DNA of 64,000 bases from Aromatoleum evansii (GTDB taxonomy: Bacteria > Pseudomonadota > Gammaproteobacteria > Burkholderiales > Rhodocyclaceae): assembly GCF_012910805.1 (NCBI RefSeq), contig NZ_WTVK01000004.1:62001-126000 (forward strand), in the 5' to 3' direction. Position 1 is the first letter of the stretch. Each line of letters opens with the position of its first letter. This document shows positions 1 through 64,000 of this stretch, piece after piece. The notes under the pieces were generated by a model, which worked only from the letters and a program-made list of their open reading frames with translations, had not been told where the DNA came from and made no database searches. A program made the position numbers and the translations under genes.

Positions 1-667
1 CGGTGCGGCCAAGCTCTTCGGGCCCACGCTCGGCTTCGTCGTCGACAACCTGAGGGCGGCCGGCTACGACCCCGCGCAGGTCGACACCATCATCCTGACC
101 CACATGCACCCCGACCATATCGGCGGCCTCGGCGATCCGGCGGCTCCCCCGGTCTTTCCGAACGCCAACGTGTACGTGTCGGTGCTCGACAACGACTTCT
201 GGCTGTCGCCCGAGGCTGCTGCCGCCGCAAAACCCGAGATGCAGGATTTCTTCAGGATGGCGCGCGAAGTCGCGGCTCCCTACCAGGCACGCGGCAAGTG
301 GCGCACCTTTGCCGACGGCACCGAGATCGCCGCGGGCATTCGTGCGGTGAAGGCTTACGGCCATACGCCGGGCCACAGCGCCATCTCCCTCGAGTCGGCC
401 GGCCAGAAGCTGCTGATCTGGGGCGACATCGTGCACTCGCATGCGGTACAGTTCGCGTTGCCCGGCGTGTCGATCGAGTTCGACTTCGACCAGACCCAGG
501 CGGTGGCGACCCGCCGCAGCCTGATGTATTCGCTGGCGGCGAGCAAGACGCTGGTGGCCGGCATGCATCTACCCTTCCCCGGTATCGGCCACGTGCGCGC
601 AGACGGCAAGGGCGTCTACGCCTGGGTGCCGATCGAGTACGCGCCGCTCCCCAAGCCGGCTCAGTGA
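1..667 (+). CDS. MBL-fold metallo-hydrolase (5' end outside window)
   Basis: This is the C-terminal 221 residues of a metallo-beta-lactamase-fold hydrolase; the frame is already open at base 2, so the start lies upstream of the window. The zinc motif T-H-M-H-P-D-H is visible at bases 92-112. Later metal ligands look present as the His of TPGHS, the Asp of WGDIVH and the His of GIGHVR. The family includes lactonases, glyoxalase II-like enzymes and arylsulfatase-like hydrolases. The spacing resembles the AHL-lactonase/methyl-parathion-hydrolase-like branch, but the substrate cannot be told. It converges directly on the antiporter gene with no gap between the two stop codons. Confidence 0.85.
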   Translation, partial: GAAKLFGPTLGFVVDNLRAAGYDPAQVDTIILTHMHPDHIGGLGDPAAPPVFPNANVYVSVLDNDFWLSPEAAAAAKPEMQDFFRMAREVAAPYQARGKWRTFADGTEIAAGIRAVKAYGHTPGHSAISLESAGQKLLIWGDIVHSHAVQFALPGVSIEFDFDQTQAVATRRSLMYSLAASKTLVAGMHLPFPGIGHVRADGKGVYAWVPIEYAPLPKPAQ

Positions 668-1951
668 TCAGCGTTCCGGCCAGAAACGCTCCATCAGCGG
701 CTTGACGCTGATCCCATGGCACAGGATCGACAGAGTGACGACGATCAGTGTCATGTGGATCAGCTCGAGCGCCAGCTTTTCCGGCAGGCCGTGCTGGATG
801 GCGTACATCAGGTAGTAGAGGGAACCGATCCCGCGCACGCCGAACCAGCCGGCGAGCGCCTTCGCATTCCAGGGCGTTCGCGTGCCCGCCAAGCCGACGA
901 ACACGCTCACGGGACGTGCGACGAGGAACAGGAACAGCGCCAGTGACACGGCGCGCCAGCTCCACGAGTCGACAAACAAGGTCCCGCCGATCAGCAGGAT
1001 CAGCACCACCTCGGACAAGCGCTCGAGGTGTTCCTTGAACACCAGCGAGCCCTCGCTGACCGTCGCAGCGGGGGTAGCTTCACCGCCTTCCGGGCTGTCA
1101 TAAGCCAGCAGGCGGTCCGGGACGTCCGGCCCGGCGCCCACGAGCTTGCGCTCCGTCTGGCGCAGCGCGACGGCAGCGAAGAACACCGCGAGAAAGCCCC
1201 ACACACTGATCAGCAGGCTGAGGCCATACACCAGCGCGATCAGGCCCAGCCCGAGGAAGTCGTCGAGCAGGCCGTGCTCGGCGCGGCTGCTGCGCAGCCG
1301 ATGCGCCAGATGGGCGAGGCCGGCGCCGGCGACCGCACCCAGCGCAATGCCGGCAGCGGTTGCCCACACCACGTCGACCAGCAGCCAGCGCGCGCCCATC
1401 TCGCCCAGTTCGTGCAGCCCGAGCAGGCCTAGACCGAGCATCACGAAGGGAAACGCGCTGCCGTCGTTCATGCCGGCTTCGCAGGTCAGCGTGAAGCGCA
1501 GGCGGTCGCGGTCACCCGGGTGGCGAATCTGCACCTCGGTCGCCAGCACCGGATCGGTCGGCGCGACGATCGCGCCAAGCAGGATCGCGGCGCCGAGCGG
1601 CAGCCCCAGCGCGTAATGCGCAAAGACGGCCACCAGGCCGACGGTGATTGCCATCGACACGAACGCGAGCAGCACCGGTTTGCGCCACCTCGCCATGCTG
1701 ACCGGAACGGGCATCTTGACGCCCGCAGCGTACAACGAGATCAGTGCTGCCGCCTCGGTGAGGATCTCGAGGAGCGCCGATTCCTTGAGCGGATTGAAAT
1801 GGAAGAGGTTCAGCACGGTCGGCCCGACCAGCACGCCGACCGCGAGGTAGATGATCGCGCTGGTGACCGGCAAGCGCTTGAGGACCGACGAAGTCAGGCC
1901 CATCGCGAGCAAAAGGCCGCCCACCAGCAGAAACCACTGCGCGTTAGTCAT
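668..1951 (-). CDS. Cation:proton antiporter, CPA1/NhaP type
   Basis: A 427-residue inner-membrane protein with about 12 hydrophobic segments, expected to exchange Na+ or K+ for H+. The first segment starts at about residue 5. The ion-site region APTDPVLA lies near residue 130, inside the stretch that carries the conserved TDP motif in sodium/proton exchangers. A second signature, FGVRGIGSLYYL, is near residue 370. Length and motif order match CPA1 proteins without a large cytosolic C-terminal domain. It is monocistronic as far as can be seen and converges with the preceding hydrolase. Cation specificity cannot be read from sequence. Confidence 0.85.
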   Translation of the reverse strand: MTNAQWFLLVGGLLLAMGLTSSVLKRLPVTSAIIYLAVGVLVGPTVLNLFHFNPLKESALLEILTEAAALISLYAAGVKMPVPVSMARWRKPVLLAFVSMAITVGLVAVFAHYALGLPLGAAILLGAIVAPTDPVLATEVQIRHPGDRDRLRFTLTCEAGMNDGSAFPFVMLGLGLLGLHELGEMGARWLLVDVVWATAAGIALGAVAGAGLAHLAHRLRSSRAEHGLLDDFLGLGLIALVYGLSLLISVWGFLAVFFAAVALRQTERKLVGAGPDVPDRLLAYDSPEGGEATPAATVSEGSLVFKEHLERLSEVVLILLIGGTLFVDSWSWRAVSLALFLFLVARPVSVFVGLAGTRTPWNAKALAGWFGVRGIGSLYYLMYAIQHGLPEKLALELIHMTLIVVTLSILCHGISVKPLMERFWPER

Positions 1952-2121
1952 TGCGTAATCCGTGAATGCGGAAAGGTGCGGCAGGAGCCCCTTTCTCCGG
2001 TATCAGTAACTTCCGCTACGCGGTCGGCAGGAAACGATGCCCGGCAATGAAAGGCTGACGCGGCCAAGTACCGCATCCACCGTGCGAAGACCGACTCCGC
2101 ACGCACTGCGATCACGCCGTA

Positions 2122-2206
2122 TGGTGCCCAAGAAGGGACTCGAACCCCCACGCCTCGCGGCGCCAGAACCTAAATCTGGTGCGTCTACCAATTCCGCCAC
2201 TTGGGC
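2122..2206 (-). tRNA. tRNA-Leu (anticodon TAG)
   Basis: Read on the minus strand, the gene begins GCCCAAG and ends CTTGGGC-A-CCA, giving a complete 7-bp acceptor stem with an encoded CCA tail. The anticodon stem CCAGA/TCTGG encloses TTTAGGT, giving anticodon TAG for CUN leucine codons. The long variable arm (GCGCCGCGAGGCGT region) identifies a class II tRNA. The T-loop GGTTCGAGTCC is standard. A TATAAT box lies 48-53 bp upstream. Confidence 0.97.
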
Positions 2207-2253
2207 CCCGCCGTACCCGCAGAGCGGGCTGCCGCCATTGCAGCGGCGGGCGC

Positions 2254-2259
2254 ATTATA
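2254..2259 (-). promoter_or_regulatory. -10 box of the tRNA-Leu promoter
   Basis: A perfect TATAAT on the minus strand sits 8 bp past the stop codon of the attH-like gene and 48 bp upstream of the mature tRNA 5' end. No strong -35 is seen 16-18 bp further upstream. The tRNA therefore probably has its own promoter embedded in the 3' end of the preceding gene. Confidence 0.6.
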
Positions 2260-2266
2260 CACGGCC

Positions 2267-3349
2267 TCACATCCTCAGGCGTTCGGCGTAGCCGGTCATC
2301 TCGAGGTAACCGCGTCCGATCTCGCGACCAGACTCGAACAGCCGCACGGCGCCTTCCCAATACACCGCGCCGGTCGAACGTCGGCTGTCGAGTTCCTGAT
2401 CGTCCATCAGGGGACGCAGCTCGAGGCGGCGGCCGTCGATGTCGATCACCCATTCGACCGCGTACTCGGCGCCGGTGCGGGGCGAGCGCCAGCGCCGCTG
2501 GGGTGTCAGGGCCACCTGCTCCCGCTGCAGGGCGCGCACCGCGCCTCCGGCGGCGCGCAGCGTGCCGGCAGACCACATGGATCCGCCGCGCTCGTCGCGC
2601 ATGCGGAAGGCCATCAGCGAACCGCCGTCGTGCAGGTTGATGCCGATCCAGTCCCAGCCCCGCGCGCCCTCGGGCAGCAGCTCGCTGGACCACTCGTGGT
2701 CGAGCCAGGCCCGCCCTTTCACCGGGACGGTGTTGCCATCCACGCGCAGCGACCCGCTGACCACGAGCTGCGGGCGGCTGTAGTAATGGCTTGCATGCTT
2801 CGGATCAGGGGCTTTCTGGCTGAAACCCTTGTCGCCGTTGAGCACGGGCGGGCCGGAGGGGTCGAATCGCAGGTCGAAGGCGAAGGATCCGGCGTCAACA
2901 CGGCTGCGATAATGATCCTGCCCCCATGCGAGTTGCCAGTCGCGGATCCATACCCCCGTCGCGCCCGTCTCGGCGCCGGCCAGCGGCTCCAGTTCGCGCT
3001 CGCTGCGCTCGGCATGAAGCAGACGCCCCACGGCGGGATCGGCGATCGCCGCGTGCGCGAGCACGAGCTGGCGTGGTGCGAAGCGACTCGGATTGTCCTC
3101 GCCGATGCCGGTGCGGACGCGGAAGAAGGTGACCTGGAAGCCGCGCTCGACACCCCGGTCGTCGGTGATCCAGCCGGTGACGTACCACCACTCGGTGCGG
3201 TAGTCCGGATGCGCGCCGCCGTCCGCCGGAAAGCGCAGCGTTGCGCCGGGCAGCACGGGCGGGTAGTCGGGCGCGGCGTCTGCCGCAGGCACGGCAAGCA
3301 CTCCGCACACGGCGAACGCAAGGGCATGCGCGAAGCACCTCCAGTCCAT
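2267..3349 (-). CDS. AttH/CrtC-type lipocalin-like exported protein
   Basis: A 360-residue protein with a signal peptide (hydrophobic segment ending around A-D-A-A-P, residues 20-27) followed by the AttH/carotenoid-hydratase lipocalin fold. Recognisable family motifs are RTEWWYVTG (about residues 50-58), LAHAAIAD, the WLDHEWSS block near residue 225 and DWIGINLHDG. It is the last gene of a three-gene operon with an FtsX-type permease and a LolD-like ATPase; its ATG overlaps the permease stop as ATGA at 3349. The trio resembles Agrobacterium attEFGH, suggesting a periplasmic partner that handles a lipid or lipoprotein. The substrate is unknown. Confidence 0.85.
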   Translation of the reverse strand: MDWRCFAHALAFAVCGVLAVPAADAAPDYPPVLPGATLRFPADGGAHPDYRTEWWYVTGWITDDRGVERGFQVTFFRVRTGIGEDNPSRFAPRQLVLAHAAIADPAVGRLLHAERSERELEPLAGAETGATGVWIRDWQLAWGQDHYRSRVDAGSFAFDLRFDPSGPPVLNGDKGFSQKAPDPKHASHYYSRPQLVVSGSLRVDGNTVPVKGRAWLDHEWSSELLPEGARGWDWIGINLHDGGSLMAFRMRDERGGSMWSAGTLRAAGGAVRALQREQVALTPQRRWRSPRTGAEYAVEWVIDIDGRRLELRPLMDDQELDSRRSTGAVYWEGAVRLFESGREIGRGYLEMTGYAERLRM

Positions 3350-5856
3350 CACCAGTCCTCCCGCACGGCCATCACGGCCGTACCGCGCATCGCCTGGTAG
3401 CCGGAAACGCGCGCGGCGATCCCCGCAAGCGCGATCACGGTGACGGCAAAAGCCAGCAAGCCGCCGATTGGAAGCGTCAAGTCCATGCTCCAGTGGAAAC
3501 TCTGGCGATTTACGACCTCGATCAGAACGACCGCAATCGCGGTACCCGCCGCGAGGCCGAGCGCGGTCCCTGCCGCGGCCGTGAGCACGCCCTCGAGCGT
3601 GATCAGCCGGCCGACCTCGCGGCGCGTCATCCCCAGATGACGCAGCATCCCGAATTCCTTGCGCCGGGCGATCGCCAGCACCGCAAAACTGGTGCTGACG
3701 CCGAACAGTCCGATGAGCACGGCGACCGCCTCCATCGCGTAGGTAACGAGGAAGGTGCGATCGAAGATGGCGAGACTGCGGGCGCGAATCTCCCCGGGAC
3801 TCGCAATCCGAACGGTGTTCTCGCCGACGATGTCGCGGACCGCGGCGGCGACCGTATCGAAGGATGCGCCCTCGGCAAGAAGGACGCCGACGTCGTTCGC
3901 AACGAGGTCGCCGGTCACCGCACGGTAGTCCGCCAGCTCGATCGCGACCGCACCCTGTTGCCGCGCGTAATCGCGCCACACGCCGGCGACGCGGAAGGTC
4001 ACGGACTTCCCGCCCAGCGGCAGGACGAGGGCGTCACCCGTCGCGACGGCAAAGAGGTCGGCCATCGCTTCCGATACCCACGCCGGCATCTCCCCCGCCG
4101 CGGGCGGCGTCGCCAGGCCAACCAGCGGGAGCAGTTTGCCGCCGTCCAGCGGGCGTGCAATCAGGACCACGGGAAGACGCCGGTCGTCGAGGCGCAGGGT
4201 ATCGAAGCGCAAGGGCATCGTTCGCGACACGCCCGGGAGCGCAGCGATCCGCCCCAGTACGGCCGGGTCGAGGAAGCCGCTGGTGCCCTGCGGGGACGCG
4301 CTGACATAGAGATCGGCAGGCAGCACGGCGGTGAGCCAGCGATCGACCGAATCGCGAAAGGAGGCAACCATGATCGCCATGGCGACGGCGAGTGCGACGC
4401 TCGCGACCACCCCGGCGCCGGCGACGACGCCCTGCCCGGGCGCGGCCGCAAGACGAGCGTTCGCGAGTCGCCAGAGGGGCCGGCGCAGGAGGGAAGCGAT
4501 GCGCGCAAAGCCCCGCACGAGTATGGGCAGCACCAGCACGGCGCCGACCAGGATAAGGGCGACGGCGAGGTAGCCGAATACCGGCACCCCGCCGAGCGAC
4601 GGCAGCAGGCATAGCGCCGCAGCGCCTGCGAGACAGGCGGATGCGCTGCGCGGGTGCGCGCGGAAGCGGAACATCGCGGCTTCGTCACCGGACTTGAGCG
4701 CAAGCGCGGGTAGCATGTGCCATGCCTCGCGCGCCGGCTGCCATGCACCCGCCAGCCCGGCGAGAACACCCAGGAGGAGGTAGGCGCCACTTGCCACCGG
4801 ATCGAAGCGCAGCGCGGGGCTTAGCGCGCTGAAGTAGCCCGCACCGAGATCGCCGCCGGCGACTGCGAAAGCGACGACCGCGATCCCATGCCCGAGAACG
4901 ATCCCGAGCAGGCCGCCCGCGAGTCCGACGACGGCACCTTCGACCAGCAATCCGCGCATCAACGAGCCACGATCCAGTCCCAGCGCGCGCAGGAAGGCGA
5001 ATTCCTGGCGACGGCGGGCCACGGCAAGGAACTGCGTGGAAAAGACGAGGAAGCCGCCGGTGACGAGGGCGATCGTGGCCAGCATCGTGAGATTTACGCG
5101 GTAGGCGCGCGAGAGTCCTGCCGCCAGTTCCTCGGCGGCGCTCGGGGTGAGCACTTCGACGCCCGGGGGCAGGCCGGCCGCGAGCGCATCGCGTGCGGCG
5201 GCAACATCGAGGCCTTCCTTCAGGCTGAGGTCGATGCGCGTGATGCGCCCCACCCGCCCGAAGAGCTGCTGCGCGGCGGCGATATCCATGACTGCCAGCG
5301 CCCGCCCCTGCCGCGCGCCGGGGACCCCGCCGGCCACGTGCAGCGATACGACCCGCGCGGCAGCCACGACATCCAGCCGGTCGCCAACCGCGACGCCGAG
5401 TTCGGCCTGGGCGGCGGGGCTCAGGAACAGCGCATCGGGCTGCAGCCAGGCGAGGGCGGCCCCTTCACGCCCGGGCTCGGTGGCCTGCGGCATCAGGGCC
5501 GGATGGACGTGCGCCGCCCGCAGGGCATCGATGCCGAAGAGGGGAAGCGAGCGGCCATGCGACGGCAGACGGACCTCGAGTTCCACGACAGGACTGGCAT
5601 CGGCCACCTCTTCGCGCATCGCGAGGGGTCCGTACAGCGCATCATCGAAGCCCTCGCGCGATCCGGCTACCTGCAGGTCCGCCTCGCCGGCAAGCAAGCG
5701 CATGCCGCGACCGAATTCGTCGAGTGCCGCAGCATGGATGATCTGCACGGCCAGGCCGAGGGCGACACCGAGCGCGATCGCGAACAGCGACAATGCCGTT
5801 GCGAGCCGGCGACGCGCGAGGCTGGCGATGAAGATCCGGCCGAGGACCCGACTCAC
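3349..5856 (-). CDS. FtsX/MacB-family ABC permease with two permease domains
   Basis: An 835-residue membrane protein. It has an N-terminal transmembrane helix (about residues 12-35), a periplasmic domain, an FtsX domain (about 255-400), a central pair of helices, a second periplasmic region (about 500-690) and a C-terminal FtsX domain (about 710-820). This is the fused two-unit layout of LolE/YbbP-like permeases. The chosen start is GTG at 5856, which overlaps the stop of the ATPase gene as GTGA; upstream in-frame codons inside the ATPase gene look non-coding. Its stop overlaps the ATG of attH. All three proteins should form one transporter. Confidence 0.87.
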   Translation of the reverse strand: MSRVLGRIFIASLARRRLATALSLFAIALGVALGLAVQIIHAAALDEFGRGMRLLAGEADLQVAGSREGFDDALYGPLAMREEVADASPVVELEVRLPSHGRSLPLFGIDALRAAHVHPALMPQATEPGREGAALAWLQPDALFLSPAAQAELGVAVGDRLDVVAAARVVSLHVAGGVPGARQGRALAVMDIAAAQQLFGRVGRITRIDLSLKEGLDVAAARDALAAGLPPGVEVLTPSAAEELAAGLSRAYRVNLTMLATIALVTGGFLVFSTQFLAVARRRQEFAFLRALGLDRGSLMRGLLVEGAVVGLAGGLLGIVLGHGIAVVAFAVAGGDLGAGYFSALSPALRFDPVASGAYLLLGVLAGLAGAWQPAREAWHMLPALALKSGDEAAMFRFRAHPRSASACLAGAAALCLLPSLGGVPVFGYLAVALILVGAVLVLPILVRGFARIASLLRRPLWRLANARLAAAPGQGVVAGAGVVASVALAVAMAIMVASFRDSVDRWLTAVLPADLYVSASPQGTSGFLDPAVLGRIAALPGVSRTMPLRFDTLRLDDRRLPVVLIARPLDGGKLLPLVGLATPPAAGEMPAWVSEAMADLFAVATGDALVLPLGGKSVTFRVAGVWRDYARQQGAVAIELADYRAVTGDLVANDVGVLLAEGASFDTVAAAVRDIVGENTVRIASPGEIRARSLAIFDRTFLVTYAMEAVAVLIGLFGVSTSFAVLAIARRKEFGMLRHLGMTRREVGRLITLEGVLTAAAGTALGLAAGTAIAVVLIEVVNRQSFHWSMDLTLPIGGLLAFAVTVIALAGIAARVSGYQAMRGTAVMAVREDW

Positions 5857-6530
5857 GTGCGTTCGCCGTCGGGCGCGAGGCCCCCCGTGGTCAGGCGCAG
5901 GATACGGTCGGCGCGCAAGGCTGCCGCACGCGAGTGCGTCACGAGGATACCCATCGCCCCCGCGTCGCGGATGCACTCCAGCAGCAGGTCGAGCACCCCC
6001 GCCGCGCGCCCGGGATCGAGGTTGCCCGTCGGTTCGTCGGCGAGCACGAGCGAGGGCCGATGGACGAGCGCGCGGGCGATCGCGACGCGCTGCAGCTCCC
6101 CGCCGGAAAGCTCGCGCGGCCAGGCGCCGGCTCGGTCGAGGAGTCCGACCCGCTCCAGCATCGCCCGGGCGCGCCGGTCGGCTTCGACGTCATCGGCGTC
6201 GAGCAGCCACAGCGGCAGGGCGACGTTCTGCGCCACGTCAAGGTGCGGGAGGATGTGGAAGGCCTGGAAAACAAAGCCGAAGCTGCGCCGGCGCAGTCCC
6301 GCCAGCGCGTCGTCGTCGAGCCCGACGAGTTCGGTTCCGTCGAGACGGATGCTCCCGCCATCGACCGGTTCCAGCCCGGCAATGCAGTTGAGCAGGGTCG
6401 ACTTGCCTACTCCCGACTCGCCCATGACGGCAACACACTCGCCGCGTCGCACGCACAACGATAGCCCCTCGAACAGCACGCGCGCGACGGCAGCCCCGAG
6501 TCCCTTGCTCAGATCGTCGATTTCCAGCAT
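5853..6530 (-). CDS. LolD-like ABC transporter ATPase
   Basis: A 225-residue ATP-binding subunit. Walker A is GESGVGKS, the signature is LSGGELQRVAIARA, Walker B with D-loop is LVLADEPTGNLD, and the switch His is in VTHSR. I chose the ATG at 6530 (MLEIDDL) because GGGGAG lies 8-9 bp upstream. An ATG at 6551 would add seven residues but has no ribosome site. The protein belongs to the MacB/LolD branch that partners with FtsX-type permeases, and its stop overlaps the GTG start of that permease. Confidence 0.9.
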   Translation of the reverse strand: MLEIDDLSKGLGAAVARVLFEGLSLCVRRGECVAVMGESGVGKSTLLNCIAGLEPVDGGSIRLDGTELVGLDDDALAGLRRRSFGFVFQAFHILPHLDVAQNVALPLWLLDADDVEADRRARAMLERVGLLDRAGAWPRELSGGELQRVAIARALVHRPSLVLADEPTGNLDPGRAAGVLDLLLECIRDAGAMGILVTHSRAAALRADRILRLTTGGLAPDGERT

Positions 6531-6840
6531 TCCGACCGCTCCCCCGCCCATGGTTCAGACCGGCACCGCCTGCGCGATCCCGATGCAAATCCCGATGCAA
6601 ATCCCGAAGGCTTATGATGGGCACATCCGGGATTGACTCGACACGGCATAAATGGAAAGCTGCACCATTTGAACAGCACAGTATATCCGGCGCGCATGAC
6701 GCGGACGAACACCACCCGGGCCGCGAGCCCCTCGCGCACAGCCTCCGCAACGAGGAAGAACACGCCGGTCCGGGGCGAGTCCGCTCGCAAGCATACGATA
6801 CCCTGTTCCCCTGCGGCGGCTGTCGCGGGCCACGGATGAC
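6531..6840. other. Divergent intergenic region
   Basis: These 310 bp separate the leftward ABC operon from the rightward binding-protein/cyclase pair and should hold both promoters. It is more AT-rich than its surroundings around 6640-6690. TTGACT (about 6635) and TATATCC (about 6682) occur, but not at canonical spacing. A short tandem repeat lies at 6577-6607. No convincing gene was found. Confidence 0.5.
6577..6607. repeat. 12-bp tandem repeat, 2.6 copies
   Basis: ATCCCGATGCAA occurs twice back to back (6577-6588, 6589-6600), followed by a partial third copy ATCCCGA. It lies about 50 bp upstream of the ABC ATPase start. Confidence 0.8.
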
Positions 6841-7764
6841 ATGCTGAACCGACTGGCGCTCCTCGTACTCGGTTTGTTGGCGCTGGCCCTGGCGGCCGGG
6901 TCGGCGTTCGCCCTCGAGGCGGCCATCGTTCTGTCGAAGCGGAGCGACGCACAGACGGCCTTCGCGGCCGCGCTAAGCCGCGAAATCACGACCTCGGCAG
7001 CGATTCGCCTCAGCGATGCCGGCAGCACCGGTGACTCGATCAACGAGGCGGCCCTCAAACGCGCCGACGTCGTGATCGCCGTGGGGGCCGAAGCGGCCGA
7101 CGCCGTTGCCGATCGCAGCACCTCCCCCGTGCTGGTTGCGCTCATCTCGACACCCAACCTGCGCGCGTTGCAGCAACGGCATCCGCGCACCAAGCTCGCC
7201 GGCTTCGTGCTCGACCAGCCCCTTGCCCGGCACATGCGCCTGATCCGCGCGACCAACCCGAAGACCACCCGCGTGGGCGTGCTGCTCGGCCCGCAATCCG
7301 CCGCGACGCGCAGCGCGCTCGCCGAATCCGGCGCCCGGCAGGGGCTGACCATGAGCTTCGAGATCATCGCGGATGTCGACGGCCTTCTGCCTGCGCTCGA
7401 ACGCCTGCTGGAGTCCTCAGACGCAATTCTCGCGGTGCCCGACCCGACCGCCTACAGTCCTGCGACCGCGCGCCCGATCCTGCTCACCACCTACCGCTAC
7501 CGCAAGCCGCTGTTCGGCTACTCGCAGGCCTACGTGACCGCGGGAGCGATCGCCTCCGTGTTTACGGCACCGGAGGACGCGGCTCGCCAGGTGGGAGAAT
7601 GGCTCGTCGCGCAGCAAGGGGCGGGACACATCGACCTCCCGGTGGCTGAGGCGCCACGATATTTCAGTGTCGGCGTCAATCGCCACGTCGCACGCTCGCT
7701 GCTGTACCCGGTTCCGGACGAAGCGGCGCTCGTCGATGCAATCGAAAAGCGGAGGCCGCAATGA
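6841..7764 (+). CDS. Periplasmic ABC-type substrate-binding protein (ABC_sub_bind family)
   Basis: A 307-residue protein. A signal peptide (hydrophobic core LALLVLGLLALALAAG, cleavage probably after SAFA near residue 24) is followed by a two-lobe binding-protein fold. Alternating blocks such as ADVVIAVGAEAADAV and TRVGVLLGPQS are typical of the ABC_sub_bind family related to LuxP/LivJ-like sensors. No permease or ATPase gene accompanies it. Its stop overlaps the ATG of a membrane diguanylate cyclase (ATGA at 7761), so it is more likely a ligand receptor for that signalling protein than part of a transporter. That role is inferred from operon structure. Confidence 0.8.
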   Translation: MLNRLALLVLGLLALALAAGSAFALEAAIVLSKRSDAQTAFAAALSREITTSAAIRLSDAGSTGDSINEAALKRADVVIAVGAEAADAVADRSTSPVLVALISTPNLRALQQRHPRTKLAGFVLDQPLARHMRLIRATNPKTTRVGVLLGPQSAATRSALAESGARQGLTMSFEIIADVDGLLPALERLLESSDAILAVPDPTAYSPATARPILLTTYRYRKPLFGYSQAYVTAGAIASVFTAPEDAARQVGEWLVAQQGAGHIDLPVAEAPRYFSVGVNRHVARSLLYPVPDEAALVDAIEKRRPQ

Positions 7765-9125
7765 ACCCGGCCAGCCTTTCCCTGCACAACCGCTTGCTGC
7801 TGGTGGCGCTGCTGCCGGCGGCGCTGCTCGCCACGCTGGTCACGACGCTGGTGCTGTATCGCGGCGCACAGACCCTGGACCGCACCCTGCACGAGCACGG
7901 CAACGCGATCGTCAGCTTCCTCGCCCCCGCCGCCGAGTACGGCGTCATATCCGGCAATCGCGCCACGCTCCAGACGCTGCTGCAGGCTGCAACGGCGCAG
8001 CGGGAAGTGAGCGCGGCGGCGGTATATGACGGCCGCGGCGAACTGCTCGCCAGCAGGGGGCGCATCAGCGTGCTGGAACCCGATGCGCTGCGCAAGATCG
8101 AGGAAAGCACCACCAGCCACGCAGCCCCGGACATGCTCGCGGTGGTCGCCCCCATCAAGTCGGGCGTCATCGCCATCGATGACGAACTTGTAGACGGCTG
8201 GCAGCCTGGCGTCGCCCAGCAGGGGGCGAACACGATCGGCTGGGTGCATGTAGAGCTCGACACCCGCCCCTCTTCGCGGGAGAAATCCTTCATCATCTGG
8301 ACGTCCTTCGCGATCGTCGCCTTCGGCCTGTTGCTCACCGCGGTGATCGCCGTGCGGCTCGCGCGCTCCGTTTCGCGTCCCGTGGCGCGCCTTGTCCGCG
8401 GGGTCGGGCAGATGGCGCTCGGCGCGCTCGACGTCGCGATTCCCGAGAAGGCCTCCAGTCAGGAACTCTCCACTCTGGAGCGCGGCTTCAACACGATGGC
8501 GCGCGCGATCTCCGAGAGCCACCGCACCCTGCAGTCGCGCATCGATGACGCCACCGCGCTGCTCGCATACCAGGCACAGCACGATCCGCTGACCGGCCTG
8601 CCGAACCGCCGCGTCTTCGAACAGAAACTCGACGAGTGCGTCGTGGCCTCCCGCAGGGCGGGCGATCACGGGGCGCTGTGCTTCATAGACCTCGACCGCT
8701 TCAAGATCGTTAACGACACCTGCGGCCACGCCGCCGGCGACGACCTGCTGATGCGCATCGCGCTGCTCATCCAGCAGCGCGTGCGCGAGCAGGACATCAT
8801 CTGCCGCATCGGCGGCGACGAATTCGCGCTGATCCTGCGCGGCTGCAGCCCATCCGACGCGCTCGACATCGCGGACGAACTGCGCACGAGCATCGCCTCG
8901 TTCGATTTCGAATGGCAGGGACGACACTTTTCGATCGGCGCCAGCATCGGGATGGCCTGCATCGACGGCAGCCACACCGATCCATCGGAGATCCTGATTG
9001 CGGCCGACGCGGCGTGCTACGAAGCCAAGCGCAGCGGCCGCAATCGCGTGGTGCGCTATCCGCTCGAGGCGGTGAACCAGGACTCACCCGCGCTCGAAGG
9101 GCCGGACGAGGCGCAGGCGGTCTGA
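7761..9125 (+). CDS. Membrane diguanylate cyclase with HAMP and GGDEF domains
   Basis: A 454-residue inner-membrane c-di-GMP synthase. The first transmembrane helix is at about residues 10-34, and a periplasmic domain of about 140 residues (CHASE8-like in size and position) follows. The second helix is at about 178-200, HAMP at about 201-255 and GGDEF at about 285-440. The active site is RIGGDEF. An inhibitory RxxD site (REQD) lies five residues before it, so both catalysis and product inhibition should be intact. Translational overlap with the upstream binding protein suggests the two form one sensory unit. Confidence 0.9.
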   Translation: MNPASLSLHNRLLLVALLPAALLATLVTTLVLYRGAQTLDRTLHEHGNAIVSFLAPAAEYGVISGNRATLQTLLQAATAQREVSAAAVYDGRGELLASRGRISVLEPDALRKIEESTTSHAAPDMLAVVAPIKSGVIAIDDELVDGWQPGVAQQGANTIGWVHVELDTRPSSREKSFIIWTSFAIVAFGLLLTAVIAVRLARSVSRPVARLVRGVGQMALGALDVAIPEKASSQELSTLERGFNTMARAISESHRTLQSRIDDATALLAYQAQHDPLTGLPNRRVFEQKLDECVVASRRAGDHGALCFIDLDRFKIVNDTCGHAAGDDLLMRIALLIQQRVREQDIICRIGGDEFALILRGCSPSDALDIADELRTSIASFDFEWQGRHFSIGASIGMACIDGSHTDPSEILIAADAACYEAKRSGRNRVVRYPLEAVNQDSPALEGPDEAQAV

Positions 9126-9147
9126 CTCATCCAGGGGGCGACGCCCC

Positions 9148-9224
9148 TGTGGGAGCGGCTTTAGCCGCGAACGAGCGGTTCACTCCGCGCCACGGTTGCT
9201 TCGCGGTTGAAGCCGCTCCCACAG
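9148..9224. repeat. REP-like palindromic repeat, family 1 (copy 1)
   Basis: CTGTGGGAGCGGCTTTAGCC begins an arm that is repeated inverted at 9201-9224 (ending GCTCCCACAG), separated by about 30 bp. It lies between the diguanylate cyclase gene and hpnC. Three more copies occur in the window. Confidence 0.9.
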
Positions 9225-9324
9225 GACAGCTCTCACGCGAGGCCCCGCGCTTGGTTCCTGCGATTGCCCTGGCGTGCCGTGCTGCGACGCACGCGGCTTC
9301 GCGTATACTCGCGGCGCCCCGATC

Positions 9325-10158
9325 ATGCCCGTCGACCACTACGAAAACTTTCCTGTCGCCTCGCTCCTGCTTCCGGCCCGCCTGCGCGAGCCCGTGGAGG
9401 CGATCTACGCGTTCGCGCGCAGTGCCGACGATATCGCGGACGAGGGCGACGCGACGCCCGTTGCTCGCCTGGCGCGGCTCAATGACTATCGTATCGAGCT
9501 CAACGCCATCGACACCGGGCAGCCCCCGCGCGATGCCTCGCTCGCGCCGATCTTCGCCCGCCTCGCGAGAAACATCCGCGCCCACAGGCTGCCGCTGCAG
9601 TATTTCCGCGACCTGCTCGACGCCTTCAGCCAGGACGTCGGCAAGACGCGCTATGCCGACTTCGCCGAACTGCTCGACTACTGCCGCCGCTCGGCGAATC
9701 CCGTCGGACGCCTGCTGCTGCACCTCTACGACGCCGCGACGCCGGATAACCTGCGTCGCTCCGACCTCATCTGCACGAGCCTGCAGCTCATCAACTTCTG
9801 GCAGGACGTCGCGATCGACTGGCGCAAACGCCGCATCTATCTGCCGCAAGCCGACATGGCCCGCTTCGGCGTAAGCGAGGACCATATCGACAGCACCCGT
9901 TGCGACGATGCATGGCGTGCCCTGATGGACTTCGAAGTGCAACGTGCACGGGCGATGATGGTCGAAGGGGCGCCCCTCGCACGGCAACTGCCGGGACGCA
10001 TCGGCTGGGAGCTGCGCCTGATGGTGCAGGGCGGCCTGCGCATTCTCGAACGCATCGAGAAGGCGAACTACGACGTGTTCCGGCACCGCCCCACCCTCAC
10101 CCGCAGCGACTGGCCGCGACTCGCCTGGCGCGCCGTGCATTACCCGAGAATCCGATGA
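9325..10158 (+). CDS. hpnC: Hydroxysqualene synthase HpnC
   Basis: A 277-residue squalene/phytoene-synthase-fold protein. In the HpnCDE route, HpnC converts presqualene diphosphate to hydroxysqualene. The two Asp-rich metal sites are DDIADEGD (about residues 37-44) and FWQDVAIDW near residue 155, followed by RKRRIYLP. The start at ATG 9325 (MPVDHY) fits the family; the upstream in-frame ATG at 9274 lies in non-coding sequence. A TATACT box at 9304-9309 may be its -10 element. The gene is first of three overlapping genes, with the stop overlapping the hpnD ATG. Confidence 0.93.
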   Translation: MPVDHYENFPVASLLLPARLREPVEAIYAFARSADDIADEGDATPVARLARLNDYRIELNAIDTGQPPRDASLAPIFARLARNIRAHRLPLQYFRDLLDAFSQDVGKTRYADFAELLDYCRRSANPVGRLLLHLYDAATPDNLRRSDLICTSLQLINFWQDVAIDWRKRRIYLPQADMARFGVSEDHIDSTRCDDAWRALMDFEVQRARAMMVEGAPLARQLPGRIGWELRLMVQGGLRILERIEKANYDVFRHRPTLTRSDWPRLAWRAVHYPRIR

Positions 10159-10988
10159 ATCCGCACGATTACTGTCACGACAAGGCTGCCAAGAGCGGCT
10201 CCAGCTTCTACTACAGCTTCATGTTCCTGCCTCCGGAGCGCCGCCAGGCCATCACGGCCCTGTATGCGTTCTGCCGCGAGGTGGATGACGTCGTCGACGA
10301 ATGCCACGACGTGCAGGTCGCGCAGACCAAGCTCGACTGGTGGCGCAAGGAGGTGGCGCGGGCGTATGGGGGGGCCCCCAGCCACCCGGTGGGGTTCGCG
10401 TTGAAGGACGTCAGCGCACGCTTCAACCTTCCGCGCGAACAGCTGCTCGAAATCATCGACGGCATGGAGATGGACCTCACGCAGAGCCGCTATCTCGACT
10501 TCAAGGGCCTGCAGCTCTATTGCTACCGCGTCGCCAGCGTCGTCGGGCTCCTCGCCGCCGAGATCTTCGGCTACCGCGAGCGCCAGACGCTGAAGTACGC
10601 GCACGACCTGGGCATGGCCTTCCAGCTCACCAACATCATCCGCGACGTCGGCGAGGACGCGCGCCGCGGCCGCATCTACCTGCCGATCGAGGACCTGCAG
10701 CGCTTCAAGGTGCCCGCAAGCCAGATCATGGAAGGCCGCCACGACGACAACTTCCGCGCGCTGATGACCTTCCAGGCCGAGCGCGCGGAGAAGTTCTACG
10801 ACCAGGCGCTCGCCCAGCTGCCCGCGGCCGACCGCAAGAGCCAGCGTCCCGGCCTGGTGATGGCCGCGATCTACCGCACCCTGCTGCGCGAGATCGCCAG
10901 CGACGGCTTCCTGGTGCTCGACCGTCGCACCTCGCTCACGCCGGTGCGCAAGCTGTGGATCGCCGCCAAGACCTGGGTGCGTGCATGA
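10155..10988 (+). CDS. hpnD: Presqualene diphosphate synthase HpnD
   Basis: A 277-residue trans-isoprenyl diphosphate condensing enzyme that joins two farnesyl diphosphates to presqualene diphosphate, the first committed step to squalene and hopanoids. The first Asp motif is REVDDVVDE (about residues 37-45). The second is NIIRDVGEDARRGRIYLP (about 160-177). It starts with ATG overlapping the hpnC stop. Paralogy with HpnC is clear from the shared motifs; the order hpnC-hpnD-hpnE and the downstream oxidoreductase separate the roles. Confidence 0.94.
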   Translation: MNPHDYCHDKAAKSGSSFYYSFMFLPPERRQAITALYAFCREVDDVVDECHDVQVAQTKLDWWRKEVARAYGGAPSHPVGFALKDVSARFNLPREQLLEIIDGMEMDLTQSRYLDFKGLQLYCYRVASVVGLLAAEIFGYRERQTLKYAHDLGMAFQLTNIIRDVGEDARRGRIYLPIEDLQRFKVPASQIMEGRHDDNFRALMTFQAERAEKFYDQALAQLPAADRKSQRPGLVMAAIYRTLLREIASDGFLVLDRRTSLTPVRKLWIAAKTWVRA

Positions 10989-11007
10989 TGACGGGACGCA
11001 GCCCGCG

Positions 11008-12318
11008 ATGAACCAACCGGTCGCGGTCATCGGCGCCGGCTACGCCGGCCTCGCCTGCGCGGTCGAACTCGCCCGGCGCGGCGTGCAGGTGACCGTGTTC
11101 GAACGCTCGCACACGCTCGGCGGACGCGCACGCGCGGTCGCGAAGGACGGCTGGCGCGTCGACAACGGCCAGCACATCCTGCTCGGCGCCTATGGCGAAC
11201 TGCTGCGCCTGCTGCGCGTGACCGGCGGCACGCCGAAGGAGCTGGCCCACCTGCCGCTCACCCTGCACACGCCGGGGCAGCTGCATCTGCAAGCCGCCCG
11301 CCTGCCGGCCCCGCTGCATCTGGCGCTCGGCCTGCTTACCGCGAAAGGGCTGAGCTGGGGCGACCGGCTCGCGATGCTGCGCCTGATGCGCGTGCTGAAA
11401 AAGCGGCGCTTCCGTGTCGACTCCGCGCAAAGCGTGGCGGCGCTGCTGCACGAACTGCGCCAACCGCAGCACCTCGTCCGGCTGGTGTGGGAGCCGCTGT
11501 GCGTCGCCGCGCTGAACACGCCGCTGGACGAGGCTTCCGCGCAGGTGTTCGCGAACGTGCTGCGCGACAGCCTCGGCGCCGGCGCGGCGGCGAGCGAGCT
11601 GCTGATCCCGCGCGTCGACCTATCCGAACTCTTCCCCGTGCCTGCGGCGCGCTACCTCGCCGTGCGCCGTGGCAAGCTGCGCACCGGCACGCCGGTCGAG
11701 GGGATCCATCAGGTGCAGGGCGGGTTCCGCCTGGAGGGCGACCCTTCGCCGCGACAGGTGTATTCGCAGGTCGTCCTGGCGACCGCGCCCCACCATGCGA
11801 CAGCCCTGCTCGATTCCGTCGGCAACTGCGAGCGGCTGTCGGCGATGATCGCCGCGTTGCCGAGCGAGCCGATCACCACGGTATACCTCGCGCTCGGGCA
11901 GACCGTGCGCCTGCCCTACCCGATGATCGGCCTCGCGCGCGGGCCCGCGCAGTGGGCCTTCGACCGCGGCCAGCTCGGCGGGCCGCACGGCCTTCTCGCC
12001 TGCGTCATCAGCGCGCACGGGCCGCACGACGCGCTTTCGCGCGAGGATCTGCTGCTCGCCGTGCACGCACAGCTCGAGCAGGAACTCGACCAGCGCCTGC
12101 CACCACTCGAGTGGTCGCAGGTCATCACCGAGAAGCGAGCGACCTTTGCCTGCCAACCCGCCGTCTCGCGCCCCGGGGCGCAGACGCCCGTGCCGGGGCT
12201 GTGGCTCGCCGGCGACTACCTCGATTCGGATTACCCCGCGACGCTGGAATCGGCCGTGCGCTCCGGCATCAATGCGGCCTCGCGCGTGCTGCGCCGCATT
12301 GCCAGCACCGCGGCCTGA
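11008..12318 (+). CDS. hpnE: Hydroxysqualene dehydroxylase HpnE
   Basis: A 436-residue FAD-dependent amine-oxidase/phytoene-desaturase-like protein that reduces hydroxysqualene to squalene. The N-terminal dinucleotide fold is VAVIGAGYAGLACAVELA, followed by the GGRARA motif. The C-terminal FAD motif is GLWLAGDYLDSDYPATLES. I chose ATG 11008; a GTG at 10981, overlapping the hpnD stop, would add nine residues. No squalene-hopene cyclase is in the window, so the fate of the squalene lies elsewhere. It converges on ybbA. Confidence 0.93.
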   Translation: MNQPVAVIGAGYAGLACAVELARRGVQVTVFERSHTLGGRARAVAKDGWRVDNGQHILLGAYGELLRLLRVTGGTPKELAHLPLTLHTPGQLHLQAARLPAPLHLALGLLTAKGLSWGDRLAMLRLMRVLKKRRFRVDSAQSVAALLHELRQPQHLVRLVWEPLCVAALNTPLDEASAQVFANVLRDSLGAGAAASELLIPRVDLSELFPVPAARYLAVRRGKLRTGTPVEGIHQVQGGFRLEGDPSPRQVYSQVVLATAPHHATALLDSVGNCERLSAMIAALPSEPITTVYLALGQTVRLPYPMIGLARGPAQWAFDRGQLGGPHGLLACVISAHGPHDALSREDLLLAVHAQLEQELDQRLPPLEWSQVITEKRATFACQPAVSRPGAQTPVPGLWLAGDYLDSDYPATLESAVRSGINAASRVLRRIASTAA

Positions 12319-12333
12319 CCCCGCCCGCTCCCG

Positions 12334-13050
12334 TCAGGCTGGCCGCAGCGCCGGTTCGGTGAGACGCCCGGCCTGCATGTGCAGGACCCTGTCGCAGCGC
12401 GCGGCGAGCGACTCGTCGTGGGTGACGAGGATGAGCGTGGTGCCCGATTCGCGGTTCAGCGCGAACATCAGCTCGATCACCGCTTCGCCGGTGACCGCGT
12501 CGAGGTTGCCGGTGGGCTCGTCGGCAAGCAGCAGGCGCGGATCGGGAGCGAAGGCGCGCGCCAGCGCGACGCGCTGCTGCTCGCCGCCGGAAAGGTGCTT
12601 GGGATAATGCCGCAGGCGGCTGCCAAGACCGACGCGCTCGAGCCATTTGCGTGCCGTGGCCGCGGCGTCGCGGGCGCCGGCGAGTTCCAGCGGGAGCATG
12701 ACGTTTTCAAGAGCCGTCAGCGCCGGCAGCAACTGGAAGGCCTGGAACACGAAGCCGATCGCCTCGCCGCGCAACCCCGCGCGGTCGTCCTCGCCGAGTG
12801 CGAACAGATCCCGGCCGAGAATATGCACGCTGCCCGCGCTGGGAACATCCAGCCCGGCCAGCAATCCGAGGAGGGTCGATTTGCCCGAGCCGGAGGCGCC
12901 GACGATCGCGACGGACTCGCCGGCCGCGACGCCGAACGACACATCCTGCAGAATCTGGAGCATCCCCTGGCCGTCGGCCAGTGCGACACTCTTGGACAGG
13001 CCCGAGACCTGCATCACCGGAACGGAGAACTCAATGCCGCTACGATCCAT
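12334..13050 (-). CDS. ybbA: YbbA-like ABC transporter ATPase
   Basis: A 238-residue ATPase of the LolD/MacB branch. Walker A is GASGSGKS, the signature LSGGEQQRVALARA, Walker B LLLADEPTGNLD and the switch His is in VTHDES. Its position back-to-back with tesA matches E. coli ybbA, but the permease partner ybbP is not adjacent here. The ATG at 13050 has AGAAGG about 5 bp upstream and makes the gene overlap the first 17 bases of tesA. An ATG at 13014 would remove the overlap but has no ribosome site. Confidence 0.87.
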   Translation of the reverse strand: MDRSGIEFSVPVMQVSGLSKSVALADGQGMLQILQDVSFGVAAGESVAIVGASGSGKSTLLGLLAGLDVPSAGSVHILGRDLFALGEDDRAGLRGEAIGFVFQAFQLLPALTALENVMLPLELAGARDAAATARKWLERVGLGSRLRHYPKHLSGGEQQRVALARAFAPDPRLLLADEPTGNLDAVTGEAVIELMFALNRESGTTLILVTHDESLAARCDRVLHMQAGRLTEPALRPA

Positions 13051-13645
13051 CGTGACCTTCTTGTTTGCAATGCTGTTGTCGGGCGCCGCCCAGGCGGCAA
13101 CGATACTCGTGTGGGGCGACAGCCTGTCGGCCGGCTACGGCCTGCGGTCGCAGGAAGACTGGCCCACCCTGTTGCAGACGCGACTTGTGCGCGAAGGGTT
13201 CCGTCATACCGTGATCAACGGCTCCGTCAGCGGCGAAACCACGGCCGGAGGGCGCACGCGCCTGAGCGCGGCACTCGACCGGCACAAGCCCGATCTCGTC
13301 ATCCTTGAGCTCGGCGCAAACGACGGCCTGCGCGGACTGCAGCCCGCGCTCATGGGCGAAAACCTCAGCGCCATGATCCAGGCGGCACGCGGCAAGGGTG
13401 CGAAAGTGTTGCTCGTGGGCATGCAGTTGCCGCCCAACTACGGCCCCGCCTACACGCGGCGTTTCCAGCAGACCTTCACCGAGGTCGCACGCAGCGAGAA
13501 GGTGCCCCTCGTTCCCTTCCTCCTCGACGGCTTCGCCGACAAGCCGGATCTTTTCCAGCCTGACGGCATCCATCCGACCGCCGAGGCCCAGCCGCTGATC
13601 CTCGAGACCGTCTGGAAGGGGCTGAAGGGCCTGCTCAAGGGCTGA
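13034..13645 (+). CDS. tesA: TesA-like arylesterase / acyl-CoA thioesterase I
   Basis: A 203-residue SGNH hydrolase with a signal peptide (hydrophobic IVTFLFAMLLSGAAQA, residues 6-21), so periplasmic. Block I is VWGDSLSAGYG with the catalytic Ser. Block II has the Gly of NGSVSGETT, block III is ELGANDGLRG, and block V is PDGIHPTAEAQ with the catalytic Asp and His. Family members hydrolyse acyl-CoA thioesters, aryl esters and lysophospholipids. GGAG lies 6-9 bp upstream of the ATG. It is divergent from and overlapping with ybbA. Confidence 0.92.
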   Translation: MPLRSIVTFLFAMLLSGAAQAATILVWGDSLSAGYGLRSQEDWPTLLQTRLVREGFRHTVINGSVSGETTAGGRTRLSAALDRHKPDLVILELGANDGLRGLQPALMGENLSAMIQAARGKGAKVLLVGMQLPPNYGPAYTRRFQQTFTEVARSEKVPLVPFLLDGFADKPDLFQPDGIHPTAEAQPLILETVWKGLKGLLKG

Positions 13646-13652
13646 GACGCCG

Positions 13653-13690
13653 GCCGGGCCGGGGCGCACCCGGCCCGGCGACATTTTATT
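13653..13690. terminator. Terminator between tesA and selD
   Basis: A perfect 11-bp GC stem (13653-13663 with 13669-13679) encloses the loop GCGCA and is followed by ACATTTTATT. It lies between the converging tesA and selD genes and covers the selD stop codon, so it may serve tesA and perhaps both. Confidence 0.6.
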
Positions 13691-14726
13691 CGACGCGCAG
13701 CACCGCCTCGCCCGCGACCATGCGGCCGATGACGTGGCCCTCGCTGCCCTGCTCCGCGCGGATCGCCGCCAGCACCGCCTCGACACCCGACTCGGCGCAA
13801 GCGATCAACAGGCCGCCGCTGGTCTGCGGGTCGGTGATGAACTTGCGCTGCCACTCCGGCGCGTCGGCCGCCATTCTCACGTCGTCGCCGTAGCTCGCCC
13901 AGTTGCGCGTCGAGGCCCCGGTGGCGACGCCCTCGCGCACGAGCTTCTCGGCCGCGGCGATCTTCGGCAGCGCATCGAAACTGAGGGTCGCGCCGAGCTT
14001 CGAGCCGCGGCAGATCTCCAGCAGATGGCCCGCCAGCCCGAAGCCGGTGACGTCGGTGACCGCATGCACGCCACCCATGCCGGCGAGGCGTGCGCCCACG
14101 CGATTGAGCAGCGTCGTCCAGCGCAGCATCTCTGCGTAGTCGGCATCCGCCAGCAGACCTTTCTTCAGGCCCGCGGAGAGGATGCCGATGCCCAGCGGCT
14201 TGGTCAGGATGAGGACGTCGCCCGCCTGCGCGCCGGCGTTCTTCTTGACCTCGGCGGGATCGACCACCCCCAGCCCGACGAGGCCGTAGATCGGCTCCAG
14301 CACGTCGATGGAATGGCCGCCGGCGATCGGGATGCCCGCGTCGCGACACACCGAGGCGCCGCCCTCGAGAATGCGGCCGATGACTTCGGGCGGGAGCTTG
14401 TCGAGCGGCATGCCCACGAGCGCGAGCGCCATGATCGGGCGTCCGCCCATCGCGTACACATCCGACAACGCGTTGGTCGCGGCGATGCGGCCGAAGTCGT
14501 ATGGATCATCGACGATGGGGGTGAAGAAATCGGTCGTCGCGACGATGGCCTGACGCTCGTTGAGCTTGTATACGGCCGCGTCGTCGGCGGTTTCGGTGCC
14601 GACGAGGAGCTCCGGCGGGACGATCCCGGCGGGGGCATGCGCAAGCAGCTTCGACAGCACGGCGGGCGCGATTTTGCAGCCGCATCCGCCGCCGTGGGAG
14701 AATTGCGTAAGTTTGATCTGATCCAT
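13686..14726 (-). CDS. selD: Selenide, water dikinase SelD
   Basis: A 346-residue enzyme making selenophosphate from selenide and ATP. The N-terminal active-site loop is HGGGCGCK (about residues 11-18); both Cys codons are TGC, so the protein needs no selenocysteine itself. The AIRS-family ATP-binding blocks include TETADDAAVY, ATNALSDVYAMGG, GGHSIDV and the C-terminal TDPQTSGGLL. The start is ATG 14726 (MDQIKLTQ). It is divergent from selU across 56 bp, so the product probably feeds tRNA 2-selenouridine synthesis. No selA or selB is in view. Confidence 0.96.
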   Translation of the reverse strand: MDQIKLTQFSHGGGCGCKIAPAVLSKLLAHAPAGIVPPELLVGTETADDAAVYKLNERQAIVATTDFFTPIVDDPYDFGRIAATNALSDVYAMGGRPIMALALVGMPLDKLPPEVIGRILEGGASVCRDAGIPIAGGHSIDVLEPIYGLVGLGVVDPAEVKKNAGAQAGDVLILTKPLGIGILSAGLKKGLLADADYAEMLRWTTLLNRVGARLAGMGGVHAVTDVTGFGLAGHLLEICRGSKLGATLSFDALPKIAAAEKLVREGVATGASTRNWASYGDDVRMAADAPEWQRKFITDPQTSGGLLIACAESGVEAVLAAIRAEQGSEGHVIGRMVAGEAVLRVE

Positions 14727-14782
14727 GGATTCCGAAGGGGAAAGACGGCCGTCCGGCACATGCCGGCGCGCCGCGACAAGGC

Positions 14783-15832
14783 ATGAAAAAAGGCATCGCG
14801 ACCGTAGCACAGCTGGACACCTTTGACGAGTTCATCGACGCCCGCAGCCCCGCGGAATTCGAGGAAGACCACATCCCCGGCGCGGTCAGCTGCCCGGTGC
14901 TGGACAACGAGCAGCGCGCCATCGTCGGCACCATCTACAAGCAGCAGTCGGCCTTCGAGGCGCGCCGCATCGGCGCGGCGATGGTCGCCGAGAACATCGC
15001 CCGCCACCTGCGCGAGCGCTTCCAGGACAAACCCAAGGACTGGCGCCCGCTCGTCTATTGCTGGCGCGGCGGCCAGCGCAGCGGCTCCTTCGTGACCTGG
15101 CTGCGGCTCATCGGCTGGGACGCGTGCCAGCTCGAAGGGGGCTACAAGAACTGGCGGCGCATGGTCGTCACCGAACTGGAAACGCTGCCGCAGCGCTTCG
15201 ACCTGCGCGTGCTCTGCGGGGCGACGGGCAGCGGCAAGACGCGCGTGCTCGAACAGCTCGCCGCGCTCGGCGCTCAGGTGCTCGACCTGGAGGATCTCGC
15301 CGCGCACAAGGGTTCGGTGCTGGGCGCTCTGCCCGACCGTCCGCAGCCGACGCAGAAGTCCTTCGAGACCCGCCTGTACCAGAAGCTGCACGGCTTCGAC
15401 CCGGCGCGGCCGGTCTTCGTCGAGGCCGAGAGCCGCAAGATCGGCCGCATCCACCTCCCCGAAGGCCTGATCGCACACATGCGAGCGAGCGCCTGCGTCG
15501 CGATCGAAGCCGCCCGCGACGCGCGCATCGAATTTCTGGTGCGCGACTACGACTACCTCGGCCGCGACGTGCCCGACCTGCAGAACCGTATCGAATTCCT
15601 GCGCGGCCTGCAGAGCAACGAAGTGCTCGAACGCTGGAAGGAGCTCGCCCGGCAGCGCGACCTGCACACGCTGTACGGGGAGTTCATCGACCTGCACTAC
15701 GACCCGCTCTACCACCGCTCGCAGAACCGCAACTTCGCGCGCTTCCCTGAAGCCCCGAGTTTCGCCTGCGACGACCTCACGCCCGCCGGCATCCGCGAAC
15801 TGGCGCAACGTATCCTCGCCGCACAGGCGTGA
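14783..15832 (+). CDS. selU: tRNA 2-selenouridine synthase SelU/MnmH
   Basis: A 349-residue protein that replaces sulfur by selenium at the wobble 2-thiouridine of certain tRNAs through a geranylated intermediate. The N-terminal rhodanese domain (about residues 5-125) has the catalytic Cys in YCWRGGQRS. The C-terminal domain has the P-loop GATGSGKT near residue 145. It pairs functionally with the divergent selD. mnmC, further along the window, modifies the same wobble uridine. Its stop is 6 bp from the converging response-regulator gene. Confidence 0.94.
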   Translation: MKKGIATVAQLDTFDEFIDARSPAEFEEDHIPGAVSCPVLDNEQRAIVGTIYKQQSAFEARRIGAAMVAENIARHLRERFQDKPKDWRPLVYCWRGGQRSGSFVTWLRLIGWDACQLEGGYKNWRRMVVTELETLPQRFDLRVLCGATGSGKTRVLEQLAALGAQVLDLEDLAAHKGSVLGALPDRPQPTQKSFETRLYQKLHGFDPARPVFVEAESRKIGRIHLPEGLIAHMRASACVAIEAARDARIEFLVRDYDYLGRDVPDLQNRIEFLRGLQSNEVLERWKELARQRDLHTLYGEFIDLHYDPLYHRSQNRNFARFPEAPSFACDDLTPAGIRELAQRILAAQA

Positions 15833-15838
15833 AGGGGC

Positions 15839-17254
<1,416 letters not shown>

Positions 17255-17281
17255 AGCCCCTCTCCTGCCTGCTCCAATCCG

Positions 17282-18625
17282 TCAAGCGCACGTCAGCGTC
17301 AGATGCACGGCGGTCCCGCAGCCCGGCGCACTGTCGATGTCCATCGTGCCGCCATAGCGCTCGATGATGCGCCGGGCGAGCGCGAGACCGACACCCAGGC
17401 CCTGCGTCTTGGTGGTGTAGAACGGCTTGCCTGCGCGCTGCAGCTGCTCCGCGGTCATGCCCGGCCCGCTGTCGCGCACCGTGAGCACCACATGGCGTCC
17501 GCCACGCGCGCTCTCGCAGCGGATTTCCAGCCGCCCATCGGCCTGGACGGCCTCGATCGCGTTCGCCACGAGGCTGTGCAGGACCTGCGCGAGCAGCAGC
17601 GGATCACCGTGTACCGGAGGAATCTGCGCAGGCATCTGCAGCGACGCGGTGATGTGCCGCCTGTGCAATTCGCGTCCGAATTCGTCCACACAGCGCCCGA
17701 CGATGGGCCCGAGCGATACCGCCCCGGCCTTCTCGTCGAGCGGCCGCGAATAGGAGAGCAGCTCGCGCACCCAGGCTTCGAGGCGGTCGGATTCGGAGAT
17801 GATATCGCCCGCCGCCTCACGCCCCGTGTTCTCGTCGGTCACCAGGATCAGCTCGGCGGAGCTGCGGATCGACGCGAGCGGATTGCGTATGCCGTGCGCG
17901 ACCGCGGAACTCATTTCCCCGACCACGGCGAGCGTCTCGGCGTCGACCAGGCGGCGCTGCTGTTCGGAGATCAGCAGGTCCGCCCGTCGCACCATCCAGA
18001 ACAGCGCGGCATACAGGAACAGCCCCGCCAGCGCCGCGCCGACGGCGATGTTGCGGTTCAGTTGCTGCAAGGCATTGAAGAGCGCCACCGGATTCTTGTA
18101 GAACTCGATCGCCCCCAGCACCGTCCCGTCGGTGTCGCGCACCGGCAGATAGATCTCGACGAAGAAGTTGGCCGCCCGCGCCAGATGCATATGCTCCGCC
18201 TTCTCCTTCACCTCATGGCGCCTGCCGTGCGCCACCAGCCTCCCCGCGAGGGCCTCGTCCAGCTCCTCGTTCGCACCGAACTGCTGACCGATCAACTCGG
18301 CCTCGCTCGACCACAGGATGCGGCGCGACGTATCGTAGAGATTGGCCCTCAGCACCCCCGGCATCAGCGCGAGATGGGAAAACGCCCCACCGGGTTCGTC
18401 GACGCTTACCGGTTCGCGCTCGACAAGAAGCCTGCGCATCGACTGCTCGGTCAGCATCAGGTTCTCGACCATTTCCATGGTCAACTGGCCTTCCTGTCGC
18501 ACCATGCGTTCGGTCACGAAGTCCGAGATCAGGTATGCCGCAGTCGCCGAGATCGATGCAATCGACAGCAGCCCGATCAGCGCAAACCAGCGGCTCAGGT
18601 TGAACGGCCGCAACTGCACGGGCAT
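17282..18625 (-). CDS. Membrane sensor histidine kinase, partner of the NtrC-type regulator
   Basis: A 447-residue inner-membrane kinase. The first helix is at about residues 11-35, a periplasmic sensor of about 140 residues follows, and the second helix is near 185-205. The phospho-acceptor His is in SSAVAHGIRNPLASI (HisKA, about 240). The HATPase domain has NAIEAV, DSGPGM and GLGVGLALARRI. I chose ATG 18625 because AGGAAA lies at good spacing and the first helix starts directly after it. ATG 18655, or ATG 18775 with GGAGG 8 bp upstream, would add 10 or 50 residues of glycine-rich, poorly coding sequence. The signal sensed is unknown. Confidence 0.85.
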   Translation of the reverse strand: MPVQLRPFNLSRWFALIGLLSIASISATAAYLISDFVTERMVRQEGQLTMEMVENLMLTEQSMRRLLVEREPVSVDEPGGAFSHLALMPGVLRANLYDTSRRILWSSEAELIGQQFGANEELDEALAGRLVAHGRRHEVKEKAEHMHLARAANFFVEIYLPVRDTDGTVLGAIEFYKNPVALFNALQQLNRNIAVGAALAGLFLYAALFWMVRRADLLISEQQRRLVDAETLAVVGEMSSAVAHGIRNPLASIRSSAELILVTDENTGREAAGDIISESDRLEAWVRELLSYSRPLDEKAGAVSLGPIVGRCVDEFGRELHRRHITASLQMPAQIPPVHGDPLLLAQVLHSLVANAIEAVQADGRLEIRCESARGGRHVVLTVRDSGPGMTAEQLQRAGKPFYTTKTQGLGVGLALARRIIERYGGTMDIDSAPGCGTAVHLTLTCA

Positions 18626-18790
18626 CGCAGGTTTCCTGGGTCCGGCCCCGATCATCGCTCCATCCCCCCCGCCCGCATTCGCCACGGCGGACAACTCGCG
18701 CCCCCATAGATCCCCCGCCGAACCGGGAACGACGCATGCGCATAGTAGACGCGCGGAGATCAATCCGGCGCTCATTCCGCTGCCCTCCGT

Positions 18791-18952
18791 TCAGGGGCGC
18801 AAGGCGCCGCGGCGCGCAACTGGACGCACCCGCCGTCCGCAGGCGAACTCGAGGTGTCGATGCTGCCCCGGCCGTTCGATACGTGCCTGGATCCAGTCGC
18901 CCACCCGCGAAACACGGGGGCCGCCGAGCAGGGTGACGTTTGGGGTATTCAT
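18791..18952 (-). CDS. Possible 53-residue small protein upstream of the kinase
   Basis: A short frame beginning MNTPNVTLLGGPRVSR with GGAGG 6 bp upstream of its ATG and about 75% G/C at third positions, similar to real genes here. It is basic (many Arg), has one Cys and has no membrane segment. It ends 15 bp before an ATG at 18775 that is in frame with the kinase. A sigma-54-like promoter lies about 65 bp upstream. I do not recognise the family. It could be a small regulator, a leader peptide or chance. Confidence 0.4.
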   Translation of the reverse strand: MNTPNVTLLGGPRVSRVGDWIQARIERPGQHRHLEFACGRRVRPVARRGALRP

Positions 18953-19016
18953 TTTCGACCTCCGGGGCGGCTGACTGCCTATTCCCGGACACGAGTGCCG
19001 GGTTCGCTAGTCCCTA

Positions 19017-19032
19017 TGCACGCACCGTGCCA
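19017..19032 (-). promoter_or_regulatory. Sigma-54-like promoter upstream of the small gene and kinase/regulator pair
   Basis: On the minus strand TGGCACGGTGCGTGCA matches TGGCAC-N5-TTGCA except for one base in the -12 element (GTGCA). Transcription would begin near 19005 and run into the 53-codon frame, the kinase and the sigma-54 regulator. Confidence 0.45.
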
Positions 19033-19174
19033 CCGATGGGAAAGTTCCCACTACCAATGATCACGCCCCTTTGCCGTCTTTACTTCCCTTGCGCGGCCAA
19101 CTGGGGAAATCCCCACTTGGGGCATATCACCCATTTGTTCTGGCAATTCCGGGGGTCGTTACCCACGCATATCC

Positions 19175-19750
19175 TCACTCGGATGCGGGTGGCAGCGCAG
19201 TCGAGTCCGCGGGACGCCTGACCGCACACACACGCTGAACGACCGCAGCCTTCGGTCGCTCCACGACCCCCTGTTCGAACGCCAGCACCGCGAAGTCCGT
19301 CCCCAGCGAGCCGAGCAGCTCGCCTGGCCGCAGCAGGAACTCGGGGTTCGAGGGACGCCCGAAGCGCTCGTTGCCCAGCATGAAGGTTTCGTAGATCAGC
19401 ACGCCACCAGACGCGACGCACGCGAGGAGCTCGGGCAGGCGCGGACGGTAGAGATAGTTGGTGACCACGACCGCATCGAAGAGCTCGCCGGCCAACGGCC
19501 ACGGCCCCTCCTCCAGGTCCTCGCAGCGCGGCTCGATGCGCGGCTCCTCCGCCAAAGTCGCGAGCGCCTCCGCGTTGCGATCCACCGCCACGACACGATA
19601 ACCGCGCGCCGCAAACAGGCGGGCATGGCGTCCCGCACCGCACGCGTAGTCGAGCACCGTACCCCCCGGCGCCACGAGCGGCAGGAAGCGCCGCACCCAC
19701 GCAGAGGGTTCGGCCGGGTACGGGTGGCCGGCGGAGATCTCTTCGCTCAT
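19175..19750 (-). CDS. Class I SAM-dependent methyltransferase, TehB-like
   Basis: A 191-residue protein. The SAM-binding motif is VLDYACGAGRHARLFAARG (about residues 35-53). The next acidic residue is in VVAVDRN, and YLYRPRL is in the motif-IV region. The small single-domain build matches TehB/UbiE-like methyltransferases of unknown substrate. Its ATG overlaps the stop of gabD (ATGA at 19747-19750), so it is co-translated with the dehydrogenase. The 222 bp beyond gene 18952 towards this stop contain palindromic GGGGAAATCCCC-type sequence but no gene. Confidence 0.8.
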   Translation of the reverse strand: MSEEISAGHPYPAEPSAWVRRFLPLVAPGGTVLDYACGAGRHARLFAARGYRVVAVDRNAEALATLAEEPRIEPRCEDLEEGPWPLAGELFDAVVVTNYLYRPRLPELLACVASGGVLIYETFMLGNERFGRPSNPEFLLRPGELLGSLGTDFAVLAFEQGVVERPKAAVVQRVCAVRRPADSTALPPASE

Positions 19751-21207
19751 CGGTCGATGCCCGCGACACAGATCGACTTGATTTCGAGATACTCTTCGAT
19801 GCCGTACACCGAGCCCTCGCGTCCGAGGCCCGACTGCTTGATGCCGCCGAAGGGCGACACCTCGTTCGACATCAGGCCGGTATTGACGCCGACCATGCCG
19901 TACTCGAGCTCCTCCGCGACGCGGAAGATGCGCCCCACGTCGCGCGAGAAGAAATATGCGGCCAAGCCGTACTCGGTATCGTTGGCCATGCGGATCGCCT
20001 CCTCCTCGGTCTCGAAGCGGAACAGCGGCGCCACCGGACCGAAGGTTTCCTCGCGCGCGACGCGCATCGCCGGCGTCACGTCGGCCAGCACCGTCGGCTC
20101 GAAGAACGAACCGCCCAGCGCATGGCGCCGACCGCCGGTCATGATGCGCGCGCCTTTCCCCACCGCGTCCGCGATGTGGCTCTCGACCTTGGCGACGGCC
20201 GCATCGTCGATCAGCGGACCGATAGTCACCCCTGCGTCAGTTCCGGGACCTACGCGCAGCCCTTTCACCGCCTCGGCGAGGCGCTCGGCGAAGCGGTCGT
20301 AGATGCCCGACTGCACCAGCAGGCGGTTCGCGCACACGCAGGTCTGGCCCGCGTTGCGATACTTCGACCCCATCGCGCCCTCCACCGCGGCGTCGAGGTC
20401 GGCATCGTCGAAGACGATGAAGGGCGCATTGCCACCGAGTTCCAGCGACAGCTTTTTCAGCGTGGGCGCGCACTGCCCCATCAGCAGGCGACCCACCTCG
20501 GTGGAGCCCGTGAACGACAATTTACGCACGACCGGGCTGGACGTCAGCTCCCCGCCGATCGCCACCGGATCGCCGGTGACGACGTTGAACACCCCCTTCG
20601 GGAAGCCCGCCTGCTCCGCGAGCGCCATCAGCGCCAGCGCGGTTAGCGGCGTCTGCTCCGCGGGCTTCACGATCACCGTGCAGCCCGCCGCGAACGCCGG
20701 TGCGACCTTGCGCGTGATCATCGCCGCAGGGAAATTCCACGGCGTGATCGCCGCGCACACGCCCACCGGCTGGCGGATTGCCAGCAGGCGGCGGTCCTGG
20801 CCCACGGTCGGGATCACGTCGCCCATCGTGCGCTTCGCCTCCTCGGCGAACCACTCGACGAAGGAGGCGGCATACGTCACCTCGCCCTTCGCTTCCGCCA
20901 GCGGCTTGCCCTGCTCCGCGGTCATGATCGCCGCCAGTTCGTCGGCCGCATCGACGATCAGCGCGAACCAGCGCCGCAGCAGCGCCGCACGCTCCTTCGC
21001 CAGGCTGCGGCGCCACGCGGGCAGCGCCGCATTCGCTGCCGCGATGGCGCGCGCCGTCTCCGCCGCCCCCATGTCGGGGACGTGCGCGATCGTTTCACCG
21101 CTTGCCGGGTTGCGGACGGCGAAGGTCGCGCCCGAATCGGCGTCGGACCAGCTGCCGTCGATGTATGCCTGCTGGCGGAAATTGGGGTAGTCGGCGAGAG
21201 TTTTCAT
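19747..21207 (-). CDS. gabD: NAD(P)-dependent succinate-semialdehyde dehydrogenase
   Basis: A 486-residue aldehyde dehydrogenase. The general-base Glu is in LELGGNAPF and the nucleophilic Cys in NAGQTCVCANR. The cofactor region is TPWNFPAAMITRK with FTGSTEVGR. The C-terminal SPFGGIKQSGLGREG is characteristic of GabD. It oxidises succinate semialdehyde to succinate; related semialdehydes such as glutarate semialdehyde are possible substrates. The start is ATG 21207 (MKTLADYP); the open frame upstream is non-coding. It is followed by an overlapping methyltransferase gene. No GABA transaminase is nearby. Confidence 0.9.
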   Translation of the reverse strand: MKTLADYPNFRQQAYIDGSWSDADSGATFAVRNPASGETIAHVPDMGAAETARAIAAANAALPAWRRSLAKERAALLRRWFALIVDAADELAAIMTAEQGKPLAEAKGEVTYAASFVEWFAEEAKRTMGDVIPTVGQDRRLLAIRQPVGVCAAITPWNFPAAMITRKVAPAFAAGCTVIVKPAEQTPLTALALMALAEQAGFPKGVFNVVTGDPVAIGGELTSSPVVRKLSFTGSTEVGRLLMGQCAPTLKKLSLELGGNAPFIVFDDADLDAAVEGAMGSKYRNAGQTCVCANRLLVQSGIYDRFAERLAEAVKGLRVGPGTDAGVTIGPLIDDAAVAKVESHIADAVGKGARIMTGGRRHALGGSFFEPTVLADVTPAMRVAREETFGPVAPLFRFETEEEAIRMANDTEYGLAAYFFSRDVGRIFRVAEELEYGMVGVNTGLMSNEVSPFGGIKQSGLGREGSVYGIEEYLEIKSICVAGIDR

Positions 21208-21360
21208 GATGGGGAGATGTGTCGATGTCGGCGTTAAGGCCGCGGGAACGTTGATTCTAGTCGCGCCGCCGCGCCTGCGCACGGGCGAGCGCGTCAGCGC
21301 CAGCCCCGCCACCTGTACGCCTTGCGGTTGATACTGACCCGATATCGTTACCGTTTATGT

Positions 21361-21410
21361 CACAATAAGATTTGTGCACTGCGGTAAACTTGAGTTTCAC
21401 CAACGGTGAA
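21361..21410. promoter_or_regulatory. Two palindromes in an AT-rich promoter region
   Basis: CACAA-N6-TTGTG (21361-21376) and TTCACC-AAC-GGTGAA (21396-21410) lie in the AT-rich stretch between the divergent gabD and acyl-CoA synthetase genes. They look like operator sites, but the binding protein is unknown. The rest of 21208-21505 holds no gene. Confidence 0.45.
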
Positions 21411-21505
21411 CCAGACTGCATCACCACGGACACGATTCACGCGGCATGGCCGTCGACGCCCCCGACGACCGGGGCGAGGCCGCTGACGAACCTGGATCCA
21501 GGCAA

Positions 21506-24205
21506 ATGACAATGAAAGAAAAGCACTACCTCAGCCCGCTGCTCGAACCCAAATCGGTAGGGGTCATCGGCGCCAGCGAACGCGAGAACTCGATCGGCCA
21601 CGTGGTCGTGCGCAACATGCTCGACGCGGGTTTCCGCGGGCGCCTGTTCGCGATCAATCCCAAGCACGAATCCGTGCTCGGCGTTCCCTGCCACAAGACC
21701 GTCGAAGACGTGCCGCACCGCCTCGACCTCGCCGTCATCGCCGTGCCGGCCGAGAAGGTCCTGACCGTCGTCGAAAGCTGCGGCCGCGCCGGGGTCAAGG
21801 CGATCATCATCCTCTCGGCGGGTTTTTCCGAGAGCGGCCCGCGCGGCGCCACGCTCGAGCGCCACGTCGTCGAGGCCGCCCGCCGCTACCGCATCCGCCT
21901 GCTCGGCCCCAACTGCCTGGGCATCATGCGCCCCGAACTGGGCCTCAACGCCACCTTTGCGCATGTCAGCGCCTTGAAGGGCACCATCGGCCTGATCTCC
22001 CAGTCGGGCGCGCTCGTCACCTCCATCCTCGACTGGGCCAAGCCGAGCAACATCGGCTTCTCCACCGTCGTCTCGCTCGGCTCCTCGAGCGACATCGACT
22101 TCGGCGAAATCCTCGAATTCATGATCTCGGACCCGCGCACCGAGAGCATCATCATGTACGTCGAAGGCATTCGCGACGCACGTCGCTTCATGAGCGCGCT
22201 GCGCGGCGCCGCCCGCGTGAAGCCGGTGCTGCTGATCAAGGTCGGTCGCCATCCCCAGGGCGCGCGCGCGATCCGCCTGCACTCGGGTTCGGTGAGCGGC
22301 GACGACGCCGTGTTCGACGCCGCGCTGCGCCGCGCCGGCGTGATCCGCCTGTACAACATGGGTCAGCTCTTCGCCGCCGCGAACGCGCTGTTCGCGCACT
22401 TCCGCCCGCGCGGCAACCGTCTCGCCATCATCACCAACGGCGGCGGACCGGGCGTCATGGCCGTCGACCGCGCCGCGGATCTCAACATTCCGCTATCCGA
22501 ATTTTCCGAAGCGACGATGGAGAAGCTCAATGCGATCCTGCCGCACGGCTGGTCGCGCGCCAATCCCATCGACATGCTCGGCGATGCCGACGTCGAGCGC
22601 TACCAGAAGACCGTGCAGGCCGTGCTCGAAGGCCCGAACGTCGACGGCGTGCTGGTGATGCTCACGCCGCAGGCGATCACCGACCCCACCGCCGTCGCGC
22701 AGGCAATCGTCGAGGTGGAGAGGACCGCGGACAAGCCGGTCGTCACGTGCTGGATGGGCGACGAGCTCGTGCGCGAAGGGCGCAAGGCCTTTGAAGCCGC
22801 CGGCATCCCCACCTTCCGCTCGCCCGAACCGGCCGTCGAGCTCTTCAGCCACCTGTCGGCGTACTACCGCAACCAGAAGCTGCTGATGCAGACCCCGGCC
22901 TCGTTGTCGCACCTGAAGCCGCCGAGCATCGAAAGCGCCCGCCTCGTCATCGAGACCGCGCTGGCCGAGCGCCGCAAGGTGCTCAACGAGATGGAATCGA
23001 AGGCGCTGCTCGCCGCCTTCCGCATCCCCATCGCGCAGACCGTCGTCGCGCGTTCCGCGACAGAAGCGATGGTGCTGGCCGAGGAGATCGGCCTGCCGGT
23101 CGTCATGAAGATCGACTCGCCGTCGATCATCCACAAGGCCGACTCGGGCGGCGTGCGCCTGAACCTCGGCAGCCTCGCCGCGGTACGCACCGCCTATCAG
23201 GAAATCCTCGAAGACGTCCGCCGCAACAAGCCCGATGCGGCGATCAACGGCGTCGCGATCGAGCCCATGATCCTCAAGCGCAACGGCCGCGAGCTGGTCG
23301 TCGGCGTACGCCGCGATCCCGTCTTCGGGCCGGTGATAACCTTCGGCGAAGGCGGCAACCGCGTCGAAGCCAACAAGGACCTCGCCGTCGCGCTGCCGCC
23401 GCTGAACAACTACCTCGTGCACGACCTCATCAAGTCGTCGCGCGTTGCCAGCCTGCTGGGCGAATTCCGCACCATGCCGCCCGTGAATATGGAGGCGCTG
23501 GAATTCGTGCTGCTGCGCGTGTCGGAAATGGTCTGCGAACTGCCGTGGATCACGACGCTGGAGATCAATCCCCTCATCGTCGATGAACACGGCGCCGTCG
23601 CGGTGGACGCACGCGTCACGGTCGAGAACGTTTCGCCCTCGGTGGACCGTTACGCCCACATGGCGATCCACCCGTACCCCTCGCAGCTCACCAGCACCTG
23701 GACGCAGCCCGAGGGCACCATCGTCACGATCCGCCCGATCAAGCCCGAGGACGCGGAACTGGAAGTCGAGTTCGTGCGCAAGCTATCGTCCGAGTCGAAG
23801 TACTACCGCTTCATGAACACCATGCGCGAACTGCCGCCCGCGATGGTCGCGCGCCTCACGCAGATCGACTACGACCGCGAAATGGCCTTCCTCGCGACGA
23901 TCCCCGGCGAGGATGGCGTGACCGAGGTCGAGGTCGGCGTGTGCCGCTATGCGGTCAATCCCGACGGCGAATCCTGCGAGTTCGCGGTCGTCGTCGCCGA
24001 CGACTGGCAACACCGCGGCCTTGCACGCAAGCTGATGGGCGTGCTGATCGAAACCGCGCGCAACAAGGGCCTGCTGTACATGAACGGCGTCTTCCTCGCC
24101 AACAACGAGCGCATGCTCAAGTTCGTGCAGGGCCTCGGCTTCGTGCTGTCGAGCGACCCCGAGGACAGCACCGTCAAGCTCGGCGTGCTCGCGCTGCAGG
24201 ACTGA
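21506..24205 (+). CDS. ADP-forming acyl-CoA synthetase fused to GNAT acetyltransferase (Pat-like)
   Basis: An 899-residue fusion. A CoA-binding Rossmann domain (about 10-110, VGVIGASERENSIGH) is followed by succinyl-CoA-ligase-like domains (about 150-460), an ATP-grasp domain (about 490-700) and a C-terminal GNAT domain (about 730-890, with RGLARKLM as the acetyl-CoA pyrophosphate loop). The architecture is that of protein lysine acetyltransferase Pat, which acetylates acyl-CoA synthetases. The His of RLHSGSVSG corresponds to the phospho-His of active ADP-forming synthetases, so synthetase activity may persist. The start is ATG 21506 or 21512, with AGG upstream. Confidence 0.88.
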   Translation: MTMKEKHYLSPLLEPKSVGVIGASERENSIGHVVVRNMLDAGFRGRLFAINPKHESVLGVPCHKTVEDVPHRLDLAVIAVPAEKVLTVVESCGRAGVKAIIILSAGFSESGPRGATLERHVVEAARRYRIRLLGPNCLGIMRPELGLNATFAHVSALKGTIGLISQSGALVTSILDWAKPSNIGFSTVVSLGSSSDIDFGEILEFMISDPRTESIIMYVEGIRDARRFMSALRGAARVKPVLLIKVGRHPQGARAIRLHSGSVSGDDAVFDAALRRAGVIRLYNMGQLFAAANALFAHFRPRGNRLAIITNGGGPGVMAVDRAADLNIPLSEFSEATMEKLNAILPHGWSRANPIDMLGDADVERYQKTVQAVLEGPNVDGVLVMLTPQAITDPTAVAQAIVEVERTADKPVVTCWMGDELVREGRKAFEAAGIPTFRSPEPAVELFSHLSAYYRNQKLLMQTPASLSHLKPPSIESARLVIETALAERRKVLNEMESKALLAAFRIPIAQTVVARSATEAMVLAEEIGLPVVMKIDSPSIIHKADSGGVRLNLGSLAAVRTAYQEILEDVRRNKPDAAINGVAIEPMILKRNGRELVVGVRRDPVFGPVITFGEGGNRVEANKDLAVALPPLNNYLVHDLIKSSRVASLLGEFRTMPPVNMEALEFVLLRVSEMVCELPWITTLEINPLIVDEHGAVAVDARVTVENVSPSVDRYAHMAIHPYPSQLTSTWTQPEGTIVTIRPIKPEDAELEVEFVRKLSSESKYYRFMNTMRELPPAMVARLTQIDYDREMAFLATIPGEDGVTEVEVGVCRYAVNPDGESCEFAVVVADDWQHRGLARKLMGVLIETARNKGLLYMNGVFLANNERMLKFVQGLGFVLSSDPEDSTVKLGVLALQD

Positions 24206-24214
24206 AGGCCCGCA

Positions 24215-25063
24215 ATGCCCGCAAACATCGAAACCATCGACTTCCACGGTCAGCCCGCACTCGCGCTCACGACGCAGGCGGGCGCCCGGGCCATCGTGTC
24301 CATTTTCGGTGCACAGGTCCTGTCGTGGATCCCCGCCGGCGGCCAGGAGCGTCTCTACCTCAGCCCCTCCGCCATCTACGACGGCAGCACCGCGATCCGC
24401 GGCGGCATCCCGGTGTGCTTCCCGCAGTTCGCCGGACTCGGCAAGCTCCCGAAGCACGGCATCCTGCGCACCCGCCCCTGGGTGGTTGCCGAGAAGCGCG
24501 CCGGTGACAACTTCGCGCTGGTGACGCTGCGCTTCACCGAGACCGACGACACCTGGGCGATCTGGCCGCAGAATTTCGTCGCCGAGCTGACGGTGGTCAT
24601 CGAGGGCGAGCGCCTCGACGTCGAACTCGAGGTCGAGAACACTGGCCACGCCCCCTTCGCCTTCACCGCCGCGCTGCACACCTACCTGCGCGTGCATGAG
24701 GTCGAGAACGCCCGCCTCGAAGGCCTCTACGGCCATGAATACCGCGACTCCGCCGATCAAGACCGCGTCAAGCGCGATTCGGGCGACGTCGTGGTCGTCG
24801 AGGACGAGACCGACCGCGTCTACCACGACGTCAAGCGCCCGCTGCTGCTGCGTGACGGCAGTCGCAGCCTGGGCATCAACGCCGAAGGCTTCCCCGACGT
24901 CGTGGTGTGGAACCCGTGGGAGGAGCGCTGCGCCGCGCTCGCCGACATGCCCGCCAACGGCTTCCGCCACATGCTGTGCGTCGAGGCCGCCGCCGCGCGC
25001 CAGCGCATCGAGCTCGACGCCGGCGAAAACTGGGTCGGCCGCCAGAGCCTCATTGCGCTCTGA
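24215..25063 (+). CDS. D-hexose-6-phosphate mutarotase (YeaD-like)
   Basis: A 282-residue aldose-1-epimerase-fold protein that interconverts alpha and beta anomers of hexose 6-phosphates. Family landmarks are SPSAIYDGSTAIRGGIPVC, the His in LPKHGILRTRPW (about residue 87), the AALHTYLRV block with the second His, and VWNPWEERC. It starts 9 bp after the acyl-CoA synthetase stop and is probably co-transcribed with it, although no metabolic link is obvious. Confidence 0.9.
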   Translation: MPANIETIDFHGQPALALTTQAGARAIVSIFGAQVLSWIPAGGQERLYLSPSAIYDGSTAIRGGIPVCFPQFAGLGKLPKHGILRTRPWVVAEKRAGDNFALVTLRFTETDDTWAIWPQNFVAELTVVIEGERLDVELEVENTGHAPFAFTAALHTYLRVHEVENARLEGLYGHEYRDSADQDRVKRDSGDVVVVEDETDRVYHDVKRPLLLRDGSRSLGINAEGFPDVVVWNPWEERCAALADMPANGFRHMLCVEAAAARQRIELDAGENWVGRQSLIAL

Positions 25064-25130
25064 GGCCACACGTTCTGCAACCGGACGGCGCTCGCATCCC
25101 GGACACCCGCACGCCCCTGTGGGTGTTTTC

Positions 25131-25205
25131 GTGGGAGCGGCTTCAGCCGCGAATCGACGCCTGACGAACCCGAGCCGCCCCATTCGCGGCTGAAGCCGCA
25201 CACAG
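25131..25205. repeat. REP-like palindromic repeat, family 1 (copy 2)
   Basis: GTGGGAGCGGCTTCAGCCGC (25131-25150) is mirrored by ATTCGCGGCTGAAGCCGC (from 25182). The right arm lacks the terminal CTCCC, so this copy is slightly degenerate. It lies between the mutarotase gene and tex; the rest of 25064-25335 holds nothing recognisable. Confidence 0.85.
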
Positions 25206-25335
25206 CCCGAGCCCTGCTCTACCGGGCTTCATGCGATTACCCTGCGCTTGCATCGACAAGCCCGCCTGTTGCACCATCGCCCCCCTCATCCCCCTTCTTT
25301 CCCAAGCGCGCGCCTGTGCGTGCCCGCCAGAATCC

Positions 25336-27672
<2,337 letters not shown>

Positions 27673-27682
27673 GGCCGGACGC

Positions 27683-28057
27683 ATGACGATGAGCACGACG
27701 ATCTACGGCATCAAGAACTGCGATACGATGAAAAAGGCATTCACCTGGCTCGACACACAGGGTATCGCCTACACTTTCCACGACTACCGCAAGTCCGGCA
27801 TTTCCCCCGACACGCTCGCACGCTGGTGCGACCGCCTTGGCTGGGAGGCGCTCGTCAACAAGCGCGGGACCACCTGGCGCAAGCTCGATCCCGCGCAGCA
27901 GGCCATCGCCTCCGCCGCCGACGCGATCGCGCTGATGGCCGCGCACACCAGCGTCATCCGCCGGCCGGTTATGGAAACCGCGTCGGGAGAGATCGTCGCC
28001 GGATTCGACCCCGAACACCTCGCGGCGCTGTTCGCCCGGGAAGGAGCCCGTCCATGA
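27683..28057 (+). CDS. ArsC/Spx-family thioredoxin-fold protein (YffB-like)
   Basis: A 124-residue protein of the Spx/MgsR/ArsC family. The N-terminal motif [12 protein letters not shown] carries one Cys where ArsC has its catalytic Cys, and [10 protein letters not shown] is the second landmark. YffB-type members are distinct from true arsenate reductases and their substrate is unclear. The start is ATG 27683, with AAGG 8 bp upstream; ATG 27689 is possible. Its stop overlaps the hslO ATG as ATGA, suggesting a shared thiol-stress context. Confidence 0.85.
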
Positions 28058-28935
28058 AGGACCACAAGAGCTACGTGCGTCGTTTCCTGCTCGAAGACCT
28101 CGACATCCGCGGCGCCGTGGTGCGCCTCGACGACGTCTGGCAGGCGCTCCAGAAGGGGCGCGACTACCCGCGCAATGTCGGCACCCTGCTGGGAGAGATG
28201 AGCGCCGTGTCGGCCCTCATCGCCGGCAACCTCAAGCAGGCGGGCCGCCTCACCTTCCAGGTGCAAGGACGCGGCCCGGTGCGCCTGATGGTCATCGACT
28301 GCAACGAAGCCCTCAACCTGCGCGGCTTCGCGGCTTTCGACGAGCGCGTCCCGGAAGGTGACCGACTGTCGGAACTGGTCGGCGACGGCATTCTCCAGCT
28401 CACCCTGGACGTCGAAGGCATGGCGCAGCCCTACCAGAGCCTCGTCCCACTCGAAGGCAACAGCATTGCGGCGGTGTTCGAGCACTACCTGCAGCAATCC
28501 GAACAGCAACCGGCCGGCCTGTGGCTCGCCTGCAACAAGGACGCCGCCGCCGCGCTCTTCCTGCAGAAGCTGCCCGGCGCGGATGCGCGCGACGAGGACG
28601 GCTGGTCGCGCGTGCACCAGTTCGCGCAGACCGTCACGCGCGAGGAACTCCTCGCCCTCGACCCCGAAACCCTGCTCGGCCGACTGTTCGCCGAGGAGAC
28701 GGTGCGCGTGTACGACCCCCGCCCGGTGATCCACGACTTCCCCCCCGACCGCGACAAGATCATCGCGATGCTGCGCTCGCTTGGCGAAAGCGAAGTCCGC
28801 CGCATCTACGCCGAGCACGGCGAACTGGTCGTGCGCGACGACCTGTCGAACCACGAATACCGCTTCGAACCGGGTGAAATCGACGAATTCTTCAAGTCCG
28901 GCCCCGGCGGCGAATCGCCTCCGACCCTGCACTGA
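28054..28935 (+). CDS. hslO: Hsp33-family chaperone HslO lacking the zinc/redox cysteines
   Basis: A 293-residue homologue of the redox-regulated chaperone Hsp33. The N-terminal fold is well preserved ([55 protein letters not shown]). The C-terminal zinc domain normally has CxC and CxxC; here the matching segments read [11 protein letters not shown] and [11 protein letters not shown] with no Cys. The only cysteines are C83 and one in WLACNK. The domain length is kept, so this is substitution rather than truncation. A redox switch of the classical kind seems impossible. It overlaps the ArsC-like gene. Confidence 0.9.
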
Positions 28936-28974
28936 GCCTGGGGCAATCGCATGAAACCCCGGGAGCGGCTTCGC

Positions 28975-29050
28975 GTGGGAGCGGCTTCAGCCGCGAATGT
29001 GCCCCGATGCGTGCGATAACGCCGATTCGCGGCTGAAGCCGCTCCCACAG
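28975..29050. repeat. REP-like palindromic repeat, family 1 (copy 3)
   Basis: GTGGGAGCGGCTTCAGCCGC begins a 24-bp arm (28975-28998) repeated exactly inverted at 29025-29048. A partial extra copy GGGAGCGGCTT lies just before it (28961-28971). It sits between hslO and minC. Confidence 0.93.
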
Positions 29051-29104
29051 CAGAATCCCACCGACACGCACCGCCGCGGCAGGACGGCATGCGCCGCGAG
29101 AACC

Positions 29105-29133
29105 TTGCCCGATTCCACTGTCGTCAGTAGACT
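29105..29133 (+). promoter_or_regulatory. Predicted sigma-70 promoter of minCDE
   Basis: TTGCCC and TAGACT are separated by exactly 17 bp, placing a transcription start near 29140, about 20 bp before the minC ATG. Confidence 0.5.
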
Positions 29134-29160
29134 TTAAAGTTTTTCGGCCCCTTCGCACCC

Positions 29161-29934
29161 ATGTCCGCACCCAACGCCGCCCGTTCGATCGAGTTCCGCA
29201 ACGCGACGCTCGGCGCCACCATCGCGGTCCTACGCGAAACCGAACCGGCACGGCTCGCCGATGCCCTGCACCTGATGCTCGGCGGCATGCCCGACTTCTT
29301 CAACGGCGAAGCGGCTGTCCTGGATTTCTCGGGCGTGACCTCGCATCCCGAACGCATCGACTGGGTCGGCCTCGCCAGCCTATTCCGCCGCTACCGGCTG
29401 CAACCCGTCGGCGTGCGCAGCCTGCCCGAGGAACACGCAGCGTCGGCGCGCCAGGCCGGCCTCGCGATTCTCGATGGCGCCGAACTGCGGGAACGTCAGG
29501 GTGGCGCCGCCCCGGCACCGCAGGCGCGACCGGAACCCGCACCCGCGACTCAGCCCGCGCCGGCCGCGGCATCGGCACTGTCCGCGAACACCCTCTACAT
29601 CGACCGCCCGCTGCGTTCCGGCCAGCAGGTATATGCCCGCGGCGGCGACCTTGTGCTCCTCGCCGGCGTCAGCAACGGCTCCGAAGTCATCGCCGACGGC
29701 AGCATCCACTGCTACGGCCCGCTGCGCGGACGCGCACTGGCCGGCGCGCAGGGCAACACCGATGCCCGCATCGTGACCACCAACTTCGGCCCCGAACTGG
29801 TGTCGATCGCGGGCATCTACCGCACCTTCGAGCAAGGCATTCCCGCAGCCGTCGCGGGCCGGGCGACGCTCGTGCGCCTCACGGCCGACGGCAACGAACA
29901 GAAACTCGACATCGCATCGCTGCAGCTCGGTTGA
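29161..29934 (+). CDS. minC: Septum site-determining protein MinC
   Basis: A 257-residue inhibitor of FtsZ polymerisation. The N-terminal domain (about 1-105) is followed by a Pro/Ala linker (about 118-138). The C-terminal beta-helix domain (about 145-250) carries the family signature VRSGQQVYA-like (here RSGQQVYARGGDLVLLAGV) and GRALAGAQGNTDARI. MinD binds the C-terminal domain and delivers it to the membrane away from midcell. It is first in the minCDE operon. Confidence 0.95.
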   Translation: MSAPNAARSIEFRNATLGATIAVLRETEPARLADALHLMLGGMPDFFNGEAAVLDFSGVTSHPERIDWVGLASLFRRYRLQPVGVRSLPEEHAASARQAGLAILDGAELRERQGGAAPAPQARPEPAPATQPAPAAASALSANTLYIDRPLRSGQQVYARGGDLVLLAGVSNGSEVIADGSIHCYGPLRGRALAGAQGNTDARIVTTNFGPELVSIAGIYRTFEQGIPAAVAGRATLVRLTADGNEQKLDIASLQLG

Positions 29935-29965
29935 GCGCAGCGCAAACTTTCAGGAAGGACATACC

Positions 29966-30781
29966 GTGACTCGTGTCGTCGTCGTAACTTCGGGCAAGGG
30001 TGGCGTGGGCAAGACCACCACCAGCGCCGCCTTTTCCTCCGGCCTGGCCCTGCGCGGCTTCAAGACGGCCGTCATCGACTTCGACGTCGGCCTGCGCAAC
30101 CTCGACCTGATCATGGGCTGCGAGCGGCGCGTCGTGTATGACCTCATCAACGTCATCAACGGCGACGCCAAGCTCAACCAGGCGCTCATCAAGGACCGGC
30201 ACTGCGACAACCTCTTCGTGCTGCCCGCCTCGCAGACGCGCGACAAGGATGCCCTGACCGAGGAAGGCGTCGAGAAGGTGATCCGCGACCTCGAGCACAT
30301 GGGTTTCGACTACATCGTGTGCGACTCCCCCGCCGGCATCGAACGCGGCGCGGTGCTAGCGCTGACCTTCGCCGACGAGGCGATCGTCACGACCAACCCC
30401 GAAGTCTCGTCCGTGCGCGACTCCGACCGCATCCTCGGCATCCTGCAGTCCAAGTCCCGCCGTGCCGAAGAAGGCAAGGAGCCGGTCAAGGAACACCTGC
30501 TCGTCACGCGCTACTCGCCCAAGCGCGTCGAGGAAGGCGAGATGCTGTCGTACAAGGACGTGCAGGAACTGCTGCGCGTGCCGCTGATCGGCGTGATCCC
30601 CGAGTCGGAATCCGTCCTTCAGGCCTCGAACCAGGGTACCCCTGCGATCCACCTCAAGGGAACCGACGTTTCCGAAGCCTACACCGACGTCGTCGCCCGC
30701 TTCCTCGGCGAAACCCGCGAGCTGCGCTTCGTGAACTACGAGAAGCCGGGCCTCATCAAGCGCCTGTTCGGAGGCAAGTAA
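29966..30781 (+). CDS. minD: Septum site-determining ATPase MinD
   Basis: A 271-residue deviant-Walker ATPase. The P-loop is [13 protein letters not shown] (residues 10-22) with the two Lys of the MinD/ParA type. Switch I is [14 protein letters not shown] and Walker B is [11 protein letters not shown]. The C-terminal amphipathic membrane-targeting helix is [10 protein letters not shown]. It oscillates on the membrane with MinC and MinE to keep the Z-ring at midcell. GGAAGG lies just upstream of the ATG, and minE starts 1 bp after its stop. Confidence 0.97.
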
Positions 30782-30782
30782 G

Positions 30783-31043
30783 ATGTCCTTCCTTGCCCGC
30801 CTCTTCGGCGAAAAGAAGAAGACGGCGGAAATCGCCAAGAACCGCCTGTCGCTGCTGATCGCACACGAGCGCAGCGGCGACGCGGCCAAGGCCGACTTCC
30901 TGCCCGCGCTGCAGCGCGAGCTGATCGAGGTGATCTCGAAGTACGTCGCCGTCAATCCCGACGACATCAAGGTGCATCTCGACAAGCAGGACAACTACGA
31001 GGTCCTGGAAGTCAATATCGTCCTGCCCGAACAGGCTCGCTGA
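30783..31043 (+). CDS. minE: Cell division topological specificity factor MinE
   Basis: An 86-residue protein. The N-terminal membrane-binding segment is [12 protein letters not shown]. The anti-MinCD region is [13 protein letters not shown] (about residues 19-31), and the C-terminal topological domain contains [13 protein letters not shown]. It stimulates MinD ATPase and drives oscillation. It is the last gene of minCDE and converges on the chemoreceptor gene. Confidence 0.96.
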
Positions 31044-31065
31044 CCTCCACGGCACCAGCCGCAAA

Positions 31066-31087
31066 CCGGGCGCCGCGCGGCGCCCGG
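31066..31087. terminator. Hairpin between minE and the chemoreceptor gene
   Basis: CCGGGCGCC-GCGC-GGCGCCCGG forms a perfect 9-bp stem between two converging genes. It has no T-run, so it may act only as a processing or Rho-related stem. Confidence 0.35.
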
Positions 31088-31097
31088 TCCGCCCCCG

Positions 31098-32897
31098 TCA
31101 GCGCTCGGCGAGCAGCGCCTCCGCCGGCACGCCGACCCGCACATTCCCCCAGTGACGGCCGCCGACCATGATCGGCATGGCCACGTCGCACAGGATTTCA
31201 CCCGTATCGCGCAGGAAGGTCTGCAGCAGCATCGGCTCGGCGTTCTTCGCCGCGCGCTGCTCCGCGTGGCTCACGAACTTGCGGCAGGTGCGGTTGCCGA
31301 CCAGGTCTGCGTCCTTGTTGCCGGTGAGCGGCTTCGAATACTTGAGGTTGTGCGCCGACAGGTAACCATCGGTATTGACCGCGACGGCATAGGTGCAGCC
31401 GGGAATGGAGGTCAGGCATTCCTCGAGCAGCTTCTGGCAGCGCCGCGTGTATTCGTCGCCCCACGACACCTTGAACTTCTGCGGGAAGGTATCCGCGATC
31501 GGCTGGTAGCGCTTGTCGAAGACATCGATGCGATTGTTCTTCATGTCCTCCAGCTGGGCCTGCACACGGTCACGGAAGGCCTTCGCCTGCTCGACGGCAT
31601 GATCGAACTCGCCTTTGCCGATCTTGAAGCGCGACACCAGCTCCTGCACCGACTCGGTCGCGCGGGCGAGCTTGAGCGTGCAGGCCTCGGACTCTTCCAT
31701 GTGGCCCGCCACCGTGCCGGACAGGTCGTGAATCGCGGTCACGTTGTCATGGACCTGGGCATTGGTCGCCGACAGCTGCTCCATCGCCGCCGCGATCTGC
31801 AGCAGCTGCTCGCCGGTCGTTTCGAATTCGCCAACCATGAACTGGAACTGCGTCGCGGAGCGGGCGACGACCTCGCGCGCTTGCAGCACGTCGGCATTGA
31901 TGACCTCGTTCTCCGCCCGCGTCGTCATCACCCGGCCGATCATCCCGTCGATGTTGCCGGTGATCTCCTCGGCCGCGGTGTTCACTCGCTCGGCCAGTTT
32001 GCGGACCTCGTCCGCGACGACCGCGAAGCCGCGCCCCGCCTCGCCTGCGCGGGCCGCCTCGATCGCCGCGTTGAGCGCGAGGAGGTTGGTCTGATCGGCG
32101 ATCTCGCGGATCAGCTTGGCGATCTGCTTGACGCTCTCGGAGCGCGTGGACAGATCGTCCACCGTCGCATTGAAGTGCACCACCTTCTCGCTCACCGCAT
32201 TGATCTTGTCGGATATCTCGCGCATCTCGCCCAGCGAGGCCCGCGCGATGTCGAGGTTCTTGGTCGTCGAGGCCGATATATGCTGGGTGCTCGCCGAAAC
32301 ACTCTCGATCGCCGAGGTCGACTCGGTGCTCGCGCTGAACACCACCTCGGTGAGCTGGCCCTGCCGGCGTGCATTGTTCGCCGCGCCTTCGACGCGCGAC
32401 TTCACCACCACTGCGTCGCGGGCGATATTCACGCTCGACGTGCGCACATCGCCGATGATCTGCCGCATCTTTTCGGCGAAATGGTTGTAGCTGACCGCAA
32501 GATCGCGCAGCTCGTCGTGCGTGACGAGCGGCAGGTTACGCGAAAAATCGCCCTCGCCGCGCGCGATCTCGTTGAAGATGCCGGTGATGATGCGCACCGG
32601 CCGGACGATGAGGTGCCGGATGTAGACGATCTGGCCGACGTTGATCAGCAGTGCCACCGCCGTCAGGACCAGCATCAGGTACAGCCCCCCCTCGAGGGAC
32701 CCCGCGACCTGCTGCGCCAATTCGGGCGAGACCTTGCCCGCCTCGAGCAGGGACCGGACCTCCGTCTTCTGGTTCAGGTAAATCGCGAGATACACCACGT
32801 CGATGAAGAACAGCAGCAGGAAGCTGCACAGCTTCTTCGTGAGCGAATTCCAGAAGGTCTTTTCTATCCTTACATACAGGCTCTCGGGTGAACTCAT
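31098..32897 (-). CDS. Methyl-accepting chemotaxis protein with C-terminal sensor domain
   Basis: A 599-residue chemoreceptor. The first helix is at about residues 20-42 and the second at about 75-98, so the periplasmic loop is only some 30 residues. HAMP is at about 99-155. The signalling hairpin is near 340-380 ([20 protein letters not shown]). A C-terminal domain of about 115 residues follows, with motifs [20 protein letters not shown] and [12 protein letters not shown], resembling cytosolic sensor domains found after the signalling region in many betaproteobacterial receptors. Ligand sensing is therefore probably cytosolic. The start is ATG 32897 (MSSPESLY). Confidence 0.9.
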
Positions 32898-33142
32898 GGG
32901 GACTCTCCGGTCTATTTTTGTCCAAACATGGCAACCTCTATCGGCTGCGAAGGCGGACACTTTAGGCGAAGCGCGAAACGGATGTATGCGCCGGCGCCCG
33001 GCACGCGACGACCGGCGGAAGATACGCGACGGTCGGGGCATACCTCGGGGCGGCATGGGCGTTGCTGGGCGGTCCGAATTTGCCCGGTATCCCGCGGCAT
33101 GCCACAATTGCCTTTTTTCGCCGCAACCAGCCGATTCGATTC

Positions 33143-34651
<1,509 letters not shown>

Positions 34652-34670
34652 GCTGGACATCGCGACGACG

Positions 34671-34700
34671 ACAGGGCGCCGAAAGGCGCCCTGTCTTTTT
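34671..34700 (+). terminator. Rho-independent terminator of lysS
   Basis: ACAGGGCGCC-GAAA-GGCGCCCTGT makes a perfect 10-bp stem with a GAAA tetraloop, followed by CTTTTT. Confidence 0.92.
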
Positions 34701-34738
34701 CGAGTTGCGATTTTTCGTCACCGCCCCGTCCGACGACC

Positions 34739-36646
34739 ATGCCCATCGAACCGGCCCGCCTGAGCTTCACCGAGGACGGCACGCCCTGCTCCGACGCCTT
34801 CGGCGACGTCTATTTCTCGCGCGACGGCGGGCTCGAGCAGGCACGGCATGTGTTCATCGGCGGCAATGGCCTGCCGGAGCGCTGGCAGGAGCGCGAACGC
34901 TTTACCATCGTCGAGACCGGCTTCGGGCTGGGGCTCAACTTCCTCGCGACCTGGGCGGCCTGGCGCGAGGATGCGCAGCGCTGCGGTCGGCTGCATTTCG
35001 TGTCGGTCGAACGCCACCCCTTCCGCCGCGAGGACATCGCGACGCTGCACACCCGCTGGCCCGGGCTGGCAGCGCTCGCGGCGGAGCTGCGGGAACACTG
35101 GCCGGTGCTGACGCCGGGCATCCACCGCCTGCACCTGGACGGTGGCCGCGTCGTCCTGACCCTGCTGCTCGGCGACGCGCTGGACCTGATGCCCGAACTG
35201 CAATGCCGCGCCGATGCCTTCTATCTGGACGGCTTCTCGCCCGCGACGAACCCTGAGCTGTGGTCGGCCGAGCTGCTGCGCGAACTGCCGCGCCTGGCGG
35301 CACCGGGCGCCACCCTCGCGACCTGGTCGGTGACAGGCGCCGTGCGACGCACCCTGGGCGAGCTGGGTTTCCGCTGCGAGAGGGCGGCAGGATTCGGCGG
35401 CAAGCGCGAGATGCTGCGGGCCCGGATCGGCGACGCCGCCGACACGGCGTCGGCCGCCACGGCCCGCCATGCGCTGGTGATCGGGGCCGGGCTGGCGGGC
35501 AGCAGCATCGCCAACCGCCTTGCCGAGCGCGGCTGGACCGTAGATGTCGTCGACTCCGCGGCGGAGGCGGCGCAAGGCGCCTCGGGCAATCTGAGCGGCG
35601 TGCTGCGCCCGCTGCCCAGCCTCGACGACAACCGCCTCGCCCGCATTACCCGCGCCGGCGCCCTGTACGGCCTGCGCCACCTGCAGCGCCTGAGCGCAGG
35701 CGGCCTGCCGGTGCGCTGGGAGGCGTGCGGGGTGCTCCACCTCGCACGCGACCCGATGCACGAGGATAAGCAGCGGCGCGTGGTGGAGGCACAGCAGGCC
35801 CCCGAGGAGTACCTGCGTTTTGTCGCGAGCGAAGAGGCATCGCGCATCGCAGGCTGGCCGCTGCCGCTGGGCGGATGGTGGTTTCCCGGCGGCGGCTGGG
35901 TCAATCCTCCCAGCCTGTGCCGGGCGAACCTGACCGCCTTCCCCGAGTTGATCCGTTGCCATTTCGGCAGCGACGTCGCCGCGCTGGAGTCGGACGTCGA
36001 CGGCTGGCGCGCACTGGACGCGAACGGCGACGTGATCGCGGCGGCGCCCGTCGCGATCCTCGCCAACGGCGTCGGCATCCGGCGCTTCCCACAGGCTGCC
36101 GCCCTGCCCGTGCGCAGCGCGCGCGGCCAGGTGAGCCATCTCCCGGCCGAGGCGGACAGCGCGCCGCGCGTGGTCGTGTGCCGCCTCGGCTACGTCAGCC
36201 CGGCGATCGATGGCGTGCGCTGCGCGGGCGCGACCTTTTCGGTGGATGACGAAGACGCCGCGCTGCGCGTCAGCGATCACCGCGAGAATCTCGCCAAACT
36301 CGATTTCATCCTGCCCGGCTTCGCCTCCGCTTTCGATCCAGCCCGCCTCGACGGACGAGTCGGCTTCCGCCCCGCATCCCCCGACCGGCTGCCGATGATC
36401 GGCGCAGTGCCGGCGGTGCCCCAGGCCGATCGTGCGAGTCCCCTGTCCTCCATCCCGCGCCACCCCGGCCTCTACGCCGTCGAAGGCTTCGGTGCCCGGG
36501 GGCTGGTCTGGGCCGCGCTGGCGGCCGAACTGCTGGCGAGCGAGCTCGCGGGCGACCCCTTACCGCTGGAACGCTCGCTGGTGGAGGCGCTCGATCCGGC
36601 ACGCTACCTGTTGCGCCCGCCTCGCCGCGCGATGGCGGACGAGTGA
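34739..36646 (+). CDS. mnmC: Bifunctional tRNA wobble-uridine modification enzyme MnmC
   Basis: A 635-residue two-domain enzyme for mnm5(s2)U34. The N-terminal methyltransferase domain (1-240) has ETGFGLGLNFLATW and DGFSPATNPELWS; it methylates nm5U to mnm5U. The C-terminal FAD oxidoreductase domain (from about 243, ALVIGAGLAGSSIANRLAE) removes carboxymethyl from cmnm5U. Both halves are full length. It acts on the same wobble base that SelU selenates. The following 488 bp contain no convincing gene. Confidence 0.95.
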   Translation: MPIEPARLSFTEDGTPCSDAFGDVYFSRDGGLEQARHVFIGGNGLPERWQERERFTIVETGFGLGLNFLATWAAWREDAQRCGRLHFVSVERHPFRREDIATLHTRWPGLAALAAELREHWPVLTPGIHRLHLDGGRVVLTLLLGDALDLMPELQCRADAFYLDGFSPATNPELWSAELLRELPRLAAPGATLATWSVTGAVRRTLGELGFRCERAAGFGGKREMLRARIGDAADTASAATARHALVIGAGLAGSSIANRLAERGWTVDVVDSAAEAAQGASGNLSGVLRPLPSLDDNRLARITRAGALYGLRHLQRLSAGGLPVRWEACGVLHLARDPMHEDKQRRVVEAQQAPEEYLRFVASEEASRIAGWPLPLGGWWFPGGGWVNPPSLCRANLTAFPELIRCHFGSDVAALESDVDGWRALDANGDVIAAAPVAILANGVGIRRFPQAAALPVRSARGQVSHLPAEADSAPRVVVCRLGYVSPAIDGVRCAGATFSVDDEDAALRVSDHRENLAKLDFILPGFASAFDPARLDGRVGFRPASPDRLPMIGAVPAVPQADRASPLSSIPRHPGLYAVEGFGARGLVWAALAAELLASELAGDPLPLERSLVEALDPARYLLRPPRRAMADE

Positions 36647-37134
36647 CGGCAAGCGGACGATACATCGCGTTACACACTGGTACAGGGTTCCGGGTATAGG
36701 TCGAGGAATCTCGCCCCGGTATGATCATTGGCTTTGAAGCTTGGCCTCGAGGCCGGTTTCAGCCATGTCGTCCGTATGACGACGGAACGCGCCACCAGGA
36801 GACATGTGCTGCCCGTAATGCATTGCGTGGCGCACAGGCGCGACCTATTCCCGCAGTTCGAGGCGATACGTCCAAGTCGGGACGCGCGGCAGCGCGCGTA
36901 TCACATCCGAATTTTCCGGTGTGCGACGAAGGTATCGGCAGGAGACCTGAATGGGAGCTTGGGACGAGTGCAATTCATATAAATATCTTGGCTGGCGCAC
37001 TAGAATGAGAATGATTCCCAAGGATATAGCGCTGCCTGGAAACGCGCGCGCGAGGCGCTCCGCGCGCGAGAATTCGGCTTCTGCGCCATGCGCCATTGTG
37101 TTTACTGCGTCGATCTGGTCGCAGTGAGGTTGTC
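36647..37134. other. Gene-poor region upstream of the PAS kinase
   Basis: This 488-bp stretch has no frame with the codon bias of its neighbours. The part at 36965-37030 is AT-rich and contains AATGAGAATGATTCCC (37004-37019), which resembles half of a Fur box. A 58-codon frame (36951-37127, MGAWDECN...) has AGGAG upstream and ends 7 bp before the kinase start, but its codon use is atypical. It may be a leader peptide or chance. Confidence 0.45.
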
Positions 37135-38691
37135 ATGCCCCGGGAGATGCCCGACCCACCCAATGCCGAAGAGGTCCTCCGTGCAAGCGAGGCTCGCCTG
37201 CACGAAGCGCAGGCGGTCGGACGCATGGGCGACTGGGAACTGGATCGCGACACCGGCGCGATGAGTTGGTCTCCACAGCTGTACCGCCTGTTCGAACGGC
37301 CCAGCACGCAAGGCACCCCCGATCTCAACGAAGCCCTGGGTTACTACTCGCTCGAATCGGTTGAGCTGACGCGTGCCGCGTTCTGGGAAGCGATCGACAC
37401 CGGCGCGCGGCAGGAGCTGGAGCAGACCGTGCATCTGCCGTCGGGCGCCGAGCGCTTCCACGCGACGACGATCGTGCCGGTCAAGAATCACCGCGGCCGG
37501 GTGTACAAGCTCTACGGCACGACTCAGGACATCACCGAACGCAAGCTCGCTGAGCAGGAGCTGCGGCGCAAGACCTTCGAGATCGAGGATCTCTACCAGA
37601 ACGCACCCTGCGGCTACTATTCCCTCGACGCGGACGGGATGATCATCCGCATCAACGACACGCTGCTGCGCTGGCTGGGGCATGAACGCGACGAAATCGT
37701 CGGGCGCAGGCGCGCCTTCGAGCTGTTCTGCCCCGCGAGCCGGGCGCTGTTCGGGCAGGTGTTCCGCACGTTCAAGAAGACCGGCCTTCTGCGCAACATG
37801 GACATCGAGCTGTTGCGCCGGGACGGTTCGTCGCTGCCCGTGCTGCTCAGTTCGACGGCCATCTTCGACGCGCAGGGCAGCTTCGTCGCCAGCCGGACGG
37901 TGCTTTCCGACAATTCCGACCGCAAACAGCTGGAACTCGAACGCGCGGCCCATGCGACGCGGCTCGCGGAGCTCTCGCGCCACATGGTCGACGTGCAGGA
38001 GAACGAGCGCCGCAAGTTCGCCGCCGAGCTGCATGACCACACCAGCCCCAACCTCGCCGCATTACAGCTCACGCTAACGAACCTCGCGCGCGCGCTGCCT
38101 GCCCCGGTCCTCGCGGAACTCGAACCCTTGCTCGACGACGCCAAGGGGCTCCTGCTCGACACCATCACGGGCATCCGCGACGTCTGCACCAACCTCCGCC
38201 CGGCGACCCTGGACTACGCTGGCCTGATTCCGGCCGTGCAGGACTACGCGCAGCAGTTCCGCCAGCGCACAGGCATCGCCGTGCATCTCGACACCACCCA
38301 TTTCACCATGCACTTGCCTTCCAACGTACAGTCACTGCTCTTCCGCATCACCCAGGAAGCCCTGACGAACTGCGCAAAACATGCACGCGCGAAAAACGTC
38401 CGCATCCATCTGGAGAACTCCGACGGTCTTCTCTGCATGGAGATCGCCGACGACGGCATCGGCTTCGACCCCCACCATCTGGGCGAGTCCGGTACGACGC
38501 CCGGACTGGGGCTGATCACCATGAAGGAACGCGCCGAATTCGCGGGAGGAACCTTCGAGCTGAATTCGTCTCCGGAAACCGGCACCGCAATCCGGGTCAG
38601 CTTCGATCTCCAGGCGGGCGAATTCCGCAGGCAGCCGCGGCCGGCGAGATCTCAGGCGGCTGAACACTCGATGAGCACGGGGCGGGCATGA
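37135..38691 (+). CDS. Soluble PAS-PAS histidine kinase, NarX-like (HisKA_3)
   Basis: A 518-residue cytosolic kinase without membrane segments. A first PAS domain (about 25-140, GDWELDRDTGAMSWSPQLY) and a second (about 155-275, NAPCGYYSLDADGMIIRIND) precede a HisKA_3 dimerisation domain, with the phospho-acceptor in AAELHDHTSPNLAALQL (about residue 300). The C-terminal HATPase has QEALTNCAKHARA and EIADDGIGFDP. The start is ATG 37135 with GAGG 5 bp upstream. Its stop overlaps the ATG of the NarL-type regulator, so they form a two-component pair of unknown stimulus. Confidence 0.9.
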   Translation: MPREMPDPPNAEEVLRASEARLHEAQAVGRMGDWELDRDTGAMSWSPQLYRLFERPSTQGTPDLNEALGYYSLESVELTRAAFWEAIDTGARQELEQTVHLPSGAERFHATTIVPVKNHRGRVYKLYGTTQDITERKLAEQELRRKTFEIEDLYQNAPCGYYSLDADGMIIRINDTLLRWLGHERDEIVGRRRAFELFCPASRALFGQVFRTFKKTGLLRNMDIELLRRDGSSLPVLLSSTAIFDAQGSFVASRTVLSDNSDRKQLELERAAHATRLAELSRHMVDVQENERRKFAAELHDHTSPNLAALQLTLTNLARALPAPVLAELEPLLDDAKGLLLDTITGIRDVCTNLRPATLDYAGLIPAVQDYAQQFRQRTGIAVHLDTTHFTMHLPSNVQSLLFRITQEALTNCAKHARAKNVRIHLENSDGLLCMEIADDGIGFDPHHLGESGTTPGLGLITMKERAEFAGGTFELNSSPETGTAIRVSFDLQAGEFRRQPRPARSQAAEHSMSTGRA

Positions 38692-39344
38692 GCAGCGGAA
38701 AGATCCTGATCGCGCTCGCGGACGATCACCGCATGTTCCTGCACGCCTTGCGCGCGATGCTGGAAAAGGAGCCCGGTATCGAGGTGGTCGGCGTGGCGGG
38801 TACCGGCGACGAGCCCCTGGCCCTCGTCGCGGACAAAGCGGTAGACATCGCATGCGTGGACATCGGCATGCCGGCAATGAACGGGATAGAGACGACCCGC
38901 CGGCTGCTGGCCATCCGTCCCAACCTCAAGGTCATCGGCGTGTCGGCCTTCTCGGATCGGCAGTTCGTGCTCGACCTGCTCAATGCCGGCGCGAGGGGTT
39001 ACGTCACCAAGGCCGAAGCGGGCGAGGAACTGCTGCGCGCGATCCACACCGTGCAACTGGGCAAGACCTATCTGTGCCCCGACGTCGCCGCCACGGTGGC
39101 GAGCGCCCTGCTCGACAACACCCCGCGCGATACTTCGATGCCGCGGATCACTGCCCGCGAACGCCAGGTGCTGCAACTGATCGCCGAGGGGCATACCTCG
39201 GGACGCATTGCCGAACGCCTGCACCTGGCCGCGTCGACGGTCGAGGTGCACCGCCGCAACATCATGCGGAAACTCGATCTGCACAGCGTCGCCGAACTCA
39301 CGAAGTATGCCATCCGCAATGGCATTACAACGATATCGGGATAA
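38688..39344 (+). CDS. NarL/FixJ-family response regulator
   Basis: A 218-residue regulator. The receiver domain (1-120) has the acidic pocket ADDH, the phospho-acceptor Asp in CVDIGMPAMNG and the conserved Lys of VTKAEAG. The C-terminal LuxR-type helix-turn-helix (about 148-210) reads ITARERQVLQLIAEGHTSG and STVEVHRRNIMRKL. It is coupled by ATGA overlap to the PAS kinase. Targets are unknown; the phasin gene directly downstream is one candidate. Confidence 0.92.
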   Translation: MSSGKILIALADDHRMFLHALRAMLEKEPGIEVVGVAGTGDEPLALVADKAVDIACVDIGMPAMNGIETTRRLLAIRPNLKVIGVSAFSDRQFVLDLLNAGARGYVTKAEAGEELLRAIHTVQLGKTYLCPDVAATVASALLDNTPRDTSMPRITARERQVLQLIAEGHTSGRIAERLHLAASTVEVHRRNIMRKLDLHSVAELTKYAIRNGITTISG

Positions 39345-39510
39345 GGTCGATCGCGGGGAAAATACCTGGAAACCGGTATCCAAAACACGCAGAAAGATGT
39401 ATGTCACGAGCAAGGCTGGCAACGTAGCATTCACCTTCCGCTTTGCCTGGCGCCAAATCGACGGAGATCGGATAGCGCCCATGATCACATACAGCCGAGG
39501 AGAGCTAGAC

Positions 39511-40068
39511 GTGAACACTCTTGTAACCACCCAGAAACTGGCGAAAGCCGCGAACGGCAACATCGAAGCCTTCCAATCGCTCGCCGACACCATCCTGAAT
39601 GCGACCGAACGCCTGATGGCGCTCAACATCGATGCCGCCCGCAATGCCTGCGCGTGCGTGTCGGCGGGCGCAGCACCGCTGGTCGAGGGCGACATGCGCG
39701 AGCAGTTCGCCTCGCGCCTCGCCGTGCAGAACCAGTCGCTGGAACAGGCCGCCGACTACTTCCGCAACATCAATGCACTGTTCATCGAGACCCAGGGCGA
39801 GATCGCCGCTTTCGGCACCCGCCAGTTCGACGAAGCGGCACGCGGCCTGGGCGAGTTCGTGGAGCAGTTTGCCCACAGCGCCCCCGCCGGCACCAACGAG
39901 TTCGTCAATGCGATGAAGACCGCGATGAGCAACGCGAGCGCCGCTTACGAGAGCTTCGTCAAGACCAGCCGCGACGTGGCCGAGACCAACCTCGCGGCCG
40001 CCAGCAATGCGCTGCAGCCCATCCTGACCGCACAGGCGAGCAACACCAGGGGCCGCAAGGCAGCCTGA
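39511..40068 (+). CDS. Phasin family protein
   Basis: A 185-residue amphipathic, mainly alpha-helical protein of the phasin family that coats polyhydroxyalkanoate granules. It begins MNTLVTTQKLAKAANGNIEA and has the family pattern FASRLAVQNQSLEQAADYFR followed by an Ala-rich C-terminal helix. I chose GTG 39511 because GAGGAGAG lies 7-8 bp upstream; an ATG at 39481 would add ten residues without a ribosome site. A strong terminator follows. It indicates PHA storage in this organism. Confidence 0.87.
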   Translation: MNTLVTTQKLAKAANGNIEAFQSLADTILNATERLMALNIDAARNACACVSAGAAPLVEGDMREQFASRLAVQNQSLEQAADYFRNINALFIETQGEIAAFGTRQFDEAARGLGEFVEQFAHSAPAGTNEFVNAMKTAMSNASAAYESFVKTSRDVAETNLAAASNALQPILTAQASNTRGRKAA

Positions 40069-40107
40069 GCGCACGCAGGCGCCCTGCTCCGCCAGCGGGG
40101 CTGCATG

Positions 40108-40131
40108 AAGGGGGCCGTCGGCCCCCTTTTT
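40108..40131 (+). terminator. Rho-independent terminator of the phasin gene
   Basis: GGGGGCC-GTC-GGCCCCC followed by TTTTT; the stem extends by two A-T pairs at its base. Confidence 0.93.
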
Positions 40132-40157
40132 CATGTGCCACGCCGCCCGGCGCCACC

Positions 40158-40727
40158 TCAACCCCCTGCCCGTTCCAGCTTCAGCAATTCGATTCGGAAC
40201 GTGGGCTCGTAGGGCGGCACGTTGCATTCGACGACGTCCGGCGGCGCCACCTGCAGGCGCACCCCTACCACATCGGCATGGATCGGCAGCCGGTTGACGC
40301 AACGGTCGGCAAGGGTGACGACGATGATCTGCCGCGGCTGCTTCTGCGCCAGCCACGCCACCGCCCGCAACATCGAATTCCCCGTGTACAGCACGTCGTC
40401 GACCACCACCACGGTGTAGTCCTTCAGGTCCAGCGAGCGCTGCGCCTCGTTCTCGTCCAGGCGGGTTTCGGGATGGAGCAGCGTCAGGTCGTCCTCGTAA
40501 CGCTTGATGCGCAGATCGAGGCGCATCGGCGGCGGCACCCCGTAGTGGCGCTGCAGGGCCGCTACCAGCCGGTCTGCCAGCGGCGCGCCACGGCGCAGTA
40601 TGCCGACAACGGCGACGGGATCGGCGCGGTCAAGCCGCGTGGCGAGCCTTTGCGCCATCTCCGCGATGACCAGTTCGAGCTGCGTTTCGTCGTAAAGACA
40701 GGTCCGCAATCCGCGTGGGCGTTCCAT
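40158..40727 (-). CDS. pyrR: PyrR-type uracil phosphoribosyltransferase/regulator
   Basis: A 189-residue PRTase-fold protein. The PRPP-binding motif is VVVVDDVLYTGNSM (about residues 98-111), and LRIKRYEDD lies in the family's flexible region. In Firmicutes PyrR also attenuates pyr operon transcription; in proteobacteria the uracil phosphoribosyltransferase activity is the safer assignment. No pyr biosynthetic gene is adjacent. The start is ATG 40727, and a TATAGT box on the minus strand near 40775 may be its -10. Confidence 0.9.
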   Translation of the reverse strand: MERPRGLRTCLYDETQLELVIAEMAQRLATRLDRADPVAVVGILRRGAPLADRLVAALQRHYGVPPPMRLDLRIKRYEDDLTLLHPETRLDENEAQRSLDLKDYTVVVVDDVLYTGNSMLRAVAWLAQKQPRQIIVVTLADRCVNRLPIHADVVGVRLQVAPPDVVECNVPPYEPTFRIELLKLERAGG

Positions 40728-40815
40728 GTGCGCCTCCGGTCAGGCCCGCACGCGAAGCGGGCGATGCGGATACTATAACGCCGCACCTGGACGGCTGCGC
40801 ACCGACATCCCCGAC

Positions 40816-40837
40816 CGGCCGCTGCGGCCGTTTTTTT
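40816..40837 (+). terminator. Terminator-like hairpin in the leader of the MFS gene
   Basis: CGGCCG-CTG-CGGCCG followed by seven T residues, 65 bp before the MFS start codon and on its strand. No gene upstream on this strand needs it. It could be an attenuator or the end of a short RNA. Confidence 0.6.
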
Positions 40838-40901
40838 GCTTGACCTCCAACGATTTTACTTCCATCCTGACTCCATTCCGTACCACTTCCGCAGGCCCCG
40901 C

Positions 40902-42137
40902 ATGAAGACGCTCGACAGCAGGACGGCACTGGCACTTGTCGCCGGTTGTCTCGCCTCGGCCCAGGTCGGCAAGGTGCCCCCCGCACTCGGCGCGATCAGG
41001 GACCAGCTGGGGGTGGGCCTGATTCACGCGGGCTGGATCGCGACGGCGATCAATGCCGCCGCCGCGATGCTCGGCGTACTCGTCGGACTGGCGCTCGGCA
41101 GCCTCGGTGCGCAGCGCGGACTCCTCGCAGGGCTGCTGCTCCTGGGCCTGGGCTCCGCACTGGGAGCGGCGGCCGCCGACGGCCTGAGCCTGATCGCAGC
41201 GCGGGCGTGCGAGGGCGCCGGCTTCGTGCTGGTGGTGGTGGCCGCGCCTTCGCTGCTGGCGACCGCCGCTGCCGACGATCCCCGACGGCGCCGGCGGCTG
41301 CTGACGCTGTGGAGCTGCTACATGCCGACGGGGATGGGGCTGATGATGGCGGTGGCGCCATACATCCTCCAGCACCACGGCTGGCGCGGCCTGTGGTTGG
41401 CAAATGCATTGGCAATCGGCACGTGCGTGCTGGTCGCGCTGTTCCTGAAGCTCGGGGCGGTACCGGGAAGCGGCCCGCGCCCAGTGCCGGTGGCGATGTT
41501 CTCGCGCACACGCCTCGCGCAGCCGGCGCCTTGGCTGATGGGGGTGTGCTTCGGCTGTTATGCTGCGATCTGGTTCATGATCGCGACCTGGTTGCCGTCG
41601 TTCGCAGTCGAGCACATGGGTTACACGCCGGAGCGGGCAACCTGGCTCACGGCCCTGGCGGTGGGGGGCAACATCCTCGGCAACCTGACGACAAACTTCT
41701 GGCTGGCGCGGGGGGTTCCGCGCTGGGCGCTGCTCGCCGGCGTGTCGGCCATGATGGGGGCGTTCGGCTGGTTCGTGTTCACGGCCGGCTACGATCCGGT
41801 CCTGCGCTCCGTGGCCGCAGTCTTCGTCTGCAGCGCAGGAGGCGTGCTCCCGGCAGCCACGATGGGGGGCATACCGCTGGTGGCGCGCACGCCTGCCGAC
41901 ATCGCCATCGCCAACGGCATCCTCATGCAGTGCTCGAACGTCGGCACTTTCATCGGCGTGCCGGCCATCGCAGCGCTGGCGACCGTGCTCGGCGGCTGGG
42001 ACGGCGGCCGCTGGCTGATCCCGGTGCTCGCCGGCGTTGGCGTGCTGGCGGCGTGGGGGTTTCGCCGGATCGAGCTGCAACCCGCGGAGGATGCCGGGAG
42101 GGATTCACCGGCGGGGATGCTGGCCGAGCAGGTCTGA
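40902..42137 (+). CDS. Major facilitator superfamily transporter
   Basis: A 411-residue inner-membrane protein with about 12 hydrophobic segments. It shows a typical MFS N-terminal half (ALALVAGCLASAQVGKVPPA, GWIATAINAAAAMLGVLVG) and a central cytosolic loop around residue 195. It most resembles CynX/NarK-like permeases by length, but the substrate is not evident. The start is ATG 40902 (MKTLDSRT). It lies next to the phenol cluster on the far side of the regulator, yet no direct evidence links it to aromatic uptake. Confidence 0.85.
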   Translation: MKTLDSRTALALVAGCLASAQVGKVPPALGAIRDQLGVGLIHAGWIATAINAAAAMLGVLVGLALGSLGAQRGLLAGLLLLGLGSALGAAAADGLSLIAARACEGAGFVLVVVAAPSLLATAAADDPRRRRRLLTLWSCYMPTGMGLMMAVAPYILQHHGWRGLWLANALAIGTCVLVALFLKLGAVPGSGPRPVPVAMFSRTRLAQPAPWLMGVCFGCYAAIWFMIATWLPSFAVEHMGYTPERATWLTALAVGGNILGNLTTNFWLARGVPRWALLAGVSAMMGAFGWFVFTAGYDPVLRSVAAVFVCSAGGVLPAATMGGIPLVARTPADIAIANGILMQCSNVGTFIGVPAIAALATVLGGWDGGRWLIPVLAGVGVLAAWGFRRIELQPAEDAGRDSPAGMLAEQV

Positions 42138-42312
42138 CGGGAGGGGACGAGTAAGCACTCGCTGCAGAAAACCGTCCCCCTCCTGACCGGTAGTCTCGGC
42201 TGCGCCTCGCCGCTTCACCGCCCGCGAGCAGTGCTCGCCGAAACCCCTGCTCCGCCCCCCTGAAAGGGGAGGAACCGCCTCCCAGACCAACGTCGTCTAT
42301 TCGGTTGCCAGC

Positions 42313-42777
42313 TCAATCATTGCGGAATTCGACCGCTTCGCGGCGGCCGAAGCCGGCGGCGTTGTCGATGAAGTAGAACTTTTCCGGATCGAAGCGGTAC
42401 CAGCGAACCTTCGCCAGCGCTTTCACGATGAAGGCGGGCGCCTGGGCGATCTTTCCGACGACCGGGTACTTTTCGCCATAGAGCTCGCGCGCACGGTTTT
42501 CCTCCGCCCCGCCGATCTCCACCGCGCGCCCTTCGGCCTGGATGCCCTTGATCTCGTGCCAGTCCGCACAATCTTCCTGGATCGTGATGGCGATGCGGGC
42601 GTCGTGCGCGATATTGCGGCTGTGGCGCGTAGTGGGCGACGACAGGAAGTACAGCTTGAAACCGTCATTGACGTAGAACACGGTCGCCGCCCAGACGCCC
42701 TCCGCGCCGCATGAGGCGATGCTCATCGCGTGGCGGGCCTTGAGGTAGTCGAGCACCTTTTCGCGCAAGGCGCTCAT
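42313..42777 (-). CDS. Pyridoxamine 5'-phosphate oxidase-like flavin-fold protein
   Basis: A 154-residue split-barrel flavin-binding protein. Family landmarks are HAMSIASCGAEGVWAATVFY, LYFLSSPTTRHSRNI and VRWYRFDPEKFYFID. PNPOx-like proteins bind FMN, F420 or heme; this one's cofactor is uncertain. Its ATG lies 1 bp from the stop of the phenol regulator gene, so it is almost certainly co-translated with the regulator. A role in phenol metabolism or redox sensing is an inference from that arrangement only. Confidence 0.8.
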   Translation of the reverse strand: MSALREKVLDYLKARHAMSIASCGAEGVWAATVFYVNDGFKLYFLSSPTTRHSRNIAHDARIAITIQEDCADWHEIKGIQAEGRAVEIGGAEENRARELYGEKYPVVGKIAQAPAFIVKALAKVRWYRFDPEKFYFIDNAAGFGRREAVEFRND

Positions 42778-42778
42778 G

Positions 42779-44509
42779 TCATGCTGTCTCCCCCGCGGCG
42801 TCCGGGGCGGGCTCGCGCGCCGCGTCGTCCTCGTGCAGGCGCTTGAGCCGGTAGGCAAACTGCGGCCGGGTCAGGCCGAGCATGCGTGCGGCCGATGACA
42901 GGTTGCCGCGCGCCCTGTCCATCGCGGTCTCGAGCAGCATCGCCTCGACCTCGTTCAGCGTCATCGCGCCTTCGCACACGGCGTCGCACAGCGCACGGCC
43001 GACCTTCGGCCCGTGGATGTCGAGCTTGCCGTCCGAGTCGAGGCCCAATTCCTGCACCTCGTCCTCGCTGCGCGACAGGAACAGGTGGTCGATCTCGATG
43101 CGGCCGCCGTGAGGGGCGAGGATCACGCCGCGCTCGATGGTGTTCTGCAGCTCGCGGATGTTGCCGGGCCATGCGTAGCCGACCAGCGCCTTCTTGGCCT
43201 TGTCGGTGAAGCCGAGCAGCTTCTTGCCGTTGATTGCGGCGTACTTCTCGAGGAAGTGCTTGGCCAGCGGCGAGATGTCGTCGCGCCGTTCGCGCAGCGC
43301 GGGGATGTTGATCTGCAAGGCGTTGAGGCGGTAGTAGAGGTCGGCCCGGAAACGGCCTTCCTTGACGAGCTGCGCGAGGCCGGCGTTGGTCGCTGCGACA
43401 AGGCGGACGTTGATCTTGCGCACCTTGTCGTCGCCGAGACGTTCGACCTCCCCCTCCTGCAGCACGCGCAGCAGCTTGCTCTGCGCGGTGAGCGGCAGGT
43501 CGCCGACCTCATCGAGGAAGAGCGTGCCGCCGTCCGCGCGCTCGAAACGTCCGGGGCGGGAGACCTGCGCGCCCGTGTAGGCGCCCTTCTCCACACCGAA
43601 GAGTTCCGATTCGACGAGGTCGTGCGGAATCGCGGCGCAGTTGATCGCAACCAGCGGCTTGTCGCGTCGGTTGCTCATCTCGTGCAGAGCTCGCGCGAAG
43701 AGCTCCTTGCCTACGCCGGTCTCGCCCAGCAGCAGCACGGTAATCTGTCCTGCCGCGGCCTGCTTCACGAGTTCCAGCGCGTGACGGAAGCCGGCGGAAT
43801 TGCCGATCATGTCCGCGGGGAGGTTTTCCTTCTCGGCGATGGTCGAGCGCAGCTGCACGACCTGGGTCTGCAGGTCGAACAACTGATCGGCGATGGGGTC
43901 GGGGGCGAAGCGGCGCATGTGTTCGTCGGCATCCTCCCATTCCTCGATCGGCTTGCCGACGATGCGGCAGCAATCGTCGCCCATGCCCGCGCATTCGACC
44001 TCCTTGAACAGGATCTGCCGCCCCATGAAGGCGGACGAATAGCCGCAGGCGTAGCCGATCTGGGTCCAGCACACCGGTTCGTCGTGAATGCCGAACTGGC
44101 GGCGATGGGATTGCCCTTCCCAGGAGTTGATCCAGCGGAACTCGCAATGAAAGATTCCCGCCTCGCGGTCGACCTCGACGCGGATCGGGATCACGCCGAC
44201 GATGCCTTCGAGCGAGTGCAGCTGCGGACCGGTCATGAAGGCGTCGGCTTCGCTGAGCTCGGGCATGCGCGTGCGGACAAGTTCGGCGTCACGCACGCCG
44301 GAGGCGTAACCCATGCGCAGCAGCAGTCCGCGCGCACGGTTCATGCCCAGCGTGTCGATGAGCTCCTTGCGCAGCGAGGCTTGCGCCTCGGCATGCACGA
44401 GCAGCATGCGGTGCTCGTGCAGCCAGATCTGGCCCGTTTCCGCGCAGAAATGAACGCGTGCGCGCAGGTCGTCTGCCGCGACGCGCGCCTTGGGATGGGC
44501 CCTGGTCAT
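42779..44509 (-). CDS. pdeR: Sigma-54-dependent phenol-responsive activator (DmpR/XylR/PdeR-like)
   Basis: A 576-residue activator. An N-terminal XylR_N aromatic-sensing domain (about 10-130) and a V4R domain (about 135-205, with [15 protein letters not shown] and upstream Cys) precede a short linker with a coiled-coil-like stretch. The AAA+ domain (about 235-470) has Walker A GETGVGKE, the sigma-54 loop GAYTGA and LFLDEVGD. The C-terminal Fis helix-turn-helix is [18 protein letters not shown]. It is divergent from the pps operon, whose promoter is sigma-54 type with upstream palindromes. Its start overlaps a five-codon leader frame. The symbol follows the Aromatoleum phenol regulator and is an inference. 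Confidence 0.88.
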
Positions 44510-44523
44510 TGCCTGGTCCTCAT
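44506..44523 (-). promoter_or_regulatory. Five-codon leader frame overlapping the regulator start
   Basis: On the minus strand AGGAGGAG is followed after 7 bp by ATG and a frame reading MRTRQ-stop. The TGA of this mini-frame overlaps the ATG of the regulator. The strongest ribosome site therefore serves the mini-frame, and regulator translation may depend on reinitiation. Confidence 0.55.
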
Positions 44524-44644
44524 GTGTGATCTCCTCCTGGATCGTTCCTTCTACGCGTCGCCCACGCTAGTCGTATTGACCCAAGTCAAACGATTTGAAG
44601 TCGTGCTTTTTGCTTGCCATTCGGAGGGGGCGGAAGCGAGTTCA

Positions 44645-44697
44645 CCAAATGATCAATCGGTCGATGGATGGCCGCGAAAAGATCATCAAATGATCAA
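44645..44697. promoter_or_regulatory. Upstream activator sites of the pps promoter
   Basis: CAAATGATCAA occurs twice as a direct repeat (44645-44655 and 44687-44697). The second copy is part of the perfect palindrome GATCAT-CAA-ATGATC (44681-44695). These resemble the TTGATCAATTGATCAA sites of DmpR/XylR-type activators. They lie about 175-225 bp upstream of the -24 element. An AT-rich stretch near 44756-44768 could help bending between them. Confidence 0.72.
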
Positions 44698-44870
44698 CTG
44701 CGCACTTGCGCATGGTCCTGCATCTCTTGCGCAGCCAGGCGTTTCGCGAGTCTCGAAAAGAATTTTTTCCGCAACTGCGTAACGCGCCCGACAGCCTTTC
44801 GGCGCAGCCTCCCCTACCCGATTCACCACCCCCATGGCATGCACTGTTGCTGCATTGCGTCAGCCCATGC

Positions 44871-44886
44871 TGGCACAGCGGTTGCG
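44871..44886 (+). promoter_or_regulatory. Sigma-54 promoter of the phenol operon
   Basis: TGGCAC-AGCGG-TTGCG matches the -24/-12 consensus almost perfectly. Transcription should start near 44897, about 60 bp before the ppsA start codon. Confidence 0.9.
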
Positions 44887-44958
44887 ATGGCTGTCCGGCA
44901 ACCGGCCGCGAAACGAGTCCGGTGAAACCCAAAACTACACAAGCACGAGGGGACACAC

Positions 44959-46794
44959 ATGAAGTTTCCTGTTCCGCACGATGTGAAGGGCAAAACGATT
45001 CCGGGGACCGAAGGCTGGGAGCGGATGTATCCGTACCAATACCAGTTCGTCACCGACGACGCCGAGCGCAACCAGTACGAGAAGGAGACGTTCTGGTTCT
45101 ACGACGGACTGCATTACCCGGAACCGCTCTACCCCTTCGACACGATCTGGGACGAGGCCTGGTACCTCGCGCTGTCGCAGTTCAACAACCGCATCTTCCA
45201 GGTGCCGCCGGTGCGCGGCGTCGATCACCGCATCATCAACGGCTACGTCTATATCTCGCCGGTGCCGGTGAAGAACCCGGACGAGATCGGCCAGCGCGTG
45301 CCCAACTTCATGGAGCGAGCCGGCTACTACTACAAGAACTGGGACGAGCTCGAGGCGAAGTGGAAGACCAAGATGGAGGGCACGATCGCCGAGCTGGAGG
45401 CGCTGCAGATTCCGCGCCTGCCGGAGGTCGAGGACCTGAAGGTGGTGACCGACGGTGTCGGCGAATCGACCGCCTACCACCTGCTGAAGAACTACGACGA
45501 TCTGATCAACCTCGGCATCCGCTGCTGGCAGTATCACTTCGAGTTCCTGAACCTGGGCTACGCGGCCTACGTGTTCTTCATGGATTTCACGCAGAAGCTG
45601 TTCCCCAGCATCCCGCTGCAGCGCGTGACGCAGATGATCTCGGGCATCGACGTGATCATGTACAAGTCCGACGACGAACTGAAGGCGCTGGCGAAAAAGG
45701 CCGTCGCGCTCGAAGTCGATGACGTCGTGACGGGCCACCGCGAGTGGACGGACGTGAAGGCGGCGCTCGCCGGCCGGCGCCATGGCGACGAGTGGCTCGC
45801 GGCCTTCGAGAAGGCGCGCTATCCGTGGTTCAACATCTCGTCCGGCACGGGCTGGTTCCACACCGACCGCAGCTGGAACGACAACCTGAACCTGCCGCTC
45901 GACGGCATCCAGACCTACATCAACAAGCTGCGCGACGGGCAGGAGATCGACCGTCCGATGGAGGCGGTGCGTGCCGAGCGCGACCGCGTGACGGCCGAGT
46001 ACCGCGACCTGATCGACAACGACCAGGACCGCAAGCAGTTCGACGAGCTGCTGGGATGCGCGCGAACCGTCTTCCCCTACGTCGAGAACCACCTGTTCTA
46101 CGTCGAGCATTGGTTCCACTCGGTCTTCTGGAACAAGATGCGCGAAGTCGCCGCGATCATGCAGGAACATGGCGTGATCGCCGAGATTGAGGACGTCTGG
46201 TACCTGCGCCGCGACGAGATCAAGCAGGCGCTGTGGGACATCGTCACCGCGTGGGCGACGGGCGTGACGCCGCGCGGCACGAAGACGTGGCCGGCCGAGA
46301 TCGAGTGGCGCAAGGGCGTGATGCAGAAGTTCCGCGAGTGGGCACCGCCGCCGGCGATCGGCATCGCGCCGGAAGTGATCCAGGAGCCCTTCACGATCGT
46401 GCTGTGGGGCGTGACGAACAGCTCGCTGTCGGCCTGGGCCTCGGTGCAGGAAGTCGCCGACCCGGACAGCATCACCGAGCTGAAGGGCTTCCCGGCGAGC
46501 CCGGGCCTGGTCGAAGGCAAGGCACGCGTGTGCCGCAGCGCGGAGGAGATCCGCGACCTGCAGGAGGGCGAGATCCTCGTCGCGCCGACGACCTCGCCGT
46601 CCTGGGCACCGGCCTTCGCGAAGATCAAGGCCTGCATCACCGACGTCGGCGGCGTGATGAGCCACGCGGCGATCGTGTGCCGCGAATACGGCATGCCGGC
46701 CGTCGTCGGCACCGGCCATTCCACCCGTGTGATCAAGACCGGCATGACATTGCGCGTCGATGGCTCGTCCGGCCTGGTCACCATCGTCCAGTGA
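44959..46794 (+). CDS. ppsA: Phenylphosphate synthase subunit A (PpsA)
   Basis: A 611-residue (about 70 kDa) subunit of phenylphosphate synthase, the first enzyme of anaerobic phenol degradation. It phosphorylates phenol with a phosphoryl group derived from ATP. The C-terminal 95 residues are the swivelling phospho-histidine domain of PEP synthase (GGVMSHAAIVCREYGMPAVV). The His in MSHAA is residue 569 by my count, matching the position I recall for the phosphorylated His of the Thauera aromatica enzyme. The N-terminal part should bind phenol. GAGGGG lies ahead of the ATG. It is first gene of the sigma-54-driven operon. Confidence 0.95.
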   Translation: MKFPVPHDVKGKTIPGTEGWERMYPYQYQFVTDDAERNQYEKETFWFYDGLHYPEPLYPFDTIWDEAWYLALSQFNNRIFQVPPVRGVDHRIINGYVYISPVPVKNPDEIGQRVPNFMERAGYYYKNWDELEAKWKTKMEGTIAELEALQIPRLPEVEDLKVVTDGVGESTAYHLLKNYDDLINLGIRCWQYHFEFLNLGYAAYVFFMDFTQKLFPSIPLQRVTQMISGIDVIMYKSDDELKALAKKAVALEVDDVVTGHREWTDVKAALAGRRHGDEWLAAFEKARYPWFNISSGTGWFHTDRSWNDNLNLPLDGIQTYINKLRDGQEIDRPMEAVRAERDRVTAEYRDLIDNDQDRKQFDELLGCARTVFPYVENHLFYVEHWFHSVFWNKMREVAAIMQEHGVIAEIEDVWYLRRDEIKQALWDIVTAWATGVTPRGTKTWPAEIEWRKGVMQKFREWAPPPAIGIAPEVIQEPFTIVLWGVTNSSLSAWASVQEVADPDSITELKGFPASPGLVEGKARVCRSAEEIRDLQEGEILVAPTTSPSWAPAFAKIKACITDVGGVMSHAAIVCREYGMPAVVGTGHSTRVIKTGMTLRVDGSSGLVTIVQ

Positions 46795-46807
46795 AGAGGG
46801 AAACAGC

Positions 46808-47935
46808 ATGGGAAGCGCTCTGATGGCTGAAGAAGTGCGCCTCGCCCCCGGCATCGACAGCCGGGCGCCCAAGGTGTGCATGTTCGAGGACTGCAACAAG
46901 GACTCCGTGCCGCTTGTCGGCGGGAAGTGTTCGTCACTCGGCGAGCTGATCAACGCGGGTGTCCGGGTGCCACCGGGCTTCGCAGTGACGACGGCGGGCT
47001 ACGCGCAGTTCATGCACGAGGCCGGCATCCACGACGAGGTCAACGCCCTGCTGCAGGGGCTGGACCACGACGACATGGACCGCCTCGAAGAGGCTTCGCG
47101 CCGGATCCGCGAAATGATCGAGTCGCGGCCGATCTCGATCGAGCTGGAGGACCTGATCGCCGAGGCCTACCGCAAGCTGTCGGTGCGCTGCTACCTGCCG
47201 GCGGTGCCGGTGGCGGTGCGATCGAGCGCGACGGCCGAGGACCTGCCGGGCGCGAGCTTCGCCGGCCAGCAGGACACCTACCTGTGGATCCGCGGCATCG
47301 ACGAGGTCATCCACCACATTCGGCGCTGCTTCTCCAGCCTCTACACGGCGCGTGCCATCGCCTACCGCATCCGCATGGGTTTCCCGCACGAGCAGGTGGC
47401 GATCAGCGTGGGCGTGCAGAAGATGGCGAACGCCTACACCGCGGGGGTGATGTTCACGCTGCATCCCTCGACCGGCGACCGCTCGGTGATCGTGATCGAC
47501 TCGAACTTCGGCTTCGGCGAGTCGGTGGTGTCGGGTGAGGTGACGCCGGACAACTTCGTCGTCAACAAGGTCACGCTGGACATCATCGAGCGGACGATCT
47601 CGACCAAGGAGGTCTGCTACACGGCGGACCTCAAGCTGCAGCGCTCGGTCGCGATGGAGGTGCCGGCCGAGCGCCAGAACATCCAGTCGGTGCTCGACGA
47701 CGAAATCACCGAGCTCGCGTGGATGGCCAAGAAGATCGAGAAGCACTACGGCCGGCCGATGGACATCGAGTGGGCGATCGACAAGAACCTGCCCGCGGGC
47801 GGCAACGTTTTCATCCTGCAGGCGCGCCCCGAGACGATCTGGAGCAACAAGCAGAAGGCACCGGCGACGACCGGGGCGACGTCGGCGATGGATTACATCG
47901 TCTCGAACCTGCTCGTCGGCAAGCGCCTGTCCTGA
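46808..47935 (+). CDS. ppsB: Phenylphosphate synthase subunit B (PpsB)
   Basis: A 375-residue (about 40 kDa) subunit homologous to the N-terminal nucleotide-binding domain of PEP synthase. Typical blocks are VGGKCSSLGELINAGVRVPP, VAVRSSATAEDLPGASFAGQ and DIEWAIDKN...FILQARPET. It transfers pyrophosphate/phosphate from ATP to the His of PpsA. The start is ATG 46808 with a GAGGG site; an internal ATG at 46823 is less likely. Together PpsA and PpsB correspond to one split PEP synthase. Confidence 0.95.
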   Translation: MGSALMAEEVRLAPGIDSRAPKVCMFEDCNKDSVPLVGGKCSSLGELINAGVRVPPGFAVTTAGYAQFMHEAGIHDEVNALLQGLDHDDMDRLEEASRRIREMIESRPISIELEDLIAEAYRKLSVRCYLPAVPVAVRSSATAEDLPGASFAGQQDTYLWIRGIDEVIHHIRRCFSSLYTARAIAYRIRMGFPHEQVAISVGVQKMANAYTAGVMFTLHPSTGDRSVIVIDSNFGFGESVVSGEVTPDNFVVNKVTLDIIERTISTKEVCYTADLKLQRSVAMEVPAERQNIQSVLDDEITELAWMAKKIEKHYGRPMDIEWAIDKNLPAGGNVFILQARPETIWSNKQKAPATTGATSAMDYIVSNLLVGKRLS

Positions 47936-47948
47936 GGAGGAATGGATC

Positions 47949-48617
47949 GTGATCGTACGCAACTGGATGCAAGCCAATCCCGCGGTGCTCGGCAGCGACA
48001 CGCTGCTGTCGGAGGCGAAGCGGATCCTGTCCGAAACCAATTTGCATGCCCTGCCCGTCGTCGATGACGGACGGCTGCGCGGACTCGTCACCCGCGCCGG
48101 CTGCCTGCGCGCAGCTCACGCGGCCATCCGCAGCCAGAGCCCGGACGAGCTGAACTACTTCTCGAACCACGTGAAGGTGAAGGACATCATGGTGCGCAAC
48201 CCCGCGACCATCGATGCCAACGACACGATGGAGCGCTGTCTTCAGGTCGGCCAGCAGGCGGGCGTCGGCCAGCTGCCGGTGATGGATGACGGCCATGTGG
48301 TCGGGATGATCTCGGCGATCGAGATGTTCTCGCTCGCGGCGCATTTCCTCGGCGCGTGGGAGCGCAGGAGCGGCGTGACGCTCGCGCCGACGCGCATCGG
48401 CCCAGGAACGATCGGCCGCATCGCCGACATCGTCGAGGGCACGGGCGCCGAGGTACACGCGATCTACCCGATCAGCCTGGGGCCAAAGGGCGTCGCGAGT
48501 GGCGACCAGGAGCGCAAGGTCATCGTCCGCTTCCATCACGCCGACACCGCCGAGGTCACGCGCGCGCTCACGGCCGCCGGCTACGAAGTCATCGAGTCGG
48601 TGCAGGCAATGCACTGA
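47949..48617 (+). CDS. ppsC: Phenylphosphate synthase subunit C (PpsC), CBS-domain protein
   Basis: A 222-residue (about 24 kDa) protein with two CBS domains: residues 5-60, MQANPAVLGSDTLLSEAKR, and 78-135, IMVRNPATIDANDTMERC. A C-terminal ACT-like region follows. In Thauera aromatica the third subunit is not catalytic but stimulates phenol phosphorylation. CBS pairs bind adenine nucleotides, so energy sensing is plausible. GAGGAA precedes the GTG/ATG start region; the ATG at 47949 fits. It lies 13 bp after ppsB. Confidence 0.93.
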   Translation: MIVRNWMQANPAVLGSDTLLSEAKRILSETNLHALPVVDDGRLRGLVTRAGCLRAAHAAIRSQSPDELNYFSNHVKVKDIMVRNPATIDANDTMERCLQVGQQAGVGQLPVMDDGHVVGMISAIEMFSLAAHFLGAWERRSGVTLAPTRIGPGTIGRIADIVEGTGAEVHAIYPISLGPKGVASGDQERKVIVRFHHADTAEVTRALTAAGYEVIESVQAMH

Positions 48618-48664
48618 TTCCCATCACACAACAACCCCAACTTTCCAGCCAAGGAGACATCCGA

Positions 48665-50086
48665 ATGGACCTGAGGTACTTCATCAACCAGTGCGCCGAA
48701 GCTCATGAACTCAAGCGCGTGACGACCGAGGTCGACTGGAATCTGGAGCTTTCGCACGTCTCGAAGCTCACCGAAGAGAAGAAAGGCCCGGCACTGCTGT
48801 TCGAGAGCGTGAAGGGCTACGACACGCCGGTGTTCACCGGCGCCTTCGCGACGACCAAGCGGCTCGCGATCATGCTGGGCCTGCCGCACGACCTGACGCT
48901 GTGCCAGTCGGCGCAGCAGTGGATGAAGAAGACGATCACGTCCGAGGGCCTGATCAAGGCGAAGGAAGTGAAGGACGGGCCGGTGCTGGAAAACGTGCTG
49001 ACCGGCAACAAGGTCGATCTCAACATGTTCCCGGTGCCCAAGTTCTTCCCGCTCGACGGCGGGCGCTACATCGGGACGATGGTGTCGGTGGTGCTGCGTG
49101 ACCCGGAGACGGGCGAAGTGAACCTCGGCACCTACCGCATGCAGATGCTCGACGACAAGCGCTGCGGCGTGCAGATCCTGCCCGGCAAGCGCGGCGAGCG
49201 GATCATGAAGAAGTACGCCAAGATGGGCAAGAAGATGCCTGCGGCGGCGATCATCGGCTGCGATCCGCTGATCTTCATGGCCGGCACGCTGATGCACAAG
49301 GGCGCGTCCGACTACGACATCACTGGCACGGTGCGCGGCCAGCAGTCCGAGTTCCTGATGGCGCCGCTGACCGGACTGCCGGTGCCGGCGGGCGCGGAGA
49401 TCGTCCTCGAAGGAGAGATCGACCCGAACAATTTCCTGCCGGAAGGCCCGTTCGCCGAATACACGGGTTATTACACGGACGAGCTGCACAAGCCGATTCC
49501 GAAGCCGGTGCTGGAAGTGCAGCAGATCCTGCATCGCAACAACCCCATCCTGTGGGCGACCGGCCAGGGCCGTCCGGTGACCGACGTGCATATGCTGCTC
49601 GCCTTCACGCGCACGGCGACCTTGTGGACCGAGCTCGAGCAGATGCGCATCCCCGGCGTGCAGTCGGTGTGCGTGCTGCCGGAATCGGCGGGCCGCTTCT
49701 GGACGGTGGTGTCGGTGAAGCAGGCCTACCCGGGGCATTCGCGCCAGGTCGCCGATGCGGTGATCGGCAGCAACACCGGCAACTACGGCATGAAGGGCGT
49801 CATCACGGTCGACGAGGACATCCAGGCGGACGACCTGCAGCGGGTGTTCTGGGCGCTGTCCTGCCGCTACGACCCGATGCGCGGCACGGAGCTCATCAAG
49901 CGCGGCCGCTCGACGCCACTCGATCCGGCGCTCGACCCCGACTCCGACAAGCTCATGACGTCCCGCATCCTGATGGACGCCTGCATTCCGTATGAATGGA
50001 AGCAGAAGCCGGTCGAGGCGCGCATGGACGAGGAGACGCTCGCGAAGATCAAGGCGCGCTGGCACGAGTATGGAATCGGGATCTGA
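48665..50086 (+). CDS. ppcB: Phenylphosphate carboxylase beta subunit (PpcB), UbiD family
   Basis: A 473-residue (about 53 kDa) UbiD-fold subunit of phenylphosphate carboxylase, which makes 4-hydroxybenzoate from phenylphosphate and CO2 under strict anoxia. The flavin/metal-site motif N-x4-R is NLGTYR (N153, R158). The two acidic residues of the UbiD active site are in PEGPFAEYTGYY. AAGGAG lies upstream of ATG 48665. I assigned beta by its size relative to the second UbiD gene; the alpha/beta names could be swapped in some annotations. Confidence 0.92.
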   Translation: MDLRYFINQCAEAHELKRVTTEVDWNLELSHVSKLTEEKKGPALLFESVKGYDTPVFTGAFATTKRLAIMLGLPHDLTLCQSAQQWMKKTITSEGLIKAKEVKDGPVLENVLTGNKVDLNMFPVPKFFPLDGGRYIGTMVSVVLRDPETGEVNLGTYRMQMLDDKRCGVQILPGKRGERIMKKYAKMGKKMPAAAIIGCDPLIFMAGTLMHKGASDYDITGTVRGQQSEFLMAPLTGLPVPAGAEIVLEGEIDPNNFLPEGPFAEYTGYYTDELHKPIPKPVLEVQQILHRNNPILWATGQGRPVTDVHMLLAFTRTATLWTELEQMRIPGVQSVCVLPESAGRFWTVVSVKQAYPGHSRQVADAVIGSNTGNYGMKGVITVDEDIQADDLQRVFWALSCRYDPMRGTELIKRGRSTPLDPALDPDSDKLMTSRILMDACIPYEWKQKPVEARMDEETLAKIKARWHEYGIGI

Positions 50087-50101
50087 CAAGGAATCGAAGA
50101 C

Positions 50102-50611
50102 ATGGAAAAGGCCAAGAACATCAAGCTGGTGATCCTCGACGTCGATGGCGTCATGACGGACGGCCGCATCGTCATCAACGACGACGGCATCGAGTCGCGC
50201 AACTTCGACATCAAGGACGGCATGGGCGTAGTGGTGCTGCAGCTGTGCGGCGTCGAGGTCGCGATCATCACTTCGAAGAAGTCCGGCGCGGTGCGCCATC
50301 GCGCCGAGGAGCTGAAGATCAAGCGCTTCCACGAGGGCATCAAGAAGAAGACCGAGCCCTACGCGCAGATGCTCGAGGAGATGAACATCTCCGACGCCGA
50401 GGTGTGCTACGTCGGCGACGACCTGGTGGATCTGTCGATGATGAAGCGCGTCGGCTTGCCGGTTGCGGTCGGGGACGCGGTCGCGGACGTGAAGGAAGCC
50501 GCGGCCTACGTGACCACGGCGCGCGGCGGGCACGGCGCGGTGCGCGAGGTCGCCGAGCTGATCCTGAAGGCCCAGGGAAAGTGGGACGCAATGCTCTCGA
50601 AGATCCACTGA
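50102..50611 (+). CDS. ppcD: Phenylphosphate carboxylase delta subunit (PpcD), HAD phosphatase
   Basis: A 169-residue (about 18 kDa) HAD-superfamily protein of the KdsC-like, capless type. Motif I is LVILDVDGVMTDG with the nucleophile Asp, motif II is in AIITSKKSG, and motif IV is YVGDDLVDLSMM. The delta subunit is needed to carboxylate phenylphosphate but not for CO2/4-hydroxybenzoate exchange. It is thought to release phosphate and hand the phenolate to the core enzyme. It lies between the two UbiD-type genes. Confidence 0.94.
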   Translation: MEKAKNIKLVILDVDGVMTDGRIVINDDGIESRNFDIKDGMGVVVLQLCGVEVAIITSKKSGAVRHRAEELKIKRFHEGIKKKTEPYAQMLEEMNISDAEVCYVGDDLVDLSMMKRVGLPVAVGDAVADVKEAAAYVTTARGGHGAVREVAELILKAQGKWDAMLSKIH

Positions 50612-50656
50612 TTCACCACCGCAGCGAACGGCATATCCATCACCAAGGAGACAGAC

Positions 50657-52117
50657 GTGGGAAAGATTTCGGCACCCCGCAACAACCGCGAGTTCATCGA
50701 GGCGTGCGTCAAGTCCGGCGACGCGGTGCGCATCAAGCAGGAAGTGGATTGGGACAACGAGGCCGGCGCCATCGTGCGCCGCTGCTGCGAGCTCGGCGAA
50801 GCTGCGCCCTTCATGGAGAGCATCAAGGACTACCCGGGTTTCAGCTACTTCGGCGCCCCGCTCTCGACCTACCGCCGCATGGCGATCTCGTTGGGCATGG
50901 ATCCGAACTCGACGCTGCCGCAGATCGGCGCGGAGTACCTCAAGCGCACGAACAGCGAGCCGGTCGCACCAGTCGTCATCGACAAGCGCGACGCACCGTG
51001 CAAGGAGAACATCCTGCTCGGCGCCGACGCCGACCTGTGCAAACTGCCGGTGCCGCTGGTGCATGACGGCGACGGCGGGCGTTACGTCGGGACCTGGCAC
51101 GCGGTGATCACCAAGCACCCGGTGCGCGGCGACGTGAACTGGGGGATGTACCGCCAGATGATGTGGGACAGCCGCACGATGAGCGGCGCCGTGTTCCCCT
51201 TCTCGGACCTCGGCAAGGCACTCACCGAGTACTACCTGCCGCGCGGTGAAGGCTGCCCCTTCGCGACCGCAATCGGCCTGTCGCCCCTGGCGGCGATGGC
51301 CGCGTGCGCGCCCTCACCCATCCCCGAGCCGGAGCTCACCGGCATGCTCTCCGGCGAGCCGGTGCGTCTCGTGAAGTGCGAGACAAACGACCTCGAAGTC
51401 CCCGCCGATGCCGAGATCATCATCGAGGGCATGATCCTGCCCGACTACAAGGTCGAGGAAGGCCCGTTCGGCGAGTACACCGGCTACCGCACCAGCCCGC
51501 GCGACTTCCGCGTGACCTTCCGCGTCGATGCGATCACCTATCGCAACAACGCCACGATGACGATCTCGAACATGGGCGTGCCGCAGGACGAGGGGCAGTT
51601 GCTGCGCTCGTTCTCGCTCGGGCTGGAGCTGGAGAAGCTGCTGAAGAGCCAGGGGATTCCGGTGACCGGCGTGTATATGCACCCGCGCTCGACGCACCAC
51701 ATGATGATCGTCGGCGTGAAGCCGACCTACGCCGGCATCGCGATGCAGATCGCGCAGCTCGCGTTCGGCTCCAAGCTCGGGCCGTGGTTCCACATGGTGA
51801 TGGTGGTCGACGACCAGACCGACATCTTCAACTGGGACGAGGTCTATCACGCGTTCTGCACGCGCTGCAATCCGGAGCGCGGCATCCACGTCTTCAAGAA
51901 CACGACCGGCACGGCGCTGTACCCGCACGCCACTCCGCACGACCGCAAGTACTCGATCGGCTCGCAGGTGCTGTTCGACTGCCTGTGGCCGGTCGATTGG
52001 GACAAGACCAATGACGTGCCGACGCTCGTCAGCTTCAAGAACGTCTACCCCAAGGACATCCAGGAGAAGGTCGTCAACAACTGGGCCGATTACGGCTTCC
52101 GCGGCGCGAAGAAATAA
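50657..52117 (+). CDS. ppcA: Phenylphosphate carboxylase alpha subunit (PpcA), UbiD family
   Basis: A 486-residue (about 54 kDa) UbiD-fold subunit. The N-x4-R motif is NWGMYR (N161, R166) and the acidic motif is EEGPFGEYTGYR. It starts with GTG 50657, with AAGGAG 6-7 bp upstream. With PpcB and PpcC it forms the core that exchanges CO2 with 4-hydroxybenzoate. Both UbiD-type subunits of this cluster keep the residues expected for a prenylated-FMN enzyme, consistent with the ubiX gene downstream. Confidence 0.93.
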   Translation: MGKISAPRNNREFIEACVKSGDAVRIKQEVDWDNEAGAIVRRCCELGEAAPFMESIKDYPGFSYFGAPLSTYRRMAISLGMDPNSTLPQIGAEYLKRTNSEPVAPVVIDKRDAPCKENILLGADADLCKLPVPLVHDGDGGRYVGTWHAVITKHPVRGDVNWGMYRQMMWDSRTMSGAVFPFSDLGKALTEYYLPRGEGCPFATAIGLSPLAAMAACAPSPIPEPELTGMLSGEPVRLVKCETNDLEVPADAEIIIEGMILPDYKVEEGPFGEYTGYRTSPRDFRVTFRVDAITYRNNATMTISNMGVPQDEGQLLRSFSLGLELEKLLKSQGIPVTGVYMHPRSTHHMMIVGVKPTYAGIAMQIAQLAFGSKLGPWFHMVMVVDDQTDIFNWDEVYHAFCTRCNPERGIHVFKNTTGTALYPHATPHDRKYSIGSQVLFDCLWPVDWDKTNDVPTLVSFKNVYPKDIQEKVVNNWADYGFRGAKK

Positions 52118-52126
52118 GGAGCGGTC

Positions 52127-52384
52127 ATGGCAAACAAGTGGGAAGTGTTCGTGATGGACCTCGGGGAACTGGCCGAGGGCAAGGAGCTGGAACTGACGAT
52201 CCGCACGCTCAACGACGGGCTGCACAAGTACACCTACCAGCGCGCGAAGGTGGAGGTGTCGAGCACGCTCGACAAGTTCGCCGACAGCCTGCAGGTGCGG
52301 TTGGGGCGCGGGCAGTTGAGTGACCGGAAGTTCTCGATCAGGGTGATCGAGCGCGTGGAGCGCTTGCCGGCGCGGTATCGGTAA
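52127..52384 (+). CDS. ppcC: Phenylphosphate carboxylase gamma subunit (PpcC)
   Basis: An 85-residue (about 10 kDa) small subunit with no characterised homologue outside such carboxylases. It begins MANKWEVFVMDLGELAEG and is rich in charged residues, with a probable beta-rich N-terminal half and a basic C-terminus. In Thauera aromatica the gamma subunit is required with alpha and beta for the exchange reaction. GGAG lies 6-7 bp before the ATG, which is 9 bp after ppcA. Confidence 0.92.
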   Translation: MANKWEVFVMDLGELAEGKELELTIRTLNDGLHKYTYQRAKVEVSSTLDKFADSLQVRLGRGQLSDRKFSIRVIERVERLPARYR

Positions 52385-52452
52385 GCAGTGCGACCCGGGC
52401 AGGCCGCGTGCCTGCCCGGCCCGATTCCATCATCGAAGGGAATAGCGAAACA

Positions 52453-53799
52453 ATGGCCTACCCTGACCTGCGCAGTTTCCTGGCCGACCTTGGCGACGAC
52501 GTGCTGCACGTGCGTGACGAGTTCGACCCGAGGTTCGAGATCGCGGCGGTGCTGCGCAGCCTCCCGGCGGACGCGCCCGCGACGATCTTCGAGAACGTGC
52601 GCGGCTACGCTGGTGCGCGCGTCGCCGGAAACCTGTTTGGCGCCCGTCGTCGCGTCGCCCGCGCCTTCGGCACGACCGAGGACCGGCTCGCACAGGCCTG
52701 GCTCGACAACAAGCAGCGCGCGATCGCGCCCGTCGTCGCAAGGAACGCGCCGGTCCAGGAAGTCGTCCATGAATCGCGCGACGAGTTGCTCTCGCTGCTG
52801 CCGATCCTGACCCATCACGAAAAGGACGGCGCCCCCTTCATCACGACCGGCGTCGTGCTGTGTACCGACCCGGTCACCGGACGTCGCGGCATGGGCATCC
52901 ACCGCATGATGGTGAAGGGCGCCAACCGCCTCGGCGTGCTGCTCGCGAACCCGCCGCTGTCGCAGTTCCACGCCAATGCCGAAGCCAAGGGCGAAGCGCT
53001 CGATGTCGCCATCGCGCTCGGGCTGGAGCCCGCGACACTGCTGGCGTCGGTCGTGCGCAGCGGCCCGCAGGGCCCGGACAAGATGGCGGTAGCGGGCGGT
53101 CTGCGCGGCGAGCCGGTGGAACTCGCGCGCGCGCTGACCGTTAACGTCGAAGTCCCCGCGCGCGCCGAGATCGTCATCGAAGGCCGCATCCTGCCGGGCG
53201 TGCGCGAGCCGGAAGGCCCGTTCGGCGAGAACACGGGCTACTACTTCTCCAACGTCAGCCCGGTGGTCGAAGTCACCGCCGTCACGCACCGCGACAACTT
53301 CATCTACCCCGGCCTGTGCCCGTGGTCGGGCGACGTCGACACCCTGCTCTCGCTCGCCGCCGGCACCGAACTGCTGGGCCAGCTGCAGACCATGGTCGCG
53401 GGCGTCGTCGATCTGGACCTGACCGGTGGCACGGCCGGTTTCTCGGCCGCGATCGCCGTGAGGAACTGCCCGCGCAACGAGGTGCGGCGCCTGGTCATGC
53501 TCGCGCTGAACCTCGACAAGCGCCTCAAGACCGTCACCGTCGTCGATGACGATGTGAATATCCGCGACCCGCGCGAAGTCGCGTGGGCGATGGCGACGCG
53601 CTACCTGCCCGAACGCGACACCGTGATCATCGGCGGCGCCGAGGGATACGTCATCGACCCCTCTTCGGCCGGCAGCAGCTTCGGCTCGAAGGCCGGCTTC
53701 GTCGCGACGCGCGGCGCCGGCCCCGAATTCGACCGCGTCACCCTGCCCGCCGCCGCACTGGCGAAGGCGCAGGCCCTGCTCGCCACGCTGCACAAATAA
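52453..53799 (+). CDS. Third UbiD-family (de)carboxylase-like protein
   Basis: A 448-residue UbiD homologue of unknown substrate, equivalent in position to an uncharacterised UbiD-like gene of the Thauera phenol cluster. The acidic active-site region is intact (PEGPFGENTGYY). The N-x4-R motif reads GMGIHR (G146, R151), so the conserved Asn is replaced by Gly. The start is ATG 52453 (MAYPDLRSF), with GAAGGGAATAGCG upstream. It could be an additional (de)carboxylase, an assembly partner or an enzyme for a substituted phenol. It is 13 bp from ubiX and surely in the same transcript. Confidence 0.85.
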   Translation: MAYPDLRSFLADLGDDVLHVRDEFDPRFEIAAVLRSLPADAPATIFENVRGYAGARVAGNLFGARRRVARAFGTTEDRLAQAWLDNKQRAIAPVVARNAPVQEVVHESRDELLSLLPILTHHEKDGAPFITTGVVLCTDPVTGRRGMGIHRMMVKGANRLGVLLANPPLSQFHANAEAKGEALDVAIALGLEPATLLASVVRSGPQGPDKMAVAGGLRGEPVELARALTVNVEVPARAEIVIEGRILPGVREPEGPFGENTGYYFSNVSPVVEVTAVTHRDNFIYPGLCPWSGDVDTLLSLAAGTELLGQLQTMVAGVVDLDLTGGTAGFSAAIAVRNCPRNEVRRLVMLALNLDKRLKTVTVVDDDVNIRDPREVAWAMATRYLPERDTVIIGGAEGYVIDPSSAGSSFGSKAGFVATRGAGPEFDRVTLPAAALAKAQALLATLHK

Positions 53800-53812
53800 C
53801 GGAGACAGCACC

Positions 53813-54397
53813 ATGAGAATCGTCGTCGGCATTTCCGGAGCAAGCGGTGCGATCTACGGCATCCGCATCCTCGAAGCGCTGAAGCAGATCGGCGTCGAGA
53901 CCGACCTCGTGATGTCGGACTCGGCCAAGCGCACGATCGTCTACGAGACCGACTACTCGATCAACGACGTCAAGCGTCTCGCCTCCTGCGTGCATGACAA
54001 CAACGACGTCGGCGCCTCAATTGCGAGCGGCTCGTTCAAGCATGCAGGGATGATCATCGCGCCCTGCTCGATCAAAACGCTCTCCGCGGTCGCCAACTGC
54101 TTCAACACCAACCTGCTGATTCGCGCCGCCGACGTCACGCTGAAGGAGCGGCGCAAGCTCGTGCTGATGCTGCGCGAGACGCCGCTGCACCTCGGCCACC
54201 TGCGCCTGATGACGCAGGCCACGGAGACCGGCGCGGTGCTGGTGCCGCCGCTGCCGGCCTTCTACCACCGGCCCAAGACCATCGACGACATCATCAACCA
54301 GTCGGTGACCAAGGTGCTCGACCAGTTCGACCTGGACGTCGATCTCTTCGGGCGCTGGACCGGCAATGAAGAGCGGGAGCTGGCGAAATCGCGGTGA
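53813..54397 (+). CDS. ubiX: Flavin prenyltransferase UbiX
   Basis: A 194-residue flavoprotein that joins a dimethylallyl group to FMN, making the prenylated FMN cofactor of UbiD-type enzymes. The flavin/phosphate-binding N-terminus is VVGISGASGAIYG; LVMSDSAKRT and GMIIAPCSIKTLSAVANCF follow, and LVLMLRETPLHLGHLRLM is near the C-terminus. GGAG precedes the ATG. A dedicated copy in the phenol operon fits the three UbiD-type proteins encoded just upstream. Confidence 0.94.
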   Translation: MRIVVGISGASGAIYGIRILEALKQIGVETDLVMSDSAKRTIVYETDYSINDVKRLASCVHDNNDVGASIASGSFKHAGMIIAPCSIKTLSAVANCFNTNLLIRAADVTLKERRKLVLMLRETPLHLGHLRLMTQATETGAVLVPPLPAFYHRPKTIDDIINQSVTKVLDQFDLDVDLFGRWTGNEERELAKSR

Positions 54398-54414
54398 TCC
54401 GGCGACGTCTCCTT

Positions 54415-54471
54415 GTGGGAGCGGCTTCAGCCGCGAAGCAACGCCGATTCGCGGCTGAGGCCGCTCCCACA
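54415..54471. repeat. REP-like palindromic repeat, family 1 (copy 4)
   Basis: GTGGGAGCGGCTTCAGCCGC (54415-54434) is mirrored by GATTCGCGGCTGAGGCCGCT through CCCACAG (54447-54471). The spacer is only about 10 bp. It sits between ubiX and the riboflavin-kinase-like gene and could form a strong hairpin inside the operon. Confidence 0.92.
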
Positions 54472-54515
54472 GAACCGCCCCGACGAACCGCACCCACGCA
54501 ATAAGGATTCGCCAC

Positions 54516-54953
54516 ATGATGACCACCGCCACCATCCTCGAACTCGAAGGCGAAGTCGCCCCCGGCCTCGGCGAAGGCTCGCGCTTCACCGCGATCGACT
54601 GGGTCGTTGCCGAAATCCGTCGCAAGCTCGGCTTCATCCCCTGGCCCGGCACCTTCAACCTGCGCATGCGCGGCGCAGCCTGGGACTGGGCACGCGCGCG
54701 ACTGCGTTCCGCCGCCGGCATCGCGATCACGCCGCAGGATGGCTTCTGCGCGGCGAAATGCTTCGGCGTGAGCATTGCCGGCCATCTCACGGGTGCGGTC
54801 GTGTTCCCGGAGATGCCCGGCTACCCCGAAGACAAGTTCGAGATCGTCGCGCCGGTGCCGATCCGCGAAACGCTCGGACTGCAGGACGGCGACCTCGTCA
54901 ACCTGCGCCTCGACCTCGCCCTGTCCGCCCGCGACGACGCGACTGCGGTCTGA
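54516..54953 (+). CDS. CTP-dependent riboflavin kinase-like protein (DUF120/RibK)
   Basis: A 145-residue protein matching the archaeal DUF120 riboflavin kinase, which uses CTP rather than ATP to make FMN. Landmarks are EGEVAPGLGEGSRFTAIDW at the N-terminus, LGFIPWPGTFNLRMRG, and the C-terminal KFEIVAPVPIRETLGLQDGD. The length equals the archaeal enzyme core. Bacteria normally use the ATP-dependent RibF, so this gene is probably additional. Its place behind ubiX suggests a role in FMN or prenyl-FMN supply. ATG 54516 or 54519, with AAGGA upstream. Activity and nucleotide choice are inferred. Confidence 0.8.
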   Translation: MMTTATILELEGEVAPGLGEGSRFTAIDWVVAEIRRKLGFIPWPGTFNLRMRGAAWDWARARLRSAAGIAITPQDGFCAAKCFGVSIAGHLTGAVVFPEMPGYPEDKFEIVAPVPIRETLGLQDGDLVNLRLDLALSARDDATAV

Positions 54954-54972
54954 CCCATCCAAGGAGACCAAG

Positions 54973-55521
54973 ATGGCCCCCAAGTTCTGCCCGCAATGCA
55001 GCACGCCGCTGGTCCTCGCGAAAATCCACAACCGCGAGCGCGAGACCTGTCCTGCCTGCGGCGAGACCTTCTTCCACAAGCCGGCGCCGGTCGTGTTGGC
55101 CGTGATCGAGCACGCGGACAAGCTGGTGCTGATCCGCCGCAACCTCGACCCGCTGGGCGGCTACTGGGCACCGCCCGGCGGCTACGTCGAGCAGGGCGAA
55201 TCGCTCGAGGAGGCCGTCGTGCGCGAAGCGCGCGAGGAGACCGGGCTGGAGGTGGCCGTCGACGGACTGATCGGCGTGTATTCGCAGACCGGCGTACGCG
55301 CCGTGATCCTCGCGTATCGCGCGCATTCGGTCGCGGGCGAGCCGGTCGCGGGGGACGATGCCGGCGCGATCGCGCTGATTGCGCCGGGCCAGTTGCCGAT
55401 CCAGCCGGCGCCCGAGGGCGCGCCGCTGCTCGACCGCTGGTTCCACGACGTCATCCAGGAAGTCACCGCACCATGGAAATGGGGGCGCCACACGAGCGCC
55501 AGAACAATGATGAGGAGATAA
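54973..55521 (+). CDS. Nudix hydrolase with N-terminal zinc ribbon
   Basis: A 182-residue protein. An N-terminal zinc ribbon (CPQC near residue 6 and CPAC near residue 26) is followed by a Nudix domain with a complete box: G at GGYVEQGE, then AVVREAREETGLEV. Related proteins hydrolyse nucleoside diphosphate derivatives such as ADP-ribose, NADH or CoA species. AAGGAG precedes ATG 54973. It follows the DUF120 gene by 19 bp. A Nudix gene is also part of the Thauera phenol cluster. The substrate is unknown; removing a flavin or isoprenoid phosphate is conceivable but unsupported. Confidence 0.88.
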   Translation: MAPKFCPQCSTPLVLAKIHNRERETCPACGETFFHKPAPVVLAVIEHADKLVLIRRNLDPLGGYWAPPGGYVEQGESLEEAVVREAREETGLEVAVDGLIGVYSQTGVRAVILAYRAHSVAGEPVAGDDAGAIALIAPGQLPIQPAPEGAPLLDRWFHDVIQEVTAPWKWGRHTSARTMMRR

Positions 55522-55523
55522 CG

Positions 55524-55556
55524 ATGACCGCAGCGACTTCCCGCCCGTCCGGCTGA
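55524..55556 (+). other. Ten-codon frame with a strong ribosome site
   Basis: GAGGAG lies 6 bp before ATG and a frame MTAATSRPSG-stop, starting 2 bp after the Nudix stop codon. The following 130 bp hold no gene. It may be the stump of a deleted gene, a leader peptide, or chance. The remainder of 55557-55686 shows nothing else. Confidence 0.4.
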
Positions 55557-55686
55557 ACGCCCGGCGCCCGCCCGACGCGGGTTCCCCCGACAACTCCGCA
55601 GCATCCGCCCATACGGCAATGCCCCCTTCCGAACCCGGACGGCATCGCCGCGGGACGGTTCGTCCAGAATTTCGAGGAAGACAGTC

Positions 55687-56985
55687 ATGGCGTATTTCGA
55701 TCAGACCACCGAAACCCTGCCCCGCGAACAGCTCGCCGCCCTGCAACTGGAAAAGCTCCAGGCGATGATGGCCGAGTTGTGGGGCAAGAACCGCTTCTAC
55801 AGCAACAAGTGGAAGGCCGCCGGCATCGAGCCGCGCGACATCCGCTCGCTCGACGACCTCGCGCGCCTGCCGCTGACGACGAAGTCCGAGCTGATGGAAG
55901 ACCAGGCGGCGAACGGCCCCTTCGGCACCAACCTCACTTATCCGATCGAGCAGTACACGCGCCTGCACCAGACCTCCGGCACAACCGGCGTACCGCTGAA
56001 GGTGCTGGACACGCAGGACTCCTGGGACTGGTGGGCGAAGTGCTGGGCGCACGTGCTCGCCGGCTCGGGGGTGGATGCGAGCGACCGCGTCTTCCTCGCC
56101 TTCGCGTTCGGGCCCTTCATCGGTTTCTGGGCGGCGCTGGAAGGCGCGCGCAAGCTCGGCGCAGTGATGATCCCTGGCGGCGGACGCGACTCGCTGCAGC
56201 GCCTGGAACTGATGCGCGAGACGGGCGCGACGGTGCTGTGCTGCACACCGACCTACGCCCTGCGGCTGGCCGAAGTGGCGCGCGAACACGGCTTCGACAT
56301 GGGCTCGATCAAGATGAAGTCCACCGTGCATGCGGGCGAACCGGGCGCGAACATCCCGGCGACCAAGCAGCGCATCGAATCCTCGTGGTCGGCGAAATGC
56401 TTCGACCATGCGGGCGCCTCCGAGATCGGCGCGCATTCCTTCGAATGCGAGCACCAGCCCGGCGGCACGCACTTGATCGAGTCCGAGTTCATCGCCGAGG
56501 TCATCGACCCCAAGACCGGCGAAGCCGTGAAGCCTGGCGAGCGCGGCGAACTGGTGGTCACGAACCTCGGCCGCTGGGGCTTCCCGCTGATCCGCTACCG
56601 CACCGGCGATCTCGTCGAAGTTAATCTCGACCCCTGTTCCTGCGGCCGAACCTTCCTGCGCTTCCAGGGCGGCATCCTCGGCCGCGCGGATGACATGGTC
56701 ACCGTGCGCGGGGTGAACGTCTTCCCGGCCGGCGTCGAGAACATCATCCGCAAGTTCGTCGAGGTCGACGAGTTCCGCATCACCGTCAGCAAGGTCAAGC
56801 ACATGGACGAGATGGATATCGAGGTCGAGCTGTGCGAAGGGGCCGACCCTGCGGTCGTGCATTCGATCGCCGAGCGCCTCGACGCGGTACTCGCCTTCCG
56901 CCCGCGCGTGCATAACGTCGGACGCAACATCCTTCCGCGCTTCGACATGAAGGCCAAGCGTTTCCACGTCAATCGCGCGGCCTGA
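55687..56985 (+). CDS. PaaK-like aryl/acyl-CoA ligase (AMP-forming)
   Basis: A 432-residue adenylate-forming enzyme of the phenylacetate-CoA ligase family. The phosphate-binding loop is TSGTTGVPLKV (about residue 100). GASEIGAHSFEC lies in the aryl-binding region and YRTGDLVEV carries the conserved Asp. The C-terminal hinge and small domain begin near GRADDMVTVRGVNVFP. The length matches PaaK rather than the larger benzoate-CoA ligase type. In this cluster the likely role is activating an aromatic acid, possibly 4-hydroxybenzoate made by the carboxylase, but the substrate is inferred. GAGGAAG precedes the ATG. Confidence 0.87.
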   Translation: MAYFDQTTETLPREQLAALQLEKLQAMMAELWGKNRFYSNKWKAAGIEPRDIRSLDDLARLPLTTKSELMEDQAANGPFGTNLTYPIEQYTRLHQTSGTTGVPLKVLDTQDSWDWWAKCWAHVLAGSGVDASDRVFLAFAFGPFIGFWAALEGARKLGAVMIPGGGRDSLQRLELMRETGATVLCCTPTYALRLAEVAREHGFDMGSIKMKSTVHAGEPGANIPATKQRIESSWSAKCFDHAGASEIGAHSFECEHQPGGTHLIESEFIAEVIDPKTGEAVKPGERGELVVTNLGRWGFPLIRYRTGDLVEVNLDPCSCGRTFLRFQGGILGRADDMVTVRGVNVFPAGVENIIRKFVEVDEFRITVSKVKHMDEMDIEVELCEGADPAVVHSIAERLDAVLAFRPRVHNVGRNILPRFDMKAKRFHVNRAA

Positions 56986-57093
56986 GCCAGCTTCCGCACC
57001 CCGGTATCGGCAATGGCCCGGCCGAGGCCAGGGGCGGCAACGCCCCGAATCGTGCCAATCAAGGCATCGCAAACAAGAAATCAAGGAGGAGGC

Positions 57094-58023
57094 ATGAGAC
57101 TCAAGCAGATCTGCGTGGCGTTGGCCCTGTCCGGGCTGGTTTGCGGCGGCGCGCTCGCGAAGGAAGGGGGCGACCAGTATCCGCACGGAAGCGAGAACTG
57201 GGTCGCGGGCGCATTGCCGCCACCGGGAAACTATTTCCTCAACTATTTCGGGTACTACCATGCCGACAGCCTGCGCGACGACGACGGCGACAAGGTACCC
57301 GGGACCGGGGTGACCGCCTGGTTCGATGCGATGCGCGTCGTCAAGGTCACGAACACGAAGATCCTCGGCGGAGACTGGGCGGTACAGGCCATCCTGCCCG
57401 TCGTGCAGCAGAAACTGACCCTCGGCGACAGCAAGACCGTCACCGGCATCGGCGACATGCTGTTCTCGCCGCTCGTGATCGGCTGGCACGCCGGCAACCT
57501 GCACTGGGTCTTCGCGCTGGATTTCTTCGCGCCGACAGGGGAATACAAGTCGGGGCAGCCGATCAAGAGCATCGGCACCAACTACTGGAGCGTGGAACCG
57601 GTCCTTGCGGTGACCTGGATCTCCGATTCGGGCTGGGAGCTGTCGGGCAAGTTCATGTACAACATGAAGACGAAGAACAAGGACTTCCGCCCTGCCCCCG
57701 GCGCGCCGAAGATGGATTACGAGTCGGGCGACGAGTTTCGCGTCGATTACCTCGCGGGCAAGCGCTTCGGCCCGTGGGGCGTCGGCCTTTCCGGCTACTA
57801 CCTGAAGCAGACGACCAACGACAAGCTCGAAGGCGAAACGATCTCATCGGCGCTCGGACCGTGGTCCTCAGGGCGCAAGGGCGAGGTGTTCGCGATCGGG
57901 CCGAGCGTCAGCTACACGACCAAGGGCGGCACGATGTTCATCGGCCAGTGGCAGCAGGAATCCGGGGCGGAAAACCGCTTCCAGGGCGACAAGGCGTGGT
58001 TCCGGCTGATCATGCCGTTCTAG
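57094..58023 (+). CDS. Outer-membrane channel of the SphA/phenol-meta-pathway family
   Basis: A 309-residue protein with a signal peptide (VALALSGLVCGGALAK, cleavage near residue 23), alternating beta-strand pattern and a C-terminal Phe (RLIMPF), as in outer-membrane beta-barrels. It resembles the transporter family often found next to aromatic-degradation genes (phenol_MetA_deg/SphA). A role in phenol or aromatic-acid uptake is plausible. AAGGAGGAG lies 3-4 bp before ATG 57094, a very strong ribosome site. It is the last rightward gene of the phenol region. Confidence 0.85.
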   Translation: MRLKQICVALALSGLVCGGALAKEGGDQYPHGSENWVAGALPPPGNYFLNYFGYYHADSLRDDDGDKVPGTGVTAWFDAMRVVKVTNTKILGGDWAVQAILPVVQQKLTLGDSKTVTGIGDMLFSPLVIGWHAGNLHWVFALDFFAPTGEYKSGQPIKSIGTNYWSVEPVLAVTWISDSGWELSGKFMYNMKTKNKDFRPAPGAPKMDYESGDEFRVDYLAGKRFGPWGVGLSGYYLKQTTNDKLEGETISSALGPWSSGRKGEVFAIGPSVSYTTKGGTMFIGQWQQESGAENRFQGDKAWFRLIMPF

Positions 58024-58032
58024 CACCCGGTT

Positions 58033-58063
58033 GCGCCGCTGCCCCCATCAGGGGTGGCGGCGC
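58033..58063. terminator. Hairpin between the outer-membrane gene and the EAL gene
   Basis: A 13-bp imperfect stem (58033-58045 with 58051-58063, two G-U type pairs) spans the stop codon of the leftward EAL gene. No T-run follows, so termination is only possible. Confidence 0.35.
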
Positions 58064-59652
58064 CCCTGGCCGAGTTGCAGTTCGAACTCTTCCAGCGGCA
58101 CGGGGCGGCTGAAGTGGTAGCCCTGGTAGTTGCTGCAGCCGTGCACCGCGAGGAAGTTTCGCTGCTCGGCGGTCTCGACGCCTTCGGCGATGACTTCGAG
58201 GCCGAGGCTCTGGCCGAGTGCGATGATGGTGCGCACGATCGCGGCGTCGTTGGCGTTCTCGGTCACGTCGCGCACGAAGGACTGGTCGATCTTGAGCTGG
58301 TCGAGCGGCAGGCGGCGCAGGCAGGACAGCGACGAGAAGCCGGTGCCGAAGTCGTCCAGCGAGAACTGGATGCCCATCGCCTTGAGCCTTGCCATCTTGT
58401 CGACGACCTGGTCGATGTTCTCGACGACCATGCTCTCCGTGAGCTCGAGCTTGAGGTTCGCCGGATCCGCCCCGGTCTGCTCGACGACATCCAGCACCTC
58501 GCGGACGAAATCATCCTGCCGGAACTGCCGCGCGCTCACATTGACAGACAGCCGCAGATGACGCGTCGCCGGCACGGCCTCCCACGCTTTCAGCTGCCGG
58601 CAGGCGGTTTCCAGCACCCAGCGGCCAATCGGAAGGATCATCCCGGTTTCCTCCGCGAGCGGGATGAAGTCGCACGGCGGGATCATGCCGCGCTCGGGGT
58701 GCAGCCAGCGGATCAGGACTTCGGCGCCCTGGATCGTGCCGGAACAGTCGACCTGCATCTGGTAGTAAAGCCGCAGCTGATCCGGGAGCGCCTTGCTCAG
58801 CCAGCCTTCCAGGCGCACCCGCTCCTCCAGCGCCGCCTGCATCGCGACATCGAAGAAATGGATGCCGCCGCGCCCACGGCTGCGCGCCTCGAACATCGAC
58901 GCATCGGCCTGCTTGAGCAGCTCGTCGACGGTGCCTTCCGCGCCCGAGAACATGCTGATGCCGACGCTGACCGAACCCAGGACCTCCTGTCCGTCGACAT
59001 CGAGCGGCTGCCGGACCACCGCCTGGATGCGCTCGGCAATCTCGCGCGCGGCGACCGCGGCGGCGTCCCGCTCCGGACTCAGCCCGTTGGCGACGACGAC
59101 GAATTCATCGCTGCCGACACGTGCCACGGTGTCCTCGCGGTGGACGCTCGCGGCAATCCGGCGCGCGATCTCGACCAGCATGCGGTCACCGACCTCGTGT
59201 CCGCGCGTGTCGTTGAGCGCCCGGAAACCGTCGAGATCGATGAACAGCACCGCGCCACGGGTATCGCTGCGGCGCCCGCCCAGCAGCGACTGTCCGAGGC
59301 GGTCGAACAGCAGGCGTCGATTCGGCAGGCTGGTCAGCGAATCGTAGAAGGACAGGTTATGCACCTGCTCCTCGGCGTGCCGCCGCTCCGCCTCCGACGC
59401 GAGCTCGCGCCGCAGACTCTGGTTCAGCCTGCCGACAAGGCGAATCAACAGGCCGTACAGCAGCACTGCCGTGATGGCGACGAAGACCCAGCCCTTGGCC
59501 TGGCTGGCCTTCACGATGAGGTCGGGGTCGCGGAAAAGGAAACCCAGCGCTTCGTCGGAAAGCAGGATCCACAGCGCAGCAAAGGCCGCGTACGCCAGGA
59601 CGACCCTGAGTACGCCGGCTTTCGCGTCGAGAATGCTGTCCTGATCTCCCAT
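58048..59652 (-). CDS. Membrane protein with degenerate GGDEF and EAL domains
   Basis: A 534-residue inner-membrane protein. There are two helices (about residues 15-37 and 52-75), a GGDEF-like domain (about 100-265) and an EAL domain (about 280-530). The cyclase signature is VGSDEF instead of GGDEF, and the RxxD site is HRED, so cyclase activity is doubtful. The phosphodiesterase domain keeps EVLIRW (EAL variant), ELTES, DDFGTGFSSL, KIDQSF and AEGVET, so c-di-GMP hydrolysis is likely. The start is ATG 59652; TTG 59655 would add one residue. Confidence 0.9.
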   Translation of the reverse strand: MGDQDSILDAKAGVLRVVLAYAAFAALWILLSDEALGFLFRDPDLIVKASQAKGWVFVAITAVLLYGLLIRLVGRLNQSLRRELASEAERRHAEEQVHNLSFYDSLTSLPNRRLLFDRLGQSLLGGRRSDTRGAVLFIDLDGFRALNDTRGHEVGDRMLVEIARRIAASVHREDTVARVGSDEFVVVANGLSPERDAAAVAAREIAERIQAVVRQPLDVDGQEVLGSVSVGISMFSGAEGTVDELLKQADASMFEARSRGRGGIHFFDVAMQAALEERVRLEGWLSKALPDQLRLYYQMQVDCSGTIQGAEVLIRWLHPERGMIPPCDFIPLAEETGMILPIGRWVLETACRQLKAWEAVPATRHLRLSVNVSARQFRQDDFVREVLDVVEQTGADPANLKLELTESMVVENIDQVVDKMARLKAMGIQFSLDDFGTGFSSLSCLRRLPLDQLKIDQSFVRDVTENANDAAIVRTIIALGQSLGLEVIAEGVETAEQRNFLAVHGCSNYQGYHFSRPVPLEEFELQLGQGRRHP

Positions 59653-59785
59653 CAACGACCTTCCCCGAAACGATTTGCCCCGCGACGTCGCGGCAGCCGG
59701 AATGAGCCGTATTAGATCGCGAAACGGCGGTATGCCGGCAGGAAAAATTCCCGCCGGGCAAGCCGTATTGCCGTTATCGGGTGCC

Positions 59786-60004
59786 TCAGAACGGCAGGCG
59801 GCGCTTCGGAGGCTGGGCCGGCTTCCTTGCAGGCTCCGGCTTCACGGCCTTCACGGGTTTGCGCGGGAGGTTCATCTCGTCGCGGGCGAAACGCACCTTG
59901 CCTTCGAGCACGCAGCCACGCATGCCGGGCTCGCACACCGCGCCCTGTACGCGCTGACACACGCCGTCGAGGTCGTGCGGACAACTCCATGCGCCGCTGC
60001 TCAT
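59786..60004 (-). CDS. Small conserved Cys-rich hypothetical protein
   Basis: A 72-residue protein beginning MSSGAWSCPHDLDGVCQRVQ. Four Cys lie in about 30 residues (SCPHD, GVCQ, AVCEPG, RGCVLEG), suggesting metal binding, followed by a basic, Pro/Lys-rich tail. I chose ATG 60004 because GGGAG lies 9 bp upstream; ATG 60067 would extend it by 21 residues. Similar short proteins occur in other betaproteobacteria as far as I recall, with no known function. It is divergent from nudC. Confidence 0.65.
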   Translation of the reverse strand: MSSGAWSCPHDLDGVCQRVQGAVCEPGMRGCVLEGKVRFARDEMNLPRKPVKAVKPEPARKPAQPPKRRLPF

Positions 60005-60159
60005 GTCGAAACGCTCCCGCTTGTCGCTCAAAGGCCAACCATAGCCCAGGATGGACAGATTCCCCATGAGGAATGTCAATTCAGGGGACCTGCGGTTGCG
60101 CCGCCGCGGCATGCCGCGCATCATGACCGCAACATCCAACCACCCGACTGCGTGCGCCC

Positions 60160-60990
60160 ATGTTCACTCCCGGACACGTCTCCCCCGCCCCGCTCCGCGA
60201 CGACGACCTGTGTTTCGTATTCCGCAAGAATGCCCTGCTCGTGCTCAACAGCGAGGGCGAGACCCGGGTGCCCACGCGCAGGGAGCCGGGTGGGCTGGAT
60301 CCGTCCGGTCCGCAGCACTACCTCGGACGCCTCGGCGATCGGCACTGCTACGCGGCCGCCGTCGGGCCCGAAGCGCCCGCTCCGGAGGGCATGGAATGGC
60401 ACGACCTGCGCTCCCTGTTCGGGCGGCTCGACGAGACGTCGTTCGGGGTGGCGGGCCGCGCGGTCCAGATCGTGCAATGGGACCTGACGCATCGCTACTG
60501 CGGCCGCTGCGGCACGCCGACGGATCCGCACCCGGACGAACGTTCGCGGGTATGCCCCGGCTGCGGCATGGTCCACTACCCGCGCCTCGCCCCGGCGGTG
60601 ATGGCTCTGGTGCGACGGGGCGACGAACTGCTCCTCGCGCGCTCGCCACACTTTCCCGAAGGCATGTTCAGCGCGCTCGCGGGATTCGTCGAGCCGGGCG
60701 AGTCGCTGGAGCAGACCCTCGCGCGCGAGGTACGCGAGGAAGTCGGGATCGAGATCACCAACGTGCGCTATTTCGGCAGCCAGCCGTGGCCCTTCCCGCA
60801 TTCCCTGATGATCGGCTTCGTCGCGGATTACGCGGGCGGCAAGCTCGTCCTGCAACCCGAGGAGATCGAGGCCGCCGACTGGTTCACGATCGACCGGCTG
60901 CCGCGCCTGCCGCACCGCATCAGCATCGCGCGGCGACTGATCGATGCGACGGTGCGCGAAATCGCAGCGAAGCGTGGATCCGACGCTTGA
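60160..60990 (+). CDS. nudC: NAD(H) pyrophosphatase / NAD-cap hydrolase NudC
   Basis: A 276-residue Nudix enzyme that hydrolyses NADH to NMNH and AMP and can remove NAD caps from RNA. The zinc ribbon is CGRCG...CPGCG (about residues 113-135). The Nudix box is GFVEPGES followed by AREVREEVGIE. The family-specific SQPWPFPHSLM motif follows it. These three together distinguish NudC from other Nudix proteins. Its stop lies 128 bp before ahpC. Confidence 0.95.
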   Translation: MFTPGHVSPAPLRDDDLCFVFRKNALLVLNSEGETRVPTRREPGGLDPSGPQHYLGRLGDRHCYAAAVGPEAPAPEGMEWHDLRSLFGRLDETSFGVAGRAVQIVQWDLTHRYCGRCGTPTDPHPDERSRVCPGCGMVHYPRLAPAVMALVRRGDELLLARSPHFPEGMFSALAGFVEPGESLEQTLAREVREEVGIEITNVRYFGSQPWPFPHSLMIGFVADYAGGKLVLQPEEIEAADWFTIDRLPRLPHRISIARRLIDATVREIAAKRGSDA

Positions 60991-61118
60991 TCGCAAGTGC
61001 CTATCGTATTCATTTTTTAGTTCAATTGGAGCTATCGCACCCCGGTCGGTAAAGTGACACCCATCGAGCAGGACACACCGCTCGGTCCCCTTACCCCACT
61101 ACGACAATGGAGTGCGAC

Positions 61119-61682
61119 ATGTCCCAGATCAACCAGCAAGTCAAGCCGTTCAAAGCCACCGCCTACCACAACGGCAAGTTCATCGAAGTCAGCGACGAAT
61201 CGCTGAAGGGCAAATGGTCGGTGGTGTTCTTCTACCCGGCCGACTTCACCTTCGTGTGCCCGACCGAACTGGGCGACCTCGCCGACAACTACGCCGAGTT
61301 CCAGAAGCTGGGCGTCGAGATCTACAGTGTTTCGACCGACACCCACTTCACGCACAAGGCATGGCACGACAGCTCCGAGACCATCGGCAAGATCCAGTAT
61401 CCGATGATCGGCGACCCGACCGGCACCATCTCGCGCAACTTCGACGTGATGATCGAGGAAGCCGGCCTGGCCGACCGCGGCACCTTCGTGATCGACCCGG
61501 AAGGCAGGATCCAGATCGTCGAGATCAACGCCGGCGGCATCGGCCGCGACGCCTCGGAGCTGCTGCGCAAGGTCAAGGCCGCGCAGTACGTCGCCAGCCA
61601 CCCGGGTGAAGTCTGCCCGGCGAAGTGGAAGGAAGGCGACGCGACGCTGGCGCCCTCGCTGGACCTCGTCGGCAAGATCTAA
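61119..61682 (+). CDS. ahpC: Alkyl hydroperoxide reductase C (peroxiredoxin)
   Basis: A 187-residue typical 2-Cys peroxiredoxin reducing H2O2 and organic peroxides. The peroxidatic Cys is in [10 protein letters not shown] (about residue 47) and the resolving Cys in GEVCPAKW near the C-terminus. The start is ATG 61119, with GGAG 6 bp upstream; ATG 61107 would add four residues. The AT-rich promoter at 60999-61036 contains CTATCG at 61001 and 61032. It is followed by ahpF after a 197-bp gap with a palindromic repeat. Confidence 0.96.
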
Positions 61683-61696
61683 GCCGATCCGTCACC

Positions 61697-61795
61697 CGTA
61701 GCGCGGAAGGGCGGAGCGCATTCCGCCAACGCCGGCGCCGAAGCAAAACCCGCGGCCACATGGCGGGATACGCCTTCGGCGCCTCCCGCCCTACG
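61697..61795. repeat. Palindromic intergenic repeat, family 2 (left of ahpF)
   Basis: CGTAGCGCGGAAGGGCGGAG at the left and CGCCTCCCGCCCTACG at the right end form an imperfect inverted repeat. The right arm (61759-61795) recurs in inverted orientation at 63521-63557 with one mismatch in 37 bp. It fills most of the ahpC-ahpF gap and could form a large hairpin. Confidence 0.85.
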
Positions 61796-61879
61796 AAACC
61801 GTTGCCCATCCGGCACTAGCGGGCGGGCGCCACGAGCGCCCCCCCTGAATTCCCCCTGCATTTCACGGACGATCCCGCC

Positions 61880-63436
61880 ATGCTCGACGCGAACATCAAG
61901 AACCAGTTGAAGGCCTACCTCGAACGAGTCACCCAGCCGATCGAAATCGTCGCGTCCCTGGACGACAGCGACAAGTCGCGCGAGATGCAGGCCCTGCTCG
62001 GCGACATCGCCGAACAGTCGAACCGCATCACCGTCATCGAACGCCGCGATGACGCCGAGCGCAAGCCTTCCTTCGCGATCAACCGCGCCGGCGAAGACAC
62101 CGGCGTGCGCTTTGCCGGCCTCCCGATGGGGCATGAATTCACCTCGCTGATCCTCGCGCTGCTGCAGGTCGGCGGTCATCCGCCCAAGGTCGAGCAGGAA
62201 GTCATCGACCAGATCCGCGCGATCGAAGGCACGTACGAGTTCGAGACCTTCATCTCGCTGTCGTGCCACAACTGCCCGGACGTCGTGCAGGCGCTCAACC
62301 TGATGGCGGTGATCAACCCCAACATCCGCCACACGATGATCGACGGCGCGCTGTTCCAGGACGAGGTCAACGAGCGCCAGATCATGGCGGTGCCGACCGT
62401 GTTCCTGAATGGTCAGCACTTCGGCCAGGGTCGCATGGAGCTCGCCGAGATCGTGGCGAAGATCGACACCGGCGCCCAAACGCGCGCCGCGGAGAAGATT
62501 TCAGCGAAGGGCGAATTCGACGTGCTGGTCGTCGGCGGCGGGCCGGCGGGTGCGGCGGCGGCGATCTACGCCGCGCGCAAGGGCATCCGCACCGGTGTCG
62601 TCGCCGAACGCTTCGGCGGCCAAGTGACGGACACGCTCGCGATCGAAAACTTCATCTCGGTGAAGGCCACCGAAGGCCCGAAGCTCGCGGCAGCCCTCGA
62701 AGAGCACGTCAAGGAATACGAGGTCGACGTCATGAACCTGCAACGCGCCGCGGCGGTGATCCCGGGCGAGCGCGGCTTCGAGGTGAAACTCGAGAACGGC
62801 GCCTCGCTCCAGGCGCGCACCGTGATCCTCGCGACCGGGGCGCGCTGGCGCGAGATGAACGTGCCGGGCGAAAAGGAATTCCGCGGCAAGGGTGTGGCCT
62901 ACTGCCCGCACTGCGACGGCCCGCTGTTCAAGGGCAAGCGCGTCGCGGTGATCGGCGGCGGCAACTCGGGCGTCGAGGCGGCGATCGACCTCGCGGGCAT
63001 CGTCTCGCACGTCACGCTGCTCGAATTCGCCGACTCGCTGCGCGCCGACGCCGTGCTGCAGAAAAAGCTCGCGAGCCTGCCCAACGTCACGGTGATCACC
63101 AATGCGCAGACCACCGAAGTGACGGGCGACGCGAAGGTGAACGGCCTGGTCTACAAGGACCGCGTGTCGGGCGACTCGCAGCGGATCGAACTGGAAGGCA
63201 TCTTCGTGCAGATCGGCCTGCTGCCGAACACCGACTTCGTGAAGGACACGGTCGAGCGCACGCGCTTCGGCGAGATCGTCGTCGATGCGCGCGGCCAGAC
63301 CTCGGTGCCGGGCCTCTTCGCCGCCGGCGACTGCACGACGGTGCCGTTCAAGCAGATCGTGATCGCGATGGGCGAAGGCGCGAAGGCCTCACTGGCGGCC
63401 TTCGATCACCTGATCAGGGAGTCCGTGCCGGCCTGA
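61880..63436 (+). CDS. ahpF: Alkyl hydroperoxide reductase subunit F
   Basis: A 518-residue flavoprotein that passes electrons from NAD(P)H to AhpC. The N-terminal tandem thioredoxin-like domain (1-200) has the redox pair SCHNCPD. The FAD fold begins at [20 protein letters not shown] (about 215). The second redox pair is YCPHCDG with [15 protein letters not shown] for NAD binding. The C-terminal FAD motif is [16 protein letters not shown]. Full length. It is flanked on both sides by family-2 repeats. Confidence 0.96.
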
Positions 63437-63520
63437 TGTGGAGGGCGATTGCCCGGCCTTCCGGCGGGATGCGCTCCGCTCCTCCGGCTCTTTCGAGCCG
63501 AGACGCCGGTCCCGGTGTTG

Positions 63521-63557
63521 CGTAGGGCGGGAGGAGCCGAAGGCGTATCCCGCCATG
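63521..63557. repeat. Inverted copy of the family-2 repeat arm (right of ahpF)
   Basis: CGTAGGGCGGGAGGAGCCGA begins a 37-bp segment that is the reverse complement of 61759-61795 with one mismatch. Related G/C-rich sequence (GGCGGGATGCGCTCCGC near 63464) lies just before it. The rest of 63437-63606 holds no gene. Confidence 0.88.
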
Positions 63558-63606
63558 CGGCCGGTGGCATATCGCCGACCGCATGGCGTCGCGAGATGCG
63601 CTGGGC

Positions 63607-63957
63607 TCAAGCCGCGGCGCGACGGTCCGGGAAGTCGATGAGTGCGTCGCGCTGACGGCGCTCGGCGTACAACGATTCCTCCAGCCCGGCACGGCCAGCG
63701 GCGGCGCCGGACCCGGCCGGCACCTTGCCCGCCACGGCCGCAAGATTGCCCTGTGCCGCGGACAGCAGTTCGTAGCACGACGCGGCGAGCGCCTCGATGC
63801 GGCGCGCATTCTGGGCATGCAGCGGCGAAAAGGCATCGTCGGACGACGCGGCCGGATCGGCCTCCTGTCGCAATGCCAGCTCGGAAATCGCGATGTTCGC
63901 GGCCTCGTTCTGGATCTGGTAGAGCCGTTCGCGCAGCGCCACGAGGGCGGTGTTCAT
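63607..63957 (-). CDS. Hypothetical alpha-helical protein (5' end uncertain)
   Basis: A protein of about 116 residues beginning MNTALVALRERLYQIQNEAA if ATG 63957 is the start. It is Ala/Glu/Arg-rich with heptad-like spacing, so mostly helical. A Gly/Ala-rich linker (GSGAAAGRAG) lies near residue 87. The frame is open through ATG 63975 to the window edge and no clear ribosome site is seen, so the gene could begin outside. I do not recognise the family; a granule-associated or phasin-like role would be a guess. Confidence 0.5.
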   Translation of the reverse strand: MNTALVALRERLYQIQNEAANIAISELALRQEADPAASSDDAFSPLHAQNARRIEALAASCYELLSAAQGNLAAVAGKVPAGSGAAAGRAGLEESLYAERRQRDALIDFPDRRAAA

Positions 63958-64000
63958 GCGCGCGATCGTGCGCATCGTCGGCAGGCGCCGCGGTGCACCC

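Follow-up and report, generated by a model that had tools for sequence, protein, structure and literature searches.

A DUF120-family protein that probably feeds synthesis of the prenylated flavin cofactor by UbiX in the phenol operon of Aromatoleum evansii

The phenol operon of Aromatoleum evansii, of the kind carried by anaerobic phenol degraders, contains a gene for a DUF120-family protein that probably exists to feed the rare prenylated flavin cofactor made by UbiX, given its consistent joint occurrence with ubiX in one bacterial family. The reading we favor, at a probability of roughly 0.55, is that this protein is an extra riboflavin kinase belonging to the phenol operon, which gives FMN to UbiX for the prenylated FMN (prFMN) of phenylphosphate carboxylase. 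The basis is gene identity, synteny, co-occurrence, conserved residues of the metal/nucleotide type and the presence of RibF, from which we infer enzymatic activity, a preference for CTP, delivery of FMN to UbiX and a benefit for maturation of the carboxylase.

The window, which is the whole stretch of 64,000 nucleotides that was analyzed, holds an Aromatoleum-type phenol operon (Table 1). The curated equivalog cut-offs for the alpha, beta, gamma and delta subunits of phenylphosphate carboxylase were all passed (TIGR02723, TIGR02724, TIGR02725 and TIGR02726, respectively). Genes for a third UbiD-family protein, UbiX, the DUF120 protein and a Nudix protein follow directly after ppcC on the same strand, as open frames without internal stops, and together with Pfam and NCBIfam matches this confirmed the identities and coordinates given in the first-pass annotation. 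Its description of these genes as lying in close order holds for gaps of 68 bp (ppcC-ubiD), 13 bp (ubiD-ubiX) and 19 bp (DUF120-Nudix) but is slightly generous between ubiX and the DUF120 gene, where 118 bp contain a REP-like hairpin. The third UbiD protein passed the TIGR00148 subfamily cut-off and none of the NCBIfam equivalog cut-offs; its nearest solved relatives are 6h6x/6h6v. No RNA family, the FMN riboswitch included, scored above its gathering score between positions 42000 and 62000 of the window.

Table 1. Features of the phenol operon and its downstream neighbor (positions in the window)
Feature	Position	Strand	Evidence
Promoter-like site of the -24/-12 (sigma-54) type upstream of ppsA	44871..44885	+	TGGC-N7-TTGC match
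ppcB, phenylphosphate carboxylase beta (UbiD family)	48665..50086	+	TIGR02724 1099.6 bits; start taken from sequence
ppcD, phenylphosphate carboxylase delta (HAD)	50102..50611	+	TIGR02726 372.3 bits
ppcA, phenylphosphate carboxylase alpha (UbiD family)	50657..52117	+	TIGR02723 1155.4 bits
ppcC, phenylphosphate carboxylase gamma	52127..52384	+	TIGR02725 142.2 bits, PF09662 171.8 bits
Third UbiD-family protein, 448 aa	52453..53799	+	PF01977 211 bits
ubiX, flavin prenyltransferase, 194 aa	53813..54397	+	PRK06029 262.5 bits, TIGR00421 248.3 bits
REP-like inverted repeat between ubiX and DUF120 gene	54415..54470	.	sequence
DUF120 / CTP-dependent riboflavin kinase family protein, 145 aa	54516..54953	+	PF01982 103.8 bits
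Nudix hydrolase with N-terminal zinc-ribbon cysteines, 182 aa	54973..55521	+	PF00293 63.7 bits
PaaK-like AMP-binding CoA ligase, common downstream neighbor	55687..56985	+	PF14535, PF00501; synteny

Aromatoleum, Azoarcus and their relatives have the pps-ppc genes of their phenylphosphate carboxylase operons in the same order. For the Thauera operon, Breinig et al. 2000 reportedly listed further open reading frames after ubiX. The record of Azoarcus sp. KH32C annotates a “DUF120 domain-containing protein” and a “NUDIX hydrolase” and assigns them no role, and none is assigned to either operon protein in the available text of the open-licence literature searched. The promoter motif matched twice in the whole window against 2.95 matches expected by chance, so position alone favors the promoter-like site before ppsA; the available text of one paper reports a sigma-54 consensus for the pps-ppc cluster of EbN1 (PMC10715001).

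Among 395 Rhodocyclaceae genomes searched, PpcC was found in 48 and a DUF120 match in 53, with both present in 47. In the one PpcC genome lacking DUF120 (G702), PpcC ends 44 bp from the contig end, on the downstream side. All seven sampled genera having PpcC also have DUF120. In a phylum-wide sample of 398 genomes, PF01982 matched in two (this genome and a weak match) and PpcC was found in this genome only, with none seen outside the family. Two DUF120 matches were set aside: that in G010 (21.4 bits over 29 profile positions) is taken not to be a real copy, as no other of the 13 operon query proteins matches the surrounding 16.5 kb, and that in G194 (28.9 bits, whole protein) has neighboring genes that, judged from their open frames, do not belong to the phenol operon.

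A neighborhood search for DUF120 beside ubiX elsewhere, as suggested in the first-pass annotation, showed that 45 of the 47 DUF120 copies read have ubiX as their immediate upstream gene, in the same orientation. A candidate DUF120 start lies between -10 and +5 bp from the ubiX stop in 27 of the 47, and on the annotated KH32C plasmid the two genes overlap by 4 bp. Thus, DUF120 is no chance neighbor of the ubiX and ppc genes. The present genome has a single PF01982 match, and another of its UbiX/UbiD pairs (C319) is without DUF120, so the gene is tied to phenylphosphate carboxylase and not to every use of prFMN. The earlier view of the kinase as a prFMN supply is upheld to the extent of this specific link and weakened by the C319 pair. 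A second cluster in G006 has an extra DUF120 copy that adjoins ppcC without ubiX and in which Asp replaces Gly19.

Membership of the protein in the riboflavin kinase family, as first proposed, was borne out by the match to PF01982 (gathering cut-off 25 bits; profile positions 1–120 of 121) and by matches to MJ0056 chains (2oyn, E = 3.5e-12; 2p3m, E = 5e-12) and to 3cta (E = 6e-10). In an alignment of the 47 operon proteins with six archaeal rows, made up of parts of two solved sequences and of four proteins encoded on haloarchaeal plasmids, Gly17, Thr46, Asn48, Glu109 and Arg117 were identical in 47/47 and 6/6 rows and correspond to G14, T43, N45, E107 and R115 of MJ0056. The glycine motif is well kept in the operon proteins (Gly17 in 47/47, Gly19 in 46/47 and Gly21 in 43/47). 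We take this motif and G-T-x-N to be metal/nucleotide-site residues of CTP-dependent riboflavin kinase.

Archaeal RibK (MJ0056; 2p3m, 2vbs, 2vbt, 2vbu, 2vbv and 2oyn) thus has in common with the operon protein PF01982 over the whole length, a glycine-rich N-terminal motif, G-T-x-N, and Glu and Arg toward the C terminus. Unlike archaeal RibK, the operon protein is bacterial, lies in a phenol operon beside ubiX and occurs in genomes that already have RibF. It also misses the NCBIfam cut-offs for riboflavin kinase (PRK14165/NF010762, 87.7 of 279 bits) and ribK_Meth (NF040694, 60.5 of 168 bits). At the position of MJ0056 T99, presumably an FMN contact that together with E107 belongs to the FMN site, Thr is present in five of six archaeal rows and in none of 47 operon rows. 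The operon proteins share invariant Cys78, Cys82, Tyr103 and Pro104, with Lys107 in 46, so that C-x3-C is fixed and Y-P-x-x-K is fixed or nearly so. The Thermoplasma-type kinase (3cta, 5trd; RbkR type) shares the kinase domain; unlike it, the operon protein has no helix-turn-helix domain and falls far below its 279-bit cut-off. Because the archaeal Thr is lost, two Cys are invariant and the NCBIfam cut-offs are missed, the operon proteins appear to form a divergent branch of the archaeal riboflavin kinase family, and riboflavin is accordingly an inferred substrate. The first-pass idea of a dedicated FMN-making kinase is therefore supported in part, by family and ubiX adjacency, and is made less secure by this divergence.

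In a DUF120 tree, five archaeal kinases fell on one side of a branch (100/99), HAD fusions stood apart on long branches and the operon proteins did not resolve as one group, so no claim is made on donor or direction of transfer. A scan of viral contigs found no relatives of the protein. An AlphaFold2 model built with six close sequences had a mean pLDDT of 35.5 and was discarded.

The RibF family (PF01687) was present in 27/27 genomes tested, and the DUF120 protein would therefore be a second, specialized kinase. RibF is bifunctional and also adenylates FMN to FAD; it shares the proposed reaction from riboflavin to FMN, but belongs to another Pfam family and its gene lies at a different place in the genome. 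In one bacterial enzyme, the FAD synthetase of Corynebacterium, the kinase module is inhibited by FMN according to the available text of PMC5544777. A monofunctional kinase distinct from RibF would avoid both the FAD step and the inhibition. While the operon is on, the divergent DUF120 kinase would convert riboflavin to FMN in a Mg-dependent reaction with CTP or another NTP as donor. The FMN would be reduced and used by UbiX, with dimethylallyl diphosphate, to form prFMNH2, which would load PpcA, PpcB and the third UbiD protein. An EGPF(G/A)E segment is present in each of these three proteins, which makes the previously proposed cofactor demand of three prFMN proteins plausible.

A rather unlikely alternative is that the protein is a former riboflavin kinase that no longer acts on free riboflavin and has been refitted as a new kind of prFMN accessory enzyme, which would bind, phosphorylate or repair prFMNH2, prenylated riboflavin, reduced flavin or a similarly modified flavin. 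As carrier, repair kinase or maturation factor, it would hand this flavin to the phenylphosphate carboxylase UbiD subunits, whose maturation would need it. Loss of the archaeal Thr and the fixed C-x3-C and Y-P-x-x-K motifs would be marks of the refitting, and a protein that tracks PpcC rather than every UbiX/UbiD locus, with a G006 copy beside ppcC and no ubiX, is consistent with such a role. Precedents for extra proteins aiding UbiX/UbiD systems are, in the available text of the respective papers, LpdD, a chaperone that binds prFMNH2 (PMC10865409), and PhdC, a flavin-reductase-type maturase of prFMN (PMC13040415). By Pfam match, the DUF120 protein is neither, and its family differs from both as those papers describe them; moreover, the metal/nucleotide-type residues kept in 47/47 proteins would be needless for a mere carrier.

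An improbable alternative gives the Nudix protein a part in supply, in that it would make DMAP from DMAPP for UbiX, or FMN from FAD, and form a supply module with the kinase. The Nudix box is intact in the window (GGYVEQGESLEEAVVREAREETGL), the Cys pairs CPQC and CPAC of the zinc ribbon are visible (PF14803, 25.0 bits against a cut-off of 25.6), 32 of the 36 clusters have the gene beside DUF120, and the plant Nudix protein AtNUDX23 is an FAD pyrophosphatase in the available text of PMC9678776. Against this, the Nudix gene was not found in G026, G524 or the second cluster of G006, and the G667 gene has lost its Nudix box through an internal deletion that keeps the reading frame, with no NUDIX domain found by Pfam; all NCBIfam equivalog scores of the Nudix protein were far under cut-off. 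With the protein missing or box-less in 4 of 36 clusters, the earlier view of Nudix as a needed part of the module is not supported.

The operon UbiX, which passed both flavin prenyltransferase cut-offs (TIGR00421, 108.9 bits; PRK06029, 188 bits), also bears on this question. In the alignment its Gln163 lines up with AnUbiX Q203 and PaUbiX F181; Gln occupies this position in 36/36 loci searched (KH32C counted twice), and the paralogues in the same genome have His (C319) and Phe (C221). In the available text of the source paper, Gln occurs in DMAPP-specific Aspergillus AnUbiX and Phe in DMAP-specific PaUbiX, and the residue is not the sole determinant of prenyl-donor specificity. The operon UbiX thus looks DMAPP-type, and there is no obvious need for a step that makes DMAP. 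Given this Gln and the Nudix gene loss, Nudix as a DMAP maker was set aside; the protein is most likely auxiliary and not essential, perhaps hydrolyzing flavin or nucleotide pyrophosphates.

DUF120 diverges faster than its neighbors: in 19 loci of other genera, its identity to the window is 41–61%, compared with 85–96% for PpcA (18 of those loci) and 80–92% for UbiX, except 58% in G020. The dN/dS ratio was 0.15–0.29 against 10 same-genus relatives, 0.53 against an eleventh and 0.49 against one of another genus (the L049 PpcA pair, matched to the wrong paralogue, was left out of the dN/dS table). DUF120 is therefore under purifying selection, weaker than that on neighboring genes. The fast divergence, the two higher ratios and the loss of Gly19 in the second G006 copy would suit a neutral passenger, acquired and kept by linkage in the operon of one family with no role in growth on phenol; this is very doubtful in view of the low ratios in 10 of 12 comparisons, the invariant kinase-type residues and retention in 47 of 48 PpcC genomes across seven genera. 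That the protein is an alcohol kinase turning prenol into DMAP, UbiX's other substrate, is suggested by its kinase family and position beside a prenyltransferase but is highly improbable, as the solved relatives are riboflavin kinases and the operon UbiX looks DMAPP-type.

Among the open-licence literature matches listed, no available text connects UbiX or prFMN with DUF120 or with any riboflavin kinase, and no open-licence paper was found that treats phenylphosphate carboxylase, UbiX and a riboflavin kinase together. UbiD-family carboxylases can add CO2 to aromatic rings. For some of them, UbiX alone gives no active enzyme, according to the available text of the LpdD paper (PMC10865409), and the DUF120 protein of Rhodocyclaceae is a small, concrete candidate for a missing carboxylase factor. 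If the riboflavin kinase reading is true, the phenol operon would have a pathway-specific FMN kinase beside the general RibF, an instance of archaeal-type enzymology in a bacterium.

The carboxylase genes ppcB, ppcD, ppcA and ppcC all scored above the curated equivalog cut-offs of the NCBIfam profiles. The first-pass annotation had placed genes for a third UbiD, UbiX, a DUF120 protein and a zinc-ribbon Nudix protein behind them; these are real and occur in that order, and the cluster genes have clean frames and starts preceded, by eye, by purine-rich stretches. The nearest named relatives found were Aromatoleum strains and an Azoarcus. The 118-bp gap between ubiX and the DUF120 gene contains a REP-like hairpin. 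REP-like inverted repeats (GTGGGAGCGGCTT...AAGCCGCTCCCAC type) lie in this gap at 54415-54470 and also at about 9149-9222, 25131 and 28975-29048. Several relatives carry a Nudix gene similar to the second one in the window a few kb downstream of the phenol operon.

Features of the phenol cluster in the window and of DUF120-HAD fusions elsewhere
Feature	Position	Strand	Context
PNPOx protein	42316-42783	-	44.8 bits; beside phenol regulator gene
Sigma-54-type activator gene, divergent	42779-44509	-	PheR-like by reading and position
-24/-12-like site	44871-44885		ahead of ppsA
Third UbiD protein	52453-53799		downstream of ppcB/ppcD/ppcA/ppcC
ubiX	53813-54397		after third UbiD
DUF120 protein	54516-54953		after ubiX
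Nudix protein with zinc-ribbon cysteines	54973-55521		after DUF120
PaaK-like ligase	55687-56985		after Nudix
Second zinc-ribbon Nudix gene	60487-60849		33% identity to operon Nudix
DUF120-HAD fusion, genome G022	L064 9053-10177	-	same-strand run with molybdenum hydroxylase genes
DUF120-HAD fusion, Natrinema	L120 7995-8918		near MoeA- and MobA-like genes

Adjacency of the DUF120 gene to ubiX was borne out in other bacteria. Among 47 copies from 45 of the 48 family genomes with operon-type DUF120 (G693, G764 and G807 left out), 45 had a same-strand ubiX immediately upstream, the exceptions being G020, with ubiX behind the ligase, and the second G006 cluster, which has no ubiX. A candidate DUF120 start fell -10 to +5 bp from the ubiX stop in 27 of the 47 copies. 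A profile scan of 36 clusters, which excluded the window itself, found no Nudix in three, G026 among them, and in a fourth (G667) an in-frame deletion has removed the Nudix box; the third UbiD was missing in two clusters and ubiX was out of place in two. Given that these clusters were selected for carrying DUF120, retention of this gene can be gauged solely by the PpcC genomes (47 of 48). Two extra partial phenol clusters were observed in G006 (L053, 14119-19999 and 4224-8500), one comprising ppcB-ppcA-ppcC-DUF120 and a ligase, where ppcD, the third UbiD and ubiX were not found.

Across the 395 family genomes, DUF120 was present in 53, PpcC in 48 and both in 47 (Fisher p = 4e-53, although relatedness means that the genomes are not independent). 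At genus level, all seven with PpcC also have DUF120. In the sole PpcC genome without a DUF120 match, G702, the contig ends 44 bp from PpcC. DUF120 occurred without PpcC in six genomes: G010, with a weak partial match and no operon seen around it; G715, a 77% complete genome retaining the UbiD-UbiX-DUF120-Nudix-PaaK order; and G022, G500, G547 and G609, of one genus, in which DUF120 forms the N-terminal portion of a protein of 347-358 residues. In a phylum-wide sample of 398 genomes, PF01982 matched only the host genome and, weakly, one other, and PpcC only the host genome, so that the association is measured inside the family.

Membership of the DUF120 protein in the riboflavin-kinase-like family, as first annotated, was upheld by a full-domain PF01982 match (103.8 bits) and by matches to the Methanocaldococcus riboflavin kinase MJ0056 (E 3.5e-12 and 5e-12). 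When 47 operon proteins were aligned with six archaeal rows, the residues at the positions of MJ0056 G14, T43, N45, E107 and R115 proved identical throughout; T43 and N45 are presumably metal residues, and T99 and E107 FMN residues. At the T99 position, five archaeal rows have Thr and the sixth has Asp; Thr is absent there from all 47 operon proteins, in which Cys78, Cys82, Tyr103 and Pro104 are invariant and Lys107 is kept in 46. Given the lost Thr, these fixed residues and a wide shortfall from the NCBIfam riboflavin kinase equivalog cut-offs, the protein is, on sequence grounds, a divergent branch of the domain family and not a proven RibK. Its substrate is the main doubt: absence of the Thr, the invariant C-x3-C and fast divergence (41-61% identity to the window copy in 19 loci of other genera) leave room for action on a modified flavin, or for a carrier role comparable to LpdD and PhdC, precedents for prFMN accessory proteins in the available text of two reports (PMC10865409, PMC13040415).

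The Thr-less DUF120 is also the front part of longer proteins in the haloarchaeon Natrinema gelatinilyticum, as in the four genomes of one genus, and Pfam showed fusion to a HAD phosphatase for G022 and Natrinema. Such a kinase-phosphatase pairing would fit flavin metabolism, since the plant AtFMN/FHy joins riboflavin kinase and FMN hydrolase (PMC9678776, available text), but the neighbours in both genomes are molybdenum-enzyme genes, not ubiX.

A need of the operon for a DMAP-making enzyme appears less likely. In the UbiX structures described in the available text of PMC6541611, one position is Phe181 in the DMAP-specific Pseudomonas enzyme, Gln203 in the DMAPP-specific Aspergillus enzyme and His164 in a UbiX accepting both, although it is not the sole determinant. 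In the window UbiX this residue is Gln163, and all 36 of the other operon loci that were searched (the KH32C replicon of Azoarcus counted twice) likewise have Gln, which speaks against that need; the two other UbiX proteins of the host genome have His (C319) and Phe. The gene for the His-bearing UbiX lies beside a UbiD-family gene, without DUF120, at G000:C319:10474-12095.

Of the 36 clusters, 17 carry a small PNPOx-like gene, presumably encoding a flavin split-barrel, between the Nudix and ligase genes (e.g. L065 8785-9243 and L060 10889-11341); two such proteins scored 26.9 and 25.9 bits against PF01243, just below the 28.1 cut-off. No such gene occurs between Nudix and ligase in the window, which carries a different PNPOx gene beside the phenol regulator gene, as do KH32C and G001 (L050). 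Because PhdC is, in the available text of PMC13040415, a prFMN maturase of flavin-reductase type, these proteins are possible candidates for a maturation role, or for flavin or prFMN handling; they leave the likelihoods of the competing readings as they stand.

Most likely, the DUF120 protein, as a predicted kinase, would phosphorylate riboflavin to FMN, which would then be reduced and prenylated by UbiX with DMAPP as donor, and the resulting prFMN would enter PpcA, PpcB and the third UbiD. An EGPF(G/A)E segment, presumably catalytic in UbiD-type proteins, can be read in all three. The housekeeping enzyme RibF, found in 27 of 27 genomes tested, also adenylates FMN. Together with inhibition by FMN of the kinase module of the Corynebacterium FAD synthetase (PMC5544777, available text), this could account for a second kinase beside RibF. 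The gene families are known, their arrangement is well conserved and specific, and the role proposed for them in the phenol operon is clear and testable.
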